Shown here: piece after piece, positions 1 to 64,000 of the stretch
Layout: every line of letters begins with the position of its first letter
How positions within the stretch are numbered: the stretch's first letter is position 1
DNA from: Roseomonas sp.
GTDB taxonomy: Bacteria > Pseudomonadota > Alphaproteobacteria > Acetobacterales > Acetobacteraceae
Direction: 5' to 3'
Length of the DNA stretch: 64,000 bases
NCBI GenBank assembly: GCA_020249435.1
Contig: JADCFQ010000021.1
Location: forward strand, 1 to 64,000
The notes under the pieces: generated by a model
Told to the model about the DNA's origin: nothing
Databases searched by the model: none
The model's input: only the letters and a program-made list of their open reading frames with translations
Translations under genes and position numbers: made by a program

Positions 1-94
1 GCACCCGCTTTTCAAGATCAACATAGCTGAACAGGGAACCAGCCACCGCGTCATTGCCACGCATCGCAACCTCGACCAAATGCAACGACAGTGA
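1..94 (+). CDS. 3' end of an unidentified gene (partial)
   Basis: An open frame runs in from the left edge (first full codon at 2) and stops with TGA at 92-94, giving about 30 C-terminal residues that start HPLFKINIAEQ. No family is recognisable. The next ORF begins with GTG at 91, so stop and start overlap as GTGA, an arrangement typical of translational coupling. Base composition is lower in GC than in the housekeeping genes that follow. The frame could be chance, because too little of it is visible. Confidence 0.35.
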   Translation, partial: HPLFKINIAEQGTSHRVIATHRNLDQMQRQ

Positions 95-357
95 ATCATA
101 AATACGCAAATCAGGCTACGAATTTCAGCAGCCTGCTAGTGCGCCTGCAGTATGGCACTCCTCTGGCGGGGTGGCGTGCAGACAGAGCGCAACTGTTGCG
201 CAAGGACCCCTATCTCGAAATATTGAATTTTGAAAAAATAAAATTCTACGCCAATAAAATAACGGAAGAAGGTAATGTTTTCGAGGCTGAGCCAGGATTC
301 GGATCTTTTTCGCGTTTTGGGCAGGAATTTATCTCTTCTGTCATTAGGGAAGCTTGA
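91..357 (+). CDS. small hypothetical protein, 88 aa, possibly horizontally acquired
   Basis: The ORF starts with GTG at 91, overlapping the preceding stop by four bases, and ends with TGA at 355-357. The product is soluble-looking, with no signal peptide or membrane segment, and is rich in Phe, Asn, Glu and Lys, unlike the Ala/Arg/Gly-rich chance frames of this genome. I do not recognise a domain. No good Shine-Dalgarno precedes the GTG, so expression would depend on coupling to the upstream frame. The opposite strand also carries a frame here, but it has a less protein-like composition. The local drop in GC suggests DNA of foreign origin next to rpsA. Confidence 0.35.
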   Translation: MNHKYANQATNFSSLLVRLQYGTPLAGWRADRAQLLRKDPYLEILNFEKIKFYANKITEEGNVFEAEPGFGSFSRFGQEFISSVIREA

Positions 358-363
358 TTCCGC

Positions 364-393
364 TTGACGCACCAAGCTGTCAGGCCCTAATCA
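364..393 (+). promoter_or_regulatory. candidate sigma-70 promoter for rpsA
   Basis: TTGACG at 364-369 and TAATCA at 388-393 are separated by 18 bases, the best -35/-10 match in the 225 bases before rpsA. It would give a leader of about 180 nt. The leader holds a GGCCGC/GCGGCC hairpin at 546-561, some 20 bases before the start codon. The -35 lies inside an interrupted inverted repeat (ATTAGGG at 343-349 with CCCTAAT at 385-391, and AGCTTG at 351-356 with CAAGCT at 373-378). Confidence 0.35.
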
Positions 394-582
394 TCAATAG
401 AGCGTCACGGTGAAAGCTGCGGCGCTGCCCATTTTGGGCCGGCAAAGGGTGGTCCGTTATCCCGCCCGCTTCCCCTGGGCCAGCCAGCGCAAAGCGCCGG
501 GGCCAAGCCGTGCTTCTCCCGCGGGCGGAAGGGCGCAGACCCAATGGCCGCCTCTGCGGCCACTACAGGACACATAAACTGC

Positions 583-2298
583 ATGGCTACTGCCACCAAC
601 CTCGCCAATGCTGGCGTGGAGAATTTTGCCGCGCTTCTCGATGCCACGCTTGGCCCAGATACGGGTTTTGCCGGCTCGGTCGTGACCGGTCGCGTTATTC
701 GCGTTGACGGCGACTTCGCCGTTGTTGATGTCGGCCTGAAAAGCGAAGGCCGCGTGCCGCTCAAGGAATTCGCCGCCCCGGGCCAGAAGCCCGAAGTGCA
801 GCCCGGCGATGTCTATGAGCTTTTCGTTGAGCGTTATGAAGACCGCGATGGCTCCATCGTGCTGTCGCGCGAAAAGGCGCGGCGCGAGGAAGCCTGGACC
901 ACGCTCGAAAAATCCCACCAGGCCGGTATTCGCGTGAATGGCGTGATCTTTGGCCGCGTGAAGGGTGGCTTCACCGTTGATCTTGGCGGGGCGGTTGCCT
1001 TCCTGCCGGGCTCTCAGGTGGATATCCGCCCGGTGCGTGATGTGATGCCGCTGATGGGCAATGCGCAGCCCTTCCAGATCCTGAAAATGGATCGCGCGCG
1101 GGGCAATATCGTTGTCTCCCGCCGCGCCGTACTGGAAGAAACCCGCGCCGAGCAGCGGAGCGAGCTGATCCAGGGCCTTAAGGAAGGCATGATCCTGGAT
1201 GGCGTGGTGAAGAACATCACCGATTACGGCGCCTTCGTAGATTTGGGCGGCGTGGATGGCCTGCTGCATGTCACCGATATCGCCTGGCGGCGCATCAATC
1301 ATCCCTCCGAAGCGCTCACCATCGGTATGCCCGTCAAGGTGCAGGTGATCCGCTTCAATCAGGACACGCAGCGCATCAGCCTTGGCATGAAGCAACTCAT
1401 GTCCGATCCGTGGGATGGCGTGGCGCTCAAGTATCCGGTCGGTGCGAAGTTCGCTGGCCGTGTCACCAACATCACCGATTACGGCGCCTTTGTGGAGCTG
1501 GAAGCCGGTGTTGAGGGCCTCGTGCATGTGTCCGAAATGTCCTGGACCAAGAAGAATGCGCATCCCGGCAAGATCGTTTCCACCTCAGAACAGGTGGATG
1601 TGATCATCCTGGATGTGGATGAACCGAAGCGCCGCATTTCCTTGGGTCTCAAGCAGGCGCAGGGCAATCCGTGGGAGCTGTTCGTGGAAGCGCATCCGGT
1701 GGGTTCCACCATCGAAGGCGAAATTCGCAACATCACCGAATTCGGCCTGTTCATTGGTGTCGGCGCGGAAATCGACGGCATGGTGCATATGTCCGATATT
1801 TCCTGGGACGAAGCCGGCGAAGCGGCGATGCAGCATTACAGCAAGGGCCAGATGGTCAAGGCGAAGGTGCTGGATGTGGATGTGGAAAAGGAACGCATCT
1901 CGCTTGGCATCAAGCAGCTTCAGGCCGACCCGGCCGCCGAAGTGCTGGACCGCGTGCGCAAGGGTGATGTTGTCACCTGCGTCGTCACCAAGGTTGAGCA
2001 GAACGGCATTGAAGTGAAGGTGGATGATGTGCTGACCGGCTTCATCCGCCGCGCCGAATTGGCCCGCGACCGTGGCGACCAGCGCCCCGACAAATTCGCC
2101 ATTGGCGAAAAAGTGGATGCGAAGGTCACCGCCGTGGACCGCGCCGCGCGCCGCCTGACGCTGACCATCAAGGGCAAGGAAGTGGAAGAGGAACGCGAAG
2201 CCATGCGCGAATATGGCTCGGCCGATTCTGGCGCCTCGCTCGGCGATATCCTGGGCGCGGCGATCCGTCGCCGCCGGGAGATGACCGGGGAAGAGTAA
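583..2298 (+). CDS. rpsA: 30S ribosomal protein S1
   Basis: S1 binds mRNA at the ribosomal platform and helps initiate translation. The 571-residue product has six consecutive S1 RNA-binding folds. Domains 3-5 are the most regular, with the repeated ITDYGAFV / ITEFGLF core and HV(T/S)DI(A/S)W ends; domains 1-2 are divergent and domain 6 ends in LTLTIKG. Length matches the usual 555-570 aa. An ATG at 544 is in frame, but the residues it would add are not S1-like. ATG 583 opens MATATNLANAGVENFAALLD, the normal alphaproteobacterial N terminus, with AGGA upstream. A strong intrinsic terminator follows. The commonly adjacent cmk is not visible to the left, where foreign-looking DNA lies instead. 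Confidence 0.96.
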   Translation: MATATNLANAGVENFAALLDATLGPDTGFAGSVVTGRVIRVDGDFAVVDVGLKSEGRVPLKEFAAPGQKPEVQPGDVYELFVERYEDRDGSIVLSREKARREEAWTTLEKSHQAGIRVNGVIFGRVKGGFTVDLGGAVAFLPGSQVDIRPVRDVMPLMGNAQPFQILKMDRARGNIVVSRRAVLEETRAEQRSELIQGLKEGMILDGVVKNITDYGAFVDLGGVDGLLHVTDIAWRRINHPSEALTIGMPVKVQVIRFNQDTQRISLGMKQLMSDPWDGVALKYPVGAKFAGRVTNITDYGAFVELEAGVEGLVHVSEMSWTKKNAHPGKIVSTSEQVDVIILDVDEPKRRISLGLKQAQGNPWELFVEAHPVGSTIEGEIRNITEFGLFIGVGAEIDGMVHMSDISWDEAGEAAMQHYSKGQMVKAKVLDVDVEKERISLGIKQLQADPAAEVLDRVRKGDVVTCVVTKVEQNGIEVKVDDVLTGFIRRAELARDRGDQRPDKFAIGEKVDAKVTAVDRAARRLTLTIKGKEVEEEREAMREYGSADSGASLGDILGAAIRRRREMTGEE

Positions 2299-2327
2299 TT
2301 CCTGGGTCACGACTGACAGACTATCAG

Positions 2328-2356
2328 CCCCGGGGTGGCAACACCCCGGGGTTTTT
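2328..2356 (+). terminator. intrinsic terminator of rpsA
   Basis: A perfect 10-bp stem (CCCCGGGGTG at 2328-2337, CACCCCGGGG at 2342-2351) closes a GCAA tetraloop and is followed by five T. It starts 30 bases after the rpsA stop and isolates the toxin-antitoxin unit downstream. Confidence 0.92.
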
Positions 2357-2377
2357 CATGTGGCAGCGTCATTGCGC

Positions 2378-2405
2378 TTGAAAACGCCATCAATTATTCT
2401 ATTCT
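2378..2405 (+). promoter_or_regulatory. candidate promoter of the toxin-antitoxin operon
   Basis: TTGAAA at 2378-2383 and TATTCT at 2400-2405 are spaced by 16 bases. The segment is AT-rich compared with its surroundings. The last base of the -10 is the first base of the operator palindrome, so a repressor bound there would block RNA polymerase. Confidence 0.5.
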
Positions 2406-2441
2406 GATAGCATCGCAATCATTTTATGGAAGATGCTATCA
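2405..2441 (+). promoter_or_regulatory. palindromic operator, FitA-like half-sites
   Basis: TGATAGCATC at 2405-2414 is repeated in perfect inverted form as GATGCTATCA at 2432-2441, with 17 bases between the arms. The left arm abuts the -10 box. The right arm spans from the ribosome binding site to the A of the antitoxin ATG. From memory, the 8-mer TGATAGCA/TGCTATCA is the half-site used by gonococcal FitAB; here the two half-sites are in the opposite order. Autoregulation by the antitoxin/toxin complex is inferred. Confidence 0.8.
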
Positions 2442-2707
2442 TGGCCGCTGTCACCATTCGCAACCTCTCGGATGAGGCGCATCGCGCGCTCAAGCTCCGC
2501 GCGGCCCAGCATAATCGCAGCACGGAAGCCGAAATGCGCGCCATACTGGAAGCCGCTGTGCGTCCTGAGCGCCGGCTGCTTCTTGGCACAGCCCTATCGG
2601 CTGCGAGCCGGGAATTGGGGCTGACCAATGCCGATATCGAGGCGCTTGAGCAAAGCCTCGACCAGGTCCGCGACCGCCGCCCCGCCGAGCCCATGGGTTT
2701 CAAATGA
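2441..2707 (+). CDS. FitA-like ribbon-helix-helix antitoxin
   Basis: This 88-residue protein has an N-terminal Arc/MetJ-type ribbon-helix-helix (MAAVTIRNLSDEAHRALKLR, then a helix with RSTEAEMRAIL). Its C-terminal tail would wrap around and inhibit the toxin. This is the FitA/VapB (StbC-like) architecture. ATG 2441 is preferred over the in-frame ATG 2426: it gives the family N terminus and has GGAAG at 2428-2432, eight bases upstream. A PIN toxin gene follows 13 bases after the stop. By family knowledge the protein neutralises the toxin and represses the operon through the palindrome that overlaps its own start. Confidence 0.88.
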   Translation: MAAVTIRNLSDEAHRALKLRAAQHNRSTEAEMRAILEAAVRPERRLLLGTALSAASRELGLTNADIEALEQSLDQVRDRRPAEPMGFK

Positions 2708-2720
2708 CGGGGCAGGGCGC

Positions 2721-3137
2721 ATGATCCTGCTCGACACCAATGTGGTCTCTGAGGCGATCAAACCCGAATCCCATCCAGCGGTCCGCGCCTGGCTTGATGC
2801 CCAGCTTGCCGAGACCCTGTTCCTGCCCAGCATCACCATCGCCGAGCTTCTGTTTGGCATTGGCGTCCTGCCGGATGGCAGGCGAAAGACCATATTGGCC
2901 GCACGGATTGATGGCCTGCTGGAAGCCTTTGCCGGCCGCATCCTGCCCTTTGATGCGCGGGCAGCGCAGCATTATGCCGATCTCGCGGTCAAGGCGCGTG
3001 CTGCTGGCAGGGGCTTCCCAACGCCCGATGGCTATATCGCCGCCATCGCCGCTGCACATGGTTTCGCCGTGGCATCGCGCGACACAAGCGCTTTCCATGC
3101 TGCGGGGCTCGCGGTGATTGATCCCTGGAAAACCTGA
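2721..3137 (+). CDS. FitB/VapC-like PIN-domain toxin (ribonuclease)
   Basis: This 138-residue PIN domain is expected to be a Mg-dependent RNase held inactive by the preceding antitoxin. The acidic residues sit at the FitB-like positions Asp5 (MILLDTN), Glu42 (IAELLFG), Asp103 (PTPDGYIAA) and Asp121 (SRDT), so the active site looks intact. ATG 2721 gives the canonical MILLDTNVVSEAIKP start, and GGGGCAGGG lies just upstream. Length is normal. FitB-like annotation fits better than generic VapC because of the length, the MILLDTNVVSE start and the operator type. The natural RNA target cannot be inferred from sequence. Confidence 0.9.
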   Translation: MILLDTNVVSEAIKPESHPAVRAWLDAQLAETLFLPSITIAELLFGIGVLPDGRRKTILAARIDGLLEAFAGRILPFDARAAQHYADLAVKARAAGRGFPTPDGYIAAIAAAHGFAVASRDTSAFHAAGLAVIDPWKT

Positions 3138-3264
3138 CGCAATCGCGCGGGAAGGTGACTGTGCCAGGCACTGACGCGTCTTGACGTTTAGGTCATGACA
3201 GTCTGCGGCCACTAATTTGCCCCCACCCCTTGCCCCAATCCCCGCCGCGCGCCACAAACAGCTC

Positions 3265-4173
3265 ATGTCGCTTGAAGCCGATCTCCTCGCCGAAAGGCGC
3301 CGCCTGTCGCGGCGCGTCACCTTTTGGCGTGCGCTCGCCGTGATTGGCGTTATCGCCGCGCTGGGCGCGCTGCTTGGCAAGGGCGGGCTTGGTGGGCTTG
3401 CGTCCAATGACCATGTGCTGCGTCTCCGTATCGAAGGGGTCATCACCGAAGATCGCCGCCTTTTGGAAGTGATCGAAGAAGCGGGCCGCGATGCCTCCGC
3501 CCGCGCCATGCTGCTGGTGATAGACAGCCCCGGCGGCAGCATGTCGGGCGGCGAGGCGCTGTACGGCACGCTCAAGCGCTTTGCCGAGAAAAAACCGATC
3601 GTCGCGCTGATGGGCGGCACTGCCGCCTCAGCCGGTTACATGATCGCCATGCCGGCCGAGCATGTGCTGGCGCGGGAAGCGACCGTCACGGGCTCGATCG
3701 GCGTTCTGCTGCAAAGCTTTGACGTGTCGGAATTGCTGGCCCGGCTTGGTGTGCGCCCGGATATCCTGGCGACCGGCCCCTTCAAGGCGCAGCCCAACCC
3801 CTTCCAGCCCATGACTGATCAAGGCCGGGCGGAGATGATGCGCGTTTTGGAAGATTTGCACGGCCAATTCATCGGCATCGTCGCCCGGGGCCGGCGCATG
3901 GATGAAGCGCGCGTGCGCCCGCTGGCCGATGGGCGGGTCTTTACCGGGCGCGAGGCATTGCCCCTTGGCCTGATTGACGCCATTGGCGGAGAGGCCGAGG
4001 CCCGCGCCTGGCTCGCCGCCCAAAAGGGCGTCGCGGAAGCCCTGCCGGTGCGGGACCTTGAACCGCGCGACCGGGTGGAGAAATTCCTCAACCGCTTTGC
4101 CGGCAGCCTTATCCGGACGGTGATGACGGAATGGCTGGGCGTTGACGCCCCTCGGGCAGTCTGGCAGCGTTAA
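3265..4173 (+). CDS. sppA: signal peptide peptidase SppA (S49)
   Basis: This membrane-bound serine protease degrades cleaved signal peptides. It is the short (302 aa) single-domain form. One membrane anchor lies at about residues 22-40. The S49 domain has the probable nucleophile Ser122 (TAASAGYM) and the general base Lys174 (GPFKAQPNPF), with the IDSPGGS motif at 86-92. ATG 3265 (MSLEADLLAERRRL) matches the usual alphaproteobacterial start. A TTG at 3217 would add 16 Pro/Ala-rich residues, and neither start has a clear Shine-Dalgarno. The gene is followed by ihfB, a conserved sppA-ihfB order in alphaproteobacteria. Confidence 0.93.
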   Translation: MSLEADLLAERRRLSRRVTFWRALAVIGVIAALGALLGKGGLGGLASNDHVLRLRIEGVITEDRRLLEVIEEAGRDASARAMLLVIDSPGGSMSGGEALYGTLKRFAEKKPIVALMGGTAASAGYMIAMPAEHVLAREATVTGSIGVLLQSFDVSELLARLGVRPDILATGPFKAQPNPFQPMTDQGRAEMMRVLEDLHGQFIGIVARGRRMDEARVRPLADGRVFTGREALPLGLIDAIGGEAEARAWLAAQKGVAEALPVRDLEPRDRVEKFLNRFAGSLIRTVMTEWLGVDAPRAVWQR

Positions 4174-4299
4174 GCGGGGCAGTTTTCGTTTAGCGCATTC
4201 ATGTGATGCCGCTGTGCGGGCTTTGCTCCGACAGGAGAGGTTCAGGCGTCCCCCAATTCGGGCGCCGCACAAAAAAAGCGCTTTGGGAGAAACCCCAGC

Positions 4300-4623
4300 A
4301 TGACGAGATCGGAACTGATCGCGCAACTCGCGGCAAGCAATCCGCATTTGCGCCAGGGCGATGTGGAAGCGATTGTCGCGACGATCTTTGGCGAGATCAC
4401 CGCCGCCTTGGCGCGTGGTGATCGCGTGGAATTGCGCGGCTTCGGTGCCTTTTCCACCAAATCGCGCGAAGGCCGCACCGGGCGCAATCCGCGCACCGGA
4501 GAATCCGTGCCGGTTGAGGCGAAATCCGTGCCCTATTTCAAACCTGGCAAGGAATTGCGCGAACGCATCAATGCGAAGAAGGCGCCCGCCCCCGCCAAGC
4601 GCGCCGCCGCGCGCAAGGCGTGA
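4300..4623 (+). CDS. ihfB: integration host factor subunit beta
   Basis: IHF-beta pairs with IHF-alpha to bend DNA in replication, recombination and transcription. The 107 residues cover the HU/IHF fold, with the [20 protein letters not shown] beta-arm and the NPRTGE motif typical of the beta subunit. A Lys/Ala/Pro-rich basic tail of about 15 residues follows, longer than in E. coli. GGGAG lies upstream of ATG 4300. The nearest neighbours are sppA upstream and lapA downstream. Confidence 0.93.
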
Positions 4624-4771
4624 CGCGCTGAATGAGCTTCAGGTTTTTCCGCCAATTGCATCCGTAGTTGCGCGCCATGCTCATCACGCATGGCGATCCT
4701 GGCGCGATTATGCCTTGACGCGAAGGCGTCACCGGGGATTGTGTGAGGCCTCGTCTTCCTAAGGCCCCGCA

Positions 4772-5077
4772 ATGCGCTGGTTCATCTTCCTGCCCCTCGC
4801 CATTCTGGTGGTGCTCTTCATGCTCTCGAACCCGCAGAGCATCGAATTGCGTCTCTGGCCCTTTGATGTTGCCTGGACGGCCTCGGCCTCCATCGCCGTG
4901 CTCTCCATCGCTGCGGTCGCCTTCCTGCTGGGTGCGCTGATCGCCTGGGCGGCTGGCCTGCCAGCACGGCACCGGGGCCGCGCTGCCGAACGCCGCGTGA
5001 GCGCCCTGGAAGCCGAGGTAAAGGCGCTCAACGCCGCCAAGCAGGCTTCCGACGAAAAGGCCCTGACCAAAGCATGA
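4772..5077 (+). CDS. LapA-domain (DUF1049) inner-membrane protein
   Basis: This 101-residue membrane protein has two predicted transmembrane helices (about 3-20 and 37-60) enclosing the [13 protein letters not shown] segment typical of LapA/YciS. A charged cytoplasmic coiled-coil-like tail ([13 protein letters not shown]) follows. In E. coli, LapA/LapB act in LPS assembly control; whether that applies here is inferred. Its TGA overlaps the ATG of pyrF (ATGA), so the two are probably co-translated. No lapB is present in the window. Confidence 0.85.
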
Positions 5078-5781
5078 TCGCACGCCCCGAAAGCGGCGCT
5101 GCCCGCATCATTCCAGCCCTTGATTCAGGCGATGCGGCGCGCGCCCAAAGCCTGGCCGAGGCCCTCGCACCCCATTGCGGCGTGCTGAAGGTGGGGCTGG
5201 AACTTTTCACCTCGGCCGGCCCCGCCATTGTCAGCGCCATGGCGCGGCATCGCCCGGTGTTTCTTGATTTGAAGCTGCACGACATCCCAAACACCGTCGC
5301 CGGCGCCGTGCGGTCCCTGCTGCCGCTCCGCCCCGCCATGATGACGCTGCATGCCACGGGCGGTGCCGCCATGATCGCCGCCGCGCGCGCCGAGGCTGAG
5401 AAGGCCGGCGCCGAGCGCCCCATGCTGCTGGCGGTCACGGTGCTCACCAGCATTGATGCGGAAACCCTGGCGAGCACGGGTGTGGCCGCCAGCCCCGCCG
5501 AGCAGGTGCTGCGCTTGGCACGCCTTGCCCTCAACGCCGGGGCGGATGGCCTGGTCTGCAGCCCACAGGAAGCGGGCGTGCTGCGCGCCGCGCTTGGCCC
5601 GGCCCCGTTCCTGGTGGTGCCGGGCGTGCGCCCTGCTGGCAGTGCGGCGGGAGATCAGGCGCGCACCGCCACACCGGCCGAGGCCGTTGCGGCCGGCGCA
5701 GATTGGATTGTGGTAGGCCGCCCCATTACCGGCGCAGCAGACCCGGCAGCAGCAGCGGCAGCCATCGCGGCAGGGCTTTAG
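5074..5781 (+). CDS. pyrF: orotidine 5'-phosphate decarboxylase
   Basis: PyrF converts OMP to UMP, the last step of de novo pyrimidine synthesis. The 235-aa TIM barrel has the catalytic motif with Asp65, Lys67 and Asp70 ([11 protein letters not shown]), and a C-terminal phosphate loop (VPGVRPAG, then WIVVGRPIT). ATG 5074 overlaps the lapA stop by four bases. trpF begins three bases after the stop, giving a compact lapA-pyrF-trpF-MFS unit. Confidence 0.96.
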
Positions 5782-5783
5782 GC

Positions 5784-6425
5784 GTGCTGGTCAAGATTTG
5801 CGGCATCAAGGACGCGGCCGCGCTGGACGCGGCGCGGCAAGGCGGTGCGGATATGGTGGGGTTTGTCTTCTTCCCGCCCTCCCCGCGCGCCGTGACAGCC
5901 AATCAGGCGGGTGAGCTTGCGCGGTCCTACGGCCACGGCCCGAAGCGCGTCGGGCTGTTTGTGGACCCGGATGATGCCATGCTGGCCGCGACACTGGCCG
6001 AAGTGCCTCTCGATATCCTGCAATTGCAAGGGGAGGAAACCCCGGCGCGGGCGGGCGAAATCCGCGCCCGGTTCGGCAAGCCGGTGATGAAGGCGCTCGG
6101 CATTGGCAGCAAGGCCGATCTGGCGCGCCTGCCCGATTATGCTGATCAGGTGGATTACTTCCTGCTCGATGCTCCCCCGCCGGCCGGCAGCGCCCTGCCG
6201 GGCGGCAATGCGCAGGCTTTCGATTGGGCGCTGATGAAGAATGAGAAGCCGCCACGCCCCTGGCTGCTTGCGGGCGGGCTGACGCCGGCCAATGTGGCTG
6301 AGGCGATTGCGGCCTCTGGCGCGCCGGGGGTGGATGTGTCCTCGGGCGTTGAGCGGGCGCGCGGCGTCAAGGACCCCGCCGCCATTGCAGCCTTTATCGC
6401 CGCCGCCAAAGCCGGGCGCGTGTGA
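5784..6425 (+). CDS. trpF: phosphoribosylanthranilate isomerase
   Basis: TrpF catalyses the Amadori isomerisation of N-(5'-phosphoribosyl)anthranilate in tryptophan synthesis. The 213-residue barrel shows the catalytic-Cys motif KICGI near the N terminus, VGFVFFPPSPRAV, the catalytic-Asp region (YFLLDAP) and the phosphate-binding C-terminal GVDVSSGVE. The start is GTG at 5784, two bases after pyrF, because no ATG gives the KICG N terminus; reading further upstream only adds residues overlapping pyrF. Its stop overlaps the GTG of the MFS gene. Confidence 0.94.
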   Translation: MLVKICGIKDAAALDAARQGGADMVGFVFFPPSPRAVTANQAGELARSYGHGPKRVGLFVDPDDAMLAATLAEVPLDILQLQGEETPARAGEIRARFGKPVMKALGIGSKADLARLPDYADQVDYFLLDAPPPAGSALPGGNAQAFDWALMKNEKPPRPWLLAGGLTPANVAEAIAASGAPGVDVSSGVERARGVKDPAAIAAFIAAAKAGRV

Positions 6426-7603
6426 CAGCGCCAGGGGAAGACGAGGCCGCCGAAAAGGCCAAGATGCGCCGCGTTTTGGCGATTTTCGGCCCGGCAGTCT
6501 TTGCCGGCGCCTTTGCCACGCGCGTGACTGACCCGACAGTGGCCGAAATCGCCGGCGAATTCAGCGTGACGGCGGCGGAGGCCGCCTTGCTCGGCACTGC
6601 CTATACCCTGCCCTTCGCTTTGGTGCAGCCAATCCTGGGGCCGGTTGCGGATTCCATCGGCAAGCGGCGGATTGTCATGATCTGCGTCGCGCTGCTCGGC
6701 ATCATGCTGCTGGCCGCCGCAGTTTCGGCGAGCTTTGGCTGGTTGATGGCGTTTCGTGCGGCTTCCGGCATGGCGGCGGGGGGCATGATGCCCCTCACGC
6801 TTGCCATCATGGGGGATGCGGTATCGCTGAAATACCGCCAGGTGGCGCTTTCGCGCATTCTGATCTTCGGCATTAGCGGGCAGATCGCGGGCGGTGTGGT
6901 GGCGGGCCCCATCGCCGCCATCGCCGGCTGGCGCGGCGTGCTGGTGGTTTGCGCCGTCGCTGCCTTCATCGGGCTTGTTGCCCTGATCCTGGCCGCCCGA
7001 GGCGCCGCGCGCGAGGTGATGACGCGCTATGACCCCATGGTTGCGCTGCAACGCTATCGCGGCATTATCGCCAACCCTGCCGCGCTGCCCTTATTCGCCG
7101 CTGTTGCAGTGGAAGGCGGCCTGGTTTTTGGCGTCTTTCCCTTCATTGCGCCGCTGCTGATCGAACGCGCCATCGGCAGCACCATGGAAGCGGGCTTCGC
7201 CATTGGCGCCTTTGGCCTGGGCGGGCTGTTATTCGCTGCCCTGGTCGCGCCGCTCCTGGCCCGCTTCGGCCAGGGCGGCGTGATCCGCATTGGCGGCGCC
7301 ACCGCAGCGCTCGCGCTGATTGGCTTTGCGCTGGCGCCTTCCCTGGTGGTGGCGACGCTGGCGGGTTTGGGGCTCGGGCTTGGCTTTTACATGATCCACA
7401 ACGCCATCCAGACCCGCGCGACCGAGCTCGCCCCCCAGGCGCGCGGCAGTGCCATGTCCCTGCATGCCTTCGCCTTTTTCGGTGGCCAATCGCTTGGCCC
7501 GATCTTTTATGGGCTGGGGGCGATGGTGTTTGGCCTGCCCATCACCCTGGCGCTGGCGGGCGCCGCGATCATGGTGCTGGCGCTGCTTTTGGCGCGGCGC
7601 TGA
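6422..7603 (+). CDS. MFS transporter
   Basis: This is a 393-residue protein of the major facilitator superfamily with about 12 hydrophobic segments. The loop between helices 2 and 3 reads GPVADSIGKRR, a variant of the MFS motif A. The arrangement (AGAFATRVTDP near helix 1, GGMMPLTLAIMGD in helix 4) resembles drug/sugar efflux members, but the substrate cannot be assigned. The GTG start at 6422 overlaps the trpF stop (GTGA), so it is the last gene of the lapA-pyrF-trpF run. No terminator is evident immediately after it. Confidence 0.88.
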   Translation: MTAPGEDEAAEKAKMRRVLAIFGPAVFAGAFATRVTDPTVAEIAGEFSVTAAEAALLGTAYTLPFALVQPILGPVADSIGKRRIVMICVALLGIMLLAAAVSASFGWLMAFRAASGMAAGGMMPLTLAIMGDAVSLKYRQVALSRILIFGISGQIAGGVVAGPIAAIAGWRGVLVVCAVAAFIGLVALILAARGAAREVMTRYDPMVALQRYRGIIANPAALPLFAAVAVEGGLVFGVFPFIAPLLIERAIGSTMEAGFAIGAFGLGGLLFAALVAPLLARFGQGGVIRIGGATAALALIGFALAPSLVVATLAGLGLGLGFYMIHNAIQTRATELAPQARGSAMSLHAFAFFGGQSLGPIFYGLGAMVFGLPITLALAGAAIMVLALLLARR

Positions 7604-7924
7604 GGCGGCTTCCGGGCGCCCGATTCGCAGCCCGCCAAAGCCCGCCATTCAGGCCAAGTGAACAAAGCGGAAACCATTAACAAAAAGCATTAAGTATTTT
7701 ATCCATCATTTTCAATGATATATACCGCCAGAAAAGAACAAAACCGCAACGCACGACTCGGCACACCTTACGTCGATGTTATCCCAAGATATTGTGGCAG
7801 GGCCTGAACCCCTGCCACAAGCGCGTTCGCTTCCCGTCCCGCGCGCAACAGGGTGCGGCGGCATTGCCGCATGCCCGCCGATATGGCCCAATGGCGACTG
7901 AACCCATCCACACAGGAAACACCC
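7604..7924 (+). other. intergenic, AT-rich, no gene found
   Basis: No convincing ORF lies here. The stretch 7660-7745 is strikingly AT-rich for this genome and holds a small inverted repeat, ATCATT at 7705-7710 and AATGAT at 7714-7719, a plausible promoter/operator for the next gene. A large perfect hairpin follows at 7792-7820. Confidence 0.5.
7792..7820. repeat. perfect 11-bp hairpin
   Basis: TTGTGGCAGGG (7792-7802) and CCCTGCCACAA (7810-7820) form a perfect stem around a 7-base loop. No T-tract follows on either strand, so it is not a standard intrinsic terminator. It lies about 105 bases before the start of the small protein gene, in its probable leader. Confidence 0.7.
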
Positions 7925-8248
7925 ATGTCCAAGGCCTTCTTCATGGTACGCGCCGTGGTCGCCGATCCTGCCGACCGCCCCGCTTTCGACACCTGGTATG
8001 AAAAGGAACACCTGCCCGATGCGCTGGCTGCCTTTGGCGTTGCCCATGCCTGGCGCTGCTGGAGCAAGACGGACCCTTCGCTCCATTTCGCCTTCTACGA
8101 ATTCCCGAGCGTGGCGGCGGCCGAGGCGCTGCCGGGCTCCCCGGCGCTTTCCGGCATGATCGCGGAGTTTGATCGCGTTTGGGGCAGCCGCGTCACGCGG
8201 TCCCGCGAAATCCTGGAATTCGCGGGGGAATTGCGGCGACCCGCCTGA
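7925..8248 (+). CDS. small dimeric alpha/beta-barrel-like protein, 107 aa
   Basis: The function is unknown. The compact soluble protein has a beta strand (SKAFFMVRAVV), a helix with the motif WYEKEHLPDAL, and an aromatic strand (HFAFYEF). This resembles ferredoxin-fold dimeric alpha-beta barrel proteins (EthD/DUF4286-like), in which an N-terminal W..EHLP helix is common. ATG 7925 is preceded by AGGAAA at a good distance. It is convergent with the aminotransferase gene, with adjoining ends, and is probably a monocistronic unit driven from the AT-rich gap upstream. Confidence 0.75.
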   Translation: MSKAFFMVRAVVADPADRPAFDTWYEKEHLPDALAAFGVAHAWRCWSKTDPSLHFAFYEFPSVAAAEALPGSPALSGMIAEFDRVWGSRVTRSREILEFAGELRRPA

Positions 8249-9412
8249 TCAGCGCTTGCTAAGTGCCTCCGCGAGGCGCCCGCTCGCTTCGCGGATGCGA
8301 GCCTCACTTTGCGCGAAACACAGGCGCAAATGGCCCTCCCCGCCCGCACCAAAGGCAGCCCCCGGCGCAATGCCAACCCGCGCCGAATGCAGCAGGGATT
8401 TCGCCAGCGCCAAGCTATCCGTGCAGCCTTCCACCTTCAGGAACAGGTACATCGCCCCATCCGGGCGCGGCGCGGTAACACCGGGCACGGCGGAAAGCGC
8501 GGCATGGGCGATATCACGCGCCTTCAAATAACGCGCGCGGGTTTCCGCAATAAAAGCATCCCCCTGATCGAGCGCCACGACACCCGCATGCTGGATGAAG
8601 GTGGGTGCGGAGGACATGTTGAATTCATTGAGCTTGCCGATGGCATCCATCAAGGCCGGGGGGGCGACAATCCAGCCCAAGCGCCAGCCGGTCATGGCCC
8701 AGGATTTGGAGAAGGAATTGACCGAAACAACGCGATCCTGCTCATCGGCGATTTCCAGGAAGGATGGCGCGGCATCGCCGGCGAAATAGAGCCTTTCATA
8801 GACATCATCAGCAAGAATCCAGGTGCCGGTCTGGCGGCATTTTTCCAGGATGGCGCGCTGTTCATCAGCCGTCAGCGTCCAGCCGGTGGGATTGCCGGGG
8901 CTGTTCAGGAAAAGCAGCTTGGTCTCAGGCGTAATGGCCGCCAGCAATTCATCCAAATCCGCGCGCCAGATACCGTTCATGAGGCGAAGCGGCATATCCG
9001 CGACTTCCGCGCCCATCACGCGCGCAATGCCATCCATATTGGGCCAGGCGGGGGCGGGGATGACCACGCGATCACCCGGCGAAAGAAGCGCTTGCGCCAC
9101 CAGCATCAGCGCATTGACGCCCGATGCCGTGACGGCGACGCGCGATGTGCCGACAGGGCGATTATTCCGCTTGAGGTAAGCCGCAATGGCGTCCCGCAGT
9201 GGCGGAATACCTGGGTTGGGCGCGTAGAAGGTTTTGCCTTCATCCAACGCCAGCTTCGCCGCATCGCGCACGAAATCCGGCGTGACGGTATCCGGTTCCC
9301 CGAACCAGAGGGGAATGACATCCTGCATATAGCGCCCAGCCTCCGAGACCTCTCGGATCAAGGAGCCGGGGATTTCAGCAAGGGCGGGGCGGGGGGTGGG
9401 TTCGAAGCGCAT
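8249..9412 (-). CDS. PLP-dependent aminotransferase, class I/II
   Basis: This 387-residue fold-type I aminotransferase belongs to the aspartate/aromatic aminotransferase group. The PLP lysine lies in SFSKSWAMTGWRLGW. Other conserved points are NSPGNPTGW (substrate/PLP Asn), the DDVYERL Asp/Tyr pair and the C-terminal LRLCFA carboxylate-binding Arg. The substrate is not predictable from sequence; related proteins are annotated as aspartate or broad-range amino acid transaminases. It is transcribed away from the methyltransferase remnant and converges on the small protein gene. Confidence 0.92.
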   Translation of the reverse strand: MRFEPTPRPALAEIPGSLIREVSEAGRYMQDVIPLWFGEPDTVTPDFVRDAAKLALDEGKTFYAPNPGIPPLRDAIAAYLKRNNRPVGTSRVAVTASGVNALMLVAQALLSPGDRVVIPAPAWPNMDGIARVMGAEVADMPLRLMNGIWRADLDELLAAITPETKLLFLNSPGNPTGWTLTADEQRAILEKCRQTGTWILADDVYERLYFAGDAAPSFLEIADEQDRVVSVNSFSKSWAMTGWRLGWIVAPPALMDAIGKLNEFNMSSAPTFIQHAGVVALDQGDAFIAETRARYLKARDIAHAALSAVPGVTAPRPDGAMYLFLKVEGCTDSLALAKSLLHSARVGIAPGAAFGAGGEGHLRLCFAQSEARIREASGRLAEALSKR

Positions 9413-9474
9413 GGCGCGCGTTTAGCGCGAGGCGCGTGGGTTGGACAGGGTGGGGTTGACCGCTGCGCGGCGCT

Positions 9475-9810
9475 TCACGCCGTGTAGCGGCCATCTTCCA
9501 AGTGCCGCGCCTGGCCCAGCGCCACCAGGGTTTGCAGCATGGCTTCCATCTGTTCCGCGCGGCGTGGGGCGCCTTGGAAGCGCCGGGCGATATCGCGGGC
9601 AGAGGCTGGGGCGCCGCGCAAGGCAGCGCGGAGTGCCACATATTGCGCGGGGGCTTCCTTGGGCCAGGCGCGGCTGGTGCCGGCTTCCGCACCCTCCACG
9701 GCCATTTCCGTCTGCACGGCGGGGCGGCTGGTATCCTTGGGCGCCTGAAATTCCGGGCGGAGCCAGCGGATTTGCCCGCGCGCATCCGCCTTGAACCCCA
9801 TGCGGGCCAA
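9475..9810 (-). pseudogene. C-terminal remnant of a large DNA methyltransferase
   Basis: About 111 residues on the minus strand match, in my recollection, the C terminus of large class I SAM-dependent DNA methyltransferases (type IIL/MmeI-like): IRWLRPEFQAP, then a linker with WPKEAPAQYVALRAAL, and a small winged-helix-like end (LVALGQARHLEDGRYTA). It opens with TTG at 9810 or a leftover upstream reading, with no credible start. The catalytic core (motif I and NPPY) is absent. The matching N terminus lies at 12170-12316 on the same strand, in the correct order, beyond the foreign gene. I infer a broken gene. Confidence 0.55.
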
Positions 9811-10384
9811 CCCTCCTCGCGCACCGGCGTGACCGCGACGGTTTCGATTGATACCGGGCGCGGGCGAAGTATTGCGGATGTGGTGACTGGGTTTTTGGTT
9901 TTTTCAGCGCCTCTTCACCGCGAGAGCACGCCGACAAGACTCCCTGAACCACCTTTGAGCGCGTTTTCCGAGCAGCGCCATGATGGCACTTTGCTTGGAA
10001 CTGCTGAAGAAAGGTTGGAGGCGCTGCGCTTTCGAAGGTGCGGGCTCTGCGATTGATTGAGCCCAAACAGATAAGGGGATGAGCGGTTGTTAAACGTGAT
10101 GGGGAAGCCTTATGCCCAGCTGGCCGATCCTGAGAGGGAGAGACACTCCCCGCTCTACGTCAAATCTCGAAAAATCAAATGATCGCGGTCACCATCGAAA
10201 CCGAAGTTAGCTGACCTGTTTAGTGGTGCCAATTGGTTGGCGGTGAAGTGCGACATTTCTTTAAAAATGGATTTGCGCTAAGCGTTAATGTTCCATACAT
10301 TAGCGTCCAAGCTTCCGCGAGAGACTAACGAAGGTTGCCACCTACAGTGGCCAAACGGAGCTTCCCTTTTACACAGAGGTGCAT
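9811..10384 (+). other. junction region, composition shift, no intact gene
   Basis: GC falls progressively from the methyltransferase remnant toward the 10385 gene. A short open stretch at 10099-10180 (beginning GTGATG, encoding MGKPYAQLADPERERHSPL and a few further residues) has protein-like composition but no recognised match and could be a fragment. An imperfect hairpin (CGTTAATG / CATTAGCG) lies near 10283-10305. I see no transposase, terminal inverted repeats or target-site duplication. Confidence 0.45.
10273..10301 (+). promoter_or_regulatory. candidate promoter of the DUF5677-like gene
   Basis: TTGCGC at 10273-10278 and TACATT at 10296-10301 have a 17-base spacer, inside an AT-rich stretch 84 bases before the start codon. 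The spacer and -10 are partly within an imperfect inverted repeat. This is a pattern match only. Confidence 0.3.
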
Positions 10385-12064
10385 ATGGCAAAAAAGTCAA
10401 AAAGAAAAAATATAGGTCCAGACAAAAGATCAAAGCGAGAATTCTATTCGTCTCTTGATAGTCACCAGCGCCAAGGTGGAAAATTACTCGCGCCATTCAC
10501 CGCAAAGCTCGGCACAAAAATTTCTTGGGCCAACTGGCGTGATGGCGCTATGCACGACGTTTTGTGGGCCACTCTAATTAGGGGAAATTTATCTCAGGAA
10601 GAAGCCCTCCATATCTTCCGTCAGGTGGTTGCGGCGGCCAGAGAAAATAAAAACCGTGACGCATTCAAAGAAACATTCATTACGCACTCAGTTCTTTCAG
10701 TTCTTCCTGCACAGGTATTTGATGAAATGCTGGCGCCCGTCCTTAGAAACACCCGAACACTAGACCTTCTCCGCCCGCTACTTTTTTTTCGTTCGCTGCC
10801 CGACCGACATCATTGGGCTCGGCACCTCTCTGAGCCTGATCCGGCGCTACATTCCGATCCTCTGATGCGCGCAGTCGCCTCCTGTCTCGATCATCAATCT
10901 CAGGAAGCGACCGATATTCGCTGGTTCAAACTTACCTACTTCGCTGTTGTATGCGACCGCATTCGGCTTGCAATGGATGACAAAGAGGCGGCATCGGAGC
11001 AAATGGAGGAGTGGCGCCTCTATCCGAACTACGGGGACCAACATGCGGTGCGCCCCTCCATCCGAGCTGCCGAAATGATGCTCAGGAGCACCAATGAGAA
11101 GTCCGGACAACCGATTGAGGTGCCGGTATCACTCGAAGCTAGTATGCCGCCAGCTTGGCACGATGGTTTCTGGCAGGAATGTCTGAAGGCAACGCCTTGC
11201 ATTTTACCTCCTATCAAAAAACCGGAACGGATCAACTGCGATGCGTATCGCGAGCAGTTCCTTATGATGCTTAGTGGACTATCCGAGCATTTTATAGGGA
11301 CCCTGAAAAACACCAACGTGGATGCGCGGAGAGACAGCGCATTTGGCTTGGTCATGTATGCCATTGTGCTTTGTCTCGGGCTAGTTCAAGTTCACCAGAG
11401 GGCAGAAGGACGAATCATACTTCGATCAATTGTTGAAATCTTTATAACTATTCGATTTCTCTCCCATCATGATAACCCAACACTCTGGGCACAGTACCGC
11501 AATCATGGTAATGGACAAGCGAAACTCGCATTTTTAAAGAACCTTCGGTCAGAAGACCTTCCAAATTTTGTCAGTCTGGAGGAGCTTGAATCTTACGCGA
11601 GCGAGGATATCTGGCAAGAATTTCAAGATATTGATCTTAAGTCTTGGTCAGACCGAAATCTGCGCGCAATGGCCGCGGAAGCGGGGATTAAGGATATTTA
11701 TGATAAGTACTATGATTGGTCTAGTGGATACATTCACGCTAACTGGGCTAGTATTCGGGACACAATATTCACGACTTGTTTGAATCCACTGCATCGCTTT
11801 CACCGAATTCCATTCATCCCGCGATTGAATATGCCGTCCGCCCTGCCCGATGGGGCTAAGCTTGTAAATGGCGCGCTCGACGTCATCGCTCAGTTATTTC
11901 CGCCCCTCAAGATGAGGATTAAACATCCTCGGTACGGGTCCGAAGGCGACGGTGAAGGTCAGGGTGAAGCTGAAGGGGTTGGCGAAGAGGAGCCGGAGCA
12001 GTCAAATGACGTGCCTGCCGATTTGAGCGAGGCTGCTGAGGCTGCGGACACGAACCTGAGCTAG
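10385..12064 (+). CDS. DUF5677-like protein of a foreign island, 559 aa
   Basis: The biological role is unknown. The N terminus is very basic (AKKSKRKNIGPDKRSKRE). A long helical middle follows. Around residues 320-440 a hydrophobic helix (FGLVMYAIVLCLGLVQVH) leads into RIILRSIVEIFITIRFL and later YDWSSGYIHANWASI. This order (R-x-x-x-E helix, then a Y-x-H-x-N helix) resembles DUF5677. The last 45 residues are a strongly acidic Gly/Glu tail. ATG 10385 has AGAGG five bases upstream; GTG 10379 is an alternative. GC content and codon use are far below the neighbours, and the gene sits between methyltransferase fragments, so lateral acquisition is likely. A defence role is only a possibility. Confidence 0.8.
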   Translation: MAKKSKRKNIGPDKRSKREFYSSLDSHQRQGGKLLAPFTAKLGTKISWANWRDGAMHDVLWATLIRGNLSQEEALHIFRQVVAAARENKNRDAFKETFITHSVLSVLPAQVFDEMLAPVLRNTRTLDLLRPLLFFRSLPDRHHWARHLSEPDPALHSDPLMRAVASCLDHQSQEATDIRWFKLTYFAVVCDRIRLAMDDKEAASEQMEEWRLYPNYGDQHAVRPSIRAAEMMLRSTNEKSGQPIEVPVSLEASMPPAWHDGFWQECLKATPCILPPIKKPERINCDAYREQFLMMLSGLSEHFIGTLKNTNVDARRDSAFGLVMYAIVLCLGLVQVHQRAEGRIILRSIVEIFITIRFLSHHDNPTLWAQYRNHGNGQAKLAFLKNLRSEDLPNFVSLEELESYASEDIWQEFQDIDLKSWSDRNLRAMAAEAGIKDIYDKYYDWSSGYIHANWASIRDTIFTTCLNPLHRFHRIPFIPRLNMPSALPDGAKLVNGALDVIAQLFPPLKMRIKHPRYGSEGDGEGQGEAEGVGEEEPEQSNDVPADLSEAAEAADTNLS

Positions 12065-12169
12065 CTGCTGTATCGCACCCTTGGCAGGGCGTTCCGCATC
12101 GCCGCCGCCGTCCAGGGTCCGCCGCAAGGAGTATTGATCCCCTTCTCGGCCAGCCGCGTTGACGGCGGC

Positions 12170-12316
12170 ACCCGTGGCGGGGTCTGGCTTTGGCACTTCA
12201 ATGATGGGGCAAAGCTCATCCAGGAAGCGGGCGTAATTGGCGCGCTCCGCCTGCGCGGTGCCGGACCAACGGGCGATGAAGGCTTCAATTTCCGGCAGAG
12301 GTGGCGCGCTTGGCAT
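12170..12316 (-). pseudogene. N-terminal remnant of the same DNA methyltransferase
   Basis: The minus-strand frame beginning with ATG at 12316 encodes about 49 residues typical of the start of large class I DNA methyltransferases: PEIEAFIARWSGTAQAERAN, then YARFLDELC and VPKPDPATG. After PDPATG the similarity stops; the frame stays open to 12002 but with unrelated residues overlapping the foreign gene. The missing part (several hundred codons with the SAM and NPPY motifs) has been lost rather than merely displaced, since only about 2.3 kb lies between the two fragments. Confidence 0.6.
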
Positions 12317-12424
12317 GTGTTGGGCGAATGTAACGAAGCGCGCGGGCTTGGCAAAGCCTGATTACGGGGGGTGGCTAAGGCCGGGCTTGCGCCCCATCAT
12401 CCCCCGCCAGAGGAATACCAAGCC

Positions 12425-13213
12425 ATGTCCACCGCCAGCCTGCCCGAAATCCGCGAAGCGGAAGCGCCCCCCGCGATTGCGGCGATTTATGCCGCCTTGA
12501 ATGAGGGTATTGGCATTGCCCAGGTGAACCTCATCTGGCGCCATGCGGCGGCCCTGCCTGGGGTGTTGGATTGGCTTTGGGCGCAGGCGGCGCCGGCGCT
12601 TGCAAGCGGGGCTGCGGCAGCGGCGCGGGATGCGATTTCCGCTGCCATCGCGCTGCCAAGCCCTGCCGCATCATCAAAGCCGCAGGATCACGCGGCGATT
12701 GCGGCTTTGGCGGAGATTTACAATCGCGGCAATCTGACAAATCTCGCGGTGCTTTCGGCCATTCAGCTGCGTGCGCAAGGCATGGCGGCTGGTGAGCGCC
12801 TTGCCCCCGCACCACGTGGCGCGATGTTGCCGGCCCCGCCACCCTTGCCAAGCTTGGCAGCCTTACCAGCCGCGCAACAGGCGCAGATACGCGCACTCAC
12901 GGCGGCGCATGGGCTATCGGATGCGGCGGTGGTGCCAAGCCTTTATCTGCATCTGGCGTTATGGCCGGAATTTCTGGCGCTTCTGCCCGAATTGCTGGCG
13001 CCATTACAGGCTGATGGCGGTTTGGTGCGCGCGCGCGATGCCGCGGTGGCTGCCGCGCGCCGGGCCGCGCCAGCGCTGATCGCCGCCCTTGGCAGAGCGC
13101 CCGCACCGCCAGCCGCCTTGCCCGCATTCCTGACGCGGCTTGAGGTTTTTGTGCGAGAGGTCATCCCCGGCATGGTGCCGGTTGGGCTATTCCTGCGCCG
13201 CGCCTTGGCGTGA
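12425..13213 (+). CDS. DehI-like halocarboxylic acid dehalogenase family protein
   Basis: This 262-residue protein resembles the helical DehI group (2-haloacid dehalogenases acting on both stereoisomers, and many uncharacterised homologues). Features are EAPPAIAAIYAAL near the N terminus, VNLIWRHAAALPGVLDWLWA, and a central YNRGNLTNLAVL. Catalytic function is not assured, because most genomic homologues have no proven substrate. ATG 12425 is preferred over the upstream in-frame start because AGAGGAA lies just before it and it gives the family N terminus. The 3' end overlaps the convergent ABC exporter gene by 27 bases. Confidence 0.75.
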   Translation: MSTASLPEIREAEAPPAIAAIYAALNEGIGIAQVNLIWRHAAALPGVLDWLWAQAAPALASGAAAAARDAISAAIALPSPAASSKPQDHAAIAALAEIYNRGNLTNLAVLSAIQLRAQGMAAGERLAPAPRGAMLPAPPPLPSLAALPAAQQAQIRALTAAHGLSDAAVVPSLYLHLALWPEFLALLPELLAPLQADGGLVRARDAAVAAARRAAPALIAALGRAPAPPAALPAFLTRLEVFVREVIPGMVPVGLFLRRALA

Positions 13214-14983
13214 AGGCGCCGCGCCCCGCCCCTCCCCATCGGTGAATTGCAGCGCCGCCAGCCGCGCATAAAGCCCGCCTTCAGCCAGCAGCGCCTCATG
13301 CGTGCCAGTCGCAACAATGCGGCCCTGATCCATCACCACAATCCGGTCCGCACGGCGCACGGTCGCCAGCCGATGCGCGACCGTAATGCTCGTGCGCCCC
13401 TCACATAACCTGGCGAGAGCCTGTTGCACGGCGAATTCGCTTTCCGCATCAAGCGCACTGGTCGCCTCATCCAGCAGCAACACGGTGGGGTCGCGCAGGA
13501 TGGCGCGTGCAATCGCAATACGTTGGCGCTGCCCGCCGGAAAGTGTCACACCACGCGTGCCGAGTTCTGTCGCATAGCCATCCGGCAGGGCGGCAATGAA
13601 CTCGGCTGCCGCTGCGGCCTCGGCGGCTGCCACCACTTCCGCATCGGTGGCATCGGGCCGGCCGAGGCGAATATTTTCGGCAATGCTGGCGCTGAAAATC
13701 ACGGGCTCCTGCGGCACCAAGCCAAGCCGGCTGCGCAGCGCGCGCGGGTCAAGCCGCGTGATCTCTGCCCCATCCAGCAGAATGCGCCCCGCGCTTGGGT
13801 CATAAAAGCGCAGCAGCAGGGACAAAACGGATGTCTTGCCGGCGCCCGAGGGACCAACCAGCGCAATCGCCTCGCCAGGTTCCACCACAAGGCTGAAATC
13901 CGTCAGTGCCGCGCTATCGGGCCGCGTCGGGTAGCGCAGCGTGACAGCTTCAAACACCACGCGGCCTTGTGCCGGCGGCAGCGGCACGGGGTTGGCCGGA
14001 GCGGCGATGGAAGGCGCAATCGCCAGCACCTCACCAAGCCTGTCAGCCGCTGCCGCTGCGCGCTGAATCTCGCCCCATAATTCACTGACCGTCGCACCTG
14101 ATGAGGCCATGAGAACGGCGTAAAAGACAAAGGCGGTCAGCTCCCCGCCTGAAATCCGCCCTTCGATCACATCGCGCCCGCCCACCCAAAGGCTGAAGGT
14201 CACGGCGCCAAAGCCGAGCAGGATCACCGCCAGGATCAAAAGACTGCGAGAGAAAATACGCCGCAGCGCTGCAAGCACTGCCTCCTCCGATCCCGCAGCA
14301 AAGCGTGCGCGCGCGCGATCTTCCTGTGTGAAGGATTGAATGGCGCGAATACCGCCCAGCGTTTCTTCCGCTTGCGCTGCCAGCGCGCCTATTCTTTCCT
14401 GTGCTGCCTTGGAAAGTCGCCTTTCGCGCCGGCCAAAAAATATCAGCGGCAGCACCACCAAAGGCAGGATCAGCGCAATCAGCCCCGCGAGCTTCGCACT
14501 TGTCAGCACCAGCATCAAAAAGGCGCCAATACCGGTAATGGCCTGGCGCACGCCCATGGAAATCGCCGAACCAATCAGCGATTGCAGCAGCCCGACATCG
14601 GCTGTCAGCCGCGACATGACATCGCCGATGCGCGCGGTTTCAAAGTAGCTCGGCGAAAGCCCGGTGACGTGATCGAAAAAGCGCTGGCGCAAATCCGCAG
14701 CGACTCGTTCGCCCAACCAGGACACCAGATAAAAGCGCGTGGTGGTGCTGATCGCCAAGGCGCTCACCAAAACGCCCATCACCAGCGCGGCGCGATCCAA
14801 GGCACCTGGCCCACCGGCAAAGCCATCATCAATCAGATGCTTGAGACCCTGGCCAAGCGCCAGTGTCAGCCCGGCCGCCAGCAACAGCGCCGCAATCGCG
14901 GCAAGCACACGCGGCCAATAGGGCTTCAGCAACGGCAGCAGCAGCCCAAGGGCGGCGAGGCTCGCGCGCGGGGCGGGCGTCAC
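13187..14983 (-). CDS. MsbA-like ABC exporter (fused permease and ATPase)
   Basis: A half-transporter of 598 residues. Six transmembrane helices span about 20-310 (ABC type 1 exporter fold), followed by an ATPase domain with Walker A (GPSGAGKTS), Q-loop, signature LSGGQRQR, Walker B (VLLLDEATSALD) and the H-loop histidine (AHRLATV). It would act as a homodimer in the inner membrane. The MsbA/lipid-exporter class is the best overall match, but substrate cannot be read from sequence. It lies downstream of an SDR gene on the same strand, separated by a copy of the palindromic repeat. Confidence 0.9.
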   Translation of the reverse strand: MTPAPRASLAALGLLLPLLKPYWPRVLAAIAALLLAAGLTLALGQGLKHLIDDGFAGGPGALDRAALVMGVLVSALAISTTTRFYLVSWLGERVAADLRQRFFDHVTGLSPSYFETARIGDVMSRLTADVGLLQSLIGSAISMGVRQAITGIGAFLMLVLTSAKLAGLIALILPLVVLPLIFFGRRERRLSKAAQERIGALAAQAEETLGGIRAIQSFTQEDRARARFAAGSEEAVLAALRRIFSRSLLILAVILLGFGAVTFSLWVGGRDVIEGRISGGELTAFVFYAVLMASSGATVSELWGEIQRAAAAADRLGEVLAIAPSIAAPANPVPLPPAQGRVVFEAVTLRYPTRPDSAALTDFSLVVEPGEAIALVGPSGAGKTSVLSLLLRFYDPSAGRILLDGAEITRLDPRALRSRLGLVPQEPVIFSASIAENIRLGRPDATDAEVVAAAEAAAAAEFIAALPDGYATELGTRGVTLSGGQRQRIAIARAILRDPTVLLLDEATSALDAESEFAVQQALARLCEGRTSITVAHRLATVRRADRIVVMDQGRIVATGTHEALLAEGGLYARLAALQFTDGEGRGAAPSRQGAAQE

Positions 14984-15021
14984 GCGTCAAAGCGCCTTCG
15001 CGCATTTCGGCTGTTAATGGG

Positions 15022-15068
15022 TCGCATTTTCCGAGCCGCCAAGCCGAGCCGCTTGGCTTGAACATGCT
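15022..15068. repeat. bulged-palindrome repeat, copy A
   Basis: This matches the 50-bp element present three times at 61601-61766: TCGCATTTTCCGAGCCGCC, then AAG, a variable centre, and CTTGGCTTGAACATGCT. The central bases differ but complement each other (AAGCCGAGC / GCTTGGC), so the hairpin is preserved. It lies between two minus-strand genes, immediately after the SDR stop codon at 15069-15071. Confidence 0.85.
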
Positions 15069-15836
15069 TCAAACGTGCTGCCCGCCATTGATATGGATTT
15101 CCGCGCCATTCACATAGGAAGACGCCTCGGTGCAGAGGAAATAAATGGCCTGCGCCACTTCCTCGGGCCGCCCCAAACGCCGCATCGGGATTTGTTCCTG
15201 CACGATCTTCTCGGTGCCTGGCGACAGGATGGAGGTATCAATCTCCCCAGGTGAAATCGCATTCACCCGCACACCGCGTGGGGCGAAATCCGCCGCCATC
15301 TCGCGCGTGAGGGCGGCCAGCGCTGCCTTGGATGTGGAATAGGCCGCGCCGGCAAAAGGATGCACCCGCCCGCCGGCGATGGAGGTCACATTCACCACCG
15401 AACCATTGGCGCGCGCCAATTCATCCACCAGCCCGCGCGCGAGCAGAATGGGCGCGAAGAAATTCACCTGAAAAACGCGCAGCCACCCATCCGCCGGCAT
15501 AGCGAGCGTGCCAAGCCGCGCCCCGCCTTCGCCCTTTGGCGAAATGGCAGCGTTATTCACCAGCGCATGCAGCATGCCGCCATCGGGGGCCAGGCGTTCG
15601 CGGATTTCCGGGATCATTGCCTCGGTCGCCGCCGGGTCACCCAGATCAAGCTGAATGTGATCTTCGGGCCCCATTTCCCAGGGGCATTGTTCCGGGAAGG
15701 GCTGGCGGGAGACTGTAATCACGCGCCAGCCGGCCGCCGAAAAACGCTTCACCGTGGCATGGCCAATCCCGCGGGAGGCACCGGTCAGCAGCAGCACCCG
15801 GCGCGGTCCATTCGGCTTGCTTCGTCTTTCCATCAT
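15069..15836 (-). CDS. SDR-family oxidoreductase
   Basis: This 255-residue short-chain dehydrogenase has the cofactor motif TGASRGIG, NNAA, the active-site Ser (VNVTSIAG) and YSTSK (Tyr/Lys), and a C-terminal SSYVNGAEIHINGG. All catalytic residues are present. It is NAD(P)(H)-dependent with an unknown alcohol/ketone substrate. Two adjacent Met codons are possible starts. Translation ends directly against repeat copy A. A short intergenic gap separates it from the 109-aa gene upstream. Confidence 0.9.
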   Translation of the reverse strand: MMERRSKPNGPRRVLLLTGASRGIGHATVKRFSAAGWRVITVSRQPFPEQCPWEMGPEDHIQLDLGDPAATEAMIPEIRERLAPDGGMLHALVNNAAISPKGEGGARLGTLAMPADGWLRVFQVNFFAPILLARGLVDELARANGSVVNVTSIAGGRVHPFAGAAYSTSKAALAALTREMAADFAPRGVRVNAISPGEIDTSILSPGTEKIVQEQIPMRRLGRPEEVAQAIYFLCTEASSYVNGAEIHINGGQHV

Positions 15837-15909
15837 GGCACTGCACCTCCGGCCGCTGGTTCAGGGTTTATAGGCGCCCCGGCGCCTTTCGGGAACCGGC
15901 CCAAAATGC

Positions 15910-15941
15910 AAAAGGCCCGGCTACCAAGGGGCAACCGGGCC
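15910..15941 (-). terminator. intrinsic terminator of the 109-aa gene
   Basis: On the minus strand a 12-bp GC-rich stem with one mismatch and one G-U (arms 15930-15941 and 15914-15925, tetraloop 15926-15929) is followed by TTTT. It lies 23 bases after the stop of the gene ending at 15964. Confidence 0.75.
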
Positions 15942-15963
15942 GCATGCGGGGGAAAGGGAAGCT

Positions 15964-16293
15964 TCAGGCCGCGTGCCGATCGGGCTTGGCAAGCGCGCGG
16001 CGGGCGGCGGCCGCCCAAGCGGGGGCAGCGCGCAGCAACCGATCCAGGGCCGCTTCCGGCAGGGTTTCGGCATATTCCAGCGCCGTCACCGCTTCAGCAT
16101 CCCAATGGCGAAGGATTTCCGCCACGGCGCGCGAAGCGTCAGAAGACGGCAGATGCAGGCCAGCGGCGCGGCGCGCGGCGGTCAGGATGCGCGCGGCGGC
16201 TTCAAGGCGGGCGCGTTCGACTGGGCAGGAATCGGCCAGTTCCGCAAGAATACGCTCAAGCCCTTGGGCGGCGGCATTATTGGAATTGGACAT
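15964..16293 (-). CDS. hypothetical helical protein, 109 aa
   Basis: The product is not recognised. It is Ala/Leu/Arg-rich and predicted all-helical, with no signal peptide or membrane segment. It starts at ATG 16293 (MSNSNNAAAQGLERILAELA) with AAGGGG nine bases upstream and ends before a good terminator, which together argue for a real monocistronic gene. No cysteine or metal motif stands out. Confidence 0.65.
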   Translation of the reverse strand: MSNSNNAAAQGLERILAELADSCPVERARLEAAARILTAARRAAGLHLPSSDASRAVAEILRHWDAEAVTALEYAETLPEAALDRLLRAAPAWAAAARRALAKPDRHAA

Positions 16294-16412
16294 GATGATC
16301 CCCTTTGAAAAACGGTTGGCGCAGCCCTCCCCGGTGCGCGTGATGCTTAAATGGTAAGCAAAGGTGGCGATATCAAGGCTTGCGCTGCCTCAAATGGCCA
16401 AAATTTCGCCGG

Positions 16413-17396
16413 TTATTCTGGCTCGATCCCCGCCGCCTTGATCTGCCGCGCCCAGGTTTCGATCTGGCTGCGGATAAAGGCGCCGAATTCCTCGGGCGTG
16501 GAGGTCACACGCTCAATCCCGAAAGTCGCGAGCCGATCAGCGGTTTCCTGCCTTTCCCATACCTTGCGCAGTGCCGCATTCCAGGCGCTCACGATCTCTG
16601 CCGGCACGCGCGCGGGGCCAACGGCACCCATCCAGGACAGCAATTCAAAGCCGGGCAGGCCCGCTTCGGCGAGTGTGGGTTCATTCGGCAAAAGCGGTGT
16701 GCGTGTGGCGGAAGTGATCCCAAGCGAACGCAGCCTGCCTTCCTGCAAAAACCCGCGTGACGCCGCGACATCCACAATAATGCTGGTGACGCGCCCGGAA
16801 ATCACATCTGTCATGGCCGGCGGGGTGGAGCGATAAGGCACGTGCTCCATCTGAATATTGCCGATGGAAGTCAGCATCGCGCCGCCCACAACGCCCGTTG
16901 TATTGCCCGAAGCATAAGTGAGCTTGCCGGGCTGGGCGCGCGCCAGGGCCAGGAATTCCTGCAGATTGCGCGCCGGCACCTGGTCATTCACCGCAAGCAC
17001 AAAGATATAGGTCCCCATGCGCCCGATCGGGGTGAAATCATTGATGGCGTCATAGGTCGGGCGCTTCATCAGTGCCGGAGTCGCGCCATGCGGGCTATTC
17101 GTCGTGATCATCACCGTATGGCCATCCGGCGCGGCGCGGGCGGTGGCGACCGCGGCAATGGCGCCATTGGCGCCGGGGCGATTATCCACCACTACCTGGG
17201 AACCCCATTCCTGTTCCAGCAGGGTGGCGAGCAGGCGGGAAACGGAATCGGTCCCCGAACCCGCAGCGAAGGGAACGATCAATGTCACGGGGCGCGATGG
17301 CTTCCAGGCCGCTTGGGCGCGGGCCGCAAAGGGCAGCGCAGCGGCGGCACCAATCAGGGCACGGCGGGACATCGGCAGATGGGTGATTTTCGGCAT
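16413..17396 (-). CDS. Bug-type tripartite tricarboxylate substrate-binding protein
   Basis: This 327-residue periplasmic receptor belongs to the TctC/Bug family. A twin-arginine-like signal sequence (SRRALIGAAAALPFAARAQA) precedes the fold. Family hallmarks are WKPSRPVTLIVPFAAGSGTD, VVDNRPGANGAIA and PDGHTVMI. ATG 17396 has GGAAA upstream; a longer in-frame start would add a tail with no signal character. No TctA/TctB permease lies nearby, so it is one of three orphan receptors in the window. The ligand is probably a carboxylate, by family. Confidence 0.92.
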   Translation of the reverse strand: MPKITHLPMSRRALIGAAAALPFAARAQAAWKPSRPVTLIVPFAAGSGTDSVSRLLATLLEQEWGSQVVVDNRPGANGAIAAVATARAAPDGHTVMITTNSPHGATPALMKRPTYDAINDFTPIGRMGTYIFVLAVNDQVPARNLQEFLALARAQPGKLTYASGNTTGVVGGAMLTSIGNIQMEHVPYRSTPPAMTDVISGRVTSIIVDVAASRGFLQEGRLRSLGITSATRTPLLPNEPTLAEAGLPGFELLSWMGAVGPARVPAEIVSAWNAALRKVWERQETADRLATFGIERVTSTPEEFGAFIRSQIETWARQIKAAGIEPE

Positions 17397-17500
17397 GGCG
17401 TGTTTCCTTTGTTTGGCGGTCTCATAACCAGCGCGGCAGGCTGCTGTCCATCGGTTTTCTGCCCCTCGTCTTTCCGTGCTTTCCGGCGCAGCATGCGGCC

Positions 17501-18667
17501 ATGACACAGCGTGTTGTGATCCATTGGGGGCTTTCGTCCTTGCATGGCTGGGGGGTTTATGGGCTGAACCTCGCCCTGGCCTGGGCCGGCGATCAGGCTT
17601 TGGAAGCCGCGACGGATTACGAGATCGCGCCGAAGTTGATCACGCTTGATCCGCTGCAATGGCGTGCGCTGGCCGGGTTTCGGGAGCGTTCGGCGAGGCT
17701 GCGCGCGCAATTGCTGCGCCAAAGCGCCGAACCTATCACGGTAAATGCTGTGGTGCTTGCGGCACTCGGCAATGATTTGCAGCCTCAGCCGGGACCGCAT
17801 GGCGGCGCGCTGAGCGGCCGCCCAAGCTTCGGCACCATCTTCTTCGAACGCGAAGCGCTTGGCGCCAAGGCACGCGAAACCCTGGCCCCGCATGCGGCGA
17901 TCATCGCGGGGTCAAGCTGGAATGCCGAAGTGCTGCGCGCCCATGGCGTGCCCAGGGTGGAATTGGTGCCGCAAGGAATTGATCCCGCGCTGTTTCACCC
18001 GGCGCCACGGCGCGGGCTTTTTCCGGGGCGTTTTGTGGTTTTCAGCGGCGGCAAGCTGGAAGCGCGCAAGGGGCAGGATAATGTGATCGCCGCTTGGCGG
18101 ATTTTCGCCGCGCGCCATCCGGATGCGCTGCTGATATCCGCCTGGCATAATCACTGGGCGGCAAGTGCGCGCAGCATTGATGCGTCACGCCGCGCCGCGC
18201 CGCTGCCATTTCGCGCGGATGGCGCGCCGGATAGCGCTGCCTGGGTGGCGGCGAATGGCATAGGGGCGGAACAATTCCTCGATCTCGGTGTCGTGCCGAA
18301 TGCCTTGATGCCGGCGATATTGCGCGAAGCCGATGCCGCGCTGTTTCCCAATCGCTGCGAAGGCGGCACCAACCTGGTCGCGATGGAAGCCATGGCTTGC
18401 GGCGTGCCGTGCATTCTCAGCGCCAATACCGGCCATCTTGATCTGGTGCAGGATGGCACTGCGCTGGCACTGAGAGATCAACGCCCCATTCCTGCCATGC
18501 CTGGCTGGCGGGAAAGCAATATCGAGGAAATCGTTGCTGCGCTTGAAACTCTTTATACTGATCGCGCTCGCGCCGCTGAGATTGGCGCGGCAGGGGCACA
18601 GTTATTGTCGGGCTTAACCTGGGCGAGAACGGCTGCCGAGATGAAGCGGATCATCACTGCAAGCTGA
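17501..18667 (+). CDS. group 4-type glycosyltransferase
   Basis: This 388-residue GT-B glycosyltransferase has a weak N-terminal domain and a C-terminal nucleotide-sugar domain: FSGGKLEARKGQDNVIAAW, then NALMPAILREADAALFPNRCEGGTNLVAMEAMACGVP with the EX7E pair (E in CEGG and E in MEAM). It probably transfers a sugar to an envelope polysaccharide or lipid, but donor and acceptor are unknown. It diverges from the Bug gene and converges with dgoK, overlapping it by 14 bases. Confidence 0.88.
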   Translation: MTQRVVIHWGLSSLHGWGVYGLNLALAWAGDQALEAATDYEIAPKLITLDPLQWRALAGFRERSARLRAQLLRQSAEPITVNAVVLAALGNDLQPQPGPHGGALSGRPSFGTIFFEREALGAKARETLAPHAAIIAGSSWNAEVLRAHGVPRVELVPQGIDPALFHPAPRRGLFPGRFVVFSGGKLEARKGQDNVIAAWRIFAARHPDALLISAWHNHWAASARSIDASRRAAPLPFRADGAPDSAAWVAANGIGAEQFLDLGVVPNALMPAILREADAALFPNRCEGGTNLVAMEAMACGVPCILSANTGHLDLVQDGTALALRDQRPIPAMPGWRESNIEEIVAALETLYTDRARAAEIGAAGAQLLSGLTWARTAAEMKRIITAS

Positions 18668-19559
18668 AGCGCGTGCCTTCTATCGCCACGCCAATACGAA
18701 AAAGGCCCTGCGCTGCCGCATCTTCTTCTTCCACAACGCTCGGCACACCAAAAGCCGCGAGGGCCGCGCTGTAGCGGAGCGTCAGCGCTGCCGCACCGAT
18801 GATATGCACCGGCGGCGCGACCCCGGCCTCCAACGCGGCTGCGACCTCATGCCCGATCAGCAGGCCAGAGAGATAGGAAGCCGCTTCCATCTGCGGCATG
18901 GCATCAAACAGGGAAAGGCTGCGCAGGCCGAAAAGCTGATGCAGCAAGCCACCGCCCTGCCGCGCGCGATCCAAGCCGCGCGCAAAGGCGCCCGGATGAT
19001 GCGCCGCGCCGCGATGCAGGCTGCGCGCCAAAATCGTATGGGCGGAAAGGGCGGCGAAAACCTCGCCCGTCATTTGCGTCCAAAAACCGAGGATTTGCCC
19101 GGCACGCACCCGCACCCATTTGGAATGGCTGCCGGGCAGGCAGAGCGTGACCTCCTGTTCCGGCAGACGGTCCAGGATGCCCAGGATTTGCGTTTCCTCC
19201 CCGCGCATCACTTCCGGCACGCCATCGGCATCGCGCGCCTTCAGCCCCGGCACCAGGCGCACCCGTGTCGCGGGAAAAGGCACCGGCAGCGTCGCGCGGG
19301 CAATGTCGGTCACTGTTGCGGGGCAGGGCAGATAGGGCGCTTCCGCCCAGCCCTGCTTGCTGCCCGCCATGCCGGAAATCACCACCAGCTTTTCGCTGTC
19401 TTCCAGCCAATCCCCGGCGATTTTGCGTAGCTCATCGGCAAAGCCGCCCGGCTTCACGGATAGGATGCCCGATTTGCTCTCGCGCTTGCCCATCACCGCC
19501 CCGGTGGGGTCCAGCCGATAGGCGCGCAGAGATGTGGTGCCCCAATCCAGCCCAATCAT
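18654..19559 (-). CDS. dgoK: 2-dehydro-3-deoxygalactonokinase
   Basis: DgoK phosphorylates 2-dehydro-3-deoxy-D-galactonate in the DeLey-Doudoroff galactose pathway. The 301-residue product has the family start MIGLDWGTTSLRAYRLD (phosphate-1 motif), MRGEETQILG, LPGSHSKWV and WTQMTGEVFAALSAHTIL. The partner aldolase (dgoA), which is often adjacent or fused, is absent from the window. The 3' end overlaps the glycosyltransferase gene. Confidence 0.92.
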   Translation of the reverse strand: MIGLDWGTTSLRAYRLDPTGAVMGKRESKSGILSVKPGGFADELRKIAGDWLEDSEKLVVISGMAGSKQGWAEAPYLPCPATVTDIARATLPVPFPATRVRLVPGLKARDADGVPEVMRGEETQILGILDRLPEQEVTLCLPGSHSKWVRVRAGQILGFWTQMTGEVFAALSAHTILARSLHRGAAHHPGAFARGLDRARQGGGLLHQLFGLRSLSLFDAMPQMEAASYLSGLLIGHEVAAALEAGVAPPVHIIGAAALTLRYSAALAAFGVPSVVEEEDAAAQGLFRIGVAIEGTRFSLQ

Positions 19560-19642
19560 GCCGGCTGCCCCCTTTCCATGGCGCAGTCATGCCGAAAAAA
19601 GCTTAACGGCGCGTCAGGACGCCCCGCAAGGCAGCGCCGGCC

Positions 19643-20656
19643 TCAACGTGCCGGGAGCAGCCCGATGATCTCCCGCGCTTGCTTCATAATCGGTTCCGCC
19701 ACCGCATTGGCGCGCTCGGCGCCCAGATGCAAAGCTGCATCAAGCGCGCCGGGGTCGGTCAGCAGACGGCGCATCTCAGCGGCGATGGGGGAAAGATGCG
19801 CGACAAGCGCCTCCGTCAGCGTGCCCTTGAAGGCGCCAAAGCCCTGGCCGGCATGCTCCCGCAGCACGTTTTCCGGCAGCGTGCCGGTGATCGCCGCCAT
19901 GATGCCCACCAGGTTGCGCGCTTCCGGCCTGCCTTCCAGCCCCGCCATGTGGTCGGGGATCGGTTCCGCATCCGTCTTGGCGCGACGGATTTTCAGCGCA
20001 ATGGCATCCGCATCATCGGTCAGGTTGATGCGCGATTGATCGGAAGGATCAGACTTCGACATCTTCTTCGTGCCATCGCGCAGCGACATGACACGCGCCG
20101 CGACACCCTGGATCAGCGGTTCGATATTGGGGAAGAATTCCACGCCATAATCATGATTGAATTTTTGGGCGATATCATTGGCCAATTCCAGATGCTGCTT
20201 CTGGTCATCACCCACCGGCACCTTGGTCGCGTGATAGGCGAGAATATCGGCGGCCATCAGATTCGGATAAACATAAAGCCCCGCTGAGGCCGCTTCGCGA
20301 TCCTTGCCGGCCTTGTCCTTGAATTGCGTCATGCGATTGAGCCAGCCGATGCGTGCCACGCAATTGAAGATCCAGCCAAGCTCCGCATGCGCCGGCACAT
20401 GGGATTGCACGAACAAGGTGCAGCGCTTGGGATCAAGCCCGCAGGCGATCAGCGCCGCCGCCATTTCGCGGGTTTGGCGTGACAGCTCCTTCGGGTCTTG
20501 CCAGACGGTAATGGCGTGCAAATCCACAATGCAGAAAATGCTTTCATGCGCATCCTGCATCGGCACCCAATTGCGGATGGCGCCAAGATAATTGCCAAGG
20601 GTTGGCACACCGGAAGGCTGAATGCCGGAAAAGACGCGCGTCATGGGCTTCATCAC
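19643..20656 (-). CDS. trpS: tryptophanyl-tRNA synthetase
   Basis: This class Ic synthetase charges tRNA-Trp. The 337-residue protein has the HIGH-equivalent [17 protein letters not shown] near the N terminus and the KMSKS loop ([12 protein letters not shown]) in the middle. Two in-frame ATGs (20656 and 20644) are possible; the second would begin [12 protein letters not shown], a usual start. Neither has a clear Shine-Dalgarno. yggS lies downstream on the same strand, about 60 bases... away. Confidence 0.95.
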
Positions 20657-20716
20657 CGTTCAAAAAACACCCCCGCGTGATCCCGCGCCAGGCGCGGCGC
20701 GTCAAGCGGCGCCTGA

Positions 20717-21391
20717 TCAGCCGCGCGCGCCAAAAATGGCGCTGCCGACGCGCACATGGGTGGCGCCTTCAGCAATCGCGGCCTCAAAATCGCTACTCAT
20801 CCCCATGGAGAGGATGGGCAGGCCGTGCTTGGCCGCCAGATTGGCGAGGTAGGCGAAATGCGGCCTGGGGTCGCCTGCCACGGGCGGGATGCACATCAGC
20901 CCCGTCACCGGCAGGCCGAAATCATCCCGCGCGGCGCGGATGAAGGCATCGGCCTCCGCCCGAGGGCAGCCGGATTTCTGCGCCTCATCCCCCGTATTGA
21001 CCTGTATCAGCACATCAGGCCGGCGGGCTTCCTTCGCCATGGCTTCCGCAATGGCCTGGGCGAGCTTGGGGCGGTCCAGCGTTTCAATTACATCGGCGAT
21101 CCGCACGGCATCCCGCGCCTTATTGGTCTGCAAGCCGCCGATGATATGCAGCTGCAAGCCCTGATGGGCGGCGCGCAGGCCCGGAAATTTCTGCGCCGCT
21201 TCCTGGACCCGGTTTTCGCCAAACACCATCTGCCCGGCGGCCAGCGCCGCTTCCACCGCCTCCACCGGGTTGGTCTTGGAAACGGCGACAAGCGTCACGG
21301 CATTTGCCGGGCGGCCGGCGCGGGCGCAGGCTTCCCCGATCAGCGCCCGAATGCGGGAGAGGTTTTGGGCAATGGCAAGGGCATCGGTCAT
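20717..21391 (-). CDS. yggS: YggS/PROSC-type PLP homeostasis protein
   Basis: This PLP-binding single-barrel protein of the YggS family buffers pyridoxal phosphate. The 224 residues show the PLP lysine in VTLVAVSKTNPVEAV, FGENRVQEAAQK, HIIGGLQTNKARDAV and LSMGMSSDFEAAI with GSAIFG at the end. ATG 21391 is chosen because upstream in-frame sequence is the shadow of the divergent gene. It lies upstream of trpS on the same strand. Confidence 0.94.
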   Translation of the reverse strand: MTDALAIAQNLSRIRALIGEACARAGRPANAVTLVAVSKTNPVEAVEAALAAGQMVFGENRVQEAAQKFPGLRAAHQGLQLHIIGGLQTNKARDAVRIADVIETLDRPKLAQAIAEAMAKEARRPDVLIQVNTGDEAQKSGCPRAEADAFIRAARDDFGLPVTGLMCIPPVAGDPRPHFAYLANLAAKHGLPILSMGMSSDFEAAIAEGATHVRVGSAIFGARG

Positions 21392-21419
21392 GGCAGGCTC
21401 ACATGGCAGGGAATTGGCG

Positions 21420-22040
21420 ATGGTTCCAGGGGCGCGCGCTGCGTGGGGCCGATTCGCGCGCCCGGCGCCAGGCGGCCTGCCCCGGCTTTGGCTATTCAGC
21501 GACCCCGCCCGCCTGCCGGACCCGCGCGCGGCCATGATGGCCCTGCCGCGCGGCGCCGGGGTGGTGGCGCGCGGGCTGGTGCCGGGGCTGCTGCGGCCCG
21601 TGGCGCAGCTGGCCCGGCAGCGGGGGCTGAAATTGCTGGTGGCGGGTGATGGGCGGGCAGCGCTGGCAATGCGGGCTGGGCTCCATCTGTCGGATCGGCG
21701 GGAAAGCCGGGGTTTGCTGCCTTTTTTGATCGCCCGCCGGGCGGCGCCTGGCCGCCTTATATTGAGCATGGCCGCCCATGGCGGGCAGCGCGGCGCGGCG
21801 CGGGCGCGGCGGCTCAGGCCCGATTGCCTTTTCCTGTCGCCGCTTTTCCCGACGCAGAGCCACCCGGGCGCGCCGGCCCTGGGCGCCTTGCGCTGGGCGG
21901 CGCTGGCGCGAGGACTACCTTGGCCCCGCATCGCCTTGGGCGGTATCACCCCTGCCCGGCTTGGCGCGGTGCCCCGCTGCGCGGCTGGAGTGGCCGCGAT
22001 TGATGGGCTCACGCCACCTGTTGCGCGCTTGCCACAGTGA
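21420..22040 (+). CDS. ThiE/TenI-like thiamine phosphate synthase family protein
   Basis: This 206-residue barrel protein resembles ThiE-like proteins: LWLFSDPARLPDPR at the N terminus, AGLHLSD (the HLxxxD position), LSMAAHGGQRGA (GxSxH position), FLSPLFPTQSHPGAPALG and IALGGITP. The canonical ThiE TK after FPT is replaced by SHPGAP, as in the nudix-associated or stand-alone ThiE-like group, so true thiamine phosphate synthase activity is uncertain. It diverges from yggS with 28 bases between the two starts; ATG 21390 is an alternative start that would overlap yggS. AGGG precedes 21420. Confidence 0.72.
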   Translation: MVPGARAAWGRFARPAPGGLPRLWLFSDPARLPDPRAAMMALPRGAGVVARGLVPGLLRPVAQLARQRGLKLLVAGDGRAALAMRAGLHLSDRRESRGLLPFLIARRAAPGRLILSMAAHGGQRGAARARRLRPDCLFLSPLFPTQSHPGAPALGALRWAALARGLPWPRIALGGITPARLGAVPRCAAGVAAIDGLTPPVARLPQ

Positions 22041-22216
22041 TGTGGCCAAGTCGCGTCTGGCCTTTCTGAGAGGTTGCGACAGCCGTTTTAAAATGATCAT
22101 AGTCTGGCAAGGTCTGAAGGCCATGGGCGCCCCTATTGGGTGTTTCAGGCTTTCTTCCTGCCGGGGGCAGGGGCCGAGGATCACCGCCGGATTTCCCGGC
22201 AATGAGGAGGACTTGA

Positions 22217-23707
22217 ATGCGTAAAATTCTTCTGGGGACAACGGCTGTTGTCGGCCTCGCGCTCCTTGCGCCGGTCGCCAATGCCCAGCAGGCTCGCCCT
22301 GCCGCCCGTCCGGCGGCTGCGCCGGCCGCCCCGCCCGCGCTGCCCGCCACTTCCGTGGCACCCGCCGGCACCGCCGCTGCCATCTTCCAGACCCCGGTCG
22401 GCATCACCGGCGCGGGTCCGCATGGCGCCGATGGTATTCCGAACCGTCCGACCACGCCGACCACAAGCGGCATCATCGTCCGCCTGGGTGGCTTCTTTGA
22501 CTTCTCTGTGGCCAATATTTCTGACAGTGCTGACTCCGCGGTTGGTCCTACCCGCACCGGCAACGTCAACAATCGCCTTGGCCGCCAGCGTAATGATTTC
22601 CGCACGGAAGCCGAACTGAACGTGTATGTTGACGGTCTTGCCGCCAACGGCATGCGTTACGGCGCCGTGATGGAATTCCAGATGGACAATATGGGCGGTA
22701 GGAATGACAACTCCGCCGCCAATAACGGCGCCAACGGCTCTGGCACCGGCGTGGACCTGGATGAGCTCTACGGCTTCGTAAAGGGTTCCTGGGGTGAATT
22801 GCGTTTCGGCCAGGAAGACAACGCTCAGGATCTGATGCGCGTGGCGCCGCCCGGCACCTTGTGGCTTGGCGTCAGCTCCGGCTGGGATGAATTCGTCGCA
22901 CAGCCGCAGTCTGGCCTCGGTGGCACTGCACCCTACCTGATGTCGTCGTTCCAGGACGGTGGGGATGCGACCAAGATCATCTACCTGTCGCCGCAGTTCT
23001 TCGGGTTCGATGTCGGCTTCTCCTACGCGCCGCAGAACAACGAAGGTGAGCGGCCTGATGTTCCGACGAGCAATCAGGTGTTCCAGCGTGACCGTACCGG
23101 CGTGATGAACGCCATGACGGGTATCATCCGCTATCGCGGCACCTTCGGCGACTTCGGTGTGCGCGCGAGCTTTGCTGGTTTGAAAGCGGACTCCGCTCAG
23201 GTCACCGGCAGCTCACTTGAACGCACCAACCCCCGCACCCAGAACCTGACCATGTACAGCGCAGGCTTGCTGGTTGCGGCCTATGGCTTCCAGGTTGGTG
23301 GCGAATACGCTTGGGGTAACTATAACGGCCCCTTGACCGGTACGATCAATCCGAAGCTGGACAGCAGTGATCACTGGATCCTGGGCGCCACCTACACCCT
23401 TGGTGCCTGGCAGTTCGGCGGCCAGTATGGCGTTGCCAAGCAGGATAATGGTACCAATGCGGCTGGTGATAACTTCAAGGATCGCGAACAGACCTATTGG
23501 GGCATTGGCCTGCAATACACCATGGCGCCTGGCATGATCCTGTTTGCCAACTATAACCAGGTTCAGGATGACAACATCCTGAATGGTGCAGCAGGCGTGA
23601 ACGGGACCGGCGTGGACCTGTCTACGCGTGCAGTGCAAAAGTTTAAGGGCGGCAGCACCACGCGTGATATTGACGTGCTGATGGCTGGCGTGCGCGTCGC
23701 CTTCTGA
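22217..23707 (+). CDS. outer-membrane porin
   Basis: This 496-residue Gram-negative porin has a cleavable signal peptide (MRKILLGTTAVVGLALLAP, cleaved near ANA-QQ). An Ala/Pro-rich periplasmic linker at about residues 25-55 precedes the beta barrel. The barrel opens with IIVRLGGFFDFSVA and ends with aromatic-terminated strands (VLMAGVRVAF), a terminal Phe being the Bam recognition signal. It allows passive diffusion of small solutes. A near-perfect AGGAGG lies eight bases before the ATG, and a strong terminator follows, fitting a highly expressed gene. The Ala/Pro linker is unusual for a porin. Confidence 0.92.
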   Translation: MRKILLGTTAVVGLALLAPVANAQQARPAARPAAAPAAPPALPATSVAPAGTAAAIFQTPVGITGAGPHGADGIPNRPTTPTTSGIIVRLGGFFDFSVANISDSADSAVGPTRTGNVNNRLGRQRNDFRTEAELNVYVDGLAANGMRYGAVMEFQMDNMGGRNDNSAANNGANGSGTGVDLDELYGFVKGSWGELRFGQEDNAQDLMRVAPPGTLWLGVSSGWDEFVAQPQSGLGGTAPYLMSSFQDGGDATKIIYLSPQFFGFDVGFSYAPQNNEGERPDVPTSNQVFQRDRTGVMNAMTGIIRYRGTFGDFGVRASFAGLKADSAQVTGSSLERTNPRTQNLTMYSAGLLVAAYGFQVGGEYAWGNYNGPLTGTINPKLDSSDHWILGATYTLGAWQFGGQYGVAKQDNGTNAAGDNFKDREQTYWGIGLQYTMAPGMILFANYNQVQDDNILNGAAGVNGTGVDLSTRAVQKFKGGSTTRDIDVLMAGVRVAF

Positions 23708-23730
23708 TCTTCGGATCAATCGGCAAAAAG

Positions 23731-23759
23731 GCGGCAGGGGAAACCCTGCCGCTTTTTTT
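23731..23759 (+). terminator. intrinsic terminator of the porin gene
   Basis: A perfect 9-bp stem (GCGGCAGGG 23731-23739, CCCTGCCGC 23744-23752) encloses a GAAA loop and is followed by seven T, 24 bases after the porin stop. Confidence 0.93.
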
Positions 23760-23845
23760 GTGGCCGAGGCATAGCAGGGGCTGGCGCGATTGGCGCGAAA
23801 CGCGTGGGCGTGGCTAGAATGTCCCAAACCGAAGGAGTCACCGCC

Positions 23846-24952
23846 ATGCTGCAAAACCCGCCCGCCGAACCAGGTATGCGCGAAGAAGATATTGATACAC
23901 CCGCGTTGGTGATTGACCTGGACGCTTTTGAACATAACCTTGATACCATGGCGGCGCTGCTGGCGCCGACGGGCGCGAAACTCCGCGCCCATGCGAAAAC
24001 CCATAAATCCAGCGTCATCGCCAAGCTGCAAATGGCGCGCGGTGCGGTTGGCCAATGCGTGCAAAAAGTGGCGGAAGCCGAGGCGCTGGCCTGGGGCGGT
24101 ATTCCCGATATTCTGGTCAGCAACCAGGTGGTGAGCCGGCGCAAATTGGCCCGCCTTGCCGCACTGGCGCGCATTGCTGAAGTGGCGGTCTGCGTTGATG
24201 ACGCCGCGCAAATCGCGCTGATTGAAGCCGCTGCCGAGGCTGCCGGCCTGCGCCTGCCGGTGCTGGTTGAAATTGATGTCGGCATGGCGCGCGGTGGCGT
24301 CGCGCATGGCCCACCTGCCGTGGCACTCGCGGAGCGCATCGCCGCCAGCCGGCATCTGCGCTTTGGCGGCTTGCAAGCCTATCACGGTTCAGCGCAGCAC
24401 AAGCGCGCGCCGGAGGAACGCGCCGCCGCGATTGGCGAAGCTGTCGCGCGGTCGCGCCGCACGGTGGAACAATTGCGCCAGCGCGGCCTTGCCTGCCCGA
24501 TTGTCGGCGGTGCCGGCACCGGCACCTTCCGGCATGAGGCTGCGAGCGGCGTCTATACCGAAATCCAGGCCGGGTCCTATTGCTTCATGGATGCCGACTA
24601 CGCGGCGAATGAGGATGCGCCGCCCTTCCGCCAATCGCTTTTCGTGTTGTCTCAAGTCATGAGTACCGCAGGGCCTGGCATTGCCGTGCTGGATTGCGGG
24701 CATAAGGGCGTTTCGGTTGATTCCGGCATGCCGCAGATCTGGCAACGCCCTGGGCTGCGCTATGCGGGCGCATCCGATGAGCATGGCAAGCTGGTGATTG
24801 AGGATGGCAGCGCGCCCGCGCTTGGCGAAAAGCTGCGCCTGGTGCCGGGCCACTGCGACCCGACGGTGGATCGCTATGATTGGTATGTCGGCGTGCGCAA
24901 GGGGCGCGTGGAATGCCTTTGGCCGGTCTCGGCGCGGGGTGGGATGGCCTGA
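23846..24952 (+). CDS. D-threonine aldolase / 3-hydroxy-D-aspartate aldolase family (DSD1)
   Basis: This 368-residue fold-type III PLP enzyme has DIDTPALVIDLDAFEHNL at the N terminus, the PLP lysine in LRAHAKTHKSS, EIDVGMARGG, and C-terminal metal ligands in PGHCDPT (His/Cys). It would cleave D-3-hydroxy amino acids to glycine and an aldehyde; D-serine dehydratase is an alternative in this family. ATG 23846 is chosen because GAAGGAG lies eight bases upstream; the ATG at 23804 lacks one. The gene converges with gyrB. Confidence 0.87.
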   Translation: MLQNPPAEPGMREEDIDTPALVIDLDAFEHNLDTMAALLAPTGAKLRAHAKTHKSSVIAKLQMARGAVGQCVQKVAEAEALAWGGIPDILVSNQVVSRRKLARLAALARIAEVAVCVDDAAQIALIEAAAEAAGLRLPVLVEIDVGMARGGVAHGPPAVALAERIAASRHLRFGGLQAYHGSAQHKRAPEERAAAIGEAVARSRRTVEQLRQRGLACPIVGGAGTGTFRHEAASGVYTEIQAGSYCFMDADYAANEDAPPFRQSLFVLSQVMSTAGPGIAVLDCGHKGVSVDSGMPQIWQRPGLRYAGASDEHGKLVIEDGSAPALGEKLRLVPGHCDPTVDRYDWYVGVRKGRVECLWPVSARGGMA

Positions 24953-24969
24953 AACCATCCTAATCACCC

Positions 24970-27504
<2,535 letters not shown>

Positions 27505-28647
27505 TCAGCGCAGGGCAAAAAGCCTGCCATCACCCGCGCCAAAGACCTGCCCAATACCGGCCAAAGGGGCGAAAACCTCAGCATCCGTGCCGGTCATGAA
27601 AACCTGCGCAGGCAGGGCGGCGAGGGCGGCGAAAAGCGCTTCCCGTCGCGCGGGATCAAGATGCGCCGCCACCTCATCCAGCAGGAGCAAGGGCGCGAAG
27701 CCGCGCGCTTCGGCAATCAGCGACGCATGGGCCAGCACCACGGAAACCAGCAGCGCCTTTTGCTCTCCGGTTGAACAGAATTCGGCGCTGATACCCTTGG
27801 GCATGTGGATCAAGCTCAAATCCGCCTTATGCGCCCCGCGCGCCGCCCCACCCGCTGCCGCATCGCGCCGCCGATCAGCGGCCAGGTCCTGGCGCAGCGT
27901 ATCTTCCACAGCGAGTGCCGGGGTCTCTGCCAAACCCGCCGTGATGGGGCAGGTGATGTCCAACCGCGCCGCCGGAAAGGCGCCTGTGGCGCGGCCCGCC
28001 GCAAGCTCGGCATTCAGGCGCAGCATCAAAGCGCGCCTTGCCGCCGCCACCGCCACCGCATGCCGCGCCATCGCATCTTCCAGCCCAGCCAGCCAGGCAG
28101 GGTCAGCACGGCCTTCCGCGAGCAGGCGGTTACGCTCGGCCATCGCATTGTCATGGGCGGCCACTTCGCGCGCATGGCCAGGCTCCAAGGCCCAGACCAG
28201 CCGATCCAGGAAGCGTCGCCGCCCGCTCGCCCCCTCCTGAAACAGCCGGTCCATTTGCGGCGTGATCCATACAGCCGCCATGCGTTCGGCCAGCATCGCC
28301 TGGCTGCGGAGCGCCTGCCCATCGAGCCGATAGATGCGCCGTTCCGTCGCCCCTTCCGGGTCCGTGCCGGTGCCGATTTCCATGGGGCCAGCGCGGGTTT
28401 CAAATCGCCCTGCCGCCGCCCAGGGCAGGCTCGCAGCTTCTTCCTGCCGGCCAAGTTCGCCCATGCGCGCACCACGAAGGCCGCGCCCGGGCGCCAGCAG
28501 CGATATCGCTTCCAACAGATTGGTCTTGCCCGCGCCGTTTTCGCCCGCGATGCAAATCAGGGATGCGTCAAAGCGCGCATCCAATCTCCGCCAAGACCGG
28601 AAATCCGTCAGCCTGAGACGCGCAAGGAAAAGCCCCGGCGCCGTCAC
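27505..28647 (-). CDS. recF: DNA replication/repair protein RecF
   Basis: RecF is an SMC-like ATPase that helps load RecA at gapped DNA. The 380-residue product has Walker A at residues 35-42 (GENGAGKT), the signature STGEQKALLVSVVLAHA and Walker B (PLLLLDEVAAHLD). Its ATG lies inside the end of dnaN (four-base overlap), so the two are translationally coupled. Confidence 0.95.
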   Translation of the reverse strand: MTAPGLFLARLRLTDFRSWRRLDARFDASLICIAGENGAGKTNLLEAISLLAPGRGLRGARMGELGRQEEAASLPWAAAGRFETRAGPMEIGTGTDPEGATERRIYRLDGQALRSQAMLAERMAAVWITPQMDRLFQEGASGRRRFLDRLVWALEPGHAREVAAHDNAMAERNRLLAEGRADPAWLAGLEDAMARHAVAVAAARRALMLRLNAELAAGRATGAFPAARLDITCPITAGLAETPALAVEDTLRQDLAADRRRDAAAGGAARGAHKADLSLIHMPKGISAEFCSTGEQKALLVSVVLAHASLIAEARGFAPLLLLDEVAAHLDPARREALFAALAALPAQVFMTGTDAEVFAPLAGIGQVFGAGDGRLFALR

Positions 28648-29774
28648 ACCCGCATCGGCATCAGGACGAACAGCGCTTCCGGCCGGGACGCATCGCGCAC
28701 AATAGTCGGCGCCGCGCCATCGGCGAACATGAATTCCAGCTTGTCTTCGACAAGATCAGTGATGTCGGACAAATACCGCGCCTGGAAGCCAATCTCCAAA
28801 GCGCCGCTGGTATAGGCGACATCATCGCCTTCCAGATCTTCCTGCGCTTCGCCCTGATCCGGGCTCGCGGCCGAAACACGCAAATGATTGGTGCCAAGGC
28901 TGAGCTTCACCGGGCGAGATCTTTCGCTGCTGATCGCCGCCACACGCTTCACTGCATCGGCGAAATCCTTGCGCGGCACAACAAGCTTCTTGTCATTGCC
29001 GCGCGGGATCACGCGTTCATATTCGGGAAAGGTGCCATCAATCAGCTTGCTGGTGAGCGTGACAGTGCCAAGCGCGAATTGCACCTTGGTGTCCGATAGC
29101 CGCACCACGATCTCATCCTGGGTTTCTTCGGCAAGCTTGCGGATTTCATTCACGGTCTTGCGCGGCACGATCACGCCCGGCATGGCCTTCGCACCTTCCG
29201 GCAGCGGTTCTTCCACACGCGCCAGCCGATGCCCATCGGTCGCGACAGCGCGCAGCACCGGCTGGCCTTCGCTTTCGGTCGCGTGGATATAGATGCCGTT
29301 TAGGTAATAGCGTGTTTCTTCAGTGGAAATCGCGAATTTCGTGCGGTCAATCAAATCGCGCAGCACGCCGGCCTTGATGCTGAATTGCACCGGCATGCGC
29401 CCTTCGGTCATGGAAGGAAAATCATCCACCGCCAGCACCGCGAGGCTGGTATTGAAACGGCCAGAACGCAGCGCAAGCGGCCCATCGCCGCCGCCATGGT
29501 CGAATTCAACGCGCGCCCCTTCGGGCAGGTTGCGAATGATTTCATAAAGCGTTGCCGCCGGCGCCGTGGTGCGCCCAGCGCGTGCCACCGTGACCCCTGC
29601 GATATCTTCGACCACCGCGATTTCCATATCGGTTGCGGTCAGTTTCAGCGCGCCGCCGGAACTCGCTTCGATCATGACATTGGCAAGGATGGGGATGGTG
29701 TTGCGCCGTTCCACCACGCTTTGCACATGGGTGAGCGCCTTGAGCAATACCGCCCTGTCAACCGAGAATTTCAT
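28644..29774 (-). CDS. dnaN: DNA polymerase III sliding clamp (beta)
   Basis: The beta clamp ring confers processivity. The 376-residue protein has three clamp folds: MKFSVDRAVLLKALTHVQSV at the N terminus, NGIYIHATESEGQPVLRAVATDGHRL in the middle and the C-terminal LMPMRV. The stop overlaps recF. The 210-base gap to dnaA holds one near-match to a DnaA box (TGTGGAAAA, 29948-29956) but no cluster. Confidence 0.96.
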   Translation of the reverse strand: MKFSVDRAVLLKALTHVQSVVERRNTIPILANVMIEASSGGALKLTATDMEIAVVEDIAGVTVARAGRTTAPAATLYEIIRNLPEGARVEFDHGGGDGPLALRSGRFNTSLAVLAVDDFPSMTEGRMPVQFSIKAGVLRDLIDRTKFAISTEETRYYLNGIYIHATESEGQPVLRAVATDGHRLARVEEPLPEGAKAMPGVIVPRKTVNEIRKLAEETQDEIVVRLSDTKVQFALGTVTLTSKLIDGTFPEYERVIPRGNDKKLVVPRKDFADAVKRVAAISSERSRPVKLSLGTNHLRVSAASPDQGEAQEDLEGDDVAYTSGALEIGFQARYLSDITDLVEDKLEFMFADGAAPTIVRDASRPEALFVLMPMRV

Positions 29775-29984
29775 CGTTCCGACGCCCCGATCCTGTTGTG
29801 GCGATCTCAGCCGCAGCCAGATGGGCTACGGGGGTGAACCGCCAGTGAAATCCTGCCCGGGCGACAAAGCTGCCGAATCGGCGCGATGCAGCGCCCGGAT
29901 TCGTTCCCCCATACCAGCCTGGAAGGGGCCAGAAAAGCGGCCCAGCCTGTGGAAAACTTACCTTGGACTGCCCTGACCAGCCCT

Positions 29985-31403
29985 TCAGGTTTCCAGCATG
30001 CGCCGAAGCAGTTCCACATCCTCAGCGAAGGACCCATCGCCCTGCATCAGCTCCGCCACACGAGAGACGGCATGCATAACGGTCGTATGGTCCCGATTGC
30101 CAAAGCGCCGCCCGATTTCAGGGAGTGAGCGCGATGTCAGCTGCTTTGCCAAATACATCGCGACCTGCCGGGGCCGCGCGACATTGCGGGCGCGGCGGGC
30201 GGAGGACATGTCGGTCAGGCGGATATTGTAATGCTCGGCGACCTTGCGCTGAATTTCCTCAATCGTGACGCGCCGGTCATGGGCGCGGAGGATATCATGC
30301 AAAACCTCCTGCGCGCCTTCGAGGGTAATGGGCCGGCCAAACAGATTGGCCCAGGCGATCAGGCGATTAAGCGCGCCTTCCAATTCCCGCACATTGGACG
30401 TGATCTTATGCGCCAGGAATTCCATGACGCGCGACGGCACCGCAACCCCGGATGACGCTGCCTTGGCTTCCAGGATCGAGATGCGGAGTTCATAGGTGGT
30501 CGCGTGCAGATCAGCCACCATGCCGCAGCCAAGGCGCGTGCGCAGCCGATCTTCAATGCCAGACAGGTCGGATGGCGATTTGTCGGCGGAAATCACAATC
30601 TGCTTGCCGGCATCCACCAGCGCATTGAAGGTATGGAAGAATTCTTCCTGCGTATTGTCCTTGCCGATCAGGAATTGCAGGTCATCCACCATCAGCACAT
30701 CAACCGAACGCAGCGTTTCCTTGAATTCCATGGTGGCTTGGCTGCGCAGCGCGGCGATGAAGCGATACATGAATTTCTCGGCGCTCATATAGGCAACTTG
30801 GCGCGTCGGATGCTGTTCGCGAATGGCCCATGCAATGGCGTGCATCAGATGCGTCTTGCCAAGCCCAACACCGCCATACAGGAACAGCGGATTGAAGCCA
30901 GGTGTTACTGGCTTTTCCGCCACACGGCGCGCACAGGCATGGGCGAATTCATTGGGCTTGCCGACAATGAAGCTATCAAAGGTGAAGCGCGGATCAAGCG
31001 GTGCGGACCAATCGCCGCGCGGATCAGCGGCACGGGGCGTGGCATTCGTCAGGCTTTCCGCCAAGGGCTGCGGGCCATTTGCCGAAGCTTCTTCAGTAGC
31101 CGCGCGGCTGCCGACCGCCACACGCAAATCAACCCGGCGAATGGCGGGGTTTTGTTGTTGCCACAGCGCACGAAGCCGATCACCATAATGGCTGCTCACC
31201 CAATCGCGCAGAAAGCGCGTCGGCAGCGTGATGGTCGCCTCATCACCATCAACAGAGGCCAAGGTCATTTGCCGAAGCCAGCTGCGGAATTCGACATCGC
31301 CCACTTCTTCGCGCAGTTTGGCGCGGATACGGGCCCATGCTTCCGCCCAGGCAGCGGGACCTTGCGGGGGCGTGCCATCGCTTAGCTTTTCAGTGCTCCG
31401 CAA
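29985..31403 (-). CDS. dnaA: chromosomal replication initiator DnaA
   Basis: DnaA binds origin boxes and melts DNA. The 472-residue protein has an N-terminal domain I (AWARIRAKLREEVGDVEFRSWL), a linker, an AAA+ domain with Walker A (GGVGLGKTH, about 177-185) and Walker B (VLMVDDLQFL), and a C-terminal box-binding helix-turn-helix with the signature RDHTTVMHAV. The start is TTG at 31403, since no ATG or GTG lies at the family N terminus; AAGGGGGC six bases upstream is a strong Shine-Dalgarno. It lies downstream of rpsT on the same strand. Confidence 0.96.
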   Translation of the reverse strand: MRSTEKLSDGTPPQGPAAWAEAWARIRAKLREEVGDVEFRSWLRQMTLASVDGDEATITLPTRFLRDWVSSHYGDRLRALWQQQNPAIRRVDLRVAVGSRAATEEASANGPQPLAESLTNATPRAADPRGDWSAPLDPRFTFDSFIVGKPNEFAHACARRVAEKPVTPGFNPLFLYGGVGLGKTHLMHAIAWAIREQHPTRQVAYMSAEKFMYRFIAALRSQATMEFKETLRSVDVLMVDDLQFLIGKDNTQEEFFHTFNALVDAGKQIVISADKSPSDLSGIEDRLRTRLGCGMVADLHATTYELRISILEAKAASSGVAVPSRVMEFLAHKITSNVRELEGALNRLIAWANLFGRPITLEGAQEVLHDILRAHDRRVTIEEIQRKVAEHYNIRLTDMSSARRARNVARPRQVAMYLAKQLTSRSLPEIGRRFGNRDHTTVMHAVSRVAELMQGDGSFAEDVELLRRMLET

Positions 31404-31600
31404 AACGCTGCCCCCTTCACGCTCAAAACCATTATTCCCCGTTGCAAGGCATCATGCGGCGGAGCGCAGTGAAAGATCAATAGCAAAAAAACCCGAACGA
31501 CAAATTTACAAAAAGGCGTGCCACCATGTCGTTTTTTCTTGACATGCTGGCTTCGATTATCGGCTTACAGGATGGCCAACGCAGTTCAAAAAACACAAAC

Positions 31601-31629
31601 AAAAAGACGCGCTGCCAAAGCAACGCGCC
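31601..31629 (-). terminator. intrinsic terminator of rpsT
   Basis: On the minus strand a 10-bp stem (arms 31620-31629 and 31606-31615, with G-U pairs) around a four-base loop is followed by TTTTT. It lies about 35 bases after the rpsT stop and separates it from dnaA. Confidence 0.8.
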
Positions 31630-31663
31630 TCCATCTCAACATAAAAAAAGAAGATGCGCGCCG

Positions 31664-31930
31664 TCAGGCGCCGGCAGACTTCACGCGCGCCGAGAGCCGC
31701 GACAATTTCCGCGCGACCGTGTTGGCGTGCAGCACACCCTTGGTTGCAGCGCGCTGCATTTCGGGTTGCGCCGCGCGAAAGGCTTCCTGCGCTGCGGCCT
31801 TGTCGCCCGACTTCACCGCTTCTTCGACCTTGCGCAAAAAGCTGCGCACGCGCGACTTGCGCGCCTTGTTGCGCGCGCTGCGCTTTTCAATCTGACGAAT
31901 GCGCTTACGCGCGGAAGCATTATTGGCCAT
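31664..31930 (-). CDS. rpsT: 30S ribosomal protein S20
   Basis: S20 binds 16S rRNA and stabilises the small subunit. The 88-residue basic helical protein has [20 protein letters not shown], then NKARKSRVR and a C-terminal [19 protein letters not shown] 31930 is chosen over an ATG five codons upstream because [10 protein letters not shown] is the universal start. The rpsT-dnaA neighbourhood is common in Rhodospirillales/Acetobacteraceae. A terminator follows. Confidence 0.96.
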
Positions 31931-32093
31931 GGGCTGTCTGTTCAAACCTGAAGATGGAAAGGCCGGCGTCCCGCCAGCGAAGGGCGCGTAACTACCCCCG
32001 GAGCATGCTTCGCGTCAAGTCGGGTGAGCCGCCTTGCCACCGGATGCCGCAGCACCGCTTTTCTTTACCTTCCGACCCGCTAAATACCACGCC

Positions 32094-32801
32094 ATGAAGC
32101 GTTTCTGGGAAGCGGCCCTGGCCGTGCCAAGGCTTGAAGGTGGCTATGGGGTAGTGCTGGATGGCCGTCCCCTTCGGCTGCCCGGCGGCAATATCCTCAC
32201 CACCGAAAGCCACCCCTTGGCCGAGGCGATTGCCGAGGAATGGCACAAGGCCGGCGGCACCAAGGGCGGTGAGATGCGCCAGGATGATGTGCCCCTCACC
32301 CGGCTTTTGGGCGCCGCCCAGGAACGGATCGCGCCAGACCTGAAGGCCATCGTGGAAGGCCTCGTTAAATATGGCGAAACCGATCTGCTCTGCTACCGGG
32401 CCGAGGATCACCGCCTGGCCGCCCGGCAGGCGGAAGCCTGGCAGCCGATGCTGGACTGGGCCGCGCTGGCGCTGGGTGCGCCGCTCAGCACCACGCAGGG
32501 CCTGATGCCCGTGCCGCAAGCCCCGGCAAGCCTGGCCGCGCTTCAGGCTGCGGTCGCGCGGCATGATGCGGCGGGGCTCGCCGCGCTTGGTGTTGCCGTG
32601 CCGGCCTTGGGCAGCCTGGTGCTTGGCCTCGCCCTCAGCCTTGGGCGACTGGATGCCGAGGAAGCGCATCGCCTGGCCACCGTGGATGAGCTGTATCAGG
32701 AGGAATTCTGGGGCCACGATGATGAGGCCGCGGCGCGCCGCGCGGACCGGTTGGCTGAGGTGAGGCTGGCAGCGCGTTTCATGGCGCTGATGGCGGGATG
32801 A
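32094..32801 (+). CDS. ATP12-family F1-ATPase assembly chaperone
   Basis: This 235-residue relative of mitochondrial Atp12 is expected to assist F1 alpha-subunit assembly. It shows the family start MKRFWEAALAVPRLEGGYGVVLDGRPLRLP, AIAEEWHKAGG, DLLCYRAEDH, the helical end with LGLALSLGRLDAEEA, and EEFWGHDDEA. Its presence supports an alphaproteobacterial origin. ATG 32094 is taken instead of an upstream in-frame start because it gives the family N terminus. Confidence 0.92.
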   Translation: MKRFWEAALAVPRLEGGYGVVLDGRPLRLPGGNILTTESHPLAEAIAEEWHKAGGTKGGEMRQDDVPLTRLLGAAQERIAPDLKAIVEGLVKYGETDLLCYRAEDHRLAARQAEAWQPMLDWAALALGAPLSTTQGLMPVPQAPASLAALQAAVARHDAAGLAALGVAVPALGSLVLGLALSLGRLDAEEAHRLATVDELYQEEFWGHDDEAAARRADRLAEVRLAARFMALMAG

Positions 32802-32877
32802 GGCTTTTGCGCTAGGCTTTCGGTGATTGATCTTGTCGGTCGTGCCTGTCTCGACCGGCTTCGCCCCGGAGCCCGCC

Positions 32878-33681
32878 ATGAGAAAAACTATCCGCCACGT
32901 GCTGCTGATGCTGTTGGTCGCGCTGCCGATCCTGCCCGCGCATGCAGAGCCCGAACCGCTGATGGAAGACCCCTTCGGCATTATCGGCGCCGCCCCCACC
33001 CCCGTTGGCGGCCAAACCTTGGCCCTTGGTCTTGGCTATTCCCGCGCGCGGAATGGCGCGAACCGCGATCTTTACGGCGGCGCGCTGGAAGCCGAAGCGG
33101 GCTTGGTCCGCGGGCTTGATCTGCGTTTTGCCCAAACAGCGGAATACGGCCCCGCGGCACCTTACCCGGCGGATGACACCAAGCGGCTTTGGGGCGGGCT
33201 TTCGCAGCTCGGGCTGCGTTGGCAAATCCTGGAAGAAGATGGTTGGCGCCCGGCGCTGGGTGTTTTCGGTGCTGTGCGCACCGCCTATGGCGAGACAAGC
33301 GGGCCATCGCAAAGCGGGCAGATTGTTGGCCTGCTGAGCAAGACTCTGATTGAAGGCCCGCGCCCGCTGGCGTTTTCCTTCAATGCCGGCTGGTCTGAGT
33401 TATTCAATGCGGAACCGGGGGAAAGGGCGGGGCGGTATGAATTCGCCACCGGGATTACGCAGAACCTGACGCAGAATACGTCACTCGGTGTCAGCTATTT
33501 GCGCGCGCAGCAGGATCGTGGCGAGAAGGATCTGAACCTTATCGCTGCAGGGCTTTGGCATCGACTGGGGCGCGCTGGCCCCATCATGGCGGCTGGGGTT
33601 GGCGCAGGCATAGGCGATGATTCGCCGAACTTTCTGGTCTTCGCTTCCTTCAAATGGCTGTTTGGTGCGGCAGCGCCGTGA
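32878..33681 (+). CDS. secreted outer-membrane beta-barrel protein, MetA-pathway-like
   Basis: This 267-residue protein has a clear signal peptide (MRKTIRHVLLMLLVALPILPAHA). The mature part shows alternating aromatic/hydrophobic beta strands (LALGLGYSRAR, GLRWQILEEDGW, ATGITQNLTQNTSLGVSYL, FASFKWLFG). This pattern fits the transporter/phenol MetA-pathway outer-membrane superfamily. The function is unknown. It follows the ATP12 gene by 76 bases on the same strand. Confidence 0.7.
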   Translation: MRKTIRHVLLMLLVALPILPAHAEPEPLMEDPFGIIGAAPTPVGGQTLALGLGYSRARNGANRDLYGGALEAEAGLVRGLDLRFAQTAEYGPAAPYPADDTKRLWGGLSQLGLRWQILEEDGWRPALGVFGAVRTAYGETSGPSQSGQIVGLLSKTLIEGPRPLAFSFNAGWSELFNAEPGERAGRYEFATGITQNLTQNTSLGVSYLRAQQDRGEKDLNLIAAGLWHRLGRAGPIMAAGVGAGIGDDSPNFLVFASFKWLFGAAAP

Positions 33682-33693
33682 AGCCGTTCCCCG

Positions 33694-34932
33694 TTACGCC
33701 TCAATGGCCTGATAGGTCAGCATATTGATCAGGCGACGATAGTGTTGGCGCAATTCACCAGGTGCATGGGCCATGAAGACAACGCTTAGCCGTTCAGCAG
33801 GATCGGCCCAGAAATAGGTGCCCCAAACGCCGGACCAGCCAAAAGCGCCGGGCGCGCCCATAAGGCCCGATCCTCCGCGCGAAAGGCGCACCGCGACCGT
33901 CAGGCCAAAGCCATAGCCATCCAAGGCCGGGTCCATGCTGGCCACGCGATTTTCGATGCCCTGCAAATGATCCGATGCCATCCAGGCAACCGTTTGCGGC
34001 GCCAGCACACGCACGCCATTCAAAACGCCGCCGGCGCGTAGCATTTCGGCAAAGCGGAGATAATCGGCAGCGGTTGAAACCAAACCCGCGCCACCGGTTT
34101 CCATCTTTGGCGCACGCAACGGCGCTTCGACAGATTGCGGTGCGCCCGTGATGGGGTCTTTCGCGAAGGGTCGCGCAAAGCGCGCCAGTTTTTCCGCCGG
34201 CAGCATATAGCCGGTTTCCGCCATGCCGAGCGGCGCGAAAACACGTTCCCGCATCAGCGCACCAAGCGAGGCACCGCCCGCGCGTTCCGCAACCGCGCCC
34301 AGCACATCAGTGGAAAGCCCATATTCCCAAACCGTGCCGGGGTGGTGGCGGAGCGGCAGCTTGCCCAATGCCTGCGCAAAGCCCTCCGTATCCATATTCT
34401 CGGCGACCCAGAAGGAACCAGGCGGTGCCACGGCATGCACCGCCGAGCCATCGCGCCCGCCATACACCAGGCCCGTGGTGTGGCGCATGGCATCCTGCAC
34501 CGTCATGGGGCGCTTCGCGGCTTCGGTTTCAATTGGGCCTTGGCCGGACAGCATCACTGGCGTTGGCTTCGCGACCCGCATTTGCATCAACGGCGGCAGC
34601 CAGGCCCCGACCGGGTCTGTCACCAACATCCGGCCTTCTTCAATCAGCGAAAGCGCCACCACGCCGGTGACGGGCTTGGTCATGGAGGCGATGGAGAACA
34701 TCGCATCCGCTTGCATCGGTGCGCCGGATACGGGATCGCGCGCGCCAATTGCTTCCAGATGCACAAGCTTGCCATCACGCGCGATGGCAACAACGCAGCC
34801 CGGCAGCCTGCCCGCCGCCATTTCGCGTTCCATCGCCGGGCGAATACGCGCGAGCCTTGCGGCGGACATGCCAACCAATTCAGGCTGCACCACCGGCAAA
34901 GGCGGTGTATCGGTTTCAATCACCGGGGTCAT
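33694..34932 (-). CDS. serine hydrolase of the beta-lactamase (class C-like) family
   Basis: This 412-residue penicillin-binding-protein-like hydrolase has the nucleophile in SMTK (FSIASMTKPVTG), a YGLS element in the Tyr position, and no signal peptide, so it is cytoplasmic. It may act as an esterase or peptidase rather than a lactamase. Its ATG overlaps the stop of the upstream metallo-hydrolase gene (34929-34932), so the two are translationally coupled. Confidence 0.9.
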   Translation of the reverse strand: MTPVIETDTPPLPVVQPELVGMSAARLARIRPAMEREMAAGRLPGCVVAIARDGKLVHLEAIGARDPVSGAPMQADAMFSIASMTKPVTGVVALSLIEEGRMLVTDPVGAWLPPLMQMRVAKPTPVMLSGQGPIETEAAKRPMTVQDAMRHTTGLVYGGRDGSAVHAVAPPGSFWVAENMDTEGFAQALGKLPLRHHPGTVWEYGLSTDVLGAVAERAGGASLGALMRERVFAPLGMAETGYMLPAEKLARFARPFAKDPITGAPQSVEAPLRAPKMETGGAGLVSTAADYLRFAEMLRAGGVLNGVRVLAPQTVAWMASDHLQGIENRVASMDPALDGYGFGLTVAVRLSRGGSGLMGAPGAFGWSGVWGTYFWADPAERLSVVFMAHAPGELRQHYRRLINMLTYQAIEA

Positions 34933-35582
34933 GGCGCGTTTTCTCCGACAAAAGGATTGCTCTGCCGTTCCGCGCCAAAGCTGGAAGCCGGGCCATGGCC
35001 GCAGAGGAATTGGATATGGTCACCAAGCGGAAACAGTTTTGTCCGAATGGCCTGCAGCAAGGCTGCCGTGTCCCCATAGGGAAAATCCGTGCGCCCGATG
35101 GAGCCCTGAAACAGCACATCACCCACAATCGCGATGCCCATATCCGGGTTCACGAAAACCACATGCCCCGGCGTATGGCCCGGGCAATGCAGCACATCAA
35201 AGGCAATGCCGGCGATGTCCACCTGTTCGCCTTCTTCAAGCCAGCGGCTGGGCGTGACAGTGCGGCATTGCAGCCCGTATTTTGCACCCTGTTCCACCAG
35301 GCCATCCAGCAGAAAAGCATCGGCGCGATGCGGGCCTTCAATCGGGATATTGCCCAGCACTTCCGCCAATTCCGCGGCACCGCCCGCATGATCCATATGG
35401 CCATGCGTCAGCAGGATGCGGTCAATGGTGATGCCGGCTTCAGTAATGGCGCCTTCAATGCGCGCGACATCGCCGCCAGGGTCTATCACGACGCCGTGTT
35501 TGGTGTCCTGATCCCAGATCAGGGCACAGTTTTGCTGAAAGGGTGTCACGGGGATGATGGCGGCGGCGAGGGTCATGGCCAA
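34929..35582 (-). CDS. MBL-fold metallohydrolase (glyoxalase II-like)
   Basis: This 217-residue metallo-beta-lactamase-fold protein has the zinc motif THGHMDHAGG, further ligands in the HCPGHTPGHV and VGDVLFQGSIGRTDFP segments, and LCGHGPASSF at the end. This layout is that of the glyoxalase II-like/YcbL group. It has no secretion signal. Two near Met codons (35582 and 35576) are possible starts. It forms a small operon with the serine hydrolase downstream and the DUF2783 gene upstream. Confidence 0.92.
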   Translation of the reverse strand: MAMTLAAAIIPVTPFQQNCALIWDQDTKHGVVIDPGGDVARIEGAITEAGITIDRILLTHGHMDHAGGAAELAEVLGNIPIEGPHRADAFLLDGLVEQGAKYGLQCRTVTPSRWLEEGEQVDIAGIAFDVLHCPGHTPGHVVFVNPDMGIAIVGDVLFQGSIGRTDFPYGDTAALLQAIRTKLFPLGDHIQFLCGHGPASSFGAERQSNPFVGENAP

Positions 35583-35625
35583 AGGCTGGCCCGATCAGGG
35601 CCAAAGGTAAAGCCGCTGCGGCGTT

Positions 35626-35838
35626 CTATTTCTTGTGTACCTGCGCAAGCGTGGCGCGTGCTAGCGCCAGGGCTTCGCCGAGTGCCGCCATATCGCCAAG
35701 CTGATTGGCGAGAATCAGCACCAAAGCGGCATTCAGATCAGCGCTTTGGCTTTCCGTCAGGCCACGATGCGCTTCAATAATGGCGCGATAGGCCTCATCG
35801 GGATCGGCGAAGCGCGCCTTGGTATCAAGCCCTGTCAT
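35626..35838 (-). CDS. DUF2783 protein, 70 aa
   Basis: This small helical protein matches the DUF2783 family: MTGLDTKARFADPDEAYRAI, then IEAHRGLTESQSADLNAALVL and ILANQLGD. The function is unknown. The frame is open upstream through the tRNA gene, but ATG 35838 gives the family start. In related genomes this gene lies next to an MBL-fold hydrolase, as here, which suggests a linked role. Confidence 0.8.
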   Translation of the reverse strand: MTGLDTKARFADPDEAYRAIIEAHRGLTESQSADLNAALVLILANQLGDMAALGEALALARATLAQVHKK

Positions 35839-35941
35839 GCCGCATCTGCCTTCCTGAACCTTGGCTTCAGCGCGGTCTCGCCATTCAAAGACAGAAACCA
35901 GCGCGGCTACCGCCAGCGAGCGCAGTGATGAATTGAAAAAT

Positions 35942-36018
35942 TGGCGGACCCGATACGATTCGAACGTACGACCTTTGCCTTCGGAGGGCAACGCTCTATC
36001 CAGCTGAGCTACGGGTCC
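35942..36018 (-). tRNA. tRNA-Arg (anticodon CCG)
   Basis: The minus strand folds as a complete 77-base cloverleaf: acceptor GGACCCG/CGGGTCC, D arm with GCTCAGCTGGATAGAGC, anticodon stem TTGCC/GGCAA with loop CTCCGAA (anticodon CCG, reads CGG), T arm with GTTCGAATC and an encoded 3' CCA. It lies between the DUF2783 gene and pheA. Confidence 0.97.
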
Positions 36019-36077
36019 CCAAAAACGCTTCTAGCCTGCCCATCCGCTCAGGGAAAGGGCTTTTGCCAAGCGCCCCC

Positions 36078-36935
36078 TCATTCCGCCGGAATTGATTGTT
36101 CCAGCCGATAGGGATGCGCGCGATAGGCGCCCAGGATTTTCATGGAGGAGGAGAAAAACGCCAGCTCCTCAAACGCGCGGCGGAGCCCTGGCTGATCCGG
36201 ATGGCCATCCACGTCACACAGGAATTGCGTCGCGGCGAAGCGCCCACCCACCATATAGCTTTCCAGCTTGGTCATATTGATCCCATTGGTGGCAAAGCCG
36301 CCCAAAGCCTTATAGAGCGCGGCGGGGATGGACCGGACCTGAAAGACAAAGGTGGTCACCACATTGGGCGCCTCCACCGGCGCATCCGCCCTATCGCGGG
36401 ACATGACGTAAAAGCGCGTCGTGTTATGCGCCTCATCCTCCACATTCCGCTTCAGCACTTCCAGCCCATAGATTTCGGCGGCCAATTCGCTGGCAATGGC
36501 GGCATCTTCCACGCCGCCACGCTCAGCAATCAGTGCTGCGGCGCCGGCGGTATCGGCTTCAATCACCGGGGTCAGGTTCATGTCCTTCAGCAGGCGCAGC
36601 ACCTGGCCCAAAGCAACCGGATGGCTATGGGCGCGCTTCAGCGTGGAAAGGCTCGCGCCCTTTGGCGCCAGCAGGCAATGTTCCACGCGCTGAAAATGCT
36701 CGCCCACCACGAAAAGCCCGGAATCGGGCAGCATGCGGTGAATATCCGGCACCCGGCCGGCGAGCGAATTCTCGCAAGGCAGCATGGCCAGATCGCATTG
36801 CCCATCGCGCAGCGCTGCCATGGCTGCTTCGAAGGATGGGCAGGGCAAGGTTTCTGAGCCCGGATAGGCAGCGCGGCAGGCGAGGTCAGAATAGGCGCCA
36901 AGAACGCCCTGAAAGGCAATGCGATGGGCTGACAT
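36078..36935 (-). CDS. pheA: prephenate dehydratase
   Basis: PheA converts prephenate to phenylpyruvate in phenylalanine synthesis. The 285-residue monofunctional form, without a chorismate mutase domain, has IAFQGVLGAYSDLACR at the N terminus, the catalytic NTTRF motif and a C-terminal ACT domain (GGFATNGINMTKLESYMVGG) for allosteric control by phenylalanine. It lies 11 bases after kdsB's... downstream neighbour on the same strand: kdsB precedes it with a gap of 11 bases, so the two are probably co-transcribed. Confidence 0.94.
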   Translation of the reverse strand: MSAHRIAFQGVLGAYSDLACRAAYPGSETLPCPSFEAAMAALRDGQCDLAMLPCENSLAGRVPDIHRMLPDSGLFVVGEHFQRVEHCLLAPKGASLSTLKRAHSHPVALGQVLRLLKDMNLTPVIEADTAGAAALIAERGGVEDAAIASELAAEIYGLEVLKRNVEDEAHNTTRFYVMSRDRADAPVEAPNVVTTFVFQVRSIPAALYKALGGFATNGINMTKLESYMVGGRFAATQFLCDVDGHPDQPGLRRAFEELAFFSSSMKILGAYRAHPYRLEQSIPAE

Positions 36936-36946
36936 GGGTATTTCCT

Positions 36947-37678
36947 TCAGGGGGCCAAAAGGGCGCGGGCGCGTTCAAGGTCTTCGGGCGTATCCACGCC
37001 AAAGGGGCCGTGTTCCACCCGAGCGGCGCTGATTTTCATGCCCGCTTCCAGGGCACGAAGCTGTTCCAGCTTTTCGCGCAGTTCAAGCGGGCTGGCCGGC
37101 AGAGTCACAAAGCGGTCGAGCGCAGCACGGCGATAGGCATAGACACCAATATGATGCCAGCGCGGCCCATCCCCCCAGGGGATTGGCAGGCGGGAGAAAT
37201 ACAGCGCCGGCGCCACCATGGCATCGCCGGTGAAGGCGCAGGCGCATTTAACAAAGGAATCGGTACGCGCTTCCACCTCATTGGCAATCGGGCAGACCAG
37301 CGTGCCGATATCCACAGCCGGGTCTTCCAAAGGCGCCAGCACGGCGCGGAGTGTCTCCGGCCTAATGGTCGGGAAATCGCCCTGCAGATTGACCACCACG
37401 TCAAACTCGCCCGCCGGGTCCAGCGCCTTCATGGCGCGCTGTACGCGATCCGTGCCGGAAGGCACATCATCGGCCACTAATACGGCCTGTGCTCCGGCAG
37501 CGCTGGCGGCGGCGGCGATTTCCTCCTCGGCGCAGGCCACTGCCAGGGGGCCGATCCCGGCTTCTCGGGCGCGATCAAGCACATGGGCGATCATGGGGCG
37601 GCCATGAATATCGGCCAGTGGCTTGCCGGGCAGGCGGGTCGCGGCCATACGGGCAGGGATGACAAGGATAGGACGCAA
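36947..37678 (-). CDS. kdsB: CMP-KDO synthetase (3-deoxy-manno-octulosonate cytidylyltransferase)
   Basis: KdsB activates KDO with CTP for LPS inner-core synthesis. The 243-residue product has IPARMAATRLPGKPLADI, DDVPSGTDR, VVNLQGDFPT and the C-terminal GVDTPEDLERAR. The start is taken as TTG at 37678, because an ATG at 37762 would add 28 residues lacking family similarity and the family N terminus begins just before ILVIPARMAATR. GGAG lies about ten bases upstream of the TTG. It diverges from cycM and precedes pheA by 11 bases. Confidence 0.92.
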   Translation of the reverse strand: MRPILVIPARMAATRLPGKPLADIHGRPMIAHVLDRAREAGIGPLAVACAEEEIAAAASAAGAQAVLVADDVPSGTDRVQRAMKALDPAGEFDVVVNLQGDFPTIRPETLRAVLAPLEDPAVDIGTLVCPIANEVEARTDSFVKCACAFTGDAMVAPALYFSRLPIPWGDGPRWHHIGVYAYRRAALDRFVTLPASPLELREKLEQLRALEAGMKISAARVEHGPFGVDTPEDLERARALLAP

Positions 37679-37800
37679 GGAAAAGGGCTCCGGCCGCCTT
37701 GTCGGCGGGGTGGGTGATCTATATGTTCCCGGCGTTCTAAAGAAGCGTGTCCCCGGGTGCAAACCGGCTGGCAGCGCCCGGTGTGAGGAAGAGCTTAGCC

Positions 37801-38340
37801 ATGAGTAACAGTCTTGAAATGAACAAGATTTTCGCTGCCATTCTGACGGCGGGCGTCACCTTTGGCATGGCGGGCCTTGTTGGCCGCCTGGTCGTGCATC
37901 CAACCATGCCGCATCACAGCGTGCTTCAGATTGGCGAAGCCGCGCCAGCGCAGGCAGCCGCAGCCCCCGCCGCGCCGGCCTTGGAACCCATCACGCCCCT
38001 GCTCGCTGCCGCCAATGTGCAGGCCGGGCAGCAATTGGCGCAGCGCCAATGCGCTTCCTGCCATAGCTTCAATGAAGGTGGGCGTTCCGGCGTTGGCCCG
38101 AACCTTTACGCCATTGTGGGCGCCAAGCACGCGCATATTGAAGGCTTTAATTACTCGGCTGCCATTCGTGCCATGGCCAGCAAGCCCTGGGGCTATGAAG
38201 AATTGAACGCCTGGATCGCCAATCCGCGCGCCTATGCCCCGGGCAATAAGATGACCTATGCCGGCATGGCGAGTGTGCAGAATCGTGCGGATCTGATCGC
38301 CTATCTGCGGTCGATTTCGCCCAACGCGCCCGCGCCCTGA
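37801..38340 (+). CDS. membrane-anchored cytochrome c (CycM-type)
   Basis: This 179-residue c-type cytochrome has an uncleaved N-terminal helix (about 10-32), an Ala/Pro linker and a class I domain. The heme site is CASCH at 84-88, and the probable Met ligand is in NKMTYAGM. It likely carries electrons from the bc1 complex to the terminal oxidase, as CycM does in rhizobia. GAAGAG precedes ATG 37801. The hisN gene begins at or within its stop codon, suggesting coupling. Confidence 0.9.
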   Translation: MSNSLEMNKIFAAILTAGVTFGMAGLVGRLVVHPTMPHHSVLQIGEAAPAQAAAAPAAPALEPITPLLAAANVQAGQQLAQRQCASCHSFNEGGRSGVGPNLYAIVGAKHAHIEGFNYSAAIRAMASKPWGYEELNAWIANPRAYAPGNKMTYAGMASVQNRADLIAYLRSISPNAPAP

Positions 38341-39116
38341 TCCCGCAAAACTTCATCGCGGTGGCGGAAGCCGCCGCTGATCGGGCGGCGGCCGTGATCC
38401 GGCCGCTGTTTCGTTCGGCGCTGTTGGTGGAAGCCAAGGGCGATGCCAGCCCCGTCACCCGCGCCGACAAGGAAGCCGAGGAAGCGATTCGCGCCCTTTT
38501 GGCCGAAACCCTGCCGAATCATGGCGTGATCGGCGAAGAACATGGCTCGGAACGCCCGGATGCCGAATGGGTCTGGGTGCTGGACCCGATTGATGGCACC
38601 CGCGCCTTTGTCACGGGTCGCCCCATCTTTGGCAGCCTGCTTGGCCTGCTGCATCGTGGCAAACCCGTGCTTGGCATTATTGACCAGCCCATCACTGGCG
38701 AGCGCTGGTTGGGCGTCGCGGGTCAGCCGACGCGGTTTTCCGGCCCCTTCGCCGGCACGGCGCGCTGCCGCCCCTGTGCTGCCTTGGCCGAGGCCGAGCT
38801 TTCCTGCACCAGCCCGGATATGTTCAGCGCTGCCAATCGCCCTGGTTTTGACCGGCTGCGGAACGGGGCGCGCCGCGTGACCTGGGGCGGCGATTGCTAT
38901 GCCTTTGGCCTAGTGGCGCTTGGCCTGATTGATGTGGTGGCCGAAAGCGATTTGAAAATCTGGGATTGGGCCGCCCTGGTGCCGGTGATTGAAGGGGCAG
39001 GCGGGCGCGTGACGGATTGGGTTGGGCAGCCACTTCATCCGGGCAGCGATGGGCGCGTGCTGGCGCTGGGTGATCCTCGCTTGTTGCAAGAAGCGGTTCA
39101 TCTTTTACAAAGCTGA
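38337..39116 (+). CDS. hisN: histidinol-phosphatase (inositol monophosphatase family)
   Basis: HisN dephosphorylates histidinol phosphate. The IMPase fold shows metal-binding GEEHGSE, DPIDGTRAFVTGRPIFGSLL and the C-terminal WDWAALVPVIEGAGG. The choice of start is open. The residues LIPQNFIAVAEAAADRAAAV are in frame from 38337, where a CTG overlaps the cycM stop as CTGA and restores the usual N-terminal helix. The first conventional start is GTG at 38361, giving 251 residues and trimming that helix. HisN fits better than inositol phosphatase because of the ITGRP-like (VTGRP) loop. Confidence 0.85.
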   Translation: MIPQNFIAVAEAAADRAAAVIRPLFRSALLVEAKGDASPVTRADKEAEEAIRALLAETLPNHGVIGEEHGSERPDAEWVWVLDPIDGTRAFVTGRPIFGSLLGLLHRGKPVLGIIDQPITGERWLGVAGQPTRFSGPFAGTARCRPCAALAEAELSCTSPDMFSAANRPGFDRLRNGARRVTWGGDCYAFGLVALGLIDVVAESDLKIWDWAALVPVIEGAGGRVTDWVGQPLHPGSDGRVLALGDPRLLQEAVHLLQS

Positions 39117-39164
39117 AACACAGCGCCATTGCCCCGGGCGCCCTGAACCCCCATCCTGAAGCCT

Positions 39165-41021
39165 ATGCAACGACGTGACCTTTTGGCGCTCGGCGCCGCC
39201 TTGACCAGCTTGCCCCTAGGGGCGCGCGCCGCGAATCCTGCCGGGGGTGACAGGCCCGGTGAGGTGGTGCGCACCCATGCCATGGCGCTGCTGGGGGAGC
39301 CCGCCTTGCCGGCGGATTTCACCCATTGGCCATGGGTCAATCCGAATGCGCCGAAGGGCGGTGAGATCACGCTGACCGCCATCGGGTCCTTTGACAGTTT
39401 CAACCCCTTCATCCTGCGCGGTACGCCGGCGGTTGGCAGCACGCTGATTTATGACACGATGCTGTCGCGCAATTTGGATGAGCCGCTATCCCAATATGGC
39501 CATCTGGCGCGCATCATTGAATTGCCGGCGGATCGCAAGGGCGTAACTTTCGAATTGCGCGAAGGCGCGCGCTGGCATGATGGCCGGCCGATCACGGCAG
39601 AAGATGTTGTCTTCAGCTTCACGACGCTGCGCGCCAATGGCCGGCCCTTCTTCCGTTCCTATTGGGCGGATGTGACGGAAGTGGTGGCGGAAGATGCGCG
39701 GCGTGTGACCTATCGTTTCCGCACCGATGAGAACCGCGAATTGCCGTTGATATTGGGTGAGATGTCCATCCTGCCGCGGCATTTCTGGGAAGGGCGGGAC
39801 TTCACGCGGCCAAGCCTTGATCTGCCCTTGGGATCGGGAGCCTATCGTATTGATCGTTTTGAACCCAATCGCACCGTGGTGCTGCGCCGCGTGGCTGATT
39901 ATTGGGGGCGCGATTTGCCGACGACGCGCGGCATGTCCAATGTTGATGTCATTCGCTACGAATATTTCCGCGACACCACCGTGGCGTTTGAAGCCTTCAA
40001 GGCTGGGCAGATTGATTTCCGCCAGGAAAATGTCGCGCGTGATTGGGCCACGGGTTATGATTTCCCCGCTGCGCGGCGCGGTCTCGCCACCAAGCAGGAA
40101 ATCCGGCACGAAATCCCAACCGGCATGCAGGCTTTCGCCGTTAATCTGCGTCGGCCCTTGTTTCAGGATGCGCGGGTGCGCCGCGCCCTGATAGAAGTGT
40201 TCGACTATGAATGGATGAACATCAACCTGTTCTATGGCGCCTATACGCGGACCGAGAGCTATTTTTCCAATTCGGATTTTGCGTCTCGTGGTCTGCCGGA
40301 AGGGCGCGAATTGGAAATCCTGAACCAATATCGCGGCCGTGTGCCGGAGGCTGTTTTCACTGAGGAATATCGCCTGCCGAAAACCGATGGTTCCGGCAAT
40401 AACCGCGAAGGGCTGCGCCGGGCGCTCGCGCTATTGCGTGAGGCAGGCTGGAATGTGCGGGACCGGCGCCTGGTGAATGCCGAAGGCCGGCGCTTTGAAT
40501 TCGAAATCCTGTTGCAAGGCGCGACATTTGAACGTGTCGCGCTGCCCTATGTGCAGTGGCTGGAACGGCTTGGCATTGCAGCGCGCGTGCGCACCGTGGA
40601 CCCGGCGCAATATCAGGTGCGCGTGGATGCCTTTGACTATGACATGACGATTGACAGCATCGGCCAGGGCTTTCACCCCGGCAATGAACAACGCGATTAC
40701 TGGACCTGCGCCAAGGCGCGCGAGAATGGCAGCCAGAACGTCGCCGGCATTTGCGACCCGGTGATTGATGAGCTGGTGGAAATGGTGATTGCCGCGCCAA
40801 ACCAGGCCGAGCTTACTGCGCGCACCCGCGCCCTGGACCGCGTGCTGCTGCATCACAACTACATGATCCCGCATTGGCATAGCCGGAGCTTCCGCATCGC
40901 CTTCTGGGAGCGCTTTGGCAGGCCGGAGAAAACCCCGCGCTTTGGCCTCGGCTTTCCTACGGCCTGGTGGATAGACCCTGCGCGCGATGCCGCTTTGGCT
41001 GAAGCCCGGCGCAATCTGTAG
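39165..41021 (+). CDS. yejA: peptide/microcin C ABC transporter substrate-binding protein
   Basis: This 618-residue family 5 periplasmic binding protein has a twin-arginine-like signal peptide ([18 protein letters not shown], cleaved near ARA). Family marks are YEWM near the centre, [18 protein letters not shown] and [11 protein letters not shown]. It is the receptor for yejBEF, which import oligopeptides and, in E. coli, microcin C. It lies two bases upstream of yejB. Confidence 0.92.
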
Positions 41022-41023
41022 AA

Positions 41024-42142
41024 ATGGCCGCCTATCTTCTTCGCCGCTTGCTACTGGTGATTCCGACCCTGTTCGGGATCATCCTGATCAATTTTGCCGT
41101 GGTGCAATTCGCCCCTGGCGGGCCGGTTGAACAGATGCTGGCGGAATTGCGCGGCGAAGGCCAGACCATGGGGCGCATCACGGGCGAAGGCGGCGGTGAA
41201 ATCCGCACGCCCAATGCCTTGGAACAGCGCGGCACTGGCGGTGGCGGTGATGGGCCGGTTGGGAATTATCGCGGCGCGCGCGGGCTTGATCCCGCGATTG
41301 TCGCCGAAATTGAACGCGCCTTTGGCTTCGACAAGCCGGCCACCACGCGCTTCAAGGAAATGATCCTGGGTTACCTGACCTTTGATTTCGGGCGGTCACT
41401 GTTTCGCGATAGGCCAGTGGTTGACCTGATTATCGAAAAAATGCCGGTGTCCATTTCGCTTGGCCTCTGGTCCACACTGCTGATTTATTTGATCTCCATC
41501 CCGCTTGGCATCAGAAAGGCAGTGCGTGATGGGTCGCGCTTTGATGTCGCGACATCGGCGGTGGTGCTGATTGGCTATGCCATACCGGGCTTTTTGTTTG
41601 CGATTGTGCTGGTGGTGTTCTTCGCTGGCGGTTCCTTCTTTCAATGGTTCCCTTTGCGCGGGCTGAACAGTCCAGGGTCGGAAACCTGGTCACTTGGTGC
41701 GCGCATTATGGATTACGCCTGGCATATGGTGCTGCCGACCATTGCGCTGGTGATTGGCGGCTTCGCCACGCTGACGATGCTGACCAAAAACGCCTTTCTG
41801 GATGAGATCGGCAAGCAATATGTGCTGACTGCGCGTGCCAAGGGCGGGTCCGAAAGCCGCGTGCTCTATGGCCACATCTTCCGCAATGCCATGATGCTGA
41901 TCATTGCGGGCTTCCCGGCAGCCTTCATCGGCATTCTGTTCACTGGTGCGCTGCTGGTGGAAATTGTATTCTCGCTCGATGGGCTTGGGCTGCTTGGTTT
42001 TGAAAGCGCGATACGACGCGACTATCCGGTGATGTTCGCCACGCTTTACATCTTCACCCTGATGGGCCTCGTGATGCAGATTATCGGTGATTTCACCTAT
42101 ACTTTGGTGGACCCGCGCATTGATTTTGAGGCGCGGCGATGA
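41024..42142 (+). CDS. yejB: peptide/microcin C ABC transporter permease
   Basis: This 372-residue integral-membrane permease belongs to the DppB/YejB family. The first helix ([26 protein letters not shown]) is followed by a large periplasmic insertion of about 60 residues, then five further helices, with an EAA-type cytoplasmic loop ([16 protein letters not shown]). ATG 41024 follows yejA at two bases, and its stop overlaps yejE (ATGA). Confidence 0.93.
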
Positions 42143-43179
42143 CGCTTTCCCCCCTCACGCAGCGCCGGCTCGCGAATTTCCGCGCCAATAAGCGCGGCTA
42201 TTGGTCACTGATCATTTTCGGCGTGCTGTTTTTCATCACGCTTTTCGCCGAATTCCTGGCCAATGACCGACCCATTGTCGCGCGTATTGATGGGCGCTGG
42301 TATGCGCCGGTGCTGGTGGATTATGCCGAAAGTGACATTATCGAAGACGGCTTGCCCACGCTGACGGATTGGCATGATCGCGGCTTTCGCGAGGAGATTG
42401 AGGCCAAGGGTGCAACCCTGATTTGGCCGCTGATCCCCTATTCCTACCGGACCGTGGTGCGTGATTTGGGCCGGCCCGCGCCGGCGCCACCTTCGGCACG
42501 CAATTGGCTTGGCACGGATGATCAGGCGCGGGATGTGCTGGCACGGGTAATTTATGGCTTTCGCATTTCCGTGCTGTTTGGCTTTACGCTTACCATCATC
42601 AGCTCCGTCATCGGAATCGCCGCTGGCGCGGTGCAGGGTTTTTATGGCGGCACGACGGATTTGCTGTTTCAGCGCTTCATCGAAATCTGGTCCGGCATGC
42701 CGCAGCTTTTCCTGCTGATCATTCTGGCGAGCGTGATTGAACCAAGCTTCTGGGTGCTGTTGATCTTCCTGCTGCTGTTTTCCTGGATGAACCTGACCGG
42801 CGTGGTGCGCGCCGAATTCCTGAGGGGCCGCAACTTCGATTATGTGCGCGCCGCCAAGGCTTTGGGCGTTTCCGATGCGCGCATCATGCAGCGCCATATC
42901 CTGCCGAATGCGATGGTCGCGACCCTCACCTTTCTGCCCTTCATTTTGTCGGGCAGTGTCACAGTGCTGGCCTCGCTCGATTTTCTGGGGTTTGGCCTGC
43001 CACCGGGCTCGCCCTCGCTCGGGGAATTGGTCAATCAGGGCAAGAATAACCTGACTGCGCCGTGGCTGGCGCTGACCAGCTTCTTTGTATTGGGCGGCAT
43101 GCTGACGCTGCTGATTTTTGTTGGTGAAGCGGTGCGCGATGCCTTCGACCCACGCAAATTGCCGGGGGGGCAGGGCTGA
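42139..43179 (+). CDS. yejE: peptide/microcin C ABC transporter permease
   Basis: This 346-residue partner permease (DppC/YejE family) has a long N-terminal periplasmic loop, then a bundle of membrane helices. The EAA motif is seen in [22 protein letters not shown]. It pairs with yejB to form the channel. Its ATG overlaps the yejB stop by four bases and its stop shares a base with the yejF start, indicating coordinated translation. Confidence 0.93.
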
Positions 43180-44786
43180 TGGCACTGCTTTCAGTGCGTG
43201 ATCTTTCGGTGGCCTTTCGCGGGCGGGAAGTGGTGCACGGCGTTTCCTTTGATGTGCAGCCTGGCGAAACCCTGGCGCTGGTGGGCGAAAGCGGCAGCGG
43301 CAAATCCGTCACCGCACTGTCCTGCCTGCGCCTGCTGTCCAGCGCCGGCAGCAACCCGGCCGGGTCTATCACTTTGGATGGTATTTCGGTGCTGGATGCG
43401 GATGACGGGCAACTACGCGAATTGCGCGGCGGCGTGGCCGGCATGGTGTTTCAGGAACCCATGACCTCGCTCAATCCCCTGCACACCATTGAGCGCCAGA
43501 TCGCTGAGGCTATTACGCTGCATCGTCCGCTTTCGGGCCCTGCCTTGCGTGCGCGGGTGATTGAATTGCTGCGGCTTGCGGGCTTTCCGCAGGCTGAGGA
43601 ACGGCTCGGCGCCTATCCGCATCAGCTCTCGGGTGGGCAGCGTCAGCGCGTGATGATTGCCGGTGCGCTCGCCAATGATCCAAAACTGCTGATTGCTGAT
43701 GAGCCAACCACGGCTTTGGATGTGACCATCCAGGCGCAGATTTTGGAATTGCTCGCCTCACTCAAGCAGCGCCTTGGTATGGCGATGCTGCTGATCACGC
43801 ATGACCGTTCGATCGTGCGCCGCCATGCGGATCGTGTGGTGGTGATGAAGGATGGCAACGCGGTGGAACAGGGCAAGGTTGCCGAGGTGTTCGCCGCGCC
43901 GAAGCACGACTATACGCGCATGCTGCTGGCAACCGAACCGCGCGGTGCGCCGGCGCCCATCCCCGCCGATGCTGCGCCCACGCTGGAAGCGCGCGATATC
44001 CGCGTGCATTTCCCGATCCGCCGCGGCTTGCTGCGCCGTGTAGTGGCGGAGGTGAAGGCCGTGAATGGTGTGTCGCTGTCGCTGCGCGCTGGGGAGACGC
44101 TTGGCCTGGTCGGTGAAAGCGGCTCAGGCAAGACCACACTTGGCCTGGCGCTGCTCCGCATGGCCGATAGCCAGGGCAGCATTGTCTTTGCCGGGCAGGA
44201 TTTGCAGGCGCTTTCCACCCGCGCGCTGCGCCCTTGGCGCCGGCGCATGCAAATTGTCTTCCAAGACCCCTTCGGCGCGCTGTCACCGCGCTTGAGTGTT
44301 GCGGAGATTATCGGTGAGGGCTTGGAAGTGCATGAAGCCAGCCTGCCACGCGCCGAACGCCTGGCGCGGGTGACTGAGGCTTTGCGCGAAGTGGGCCTGG
44401 ACCCCGCCATGGCAGAACGCTACCCGCATGAATTTTCCGGCGGCCAACGCCAACGCATCGCCATTGCGCGCGCCATGGTACTGAAGCCAAGCCTGGTTGT
44501 GTTGGATGAACCAACCAGCGCGCTTGATGTCAGCGTACAGGCGCAGGTGGTGGATTTGCTTCGCGATTTGCAGGCGCGCCATGGGCTGGCATACGTGTTC
44601 ATCTCTCATGATCTGCGCGTGGTGCGCGCCATGGCGCATCGCATTGCGGTGCTGAAGGATGGGCTTGTGGTGGAAGAAGGCGAAGCCGCTGCGCTGGTGC
44701 AGGCCCCCAAGCAAGCCTATACGCGTCAATTGATGGCAGCCGCTTTCGACCTGAGCAGCAATGAAAAGGCAACGACCCCACAGTGA
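43179..44786 (+). CDS. yejF: peptide/microcin C ABC transporter, dual ATPase subunit
   Basis: This 535-residue protein carries two ABC ATPase modules in one chain. The first has Walker A GESGSGKS and signature LSGGQRQRV. The second has GESGSGKTT and FSGGQRQRI with a Walker B ([12 protein letters not shown]). It energises yejBE. It starts one base before the yejE stop ends and overlaps the next gene by four bases. Confidence 0.95.
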
Positions 44787-45253
44787 GTGAATTGGAACGC
44801 CTGAAAGAGATGCTGGATGCCGAGCAGGTGAAGCTTGGCGTCAGCCTGCGCCGGATGAATTCGCCGGGCTCCCCGGTTTATCGCACCTGGGAAAATGTCT
44901 GGCCGACGGCAACCATCCTCACCAGCAGCTTCCTTGCGCTGAAATGGGGCGGCGCGCCCTTGGAAGCGCTTGGTGTGCAGCAGGGTGGCACCTGGGCCGG
45001 CATGGCGGTGCTTGGCATTGGCTGTTGGTGGTGGCTCAAGAAGATCATGCCAAAAATCAAGGATGGCGTGTTTGAACGCACTGCCGCCTTGGCGCTTTCA
45101 TCGCCGCATCAATTTGATTTCCTCTGGTCCAAAAGCATCCTCAGCCTTTATGCGAAGCTGCCCGATGGTACGGAATGGGCAGCGACAAGGCGGGATGATT
45201 GGCGCGCCTTTGTGCGCCGGCTGGATGAAGCATTGTCAAAGGAAAACGCGTAA
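44783..45253 (+). CDS. hypothetical membrane-associated protein, 156 aa
   Basis: The protein is not recognised. Its GTG at 44783 overlaps the yejF stop (GTGA), and its TAA shares a base with the next ATG (TAATG), so it lies within the yej operon. It has a hydrophobic centre (TATILTSSFLALKWGG, then GMAVLGIGCWWWLKKIM) that could form two membrane helices, an amphipathic N terminus (ERLKEMLDAEQVKLGVSLRR) and a charged C terminus. It could assist the transporter or be an unrelated passenger. Confidence 0.72.
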   Translation: MSELERLKEMLDAEQVKLGVSLRRMNSPGSPVYRTWENVWPTATILTSSFLALKWGGAPLEALGVQQGGTWAGMAVLGIGCWWWLKKIMPKIKDGVFERTAALALSSPHQFDFLWSKSILSLYAKLPDGTEWAATRRDDWRAFVRRLDEALSKENA

Positions 45254-46185
45254 TGGCCATTCTGCTTTCCACCAAGGCGCACACCATGCAGGATTGGAAG
45301 GCGGCACTGCTCGCCGTTGATCCCAGCCTGGAAATTCGGCTCTTCCCTGATGCGGGCAACCCAGATGAGATTGAAGCTGCGGTGGTTTGGACTGCGCATG
45401 ACATGATGGAATTGCGCCGCTATCCGAATCTGAAGCTGATTGTTTCCATGGGTGCCGGCGTTGATCATTTGCTGCGCTCGCCGGGGCCGCCGCCGGGCAT
45501 TCCGGTGGCGCGCCTGAAGGATGTGCTGCTCACCAGCGCCATGGCAGAATGGGTACTGCTGAATGTGCTGCGCTTTCACCGGCAAGACCCGGAATACCGC
45601 GCGCTGCAGCAGCGCAAGGAATGGCTTGAACTTTCGGCGCCGAGCACCGCAGAACGACGCGTAGGTATTCTCGGCATTGGCGAATTGGGCAGTGCCTCGG
45701 CGCGCGTGCTGACCTCACTTGGCTTTCCGGTCATGGGCTGGTCGCGCAGCGCAAAGACACTGCCCGGCGTGCAGAATTTCCATGGTGCAGAAGGGCTGGT
45801 GGCGATGGCGGGGCAAAGCGATATCCTGATTTGCCTGCTGCCACTCACACCGCAAACGCGTGGCGTGTTGAATGCCAGGCTGTTATCGGCACTGCCGCGC
45901 GGCGCTTATGTGATCAATGGCGCGCGTGGCGGGCATATGGTCGCGGAAGATATGCTGGCGGCACTCGATTCCGGCCATATCGCCGGTGCGGCCTTGGATG
46001 TGTTTGAACCCGAACCGCTGCCCGCGGAAAGCCGCTTCTGGTCCCACCCCAAAGTGTTTCTGACGCCGCATGCCGCGAGCATCACCATCCCAGCGAGCGT
46101 GGCGCCACAAGTGGTGGAGAATATCCACAACATGCGCGCCGGCCGGTCGCTGATCAATCTGGTGGATTTCAGCCTAGGATACTGA
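45253..46185 (+). CDS. glyoxylate/hydroxypyruvate reductase-like 2-hydroxyacid dehydrogenase
   Basis: This 310-residue D-2-hydroxyacid dehydrogenase resembles GhrA. It has the NAD-binding Rossmann motif (GILGIGELGSASARVL), the catalytic Arg in NGARGGHM, Glu near PEPLPAE and the His in TPHAASIT. It would reduce glyoxylate or hydroxypyruvate. Its ATG overlaps the preceding stop (TAATG), so it belongs to the yej transcription unit. It converges with an SDR gene, six bases away. Confidence 0.9.
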   Translation: MAILLSTKAHTMQDWKAALLAVDPSLEIRLFPDAGNPDEIEAAVVWTAHDMMELRRYPNLKLIVSMGAGVDHLLRSPGPPPGIPVARLKDVLLTSAMAEWVLLNVLRFHRQDPEYRALQQRKEWLELSAPSTAERRVGILGIGELGSASARVLTSLGFPVMGWSRSAKTLPGVQNFHGAEGLVAMAGQSDILICLLPLTPQTRGVLNARLLSALPRGAYVINGARGGHMVAEDMLAALDSGHIAGAALDVFEPEPLPAESRFWSHPKVFLTPHAASITIPASVAPQVVENIHNMRAGRSLINLVDFSLGY

Positions 46186-46191
46186 AAGCTT

Positions 46192-46923
46192 TCAAAGAGT
46201 CGCACCACCATCAATGGCGAGTTCCGACCCGGTCATATAGCCGCTTTCGCCTGAAAGCAGGAACAGCACCAGCCGCGCCACCTCATCCGCCGTGCCCTGC
46301 CGTCCCATGGGCACGGATTTCAACCGCGCGGCGTTTTCTTCTGGTGAGCGGATATCGAGCATCGGCGTTGCGATCGGCCCTGGATGGACTGAATTCACGC
46401 GAATGCCACGCGGCGCCAGTTCGAGTGCAGCGGATTTCGTCATGCCGCGCAAAGCCCATTTCGTCGCACCATAAGCAAAAGCGCGCGCTGATCCGCGCAG
46501 CCCAGCGGTGGAGGAGATGTTCACAATCGAACCGCCCCCTGCCCTTTCCATGGCTGGCACCACCGATTTCATGCCAAGAAAACACCCAAGCTGATTGATG
46601 CGCGTATGGCGTTCAAACAGCGCCGCATCGGTTTCCATCATGAGTTTCGGCACATAGATGCCGGCATTATTCACAAGCCCAGTGAGCGGGCCGAGTGCTT
46701 CGGCGGCCGCAACCGCTTGCGCCCAATCCGCCTCCTCGGTCACATCAAGCTTGAGGAATTGCGCCGCGGGGCCAAGTTCACGCGCCAGGGCTTCGCCTTC
46801 GGCTTCCAGCACATCACCAAGAATAACGCGCGCACCTTCCGCGACCAAAAGCCGCGCCTCTGCTGCGCCTTGCCCGCGCGCGCCGCCTGAAATCAGAATA
46901 ACCTTGCTGTTGAAGCGTGCCAT
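46192..46923 (-). CDS. SDR-family oxidoreductase
   Basis: This 243-residue short-chain dehydrogenase has the cofactor motif ISGGARGQG, NNAG, the active-site Ser (VNISSTAG), YGATK and the C-terminal YMTGSELAIDGG. The catalytic tetrad is intact. NAD preference and substrate are unknown; the closest general class is 3-oxoacyl reductase/hydroxysteroid-type SDR. It converges with the GhrA-like gene and is not part of the yej unit. Confidence 0.9.
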   Translation of the reverse strand: MARFNSKVILISGGARGQGAAEARLLVAEGARVILGDVLEAEGEALARELGPAAQFLKLDVTEEADWAQAVAAAEALGPLTGLVNNAGIYVPKLMMETDAALFERHTRINQLGCFLGMKSVVPAMERAGGGSIVNISSTAGLRGSARAFAYGATKWALRGMTKSAALELAPRGIRVNSVHPGPIATPMLDIRSPEENAARLKSVPMGRQGTADEVARLVLFLLSGESGYMTGSELAIDGGATL

Positions 46924-47015
46924 GATGTGCCCCTTCAGTGTATGGCGACATCATGGCACCCGAATTTTGCCGTGGAAAGTCACACTGCAACCTTCCAGCT
47001 TAGTGGCAGCCCATA

Positions 47016-49076
47016 TCACGCGGCGCGGATCTCACGGAGGAAGCCATCCACCTGCTTCTTCAGCGCCACGCCATCCTTGCTGAGTGTGCCTGCTGCCGAT
47101 AGCAAGGAGGTTGCGGCACTACCCGTGACATTCGCGGCCTGGCTCACCTGAGTGATATTGCCCGCAACCTCTGTCGTACCCACTGCGGCCTGCTGCACAT
47201 TGCGCGCGATTTCCTGTGTCGCGGCCCCCTGTTCCTCAACCGCCGAGGCAATGGCAGTTGAGCTTTGGCTGAGATGTTCGATGGTTTCAGCGATATGCGT
47301 GATGACCTGTGCAGACCGCTGGGTTGCTTCCTGCATGGCTTTGATTTGGGATGCGATTTCATCAGTCGCCTTGGTGGTCTGGGAGGCGAGTGCCTTCACC
47401 TCTGATGCCACTACCGCAAAGCCCTTGCCGGCCTCACCAGCACGCGCGGCTTCAATGGTCGCATTCAGCGCCAGCAAATTCGTCTGCCCCGCGATATCGT
47501 TGATGATACGCACAACATCACCGATGCGTTGCGCGGCTTCCGTCAGGCCCTGGACTTCCTGTGTGCTGCTGCGCGCCTGGCCCACCGCTTCATTGGTCAT
47601 GCGGCTGGCTTCGGCTACTTGCTGAGCGATTTCACGAATGGAAGCCGTAAGCTCCTCGGTCGCGGAAGCCACCGTTTGCACATTCGCTGTGACCTGTTCC
47701 GAAGCCGCGGCAACGGCGGTGGATTGGCCAGAGGTTTCCTCAGCGGTACGGGCCATATCTGCAGCCGTGCCTTGCAACTGGGAAGAAGCCGTGGTCACAT
47801 TGTTCACGACCTCACCGATGCTTTCTTCGAATTTATCGGCCAGCGCATTCATGGCAATGCGGCGTTCTTCTGCGGCGCGTAGCTTTTGTGTTTCCTGCGC
47901 CTTGCGGAGTTCTTCGGCTTCCATCATGCCATTGCGGAAAACCTCAAGCGCTTCCGCCATGGTGCCGATTTCATCACCCTTGTCGCGCCCTGGGATCACG
48001 GTTGAAAGATCACCGCGCGATAAGGCACGCATGGCTTCTGTCATGCCCGTGATCGGGCGCGTGATGCCGCGCGCCAGAATAAAGCCCACAATCAGCGCCG
48101 CCATCAGCATGGCGAAGGCGAAAGCCGTACCGTAGCTCAGGATCTTCCACGCCTCAGCCGCATTTGCCTGATTGAGCACCGCAAGATCACGCTGCAAAAC
48201 ATCCTCAACCGTTTTCATCAAGTCAATGCGATCTGTGGTCGCCTTGAACCAATCGCGCGCTGTCACACCGGTGAGCGGCTTTTCTGCCCCTGTTTCCACC
48301 GCAATCCGGCGCTGCCGCTCCGCCTCCACAACAATCGGGCCGCTCAGGGCCTGTTGCGCGGCATTGCGCTGCGCGTCTGTCGCATAAGCCTGGAAGCTCA
48401 AAAGATAGGCCGCCTGTTCGGCGAGAATGGTCAGCAAGGTGCGGTACTGCGCCGGCGTGAATTGGCCCGAAGCAAACCCTGCGGAGCCGGTGGCTCTTTC
48501 CTGCCCAGCACGCTCCTTCGCGGCCAGGAAGTTGTAATAGGCGAGCAGATTGGCCGTAACGGCGGGCGAATCCGATACCTTCACCGATTCCTGCGGCACC
48601 GCGAGGAGATTGGTGATCAGGGAGGTATAGAAACGGAAAGATTCGGGCCCAACAATCCTGAGACCGCTCACCTCGGCGCGCTTGCCTTCAAGTTCGCTCA
48701 GGCCGGCCAAGCCTTTTTCCACAATCTGCTGAAGCTCAGCACTATAATCCTTAAGGATCAGACCACGCAGCGTATCGCGTACAATGGCGATCTGGCCATC
48801 GGTATCCCGGCGTTGTGCTTGCAGTTCAGTGCCCATCTGCTGCCCACGGCTGCCGATGAACAACGCCGACATGCCACGTTCCTTCTGCAGCTCATGCACA
48901 AGGTCGCTGATCCGGGAACTGAAATGGCTGAGCGTCTGCAGCTGATCTGCCTGCCGAACCGTCTGCAATTGCTGCAAAATCACAAGGCCGCTCATGACCA
49001 GAACTGCCAGAATAGGCAAGGCGATCGCCATGGCGAGCCGTGTTCCAATCTTCAGGGTGGATTTTTGCTTGGGCAT
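47016..49076 (-). CDS. NIT-domain methyl-accepting chemotaxis protein
   Basis: This 686-residue chemoreceptor has TM1 near residues 12-34, a periplasmic NIT (nitrate/nitrite-sensing) helical domain including [16 protein letters not shown]2 ([20 protein letters not shown]), HAMP ([17 protein letters not shown]), and a signalling domain with the conserved hairpin ([21 protein letters not shown]). ATG 49076 ([10 protein letters not shown]) has GGGAAAGG upstream; an earlier start adds 13 residues. No CheA/CheW/CheR genes lie nearby. It would report a small anion to the motility system. Confidence 0.93.
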
Positions 49077-49406
49077 CGACAAGACCTTTCCCGCAGAGAT
49101 AACGCAGTCCCTCATGCCTAAAACAAAATCATGAAAATAGAATTAGGCCGATACAACTAAAAATTGCTCAAATAAACGGCGTTCGTTATTGAAACCTAAA
49201 ACAGAAACGCAGGTGGTAACCTGATTTCCTCCAGATGAACGTCAGCCAGGCGCGCCGAAATCCCCCCTAATTTGCCAAAGCCCCGGAGCGCCGTTCATAA
49301 TCCATCAAGCGTCAATGCTACCCGCGCTGTTTCTTCACCAATTGCGAGACCGCGTGGTTTTCTTGGTGCCTTGTAATGCTGGTGCAAGCAGATCCGGTGG
49401 GACTCC
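49077..49406. other. divergent intergenic region
   Basis: Between the divergent chemoreceptor and monooxygenase genes lies 330 bases with no convincing ORF. The 100 bases next to the chemoreceptor are AT-rich and probably hold its promoter, but I see no clean sigma-70 or sigma-28 match. Nothing else was identified. Confidence 0.5.
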
Positions 49407-51041
49407 ATGGCTGAAATTCTCTCAGTGAAACCGAATGAAGCGATCGCAGCCGATGCCGATGCCATCATCATCGGTGCTGGCATTTCCGGCATGTATCAGC
49501 TGATCCGGCTCCGTGAACTCGGCATGAGGCTCCGCGTGTTTGAAGCGGGTTCTGATGTGGGCGGCACCTGGTATTGGAATCGCTACCCTGGCGCGCGGTT
49601 TGATTCCGAAAGCTGGTCCTATGGCTATTCTTTCTCAAAAGAACTGCTCCAGGAATGGGAATGGCCAGAACATTTTGCAGCACAGCCTGATACGCTCCGC
49701 TATCTGAATTACGTCGCTGATAAGTTCGATCTCCGCAAGCACATCACCTTCAATAGCCGCGTGAAGGCAGCGCATTTCGACGCTGCGCGAAATCTCTGGA
49801 CCGCCACACTGGAAAATGGCGAGACTTGCCGCGCGCCTTTGCTGATCACGGGCCTCGGCCCGCTTTCCGCGCCAACCTTGCCCAATATTTCGGGGCGCGA
49901 TTCCTTTCAAGGCCAAGCTTTTCATACCGCGCGTTGGCCGCATGATCCGGTGGATTTCACCGGCAAACGCGTTGGCATCATCGGCACGGGTGCCACCGCC
50001 ATTCAGATCATCCAAACCATCGCCAAGGATGTCGGCCACTTAACCGTCTTTCAACGCACACCCAATTGGGCCGCGCCCTTGCATAACCGCAAGATCACGC
50101 CGGAAGAGCAGGTGAAGATCAAGGCGAGCTATCCGGAAATCTTCGCCCGCTGCCGCGAAACCGCGACCTGCTTCATTCATCAGACTGATCCGCGCAAGGC
50201 GTTGGAGGTTTCCGCCGAGGAACGCGAATCCTTTTGGGAAAAGCTATATGCAGAGCCAGGCTTTGGCATTTGGGTCGGCAATTTCGCCGATGTGCTGACG
50301 AATAAGGAAGCCAATGCGCTGGCGAGTGACTTCATGGCGCAGAAGATTCGTCAAAGGGTGAAGGACGCCGCAGTCGCAGAGAAACTCATCCCGAAAAATC
50401 ATGGCTTCGGCACAAGGCGCCTGCCTTTGGAAAGTGGCTATTACGAGGTTTATAACCAAGCGAATGTGCGGCTGGTGGATATCAACGAAACGCCGATCGA
50501 GTGCATCACCGCCGAGGGCATCAGAACCAACGCCGAGGAATTCGGCTTTGATATCCTGATTTTCTCGACCGGGTTTGATGGCGTGACCGGCCCTTATGAC
50601 CGTATTGATATTCGCGGCCCCGGCGGGCGCAGCCTAAAGCAGGAATGGATCGCCACACCAAGAACCTTTCTTGGCGTGATGGCCGAGGGATTTCCGAATA
50701 TGCTGATGGTGCTTGGCCCCCATACGGCGCGCGGCAATATTCCACGCAATATCGAAGAAATCGTCGATTGGGTCACTGGCCTTGTCATTCATATGCGGAA
50801 GCACGGGCTCAAGCGTGTGGAACCAAAACCGGATGCCGTGCATTGGTGGGCCGACAAGGTCGAGGAAGCCGTGGCCGGCCTGCTGTTTGCCAAAGTCAAT
50901 TCCTGGCAAACCGGCATCAATCGCAATGTCGAAGGGCGTGATATTCGCCGCACCCTTGGATATTATGGTGGTGCGGTGGAATATCGCCGCATCGCCGATG
51001 AGGTCACTGCCGGCGGCTACAAGGAATTCGATTTCGCCTAA
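49407..51041 (+). CDS. Baeyer-Villiger-type flavin monooxygenase
   Basis: This 544-residue class B flavoprotein monooxygenase has two Rossmann motifs (IIIGAGISGM near 21-29 and GIIGTGATAIQ near 190). The BVMO fingerprint FxGxxxHxxxW is complete: Phe167, Gly169, His173, Trp177. GGTWYWNRYPG is also typical of cyclohexanone/phenylacetone monooxygenases. It inserts oxygen next to a ketone using NADPH and FAD; substrate is unknown. A Bug protein gene follows at 28 bases on the same strand, so co-transcription is likely. Confidence 0.95.
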   Translation: MAEILSVKPNEAIAADADAIIIGAGISGMYQLIRLRELGMRLRVFEAGSDVGGTWYWNRYPGARFDSESWSYGYSFSKELLQEWEWPEHFAAQPDTLRYLNYVADKFDLRKHITFNSRVKAAHFDAARNLWTATLENGETCRAPLLITGLGPLSAPTLPNISGRDSFQGQAFHTARWPHDPVDFTGKRVGIIGTGATAIQIIQTIAKDVGHLTVFQRTPNWAAPLHNRKITPEEQVKIKASYPEIFARCRETATCFIHQTDPRKALEVSAEERESFWEKLYAEPGFGIWVGNFADVLTNKEANALASDFMAQKIRQRVKDAAVAEKLIPKNHGFGTRRLPLESGYYEVYNQANVRLVDINETPIECITAEGIRTNAEEFGFDILIFSTGFDGVTGPYDRIDIRGPGGRSLKQEWIATPRTFLGVMAEGFPNMLMVLGPHTARGNIPRNIEEIVDWVTGLVIHMRKHGLKRVEPKPDAVHWWADKVEEAVAGLLFAKVNSWQTGINRNVEGRDIRRTLGYYGGAVEYRRIADEVTAGGYKEFDFA

Positions 51042-51069
51042 AACACTACAAGAAACGGGAGAGAAACAA

Positions 51070-52059
51070 ATGAAACCCAAGGCAACCGCCACACGCCGTT
51101 CACTGATCACGCTTGGCGCTGGCGCAGCACTCTTCGCGCCAAGCATCCTAAGTGCCCAGGAAGCGAACTGGCCAAACCGCCCGGTACGCATCATCGCGGC
51201 CTTCCCAGCGGGCAGCGGCACCGATAGCCTCGCGCGTTTCTATGGGGAGCGTCTGGGTCGCATCTTTGGCCAGAACTTCGTGATCGAAAACATCACCGGC
51301 GCCAATGGTGCGATTGCCGCGCGCGCTGCTGCCCGCGCCGCGCCTGATGGCTACACGATCTTTTTTGGCTCTGTTTCCACCCATGCGGCCAATCCGCATC
51401 TGATGCGTGAACCGGGCTATGATCCGCTGCGTGATTTTGCCCCGCTTTCCATGATCAGCATCAACCCGCTCGGCGTTCTGGTGCGGGCCGATTTCCCGGC
51501 GCGTGATCTGCAAGGCTTCATCGCCCACGCGCGGGCCAATCCTGGTGCGCTGAATTACGGCATTGGCAATGCGGGCGGGCTGGCGGGGACGCATCTGCTC
51601 AGCCAGGCCGCTGGCTTCAAGGCGGAGCAGATTTCCTATCGCGGTACGCCGCAAGCCATGGCGGATCTTCTCGGCGGGCGGCTGCATTTCTTCATCACGG
51701 ATCTTGGACCGGCCGTTGAGCATTTGCGCGCTGGCACCATTCGCGCCCTTGCCGTCACCACCGCGCGCCGGGTGGAAACCTTGCCAGATGTGCCAACGGT
51801 CGCGGAATCCGGCCTGCCTGGCTTTGATTTCGCTTCCTGGAACGGGTCCTGGATGCCGGCGCGCACACCGCCCGCCATCATTGCGCGGCTCAATCGCGAA
51901 ATCCAAGTCATCGGCCAAAGCGATGAAGCCAAGCGCCATATCGGTGCCCTTGGCATTGTGTCCACCACCAGCACGCCTGAAGCGCTCGGCGAATTCAATC
52001 GCCGCGAATTGGACCTTTGGGCGCGCATCGCGGCGGAGGCGAATGTCGCAAAGGAATAG
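51070..52059 (+). CDS. Bug-type tripartite tricarboxylate substrate-binding protein
   Basis: This 329-residue periplasmic receptor has a twin-arginine-like signal (ATRRSLITLGAGAALFAPS, cleaved near LSA) followed by WPNRPVRIIAAFPAGSGTD, NITGANGAIAARA and PDGYTIFF. ATG 51070 has GGGAGAG upstream. It lies 28 bases after the monooxygenase, suggesting that the bound carboxylate is related to that pathway. No permease gene is adjacent. The 3' end is convergent with the next gene. Confidence 0.92.
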   Translation: MKPKATATRRSLITLGAGAALFAPSILSAQEANWPNRPVRIIAAFPAGSGTDSLARFYGERLGRIFGQNFVIENITGANGAIAARAAARAAPDGYTIFFGSVSTHAANPHLMREPGYDPLRDFAPLSMISINPLGVLVRADFPARDLQGFIAHARANPGALNYGIGNAGGLAGTHLLSQAAGFKAEQISYRGTPQAMADLLGGRLHFFITDLGPAVEHLRAGTIRALAVTTARRVETLPDVPTVAESGLPGFDFASWNGSWMPARTPPAIIARLNREIQVIGQSDEAKRHIGALGIVSTTSTPEALGEFNRRELDLWARIAAEANVAKE

Positions 52060-52078
52060 GCGCTGCCTGCCAGCGCCT
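52058..52078. terminator. hairpin between convergent gene ends
   Basis: AGGCGCTG (52058-52065) and CAGCGCCT (52071-52078) form an 8-bp stem with a 5-base loop. It begins in the stop codon of the plus-strand gene and ends at the stop of the minus-strand gene, so it could serve both, but neither side has a T-tract. Confidence 0.45.
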
Positions 52079-52581
52079 CATTTCCGGCGGCTTGGCGGCA
52101 CTTCGGAAATCCGGAGCGTCGCGGGCTGCGGAGGCCCGCGATCCACCGTACCGATCCAAATATTGTAGTTCCCGCTCGCGGGCCGCTGAATGATGATGCC
52201 GGGGTTAAGCCCTTCCATATCATCATTGCAAATCCATCTACCCGAAGGATCATTGATGATCAGGGTGGTATCGGCCTGCGCAACAACAGAAATATACAGT
52301 GGCAAATTCCCCGCCTGATAATTCAAATCAACATCGGGGCGGGCGTAATCAATCCAACCAGAGCAATCTGTGCCAAGCCCTTGCACCTGACGATCTCCGC
52401 CGGCTTCCACGCGGGTTTCGTGCGGGTCTGGCGCGAAATCCGCGCGCAGATTGACCGTGGCATAGCGCGGTTGAGCCGCAACATCGGGCGTTGCCTGCCG
52501 CGCGGGCGATTTCTGCTGCGCCAGAACCGGCAAGGCCATGGCGCAAACAAGAACAAGGGCGAAGGGCGCGATTTTCCGCAT
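52078..52581 (-). CDS. secreted hypothetical protein, 167 aa
   Basis: The protein has a signal peptide (MRKIAPFALVLVCAMALPVLA). The mature part contains GTDCSGWIDYARPDVDLNY, PLYISVVAQADTTLIIND and NYNIWIGTVD, a beta-sandwich pattern like pre-peptidase C-terminal domains seen in periplasmic proteins of Acetobacteraceae. Two cysteines (CSGW and ICNDD) could form a disulfide. ATG 52581 is chosen because it opens the signal peptide. Its function is unknown. Confidence 0.75.
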   Translation of the reverse strand: MRKIAPFALVLVCAMALPVLAQQKSPARQATPDVAAQPRYATVNLRADFAPDPHETRVEAGGDRQVQGLGTDCSGWIDYARPDVDLNYQAGNLPLYISVVAQADTTLIINDPSGRWICNDDMEGLNPGIIIQRPASGNYNIWIGTVDRGPPQPATLRISEVPPSRRK

Positions 52582-52681
52582 CAGAGACTCCCTACTGGAA
52601 AGCGGATGACATCCGATTTCCAATACAGGGGAAATCTTAATGCTTCGATATCAAATCAGCGCCCATCGCACCGATGGCGCA

Positions 52682-53674
52682 TCACCCCGGCGTCGCACCA
52701 CTCGCGCGCACCACCGGTGCCCAACGATCCGCCTCGCGCGAGACAAAGGCCTGCACATCGGCCGGGCCATTGTCAGTCATGGTCAGCACACCAAGCCCCG
52801 CAATGCGTTCCTTCATGCCAGGTTCATTGATGGCGGTGGTGAAGGCTTCGCGAATGCGCGCCACAGCGGCCTCAGGCATGCCGGCGGGGCCAGCCAGCAC
52901 GAACCAATTGATCGCAGTTGCGCCGGGGAAACCCGCTTCCACAATCGTCGGCACATCGGGGAAGGTGGACATGCGCTCTCCGCTCGTGACCGCGATGGCT
53001 TTCAGCGAACCACCACGAACGCTGCCGGCATGCGCGCCGAGCGTGTTCCAGAGCGATCCCAGGCTACCGCCCAGCACCTGCTGTTCCGCTTCCCCACCGC
53101 CGCGGAAGGGCACATGCATCAGCTGCACGCCAGCCTCCCGCGCCCAAAGCATGCCGGAAAGATGCCCGACCGAACCAATACCGGCGCTGCCATAGCTCAT
53201 CGCCTCGGGCCGCACACGCGCGGCGGCCAGGTAATCCGCCATGTTTTGAATGGGGCCATTGGGTCGCACACCAACCACCATGGGCGCGCCGCCGACCAGC
53301 ATCACATAGGAAAAGCTGCGCCGCACATCATAGGCAAGGTTCGGGAACAGCGTTTGCGCAATGGCCATGGGGCCGGCATTGGCGAGCACGAGCGAATAGC
53401 CATCCGGACGTTCGCCCGCGATATGCGCCGTGCCCACCGTGCCGCCTGCGCCGGGGCGATTATCCAGCACCACCGGCTGACCCAAAACGCGCTCCAGCGT
53501 GGGCGATAGCAGCCGCACCACACCATCCGAAGTGCCGCCCGCAGAAAAGGGGCTGACCACACGAATGGGGCGATTGGGGAAGGCCGCCTGGGCAAAGCTG
53601 CCGGAGGGCAGCAGCATTGGCAGCGCAAGCGTAGAGGCAGCGGTCAAAAGACTACGACGGTTCATTTCATGCAT
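52682..53674 (-). CDS. Bug-type tripartite tricarboxylate substrate-binding protein
   Basis: This 330-residue receptor has a signal sequence with twin arginines (NRRSLLTAASTLALPMLLP), then FPNRPIRVVSPFSAGGTSDG, VLDNRPGAGGTVG and PDGYSLVLANAG. ATG 53674 or the in-frame ATG at 53665 could be used; neither has a strong Shine-Dalgarno. It is the third Bug protein here, without an adjacent permease. Confidence 0.92.
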   Translation of the reverse strand: MHEMNRRSLLTAASTLALPMLLPSGSFAQAAFPNRPIRVVSPFSAGGTSDGVVRLLSPTLERVLGQPVVLDNRPGAGGTVGTAHIAGERPDGYSLVLANAGPMAIAQTLFPNLAYDVRRSFSYVMLVGGAPMVVGVRPNGPIQNMADYLAAARVRPEAMSYGSAGIGSVGHLSGMLWAREAGVQLMHVPFRGGGEAEQQVLGGSLGSLWNTLGAHAGSVRGGSLKAIAVTSGERMSTFPDVPTIVEAGFPGATAINWFVLAGPAGMPEAAVARIREAFTTAINEPGMKERIAGLGVLTMTDNGPADVQAFVSREADRWAPVVRASGATPG

Positions 53675-53883
53675 CCCGGGCTTGATTGATTATGTGAAGC
53701 GGCGGTTTCCGCCTTGGAGATGTAGATAAGCCCGGAACCGGTAGACGCAACGGCAGCCTTGCGCCTCAAGCGCCAAAAGAAGGCATCACTGCCGATCCTT
53801 GCCGCCGAAACGCGCAATCATGGGGCACAATTGCCTGAACAGTATTCACGCCGTGACGGTGCAAACCCTCCCCCAACAACTGA

Positions 53884-54678
53884 TCAGGGGACCGCACCGA
53901 AAGCATAGGTCAGGCCGAAGCGAATCATCTGAATGGTTACATCATTGCTGATGGAACGGCCCTGAACCGTGTTGAAGCCACTCGCCACGCCAGCACGCGC
54001 ATCCGGGAAGCAAAAACCGACCTGATCGAATTGCGTGTGGATGTAATCCAAGCGCAGCGAAACGGCCTCTGAAACCCGCCAAGCGGCAGCAATTCCCATG
54101 GTCCAACCAAAGGCAATTTTTTCATCTGTTTCGCTGAAACGCGCGAGGGTTTGGGTGGGTGAGGTCACCCCCTGATACTGCGTGCGCGTATCCGCGAAAA
54201 AGGCCGCCGCCAAGCCGGCTGATGCGCTCACCATCAGCGGGCCATCACCATAGCCGACAGTGGCGCGCAGGGTGGAAACCCAGCGCGTTTCCCGGTTGAT
54301 CGATGCCTGTGGCATGCCGTTCCAGGCATTGCCGGAATTCACCAAGTTATCCTGATGGCCTTCCTGACGAAGCCAGGCCCCATCGGTTTCCACGCCCATG
54401 ATGATGCCGCTATCGTAATGATGCTGATAGCCCAAAAGCAAAACAAGGCCAGCACCGCGGAAGGAATCATCCGCCGCCTCATCGGCAGCGTTTGAACCAT
54501 ATTGACCGTCGCCACGCCTGCTCGACCCACGGGCAGAATAAAACGAATCAACAGCAAAGGCGCCCAGATAGGTGCCGGACCAATTGACAGCGGACGTGGG
54601 GGTCTGAGCAAGGCCAGGTGTCGTGAGGCAGGCAAGCGCGGCAAGCGGCAAGAGGCGCTTGATCAGACGACCGGGCAT
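53884..54678 (-). CDS. outer-membrane beta-barrel protein
   Basis: This 264-residue protein has a signal peptide (MPGRLIKRLLPLAALACLTT, cleaved near GLA-QT), then WSGTYLGAFAVDSFYSARG, a glycine/asparagine-rich loop and alternating strands (LLLGYQHHYDSGIIMGVETDGAWL, WVSTLRATVGYG, LRLDYIHTQFDQV). The last strand, IQMIRFGLTYAFGAVP, fits the OmpA/Omp25-like porin-family barrel. The function is unknown, perhaps structural or adhesive. A small gap separates it from the Bug gene. Confidence 0.82.
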   Translation of the reverse strand: MPGRLIKRLLPLAALACLTTPGLAQTPTSAVNWSGTYLGAFAVDSFYSARGSSRRGDGQYGSNAADEAADDSFRGAGLVLLLGYQHHYDSGIIMGVETDGAWLRQEGHQDNLVNSGNAWNGMPQASINRETRWVSTLRATVGYGDGPLMVSASAGLAAAFFADTRTQYQGVTSPTQTLARFSETDEKIAFGWTMGIAAAWRVSEAVSLRLDYIHTQFDQVGFCFPDARAGVASGFNTVQGRSISNDVTIQMIRFGLTYAFGAVP

Positions 54679-54762
54679 AATGGGTTTCCTTCAGCAAACA
54701 GTGTTTTCACGATATGCCGAATTGATTGATTTTTAGTGTGCAACCCAAGATTGAAGCTTCGG

Positions 54763-54790
54763 AAAAAAAGAAGGCGCCATAAGCGCCTTC
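54763..54790 (-). terminator. intrinsic terminator of gltBD
   Basis: On the minus strand an 8-bp stem (arms 54783-54790 and 54770-54777, loop of five bases) is followed by seven T. It lies about 35 bases beyond the gltD stop. Confidence 0.88.
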
Positions 54791-54825
54791 CTTGTGGTTT
54801 CGACCGTTTCGGTTGGGTTTTAAAA

Positions 54826-56274
54826 CTACCTTGGCAGCGTGCTCGCCCCCATCAGGAATTCATCCACGGCGCGCGCGCATTGCCGGCCCTCGCGAATGGC
54901 CCAGACCACCAGCGATTGCCCGCGCCGCATATCACCAGCAGCAAAGACCTTCGGCACCGATGTCTGATAGGCTTCCGTATCCGCGCGCACATTGCCACGC
55001 GCATCAAGCGCAACGCCTGAGGTTTCCAGCAACCCCGCGCGGCGCGGCCCGAGAAAGCCCATCGCCAATAGCACCAGATCGGCCTTCATCTGAAAGCTGC
55101 TGCCCGCCACTTCGCGCATTTGCATGCGCCCGGCTTCATGCACCCATTCCACGCGCACGCAATCAAGCGCCGTCACGCGGCCATTCTCGCCCACCGCCTG
55201 CTTCGTCAGCACGGCCCAATCACGCGCGCAGCCTTCATAATGCGCCGGCGCGGTGCGGAGCTTATGCGGCCAATTCGGCCAGGTGAGGGCCTTATCTTCC
55301 TGCTCCGGCGGCTTTGGCATGATTTCAATCTGCGTAATGGAAGCGGCCCCCTGGCGCGCGGCAGTGCCGATGCAATCCGCGCCCGTATCACCGCCGCCAA
55401 TCACCACCACATGCTTGCCCGTGGCAGAGATTGTGCCACGCGGTGCGGCGCGATCCTCACTGTCACCCGCCACACGCTTGTTCTGCTGCGTCAGGTAATC
55501 CATCGCGGGATAGATGCCGGAAAGATTGCGGCCATCCACTTCCAATTCGCGCGGCCATTCCGCCCCACCTGACAGCACCACCGCATCATAACCCGCGATC
55601 AGCACATCAAAGGGCAGCGTGCTGCCCACTTCCGTGCCGGTGCGGAATTCCACACCCTCAGCCGCCATCTGATCAACACGGCGGTCAATCAAGTGCTTTT
55701 CCATCTTGAAATCAGGAATGCCGTAGCGGAGCAAACCACCAATGCGGTCCTGTTTTTCAAACAACGTCACCGCATGGCCCGCACGCGCCAATTGCTGCGC
55801 CGCCGCCAGCCCCGCCGGACCGCTGCCCACCACCGCCACGCGCTTGCCGGTTTTGCGCGCGGGGATTTGCGGCTTGATCCAGCCTTCTTCCCAGCCGCGA
55901 TCCACAATCGCGCATTCGATGGATTTGATGGTGACCGGCGCTTCCGTCAGGTTCAACGTGCAGCTAGCCTCGCACGGGGCGGGGCAGATGCGGCCGGTGA
56001 ATTCCGGGAAGTTGTTGGTGGAATGGAGTGTTTCCAGCGCTGCCTGCCACTGATCCCGATAGACCAGATCATTCCAATCCGGGATCATGTTGTTAACGGG
56101 GCAGCCATTATGGCAATACGGAATGCCGCAATTCATGCAGCGCGCCGCCTGCTTCGTGAGCTCCGCCCCTGGCAGGGGTGTCACATATTCCTTGTAATTC
56201 TTGAGGCGCTCTTCCGGCTTGATATAGCCGCGATCGGCGCGTTCGAATTCCAGAAAACCGGTTGCCTTACCCAT
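54826..56274 (-). CDS. gltD: glutamate synthase, small subunit
   Basis: GltD passes electrons from NADPH to GltB for ammonia assimilation. The 482-residue protein has N-terminal Fe-S cysteine clusters ([26 protein letters not shown]), FAD-binding [18 protein letters not shown] and an NADPH-binding [11 protein letters not shown]. It lies 21 bases downstream of gltB with the same orientation and is followed by a terminator. Confidence 0.96.
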
Positions 56275-56295
56275 AACGCCATTCCCCCTTGCGGC

Positions 56296-59200
56296 TTATT
56301 CGGCCGCAACCGCGTGACCACCCGCTTGCTCGGCCTTCAGGTCGAGCAAGGCGCGGCGGTAATCCCGCGGCATCACCTTCACGAAGCGCGGCAGCGCCGC
56401 ATCCCAATCTTCCAGCAAAGCCCGTGCCCGCGCGCTGCCGGTCATCAGCAAATGCCGCTCCACCAGAATGCGCAGACGCTCCGCATCGAAGCGCAGCATA
56501 TCGCCCATGCCATTATCGAAAGCGGATGGCGCGCGCTGCTTGGGCCGCCCATCCTCAGCGGCATCGGCAGGCCCAATCGCTTCCAGATCAACGATGCTCT
56601 TGTTGCACATATCACGGAAATCGCCGTTTACATCGTAAACATAGGCAATGCCGCCTGACATGCCGGCAGCGAAATTCCGCCCCGTCGCGCCCAGCACCAC
56701 CACCACGCCGCCGGTCATGTATTCGCAGCCATGATCGCCGCAGCCTTCCACCACCGTCACCGCGCCGGAATTGCGCACGGCAAAACGCTCACCGGCGACA
56801 CCTTCGAAATAGGCCTCACCAGCAATGGCGCCGTAAAGAACGGTATTCCCGACAATGATATTCGCGGCAGGATCACGCGCCACACCGGCGGGAGGCTTCA
56901 CCGCAATGCGCCCACCCGATAGCCCCTTGCCGACATAATCATTCGCATCGCCGGTCAATTCGAGTGAGACACCACGCGCGAGGAAGGCACCGAAGCTGCC
57001 ACCCGCCGTGCCCTTGAAGGCAATGCTGATGGTATCTTCAGGCAAGCCCGCATGACCATAAATCTTCGCCACCTCACCGGACAGCATCGCCCCGGTGGTG
57101 CGATTGAGGTTGCTGATGGCGCGTTCAATCCGCACTGGCTGTTGCTTTTCCAGCGCATCCTTGCTGGCCGCGATCAAATCCATATCCAGGATGTGATCCA
57201 GTCCGTGATCCTGGCTTTCGCAATGATGGATCGCGGCCCCTTCCACCAGCTTCGGCTGATAGAGAATGCGCGACAGATCCACGCCCTTCGCCTTCCAATG
57301 GTCAATCGCGGGACGCATGTTCAGCCGATCCACGCGGCCCACCATGTCATCCACCGTGCGGAAGCCAAGCTGCGCCATCAATTCGCGCATTTCTTCGGCT
57401 ACGAAGAAGAAATAATTGATCACATGCTCCGGCATGCCGGTGAAGCGCGCGCGCAGCACCGGGTCTTGCGTCGCGATGCCGACCGGGCAGGTGTTCAGAT
57501 GGCATTTGCGCATCATCACACAGCCGGCGGCGATCAGCGGCGCTGTGGCAAAGCCGAATTCATCCGCCCCAAGCAACGCGCCAATCACCACATCGCGCCC
57601 AGTGCGCAAGCCGCCATCCACCTGCACGGCAATCCGCCCACGCAGCCCATTCAGCACAAGCGTCTGCTGCGTCTCCGCAAGCCCGATCTCCCATGGCGAA
57701 CCGGCATGCGTCAGTGACGTCAAGGGCGAAGCCCCCGTGCCACCCTCATAGCCCGAGATCGTCACATGATCCGCCCGCGCCTTGGAAACGCCGGCGGCGA
57801 CCGTGCCAACCCCCACTTCGGACACCAGCTTCACGGAAATCCGCGCGCGCTTGTTCACATTCTTCAGATCGTGAATGAGCTGCGCTAGATCCTCGATGGA
57901 ATAAATATCATGATGCGGCGGCGGTGAAATCAGTCCGACGCCCGGCGTGGAATGCCGCACGCGCGCGATGTTCTTATCCACCTTATGGCCCGGAAGCTGC
58001 CCACCTTCACCAGGCTTCGCCCCTTGCGCCATCTTGATTTGGATATCATCGGCATTGACCAGATATTCCGCCGTCACGCCAAAGCGTCCGGATGCCACCT
58101 GCTTGATCGCAGAGCGCATGGAATCGCCATTCGGCATCGGCTTGAAGCGATCCGCTTCCTCACCGCCTTCGCCGGTATTGGAACGCCCACCAATGCGGTT
58201 CATGGCAATGGCGAGAGTGGTATGCGCTTCACGGCTGATCGAACCGAAGCTCATCGCGCCAGTGGCGAAGCGCTTCACGATCTCGCTCGCCGGTTCAACT
58301 TCCTCAAGTGGGATGGGTTGTTCGGCGAATTTGAATTCCATCAGGCCGCGAATGGTCAGCAAGCGGCGGCTTTGGTCATTGATGGTCTTGGCGAAATCCT
58401 TGTAGCGATCGGCTGAATTGCCGCGCACCGCGTGCTGCAGGTTGGAAACACTCTCCGGCGTCCAGGCGTGATCTTCACCGCGCAGCCGGAGCGCGTAATC
58501 ACCGCCCACATCCAGCAAGTCACGATAGATCGGGTTGTCGCCAAAGGCCGCCTGATGGCGCTGCACGGCTTCCGCCGCAATTTCGGCAATGCCCGCGCCT
58601 TCAATCGTGGTCGCGGTGCCGGTGAAGTATTTTTCGACAAAGCTGGTCGAAAGCCCAACCGCATCGAAGATCTGCGCGCCGCAATAGGATTGATAGGTGC
58701 TGATGCCCATCTTGGACATCACCTTCATCACGCCCTTGCCAATCGCCTTGATGAAGTTCTTCTGCACTTCATAGGGCTTCAGATTCATGTCCACGCGCTG
58801 GCGGATTTGTTCCAGGGTCTCAAAGGCAAGATACGGGTTCACCGCTTCCGCGCCATAGCCCGCCAGCACGCAGAAATGATGCACCTGCCGCGCTTCGCCG
58901 GTTTCCACCACAAGCCCTGTTGAGGTCCGCAAACCCTGCCGGATCAGATGATGATGCACAGCCGCCGTCGCCAACAAGGACGGAATGGCAATACGCTCAG
59001 CGGAAACCGCACGATCAGACAGCACCAGGATGTTATGCCCGGCAAGCACGGCTTCCGTCGCGGCGGAACACAATTTCTCCAAGGCTGGTGCCAGCCCCTC
59101 CGCGCCATCCTTGGCGGGCCAGGTGGCGTCCAGAGTCTGGGTGCGGAAGGCATCGCCGGCCAGCGCCTTGATGCCGCGGATTTTCGCCAAATCCTCATTG

Positions 59201-60933
59201 GTCAGGATCGGCTGCGCCACTTCCAGCCGGTAGTGATGGCCGGCCTGACGCCCAAGCAGATTGGGCCGCGGGCCGATCATGGACACCAGCGACATCACCA
59301 ATTCCTCGCGGATCGGGTCAATCGGCGGATTGGTGACCTGCGCGAAATTCTGCTTGAAGTAATGAAACAGCAGCTTGGATTTATTGGACAGCACCGCGAG
59401 CGGCGTATCCGTCCCCATGGAACCGACCGGGTCATCGCCGTCACGCCCCATCGGTTCCAGGAAGAAATTGAGGTCTTCCTGCGTATAGCCGAAAGCCTGC
59501 TGATCGCGCAGCAAGCCCTTGGCATCCTGGGTGCGCTCCATCGGCATTTCCGCCGGCACGCCGGGCAATTCTTCCAGCTTGAATTGCGTATTCTTCAGCC
59601 ATTCGGCGTAGGGGTGTTCACCCGCCAGCTTCTGCTTGATTTCGGCATCATCAATGATGCGCCCGGCATCAAGATCAATCAGCAGCATGCGGCCTGGCTG
59701 CAGGCGCCATTTGTGGCGGATGCTTTCCTCGGGGATTGGCAGCACACCCACTTCAGATGCCAGCACCACCTTGTCATCATTGGTGATGATGTAGCGCGCC
59801 GGGCGCAGCCCGTTGCGATCCAAGGTCGCGCCAATCTGGCGGCCATCGGTGAAGGCAATCGCCGCCGGCCCATCCCAAGGTTCCATCAGCGCGGCATGAT
59901 ATTCATAAAAAGCGCGCCGATCCGCATCCATCAGCGGATTGCCCGCCCAGGCTTCCGGGATCAGCATCATCATCGCATGCGAAAGCGAATAGCCACCCGC
60001 CACCAGGATTTCCAAGGCATTATCAATGCAGGCGGTATCGGATTGGCCATGCGGGATCAGCGGCCACATCTTGTCCAAATCCGGCCCCAGCAAGGGCGAA
60101 GACATGGACCCGCGCCTAGCATACATCCAATTCACATTGCCGCGCACGGTATTGATTTCGCCGTTATGGGCCAGGAAGCGATAAGGATGCGCCAGCTTCC
60201 AGGATGGGAAGGTATTGGTCGAAAAGCGCTGATGCACCAAAGCGAGCGCGCTTTCCGTCAGCGGGTTACGCAGATCGTCGTAGAAGCTGCCAACCTGCCC
60301 CGCGAGCAACAACCCCTTATAGACCACGGTGCGCGTGGAGAAGGACGGCATGTACAAATCAGCACTCGCCGGCAGCCCCTTGGCGGTCGCCAATTCGCGG
60401 AACTTGTTCAGCGCCTGCTTGCGGATGGTCAGGATCTTACGCTCGAAAGCATCCTGATCCTTGATGCTGTCGCTGGCGGCGATGATCGCCTGACGGATCA
60501 CCGGCATGCTGGCGATCACGGCCTTGCCGAGGCCATCCAGCGTCGTCGGCACATCGCGCCAGCCAAGCAGGGTCTGCCGTTCGGCAGTGACGTAGCCTTC
60601 AATGCTTTGGATCGCGACCGCACGAGAAGCCTCATCCTGCGGCAGGAAGCACATGGCAACCGCGTAGCGGCCGGGCGCGGGCAGGGTCTTGCCCTGGCTT
60701 TCGGCCCAATGGCGCAGAAGCCTGTCGGGCATCTGGATCAGGCAGCCCGCGCCATCACCCATCAGCGGGTCAGCGCCCACCGCGCCACGATGGTCCAGAT
60801 TGACCAGGATTTGCAGGCCTTGGCGGATGATATCATTCGACTTTCGGCCCTTGATATCCGCAATGAAGCCAACGCCGCAGGCGTCATGCTCGTTCCGGGG
60901 ATCGTAAAGACCTTGCGCTTCGGGCAGTCCCAT
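56296..60933 (-). CDS. gltB: glutamate synthase, large subunit
   Basis: GltB forms two glutamates from glutamine and 2-oxoglutarate. The 1545-residue protein has an N-terminal class II glutaminase whose nucleophile would be Cys19 after an 18-residue propeptide ([10 protein letters not shown]), a central domain, the FMN/TIM-barrel synthase with the 3Fe-4S cysteines ([13 protein letters not shown]), and a C-terminal beta-helix (GXXGXXXG-like) domain. Length is normal. It leads the gltB-gltD operon. The plus strand also has a long chance frame over it. Confidence 0.97.
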
Positions 60934-61116
60934 ATCTTTCGCTCTTCAATGCTCTGCCGGGGTCAATACCCCTGACCTACCCCCTGGCACGGGGCGAGGG
61001 AGCGTCTTTAATAGAGAGTTCATCTTTGCGCCAGCATGGTTTTCTGGGGTTCCCAGGGTCTGGGTGGCGCCATCTTTTGCTTGACGCCGCCCGCGCCGGG
61101 ACGGAAAGCTTTCCCC

Positions 61117-61587
61117 ATGGACAAGATCACCGCCGCCCTTCGGGCGAATCGCATCGTGCGGGCTTCCATGCGCTATTGCGCCTTGGCGGGTTGGGCGCCG
61201 GTGGCGCAAATGCCGCTGCCCGATAGCCACCGCCCGGACATTATCGCCCTCACGGATGATGGCAGCTTTGTTGCCATTGAGGTGAAATCCACCGCCGAGG
61301 ATTATCTCTCAGATGAAAAATGGCAGGTGTATCGTGATTGGTGCGACCAGCTTTATTTCGCCGTAGATCTGGATTTCCCGCGTGAGATCCTGCCCGAAGA
61401 TGTCGGGCTACTGGTCACGGATCGGCTGGAAGTAGAGGTGGTTCGCCAAGCCCCCTTCATGCGCCTTTCGCCCCCGCGCCGCCGCGCTTTGCTGCATCGC
61501 TTCGCCGTTCTGGCCGCCGGGCGCCTGGCTGCCCTGCAAGACCCGGATGCAGCGCGGGAGGTGAATGCCGCGCTCAAGCTGGAGTAA
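61117..61587 (+). CDS. mmcB: MmcB-family DNA repair protein
   Basis: This 156-residue protein belongs to the MmcB family described in Caulobacter as part of a DNA-damage response. It has RIVRASMRYCALAGW, PDIIALTDDGSFVAIEVKST (PD-(D/E)XK-like core: Asp, Glu, Lys) and DWCDQLYFAVDLDFP. ATG 61117 is taken; a longer frame from 61036 lacks family similarity. It diverges from gltB and is followed by the triple repeat. Confidence 0.88.
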   Translation: MDKITAALRANRIVRASMRYCALAGWAPVAQMPLPDSHRPDIIALTDDGSFVAIEVKSTAEDYLSDEKWQVYRDWCDQLYFAVDLDFPREILPEDVGLLVTDRLEVEVVRQAPFMRLSPPRRRALLHRFAVLAAGRLAALQDPDAAREVNAALKLE

Positions 61588-61600
61588 TCGGGACGTTTTT

Positions 61601-61766
61601 GATCGCATTTTCCGAGCCGCCAAGTGATTCCACTTGGCTTGAAAATGCTCGAATTTCTGATCGCATTTTCCGAGCCGCCAAGTGATTCCACTTGGCTTGA
61701 AAATGCTCAAATATCTGATCGCATTTTCCGAGTCGCCAAGTGATCCCGCTTGGCTTGAAAATGCTC
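61601..61766. repeat. three tandem copies of a 50-bp bulged-palindrome repeat
   Basis: Copies B (61601-61650), C (61659-61708) and D (61717-61766) repeat every 58 bases with 8-base spacers. Each reads GATCGCATTTTCCGAGCCGCC, then AAGTGATTCC and ACTTGGCTTGAAAATGCTC (copy D has AGTCGCC and TGATCCCGC). The two ends are complementary (GCATTTTC / GAAAATGC and CCAAGTG / CACTTGG), giving a hairpin with bulges. The array lies between the convergent mmcB and hldE, and the last copy supplies part of the hldE stop codon. Confidence 0.93.
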
Positions 61767-63252
61767 AGCCTTTCATCCGCGCGACGGTCGCGGTGGTGCT
61801 ATTGCCCGGCAGCAATTCGGCCAGGCGCACCTGCCCGCCATAGCCTTGCACAATCTCGGCCCCCACCACGGTTTCCACCGTGTAATCGGCGCCCTTCACC
61901 AGCACTTCGGGCTGAAACAGCCGGATCAATTCCAGCGGCGTTTCCTCATCAAATACCGTGACGCAATCAACGGTGGCGAGTGATGCCAGCACAGCCGCCC
62001 GCGCCGCTTCATTCTGAATGGGCCGTGCCGGGCCTTTCAGGCGCTTCACGCTGTCATCGCTATTGAGGCCCACCACCAGCCGATCACACCAGGAACGCGC
62101 CTGTTCCAGCAAATGCACATGGCCAGGATGCAGCAGATCAAAGCAGCCATTGGTGAAGCCAATGCGCCAGCCGCGCCGGCGCCAACGCTCCACCTGCTCC
62201 AAAGCGGCAGAACGCGACATCACCTTGCGCAGCGCACCGCGTTCGGGGCCCAATGCTTCCAGGATTTCCTCTTCCCGCGTCACCGCAGTGCCAACCTTAC
62301 CCACCGCAATGCCGGCGGCGATATTGGCAAGCCGCACCGCAACCGCCAGCGGCAGCTTGGCCCCCAGCCCGGCGGCAATGGTGGCAACAACGGTATCACC
62401 CGCGCCGGAGACATCCTGCACTTCGGCGGCTTCGGCCGGGAAATGATGCAGCCTATCGCCTTCCAAAAGCGTCATGCCGTCTTCACTGCGCGTCACCAGC
62501 ACGGCGCCAAAGCCATGCGCATCACGCAGCGCCCGCAAGGCCGCGATGATATTGTCTTCCGTATCCACGGCCATGCCGGTCGCTTCGGCCAATTCGGCGC
62601 GGTTCGGCGTGACCAGATCGGCCCCGGTATAGCGGCTATAATCGCGCCCCTTGGGGTCCACCACCACGGGCCGCCCGGCAGCGCGCGCCGCCTGGATAAG
62701 TCGCGCCGCCGTATCGCCCAAAAGCACGCCCTTGCCGTAATCGGACAGCACCATCACCGTGGTGGCGGCGGCGGCATCTCCCGCAATCCGCACCAGCCGA
62801 TCGGCCAGGCGCGGCTGAACCGGCGCCACTTCCTCATGATCTGCGCGCAGCATGTGCTGGCCATTGGCCAGAAAGCGAGTCTTGGTCGTGGTGGCGCGCC
62901 CGCCTTGCACCAGCAACCAGGGCTCGACGCCCGGCTGGCCGCCGATCAGGCCGGTCAGGTCGCTGCCGGCCTGGTCATCGCCCACCACGGAAACAAAGGC
63001 CACCGCGGCACCAAGGGCGGTCAGGTTGCGCACCACATTTCCGGCACCACCCGGCATGGCGATTTCGCGTTCCACGGTCAGCACCGGCACCGGCGCTTCC
63101 GGGCTGATGCGCTGGGCCCGGCCATAGACATAGCGGTCCAGCATGGCGTCCCCGACCACCAGCACCGAAGCGCGGCGAAGCTGCCGCGCCGCAGCCATCA
63201 ATTCAGCGATGGGAGTCTCAACCAATGGCCGATCCATGTTGGCGCCTTTCAT
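61765..63252 (-). CDS. hldE: bifunctional heptose kinase / ADP-heptose synthase
   Basis: HldE makes ADP-heptose for the LPS inner core. The 495-residue protein joins an N-terminal PfkB-type kinase (VVGDAMLDRYVYGRAQRISPEAP, GGAGNVV, catalytic DVSGAGDTVVA) to a C-terminal nucleotidyltransferase (TNGCFDLLHPGHVHLL, GLNSDDSVKRLKGP). Two starts are possible, at 63252 (MKGANMD) or 63237. Its TGA lies in repeat copy D. It works with kdsB in LPS synthesis. Confidence 0.95.
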   Translation of the reverse strand: MKGANMDRPLVETPIAELMAAARQLRRASVLVVGDAMLDRYVYGRAQRISPEAPVPVLTVEREIAMPGGAGNVVRNLTALGAAVAFVSVVGDDQAGSDLTGLIGGQPGVEPWLLVQGGRATTTKTRFLANGQHMLRADHEEVAPVQPRLADRLVRIAGDAAAATTVMVLSDYGKGVLLGDTAARLIQAARAAGRPVVVDPKGRDYSRYTGADLVTPNRAELAEATGMAVDTEDNIIAALRALRDAHGFGAVLVTRSEDGMTLLEGDRLHHFPAEAAEVQDVSGAGDTVVATIAAGLGAKLPLAVAVRLANIAAGIAVGKVGTAVTREEEILEALGPERGALRKVMSRSAALEQVERWRRRGWRIGFTNGCFDLLHPGHVHLLEQARSWCDRLVVGLNSDDSVKRLKGPARPIQNEAARAAVLASLATVDCVTVFDEETPLELIRLFQPEVLVKGADYTVETVVGAEIVQGYGGQVRLAELLPGNSTTATVARMKG

Positions 63253-63304
63253 TCAGATTTGCGTAACCCAGGCGCCAGCCGGGACGCAAGCGTTCAATCG
63301 TGCC

Positions 63305-64000
63305 TTAGGCCCCCGCGAGCGTCAGCCCCTCAATCCGAAGCGTCGGGCAATCCGTCCCGCGCCGGAAAACCAAATCATTGGCGGCGGTCATGTTCAGAAA
63401 CATCTGCTTCAGGTTGCCGGCCACGGTGATTTCACTCACCGCTTCCGCCAGCACCCCGTCCCGGATCATGAAGCCCGCCGCGCCCCGGCTGTAATCACCG
63501 GTCACGCCATTCACGCCCATGCCGATCAATTCCGTGACGTACAGCCCTTCCTTGATATCGGCCATCAGCGCCTCGGGGCTCAGTGTGCCGGATGAGAGCC
63601 ACAGATTGCTTTGCGCCGGGCCCGGCGGGCCGCCGGTGCCGCGGCTGGCATGGCCGGTGGAAGCCAGGCCCAATTGCCGCGCGCTGCGCCAATCCATGAT
63701 CCAGCTTGTCAGCACGCCATTCTGCACAATGGCGCGGGCTTCACCTGGCATGCCTTCCCCATCAAAGGGGCGGGAACGCAGGCCACGCGCACGTGTTGGG
63801 TCATCATACACCGTCAGACCCTTGGGCAGGATCTGCTGGCCCATGGCATCCTTCAGGAAGGACGTGCCGCGCGCCACCGCCGCACCATTGATGGCCCCGA
63901 CCAAATGCCCAAGCATGGACCCTGAAACACGCGGGTCGAGCACCACCGGAATGCGCGCAGTCTTGGCGCGGACCGGGTTCAACCGGCGCACGGCCTTTTC
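63305..64000 (-). CDS. TldD/PmbA-family metalloprotease (partial)
   Basis: This is the C-terminal part of a minus-strand gene that enters from the right edge, open through 64000. It shows IPVVLDPRVSGSMLGHLVGA, GQQILPKGLTVYDDPTRARG, SRPFDGEGMPGEA and MGVNGVTGDYSRGAAGFMI, typical of the PmbA side of the TldD/PmbA pair. In E. coli these process microcin B17 and antitoxin CcdA. The N-terminal segment is outside the window, so TldD and PmbA cannot be fully separated, but PmbA is favoured. Confidence 0.9.
   Translation of the reverse strand, partial: EKAVRRLNPVRAKTARIPVVLDPRVSGSMLGHLVGAINGAAVARGTSFLKDAMGQQILPKGLTVYDDPTRARGLRSRPFDGEGMPGEARAIVQNGVLTSWIMDWRSARQLGLASTGHASRGTGGPPGPAQSNLWLSSGTLSPEALMADIKEGLYVTELIGMGVNGVTGDYSRGAAGFMIRDGVLAEAVSEITVAGNLKQMFLNMTAANDLVFRRGTDCPTLRIEGLTLAGA

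Follow-up and report, generated by a model that had tools for sequence, protein, structure and literature searches.

The anti-phage system Aditi, described by Millman et al. in 2022, is said to consist of the two proteins DitA and DitB. In the available part of one 2026 review (PMC12926258), the mechanism of Aditi is listed as unknown. The domain DUF5677 is mentioned in a paper on Salmonella. Among the titles obtained from the literature on DUF5677, Aditi, MmeI and defence hotspots or turnover, which was covered in part and without solo DitA as a query name, none concerns a solo DitA.

We compared a locus from Roseomonas sp. with Aditi, with the type IIL restriction enzymes of the MmeI family and with chromosomal defence hotspots. 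The window is the whole stretch of DNA analysed, 64,000 nucleotides long. The features of the locus are given below in window coordinates.

8249..9412, minus strand: PLP aminotransferase of the NCBIfam PRK06108.1 subfamily, the conserved left neighbour
9413..9457, no strand: the 45 bp that precede the start codon of the aminotransferase gene; in most relatives the variable region has its fixed outer boundary here
9475..9786, minus strand: C-terminal remnant of an MmeI-like type IIL restriction-methyltransferase, residues ~1053-1155 (PADLOC, DNA homology)
9773..10005, plus strand: 3' end of an HlyD/EmrA-like gene (~40 codons) with a repeat of ~105 bp behind it, left end of the putatively imported segment
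10006..10384, no strand: low-GC (0.51) leader, upstream region of the DitA-like gene
10385..12064, plus strand: solo DitA-like protein, 559 aa, ATG start, DUF5677 at residues 336-460 (Pfam, PADLOC)
12064..12162, minus strand: high-GC (0.67) scrap between the DitA-like cargo and the MmeI N-terminus
12163..12316, minus strand: N-terminal remnant of the MmeI-like gene, residues 1 to ~51, start codon at 12316 (DNA identity, PADLOC)
12371..13213, plus strand: hypothetical protein (HYP) weakly similar to DehI (E 0.019, below cut-off), the conserved right neighbour (synteny)

Remnants of an MmeI-like gene and their junctions

Both fragments match the PADLOC profile PDLC03627 (Type IIG restriction enzyme-methyltransferase), the N part at profile positions 3-45 of 1136 (E 1.3e-11) and the C part at positions 1027-1135 of 1136 (E 4.7e-18). 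Against Pfam the N part gave MmeI_N below the cut-off (E 0.0014, 19.5 bits, cut-off 27) and the C part gave no convincing match; the NCBIfam search gave no match for either part. A chance or unrelated origin of the fragments was ruled out, as both ends match one profile, in order.

The homologue of relative L043 is full length (1155 aa), and MmeI_N, MmeI_hel, MmeI_Mtase and MmeI_TRD are all present in it, as they are in the MmeI protein of L122. The window fragments correspond to residues 1-53 (89% identity) and residues 1053-1155 (86% identity) of the L043 protein, and since nothing else of it is covered, about 1000 MmeI codons are missing. Homology to MmeI at the DNA level stops at 9786 in the C part and at 12163-12168 in the N part, and the stretch from 12163 to 12368/12370 is 95% identical to L122 and 91% identical to L043. 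No complete domain among nuclease, helicase-spacer, methyltransferase and target-recognition domain is found in the window copy. As the N domain, which holds the nuclease, is mostly gone and the other three domains entirely so, the restriction enzyme of the window is dead, as far as its sequence allows prediction.

These results bear on a sequence-only reading of the same DNA, which had proposed two minus-strand fragments in this order, derived from the two ends of one large type IIL methyltransferase with several hundred codons lost, and between them a low-GC plus-strand gene of 559 aa resembling DUF5677. The order, the single enzyme, the loss and the gene were all borne out, and the fragments do not fall into different families, an outcome which the reading had considered. 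The fragments exist where it had placed them, with their inner ends corrected from 9810 and 12170 to the positions given above.

At the left junction, the emrA 3' end overlaps the MmeI C remnant by an imperfect 11-bp homology (10/11, one mismatch), in which perfect identity extends over 4 bp only. The full-length HlyD/EmrA-like gene belongs to the Pfam families HlyD_D23 and HlyD_3. The left-junction sequence is dispersed in the genus, and the repeat at the emrA 3' end has a second copy in the window genome (C53), 90% identical over 123 bp. Nothing but matches of 25-31 bp, in 5 of the 34 relatives, was obtained genus-wide with positions 12040-12175. A 45-aa frame in the scrap at 12064-12162 gave PF07508 Recombinase and PF20552 HTH_62, both weakly (E 0.14 each). 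We infer a donor for the DitA segment; none was found, the DitA gene being in no other genome of the genus (34 relatives), and positions 10006-10400 gave no DNA match in the fetched loci.

The DitA-like gene and its solo relatives

The 559-aa protein matches PADLOC DitA PDLC03826 over residues 21-506 (E 5.2e-54) and Pfam DUF5677 (E 1.6e-19). The GC content of the gene is 0.500, against 0.63-0.71 for the comparison sequence, and its GC3 is 0.50, where the four measured frames next to it range from 0.68 to 0.77. An alternative GTG start at 10379 would give 561 aa. The ATG is preceded by ACACAGAGGTGCAT, by eye a possible ribosome-binding site. DitB (PDLC03827) was found neither beside the gene nor elsewhere in the genome in a profile search of G000 and G115, which as a control was positive in both plasmid records with Aditi. 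For a phage origin of the gene no support was found: none of 50,697 phage records gave a tblastn match, and viral contigs contained no relative.

The AlphaFold2 model of the protein is of moderate quality (pLDDT 77.4, pTM 0.63) and almost all-helical, and Foldseek returned 0 matches with it at E <= 0.001 in PDB or BFVD. A sequence profile search of the PDB gave four chains at E up to 1 (best 0.0024), which by their names (dTor, BGL) we take to be designed proteins. HEPN RNases carry the motif R-x4-6-H; no HEPN family was among the Pfam hits of the 559-aa protein.

Relatives of the protein were found in 19 named genomes by a profile search of genome contigs based on a two-row alignment (A2); the same search with the 559-aa protein alone gave no matches. 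No tblastn match to DitB was obtained in the 19 loci or in L128 with two DitB queries at E <= 1. These 19 named genomes, with no detectable DitB nearby, thus form what is by sequence a solo-DitA lineage. The record titles presumably represent Alpha-, Beta- and Gammaproteobacteria and Poribacteria, classes which we assigned from the names. L134 contains all of L128, and the G115 gene and the L134 record are therefore counted as one gene and not as two. Alignment A3 does not include L151, which is a partial match. A total of 38 residues are conserved in at least 90% of the 19 rows of the solo family and are also identical in both Aditi DitAs used for comparison. The window gene is a full-length ORF carrying the conserved residues of the solo family.

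A variable interval in the genus

The comparison set comprised one genome per species. The interval between the aminotransferase and HYP is spanned on one contig in ten relatives, of which five carry TPR and Amdase-like genes, three an Amdase-like gene only, and two HigA/HigB-type genes together with MmeI. The Amdase-like call rests on PF17645 in L038 and on tblastn similarity in the other relatives. HigA/HigB domains were checked in L109 and L119, and elsewhere the genes were called by tblastn similarity; the HigB of L035 may be broken, since the stretch has stop codons in the frame tried. Eight of the ten spanned relatives thus have TPR and/or Amdase-like genes instead of a defence-like gene. 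Defence-like content was found in the other two and in two of five unspanned relatives; the window and contig L122 have it as well. The two unspanned cases have, beside the aminotransferase, HigA and a C5-methyltransferase (L037) or HigA and a DndB-family gene (L046), on contigs which end short of HYP. In 12 of the 15 intervals of relatives, a match of 35-47 bp ends within 43-47 bp of the start codon of the aminotransferase; L038, L041 and L044 have no such match. The boundary sequences were also compared by eye. On these data the interval is a variable locus in which genes, several of them putative defence genes, are swapped.

A full-length MmeI-like homologue occurs in 3 of the 34 same-genus relatives, and in two of them (L043 and L035) it lies between the same neighbours as in the window. 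HigA/HigB-type genes adjoin MmeI in L035, L043 and L122. At another locus, in one relative (L113), the two ends of this MmeI gene enclose an AbiJ_NTD4 gene (E 3.4e-25, GC 0.42). The MmeI ends scored z 17.7-20.9 (C end) and 17.7-30.1 (N end) against randomised targets; the Pfam hits of the AbiJ-type cargo differ from those of the DitA-like cargo, and it gave no PADLOC match. In L110/L046 the neighbour of the MmeI C-end is a DndB-family gene. There is also a second variable locus, emrA-truA, which has cargo in common with the aminotransferase-HYP locus (L046, L110).

The sequence-only reading had further proposed that cargo replaced a methyltransferase gene, which agrees with the full-length gene at the exact place in L043 and L035. 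The opposite case, a DUF5677-like gene conserved at this place with no methyltransferase, was ruled out by the lack of any match in the 34 relatives, several of which are incomplete assemblies. Its idea of exchangeable defence cargo is supported by the varied contents beside the aminotransferase and by the AbiJ-type case; the non-defence genes in the majority of spanned relatives speak against it. The profile search it had suggested for the 559-aa protein led to the DitA homologues without detectable DitB.

Explanations and comparison with known systems

As a whole, we consider the following explanation likely. The aminotransferase-HYP interval would be a variable locus which receives defence genes, among others, and in which a type IIL (MmeI-like) restriction-methyltransferase formerly stood. 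About 1000 MmeI codons would have been replaced, probably via recombination at short homologies, by a segment with a foreign, low-GC, single-gene DitA homologue and an emrA-like 3' end, leaving a dead enzyme; in the source, the DitA homologue probably stood behind the emrA-like gene. In effect, a presumed anti-phage function of the host would have given way to a second presumed one. The product of the DitA-like gene most likely works by itself, inside the cell, as a sensor/effector of phage infection in abortive-infection style, a step suggested by homology and by the company of the locus. The locus would then have been caught after replacement of one immune gene by another, and as readable scars are left, defence turnover can be studied from the junctions. 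With solo genes in 19 further named records of several classes, solo DitA is a candidate one-gene immune system and a smaller starting point than two-gene Aditi.

A wider reading is offered tentatively, as a possibility we rather doubt. The MmeI ends may be a reusable frame for swapped defence genes (solo DitA, AbiJ-type, perhaps DndB-family), which would move, together with emrA 3' ends and HigA/HigB-type genes, among two or more chromosomal loci, with solo DitA as an undescribed single-gene anti-phage system without DitB. If this is true, the restriction gene itself would be the landing site for its successors.

Among the alternatives, simple decay appears unlikely: a large part of the MmeI gene would have been deleted, and the insertion of the DitA-like gene into what was left would be an independent event, with the gene as a passenger without defence role for which MmeI was no target. 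Such decay fits the lack of a site-specific signature, the insert ends having neither inverted nor direct terminal repeats nor a target duplication, and it fits the MmeI C-end breakpoints, which differ (9786 in the window, equivalents of ~9521 in L113 and ~9615 in L127) as expected for random events. However, the repeated pairing of MmeI ends with defence-like cargo, AbiJ-type in one case and DndB-family in the other, is unlikely by chance, and the DitA-like gene is full length with the conserved residues of its family.

The same bare ends argue against a site-specific or transposable element with an emrA 3' end and HigA/HigB-type genes on the left and a serine recombinase on the right, of which the window would be a degraded copy. 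We regard it as improbable, even with emrA 3' fragments beside cargo in L122, L126 and the window, HigA- or HigB-like matches in 11 loci (L035, L037, L043, L046, L109, L110, L116, L118, L119, L121 and L122, partial in L116), the fixed outer boundary and the recombinase-like scrap in its favour. The recombinase similarity amounts only to the Pfam value above and to E 3 in tblastn against plasmids, no integrase or transposase was seen by eye in the ORF lists of the aminotransferase-HYP intervals, and HigA/HigB gave no tblastn match in the window interval. An assembly artefact, by which one contig with MmeI and another with DitA were misjoined at the repeated emrA 3' end, would suit the dispersed left junction with its second copy in C53 and is nevertheless very improbable. 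The right junction links the DitA flank to the same MmeI gene with no second match reported in the window genome (24 of 69 candidates scored), both MmeI ends are in the correct order and strand, and L113, from a different species, shows a comparable structure.

The cargo resembles Aditi in the DitA profile match, in the 38 common residues and in DUF5677, which occurs in both proteins. It differs in the lack of DitB and in its low identity to the two Aditi DitAs (21-25%). As DitB was not found, the function of Aditi cannot be transferred to the solo gene, for which an anti-phage function and a single-protein mode of action are presumed. The fragments resemble the MmeI family (type IIL) at both ends of one profile, and differ from the four-domain proteins of L043 and L122 in having no complete domain. 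Transposons and integrative elements differ from the insert by their terminal repeats or target-site duplication. The AbiJ-type gene of L113, with its AbiJ N-terminal domain, has the same position inside the MmeI gene as the window cargo.

With chromosomal defence hotspots and islands, as described in the available part of PMC10121019, the locus has in common a variable content between conserved neighbours, with restriction, abortive-infection-type and toxin-antitoxin genes. Unlike those, most spanned relatives here carry non-defence genes, one cargo is common to two chromosomal loci (L046, L110), and in two genomes (the window and L113) the cargo lies enclosed between the two ends of a different defence gene.

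A foreign DitA-like gene in the place of a type IIL restriction gene

At this variable locus the restriction gene has lost nearly all of its length, and its place is taken by a DitA-like gene of foreign origin. The features of the locus, on contig C14 of the own genome (3.8 Mb in 62 contigs), are the following:

8249-9412, minus strand: aminotransferase, conserved left neighbour
9475-9786, minus strand: C part of an MmeI-like gene
10385-12064, plus strand: DitA-like gene
12163-12316, minus strand: N part of the MmeI-like gene
12371-13213, plus strand: hypothetical protein (HYP), conserved right neighbour

Both MmeI-like parts match a single PADLOC profile, PDLC03627 (type IIG restriction-methyltransferase), at 3-45 and 1027-1135/1136, as expected from the sequence-only reading, which took them for the two ends of one methyltransferase. 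That reading placed the fragments at 9475-9810 and 12170-12316; both exist, but DNA homology to MmeI genes is limited by 9786 and 12163-12168, and its C part was therefore overlong by 24 bases. The 1155-residue homologue of locus L043 was used as query against 35 genus genomes, own included. In the own copy its residues 1-53 (89% identity) and 1053-1155 (86%) were aligned, and with this full query no alignment between residues 53 and 1053 was obtained at this locus. Three of the 34 relatives have a full-length MmeI free of internal stops: G014, the source of the query, G026 (80%) and G034 (89%); the L043 and L122 genes have all of MmeI_N, MmeI_hel, MmeI_Mtase and MmeI_TRD.

The gene between the parts codes for 559 residues with a DUF5677 domain (E 1.6e-19) and has a GC content of 0.500 (GC3 0.50), against 0.63-0.71 (GC3 0.68-0.77) in neighbouring frames. 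Conservation of such a gene at this place, which would have spoken against the earlier reading, was not seen: DitA had no match among the 34 same-genus relatives. The earlier interpretation, a methyltransferase gene replaced by foreign cargo, is supported.

A second, distant MmeI-like gene is found on contig C52 of the own genome (14870-17710; open frame of 999 codons), with 36-41% identity to the L043 protein in its two main pieces. The host may still possess a type IIL enzyme.

The interval in relatives and a parallel case

Fifteen of the 34 relatives have a close aminotransferase with a readable flank (L032-L046), and in 10 of these a single contig spans the interval up to HYP. Another 14 (L047-L060) have a copy of 77-81%, the other eight query genes being absent from their stretches; a close copy is absent in five (G001, G008, G024, G025, G032). 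In 12 of the 15 the variable part has the same starting point, which lies 43-47 bases upstream of the aminotransferase.

Content of the aminotransferase-HYP interval in the 15 relatives
Spanned, 5/10 (L032, L036, L039, L042, L045): TPR and Amdase-like gene
Spanned, 3/10 (L038, L041, L044): Amdase-like gene, no other type
Spanned, 2/10 (L035, L043): HigA/HigB-type genes and full-length MmeI
Unspanned, L033: TPR and Amdase-like
Unspanned, L034: 151 bases only
Unspanned, L037: HigA and C5-methyltransferase
Unspanned, L040: TPR; HYP absent from its stretch
Unspanned, L046: HigA and DndB-family gene, then truA-like ORF

Contig L122, from a genome with 8% contamination (G034), carries the first 63 aminotransferase residues, an EmrA 3' fragment, HigA/HigB-type genes and full-length MmeI, with fmt further on.

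A parallel to the window arrangement exists. In L113 (G005), behind an emrA-like gene, a 364-residue gene (GC 0.42) whose product has an AbiJ_NTD4 domain (E 3.4e-25) lies between two MmeI ends, the C-end matching over 49-67 columns (85-94%) and the N-end over 168-182 columns (66-69%). Significance was assessed on 60 randomised targets per pair (first-order Markov), with thresholds of score 50 and z 5. The L113 scores were never reached by randomised targets (z 17.7-20.9 and 17.7-30.1). A C-end alone was found in L110 and L046, adjoining a DndB-family gene (z 9.7-22.4), and in L127 (z 35-51), and L109 has a short match of 30-34 bases (z 6.8-7.9) immediately upstream of a HYP copy. The remainder of the 12 intervals, L037, L126, L116 and the four controls (L118, L119, L039, L032), fell below these thresholds.

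The HYP copy of L109 (2690-3538; G014) is a second one, 75% similar, behind emrA and HigA/HigB-type genes; the aminotransferase locus of G014 likewise has HYP. The L127 remnant (4860-5030; G025) adjoins a RidA/YjgF-type gene, a counterpart of which, judged by eye, is also beside the AbiJ case.

The 501-residue DndB-family gene is one cargo at two chromosomal loci: the copies at L110:948-2450 (emrA locus of G007) and L046:1787-3289 (aminotransferase locus of G022) are 99.4% identical and belong to two species.

Insert edges and emrA 3' ends

Window positions 9773-10005 match the 3' end of an HlyD/EmrA-like gene and about 105 bases behind it. The name EmrA was assigned in the present analysis; the full-length gene (L070) has HlyD_D23 and HlyD_3 domains. 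Matches at E <= 0.001 occur in 17 of 34 relatives, three of them (G022, G025, G028) over 40-52 bases only, and the own genome has a second match on contig C53. Homology to MmeI runs into homology to EmrA over TGCCCG-C/T-GCGC, where 10 of 11 bases are common to the L110 allele and one fewer to many other emrA alleles; perfect identity at the left junction is limited to the 4 bases beside the switch. No terminal repeat or target duplication was found at the insert ends. For the right edge (12064-12162) the sequences searched gave no full-length homologue; a 45-residue frame at 12064-12198, minus strand, weakly matches serine-recombinase domains (E 0.14, two models). The insert would have come from an emrA-linked source by recombination at short homologies.

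Truncated HlyD/EmrA-like 3' ends, some with the repeat of about 105 bp, are seen at several genus loci (the window, L122, L123, L124, L126). They sometimes adjoin cargo, i.e. HigA/HigB-type genes and MmeI in L122 and a DUF6680 gene in L126. A SoFic-type Fic gene (L123:313-1518; PADLOC E 2.1e-103) lies about 4.3 kb from such an end in G014.

The DitA-like protein and Aditi

The PADLOC profile DitA matches residues 21-506 of the protein (E 5.2e-54). Homologues are rare in the sampled sets: one among 384 further genomes of the class, a partial one among 397 further genomes of the phylum, five among 72,556 plasmid records (each below 26% identity) and none among 50,697 phage records. Homologues of solo DitA were found in 19 named records at 34-50% identity. 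An alignment of 19 solo-family rows, which leaves out the partial L151, has 38 residues conserved in at least 90% of its rows and also identical across all rows of a four-row alignment including both Aditi DitAs; R347, E351, H451, R458, H470 and H473 belong to these. The structure predicted by AlphaFold2 (pLDDT 77.4, pTM 0.63) consists almost entirely of helices and has no match of E <= 0.001 in PDB or BFVD.

Ten neighbour proteins from 5 of the 19 loci were hand-picked as foreign- or defence-looking, a chosen sample and not an enrichment test. Five were unmatched and five matched PADLOC models: an ATPase (L133), TIR-TM, Hp1 and Hp2 models (L145) and a methyltransferase (L149).

In the Clostridioides difficile and Streptococcus salivarius records DitB lies directly behind DitA. 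The search that detects it there finds none in two genomes, the own one and that of G115 (Rhizobium sp. Q54, of the same class), and tblastn with the two DitBs gave none in the 19 solo-DitA loci, where some flanks are short, L151 is partial and DitB is divergent (26% between the two records). The window gene shares DitA with the two-gene Aditi system and differs in that DitB was searched for and not found, and for this reason we do not class it as Aditi. The solo protein may nevertheless work like Aditi, and its homology points to a probable anti-phage function.
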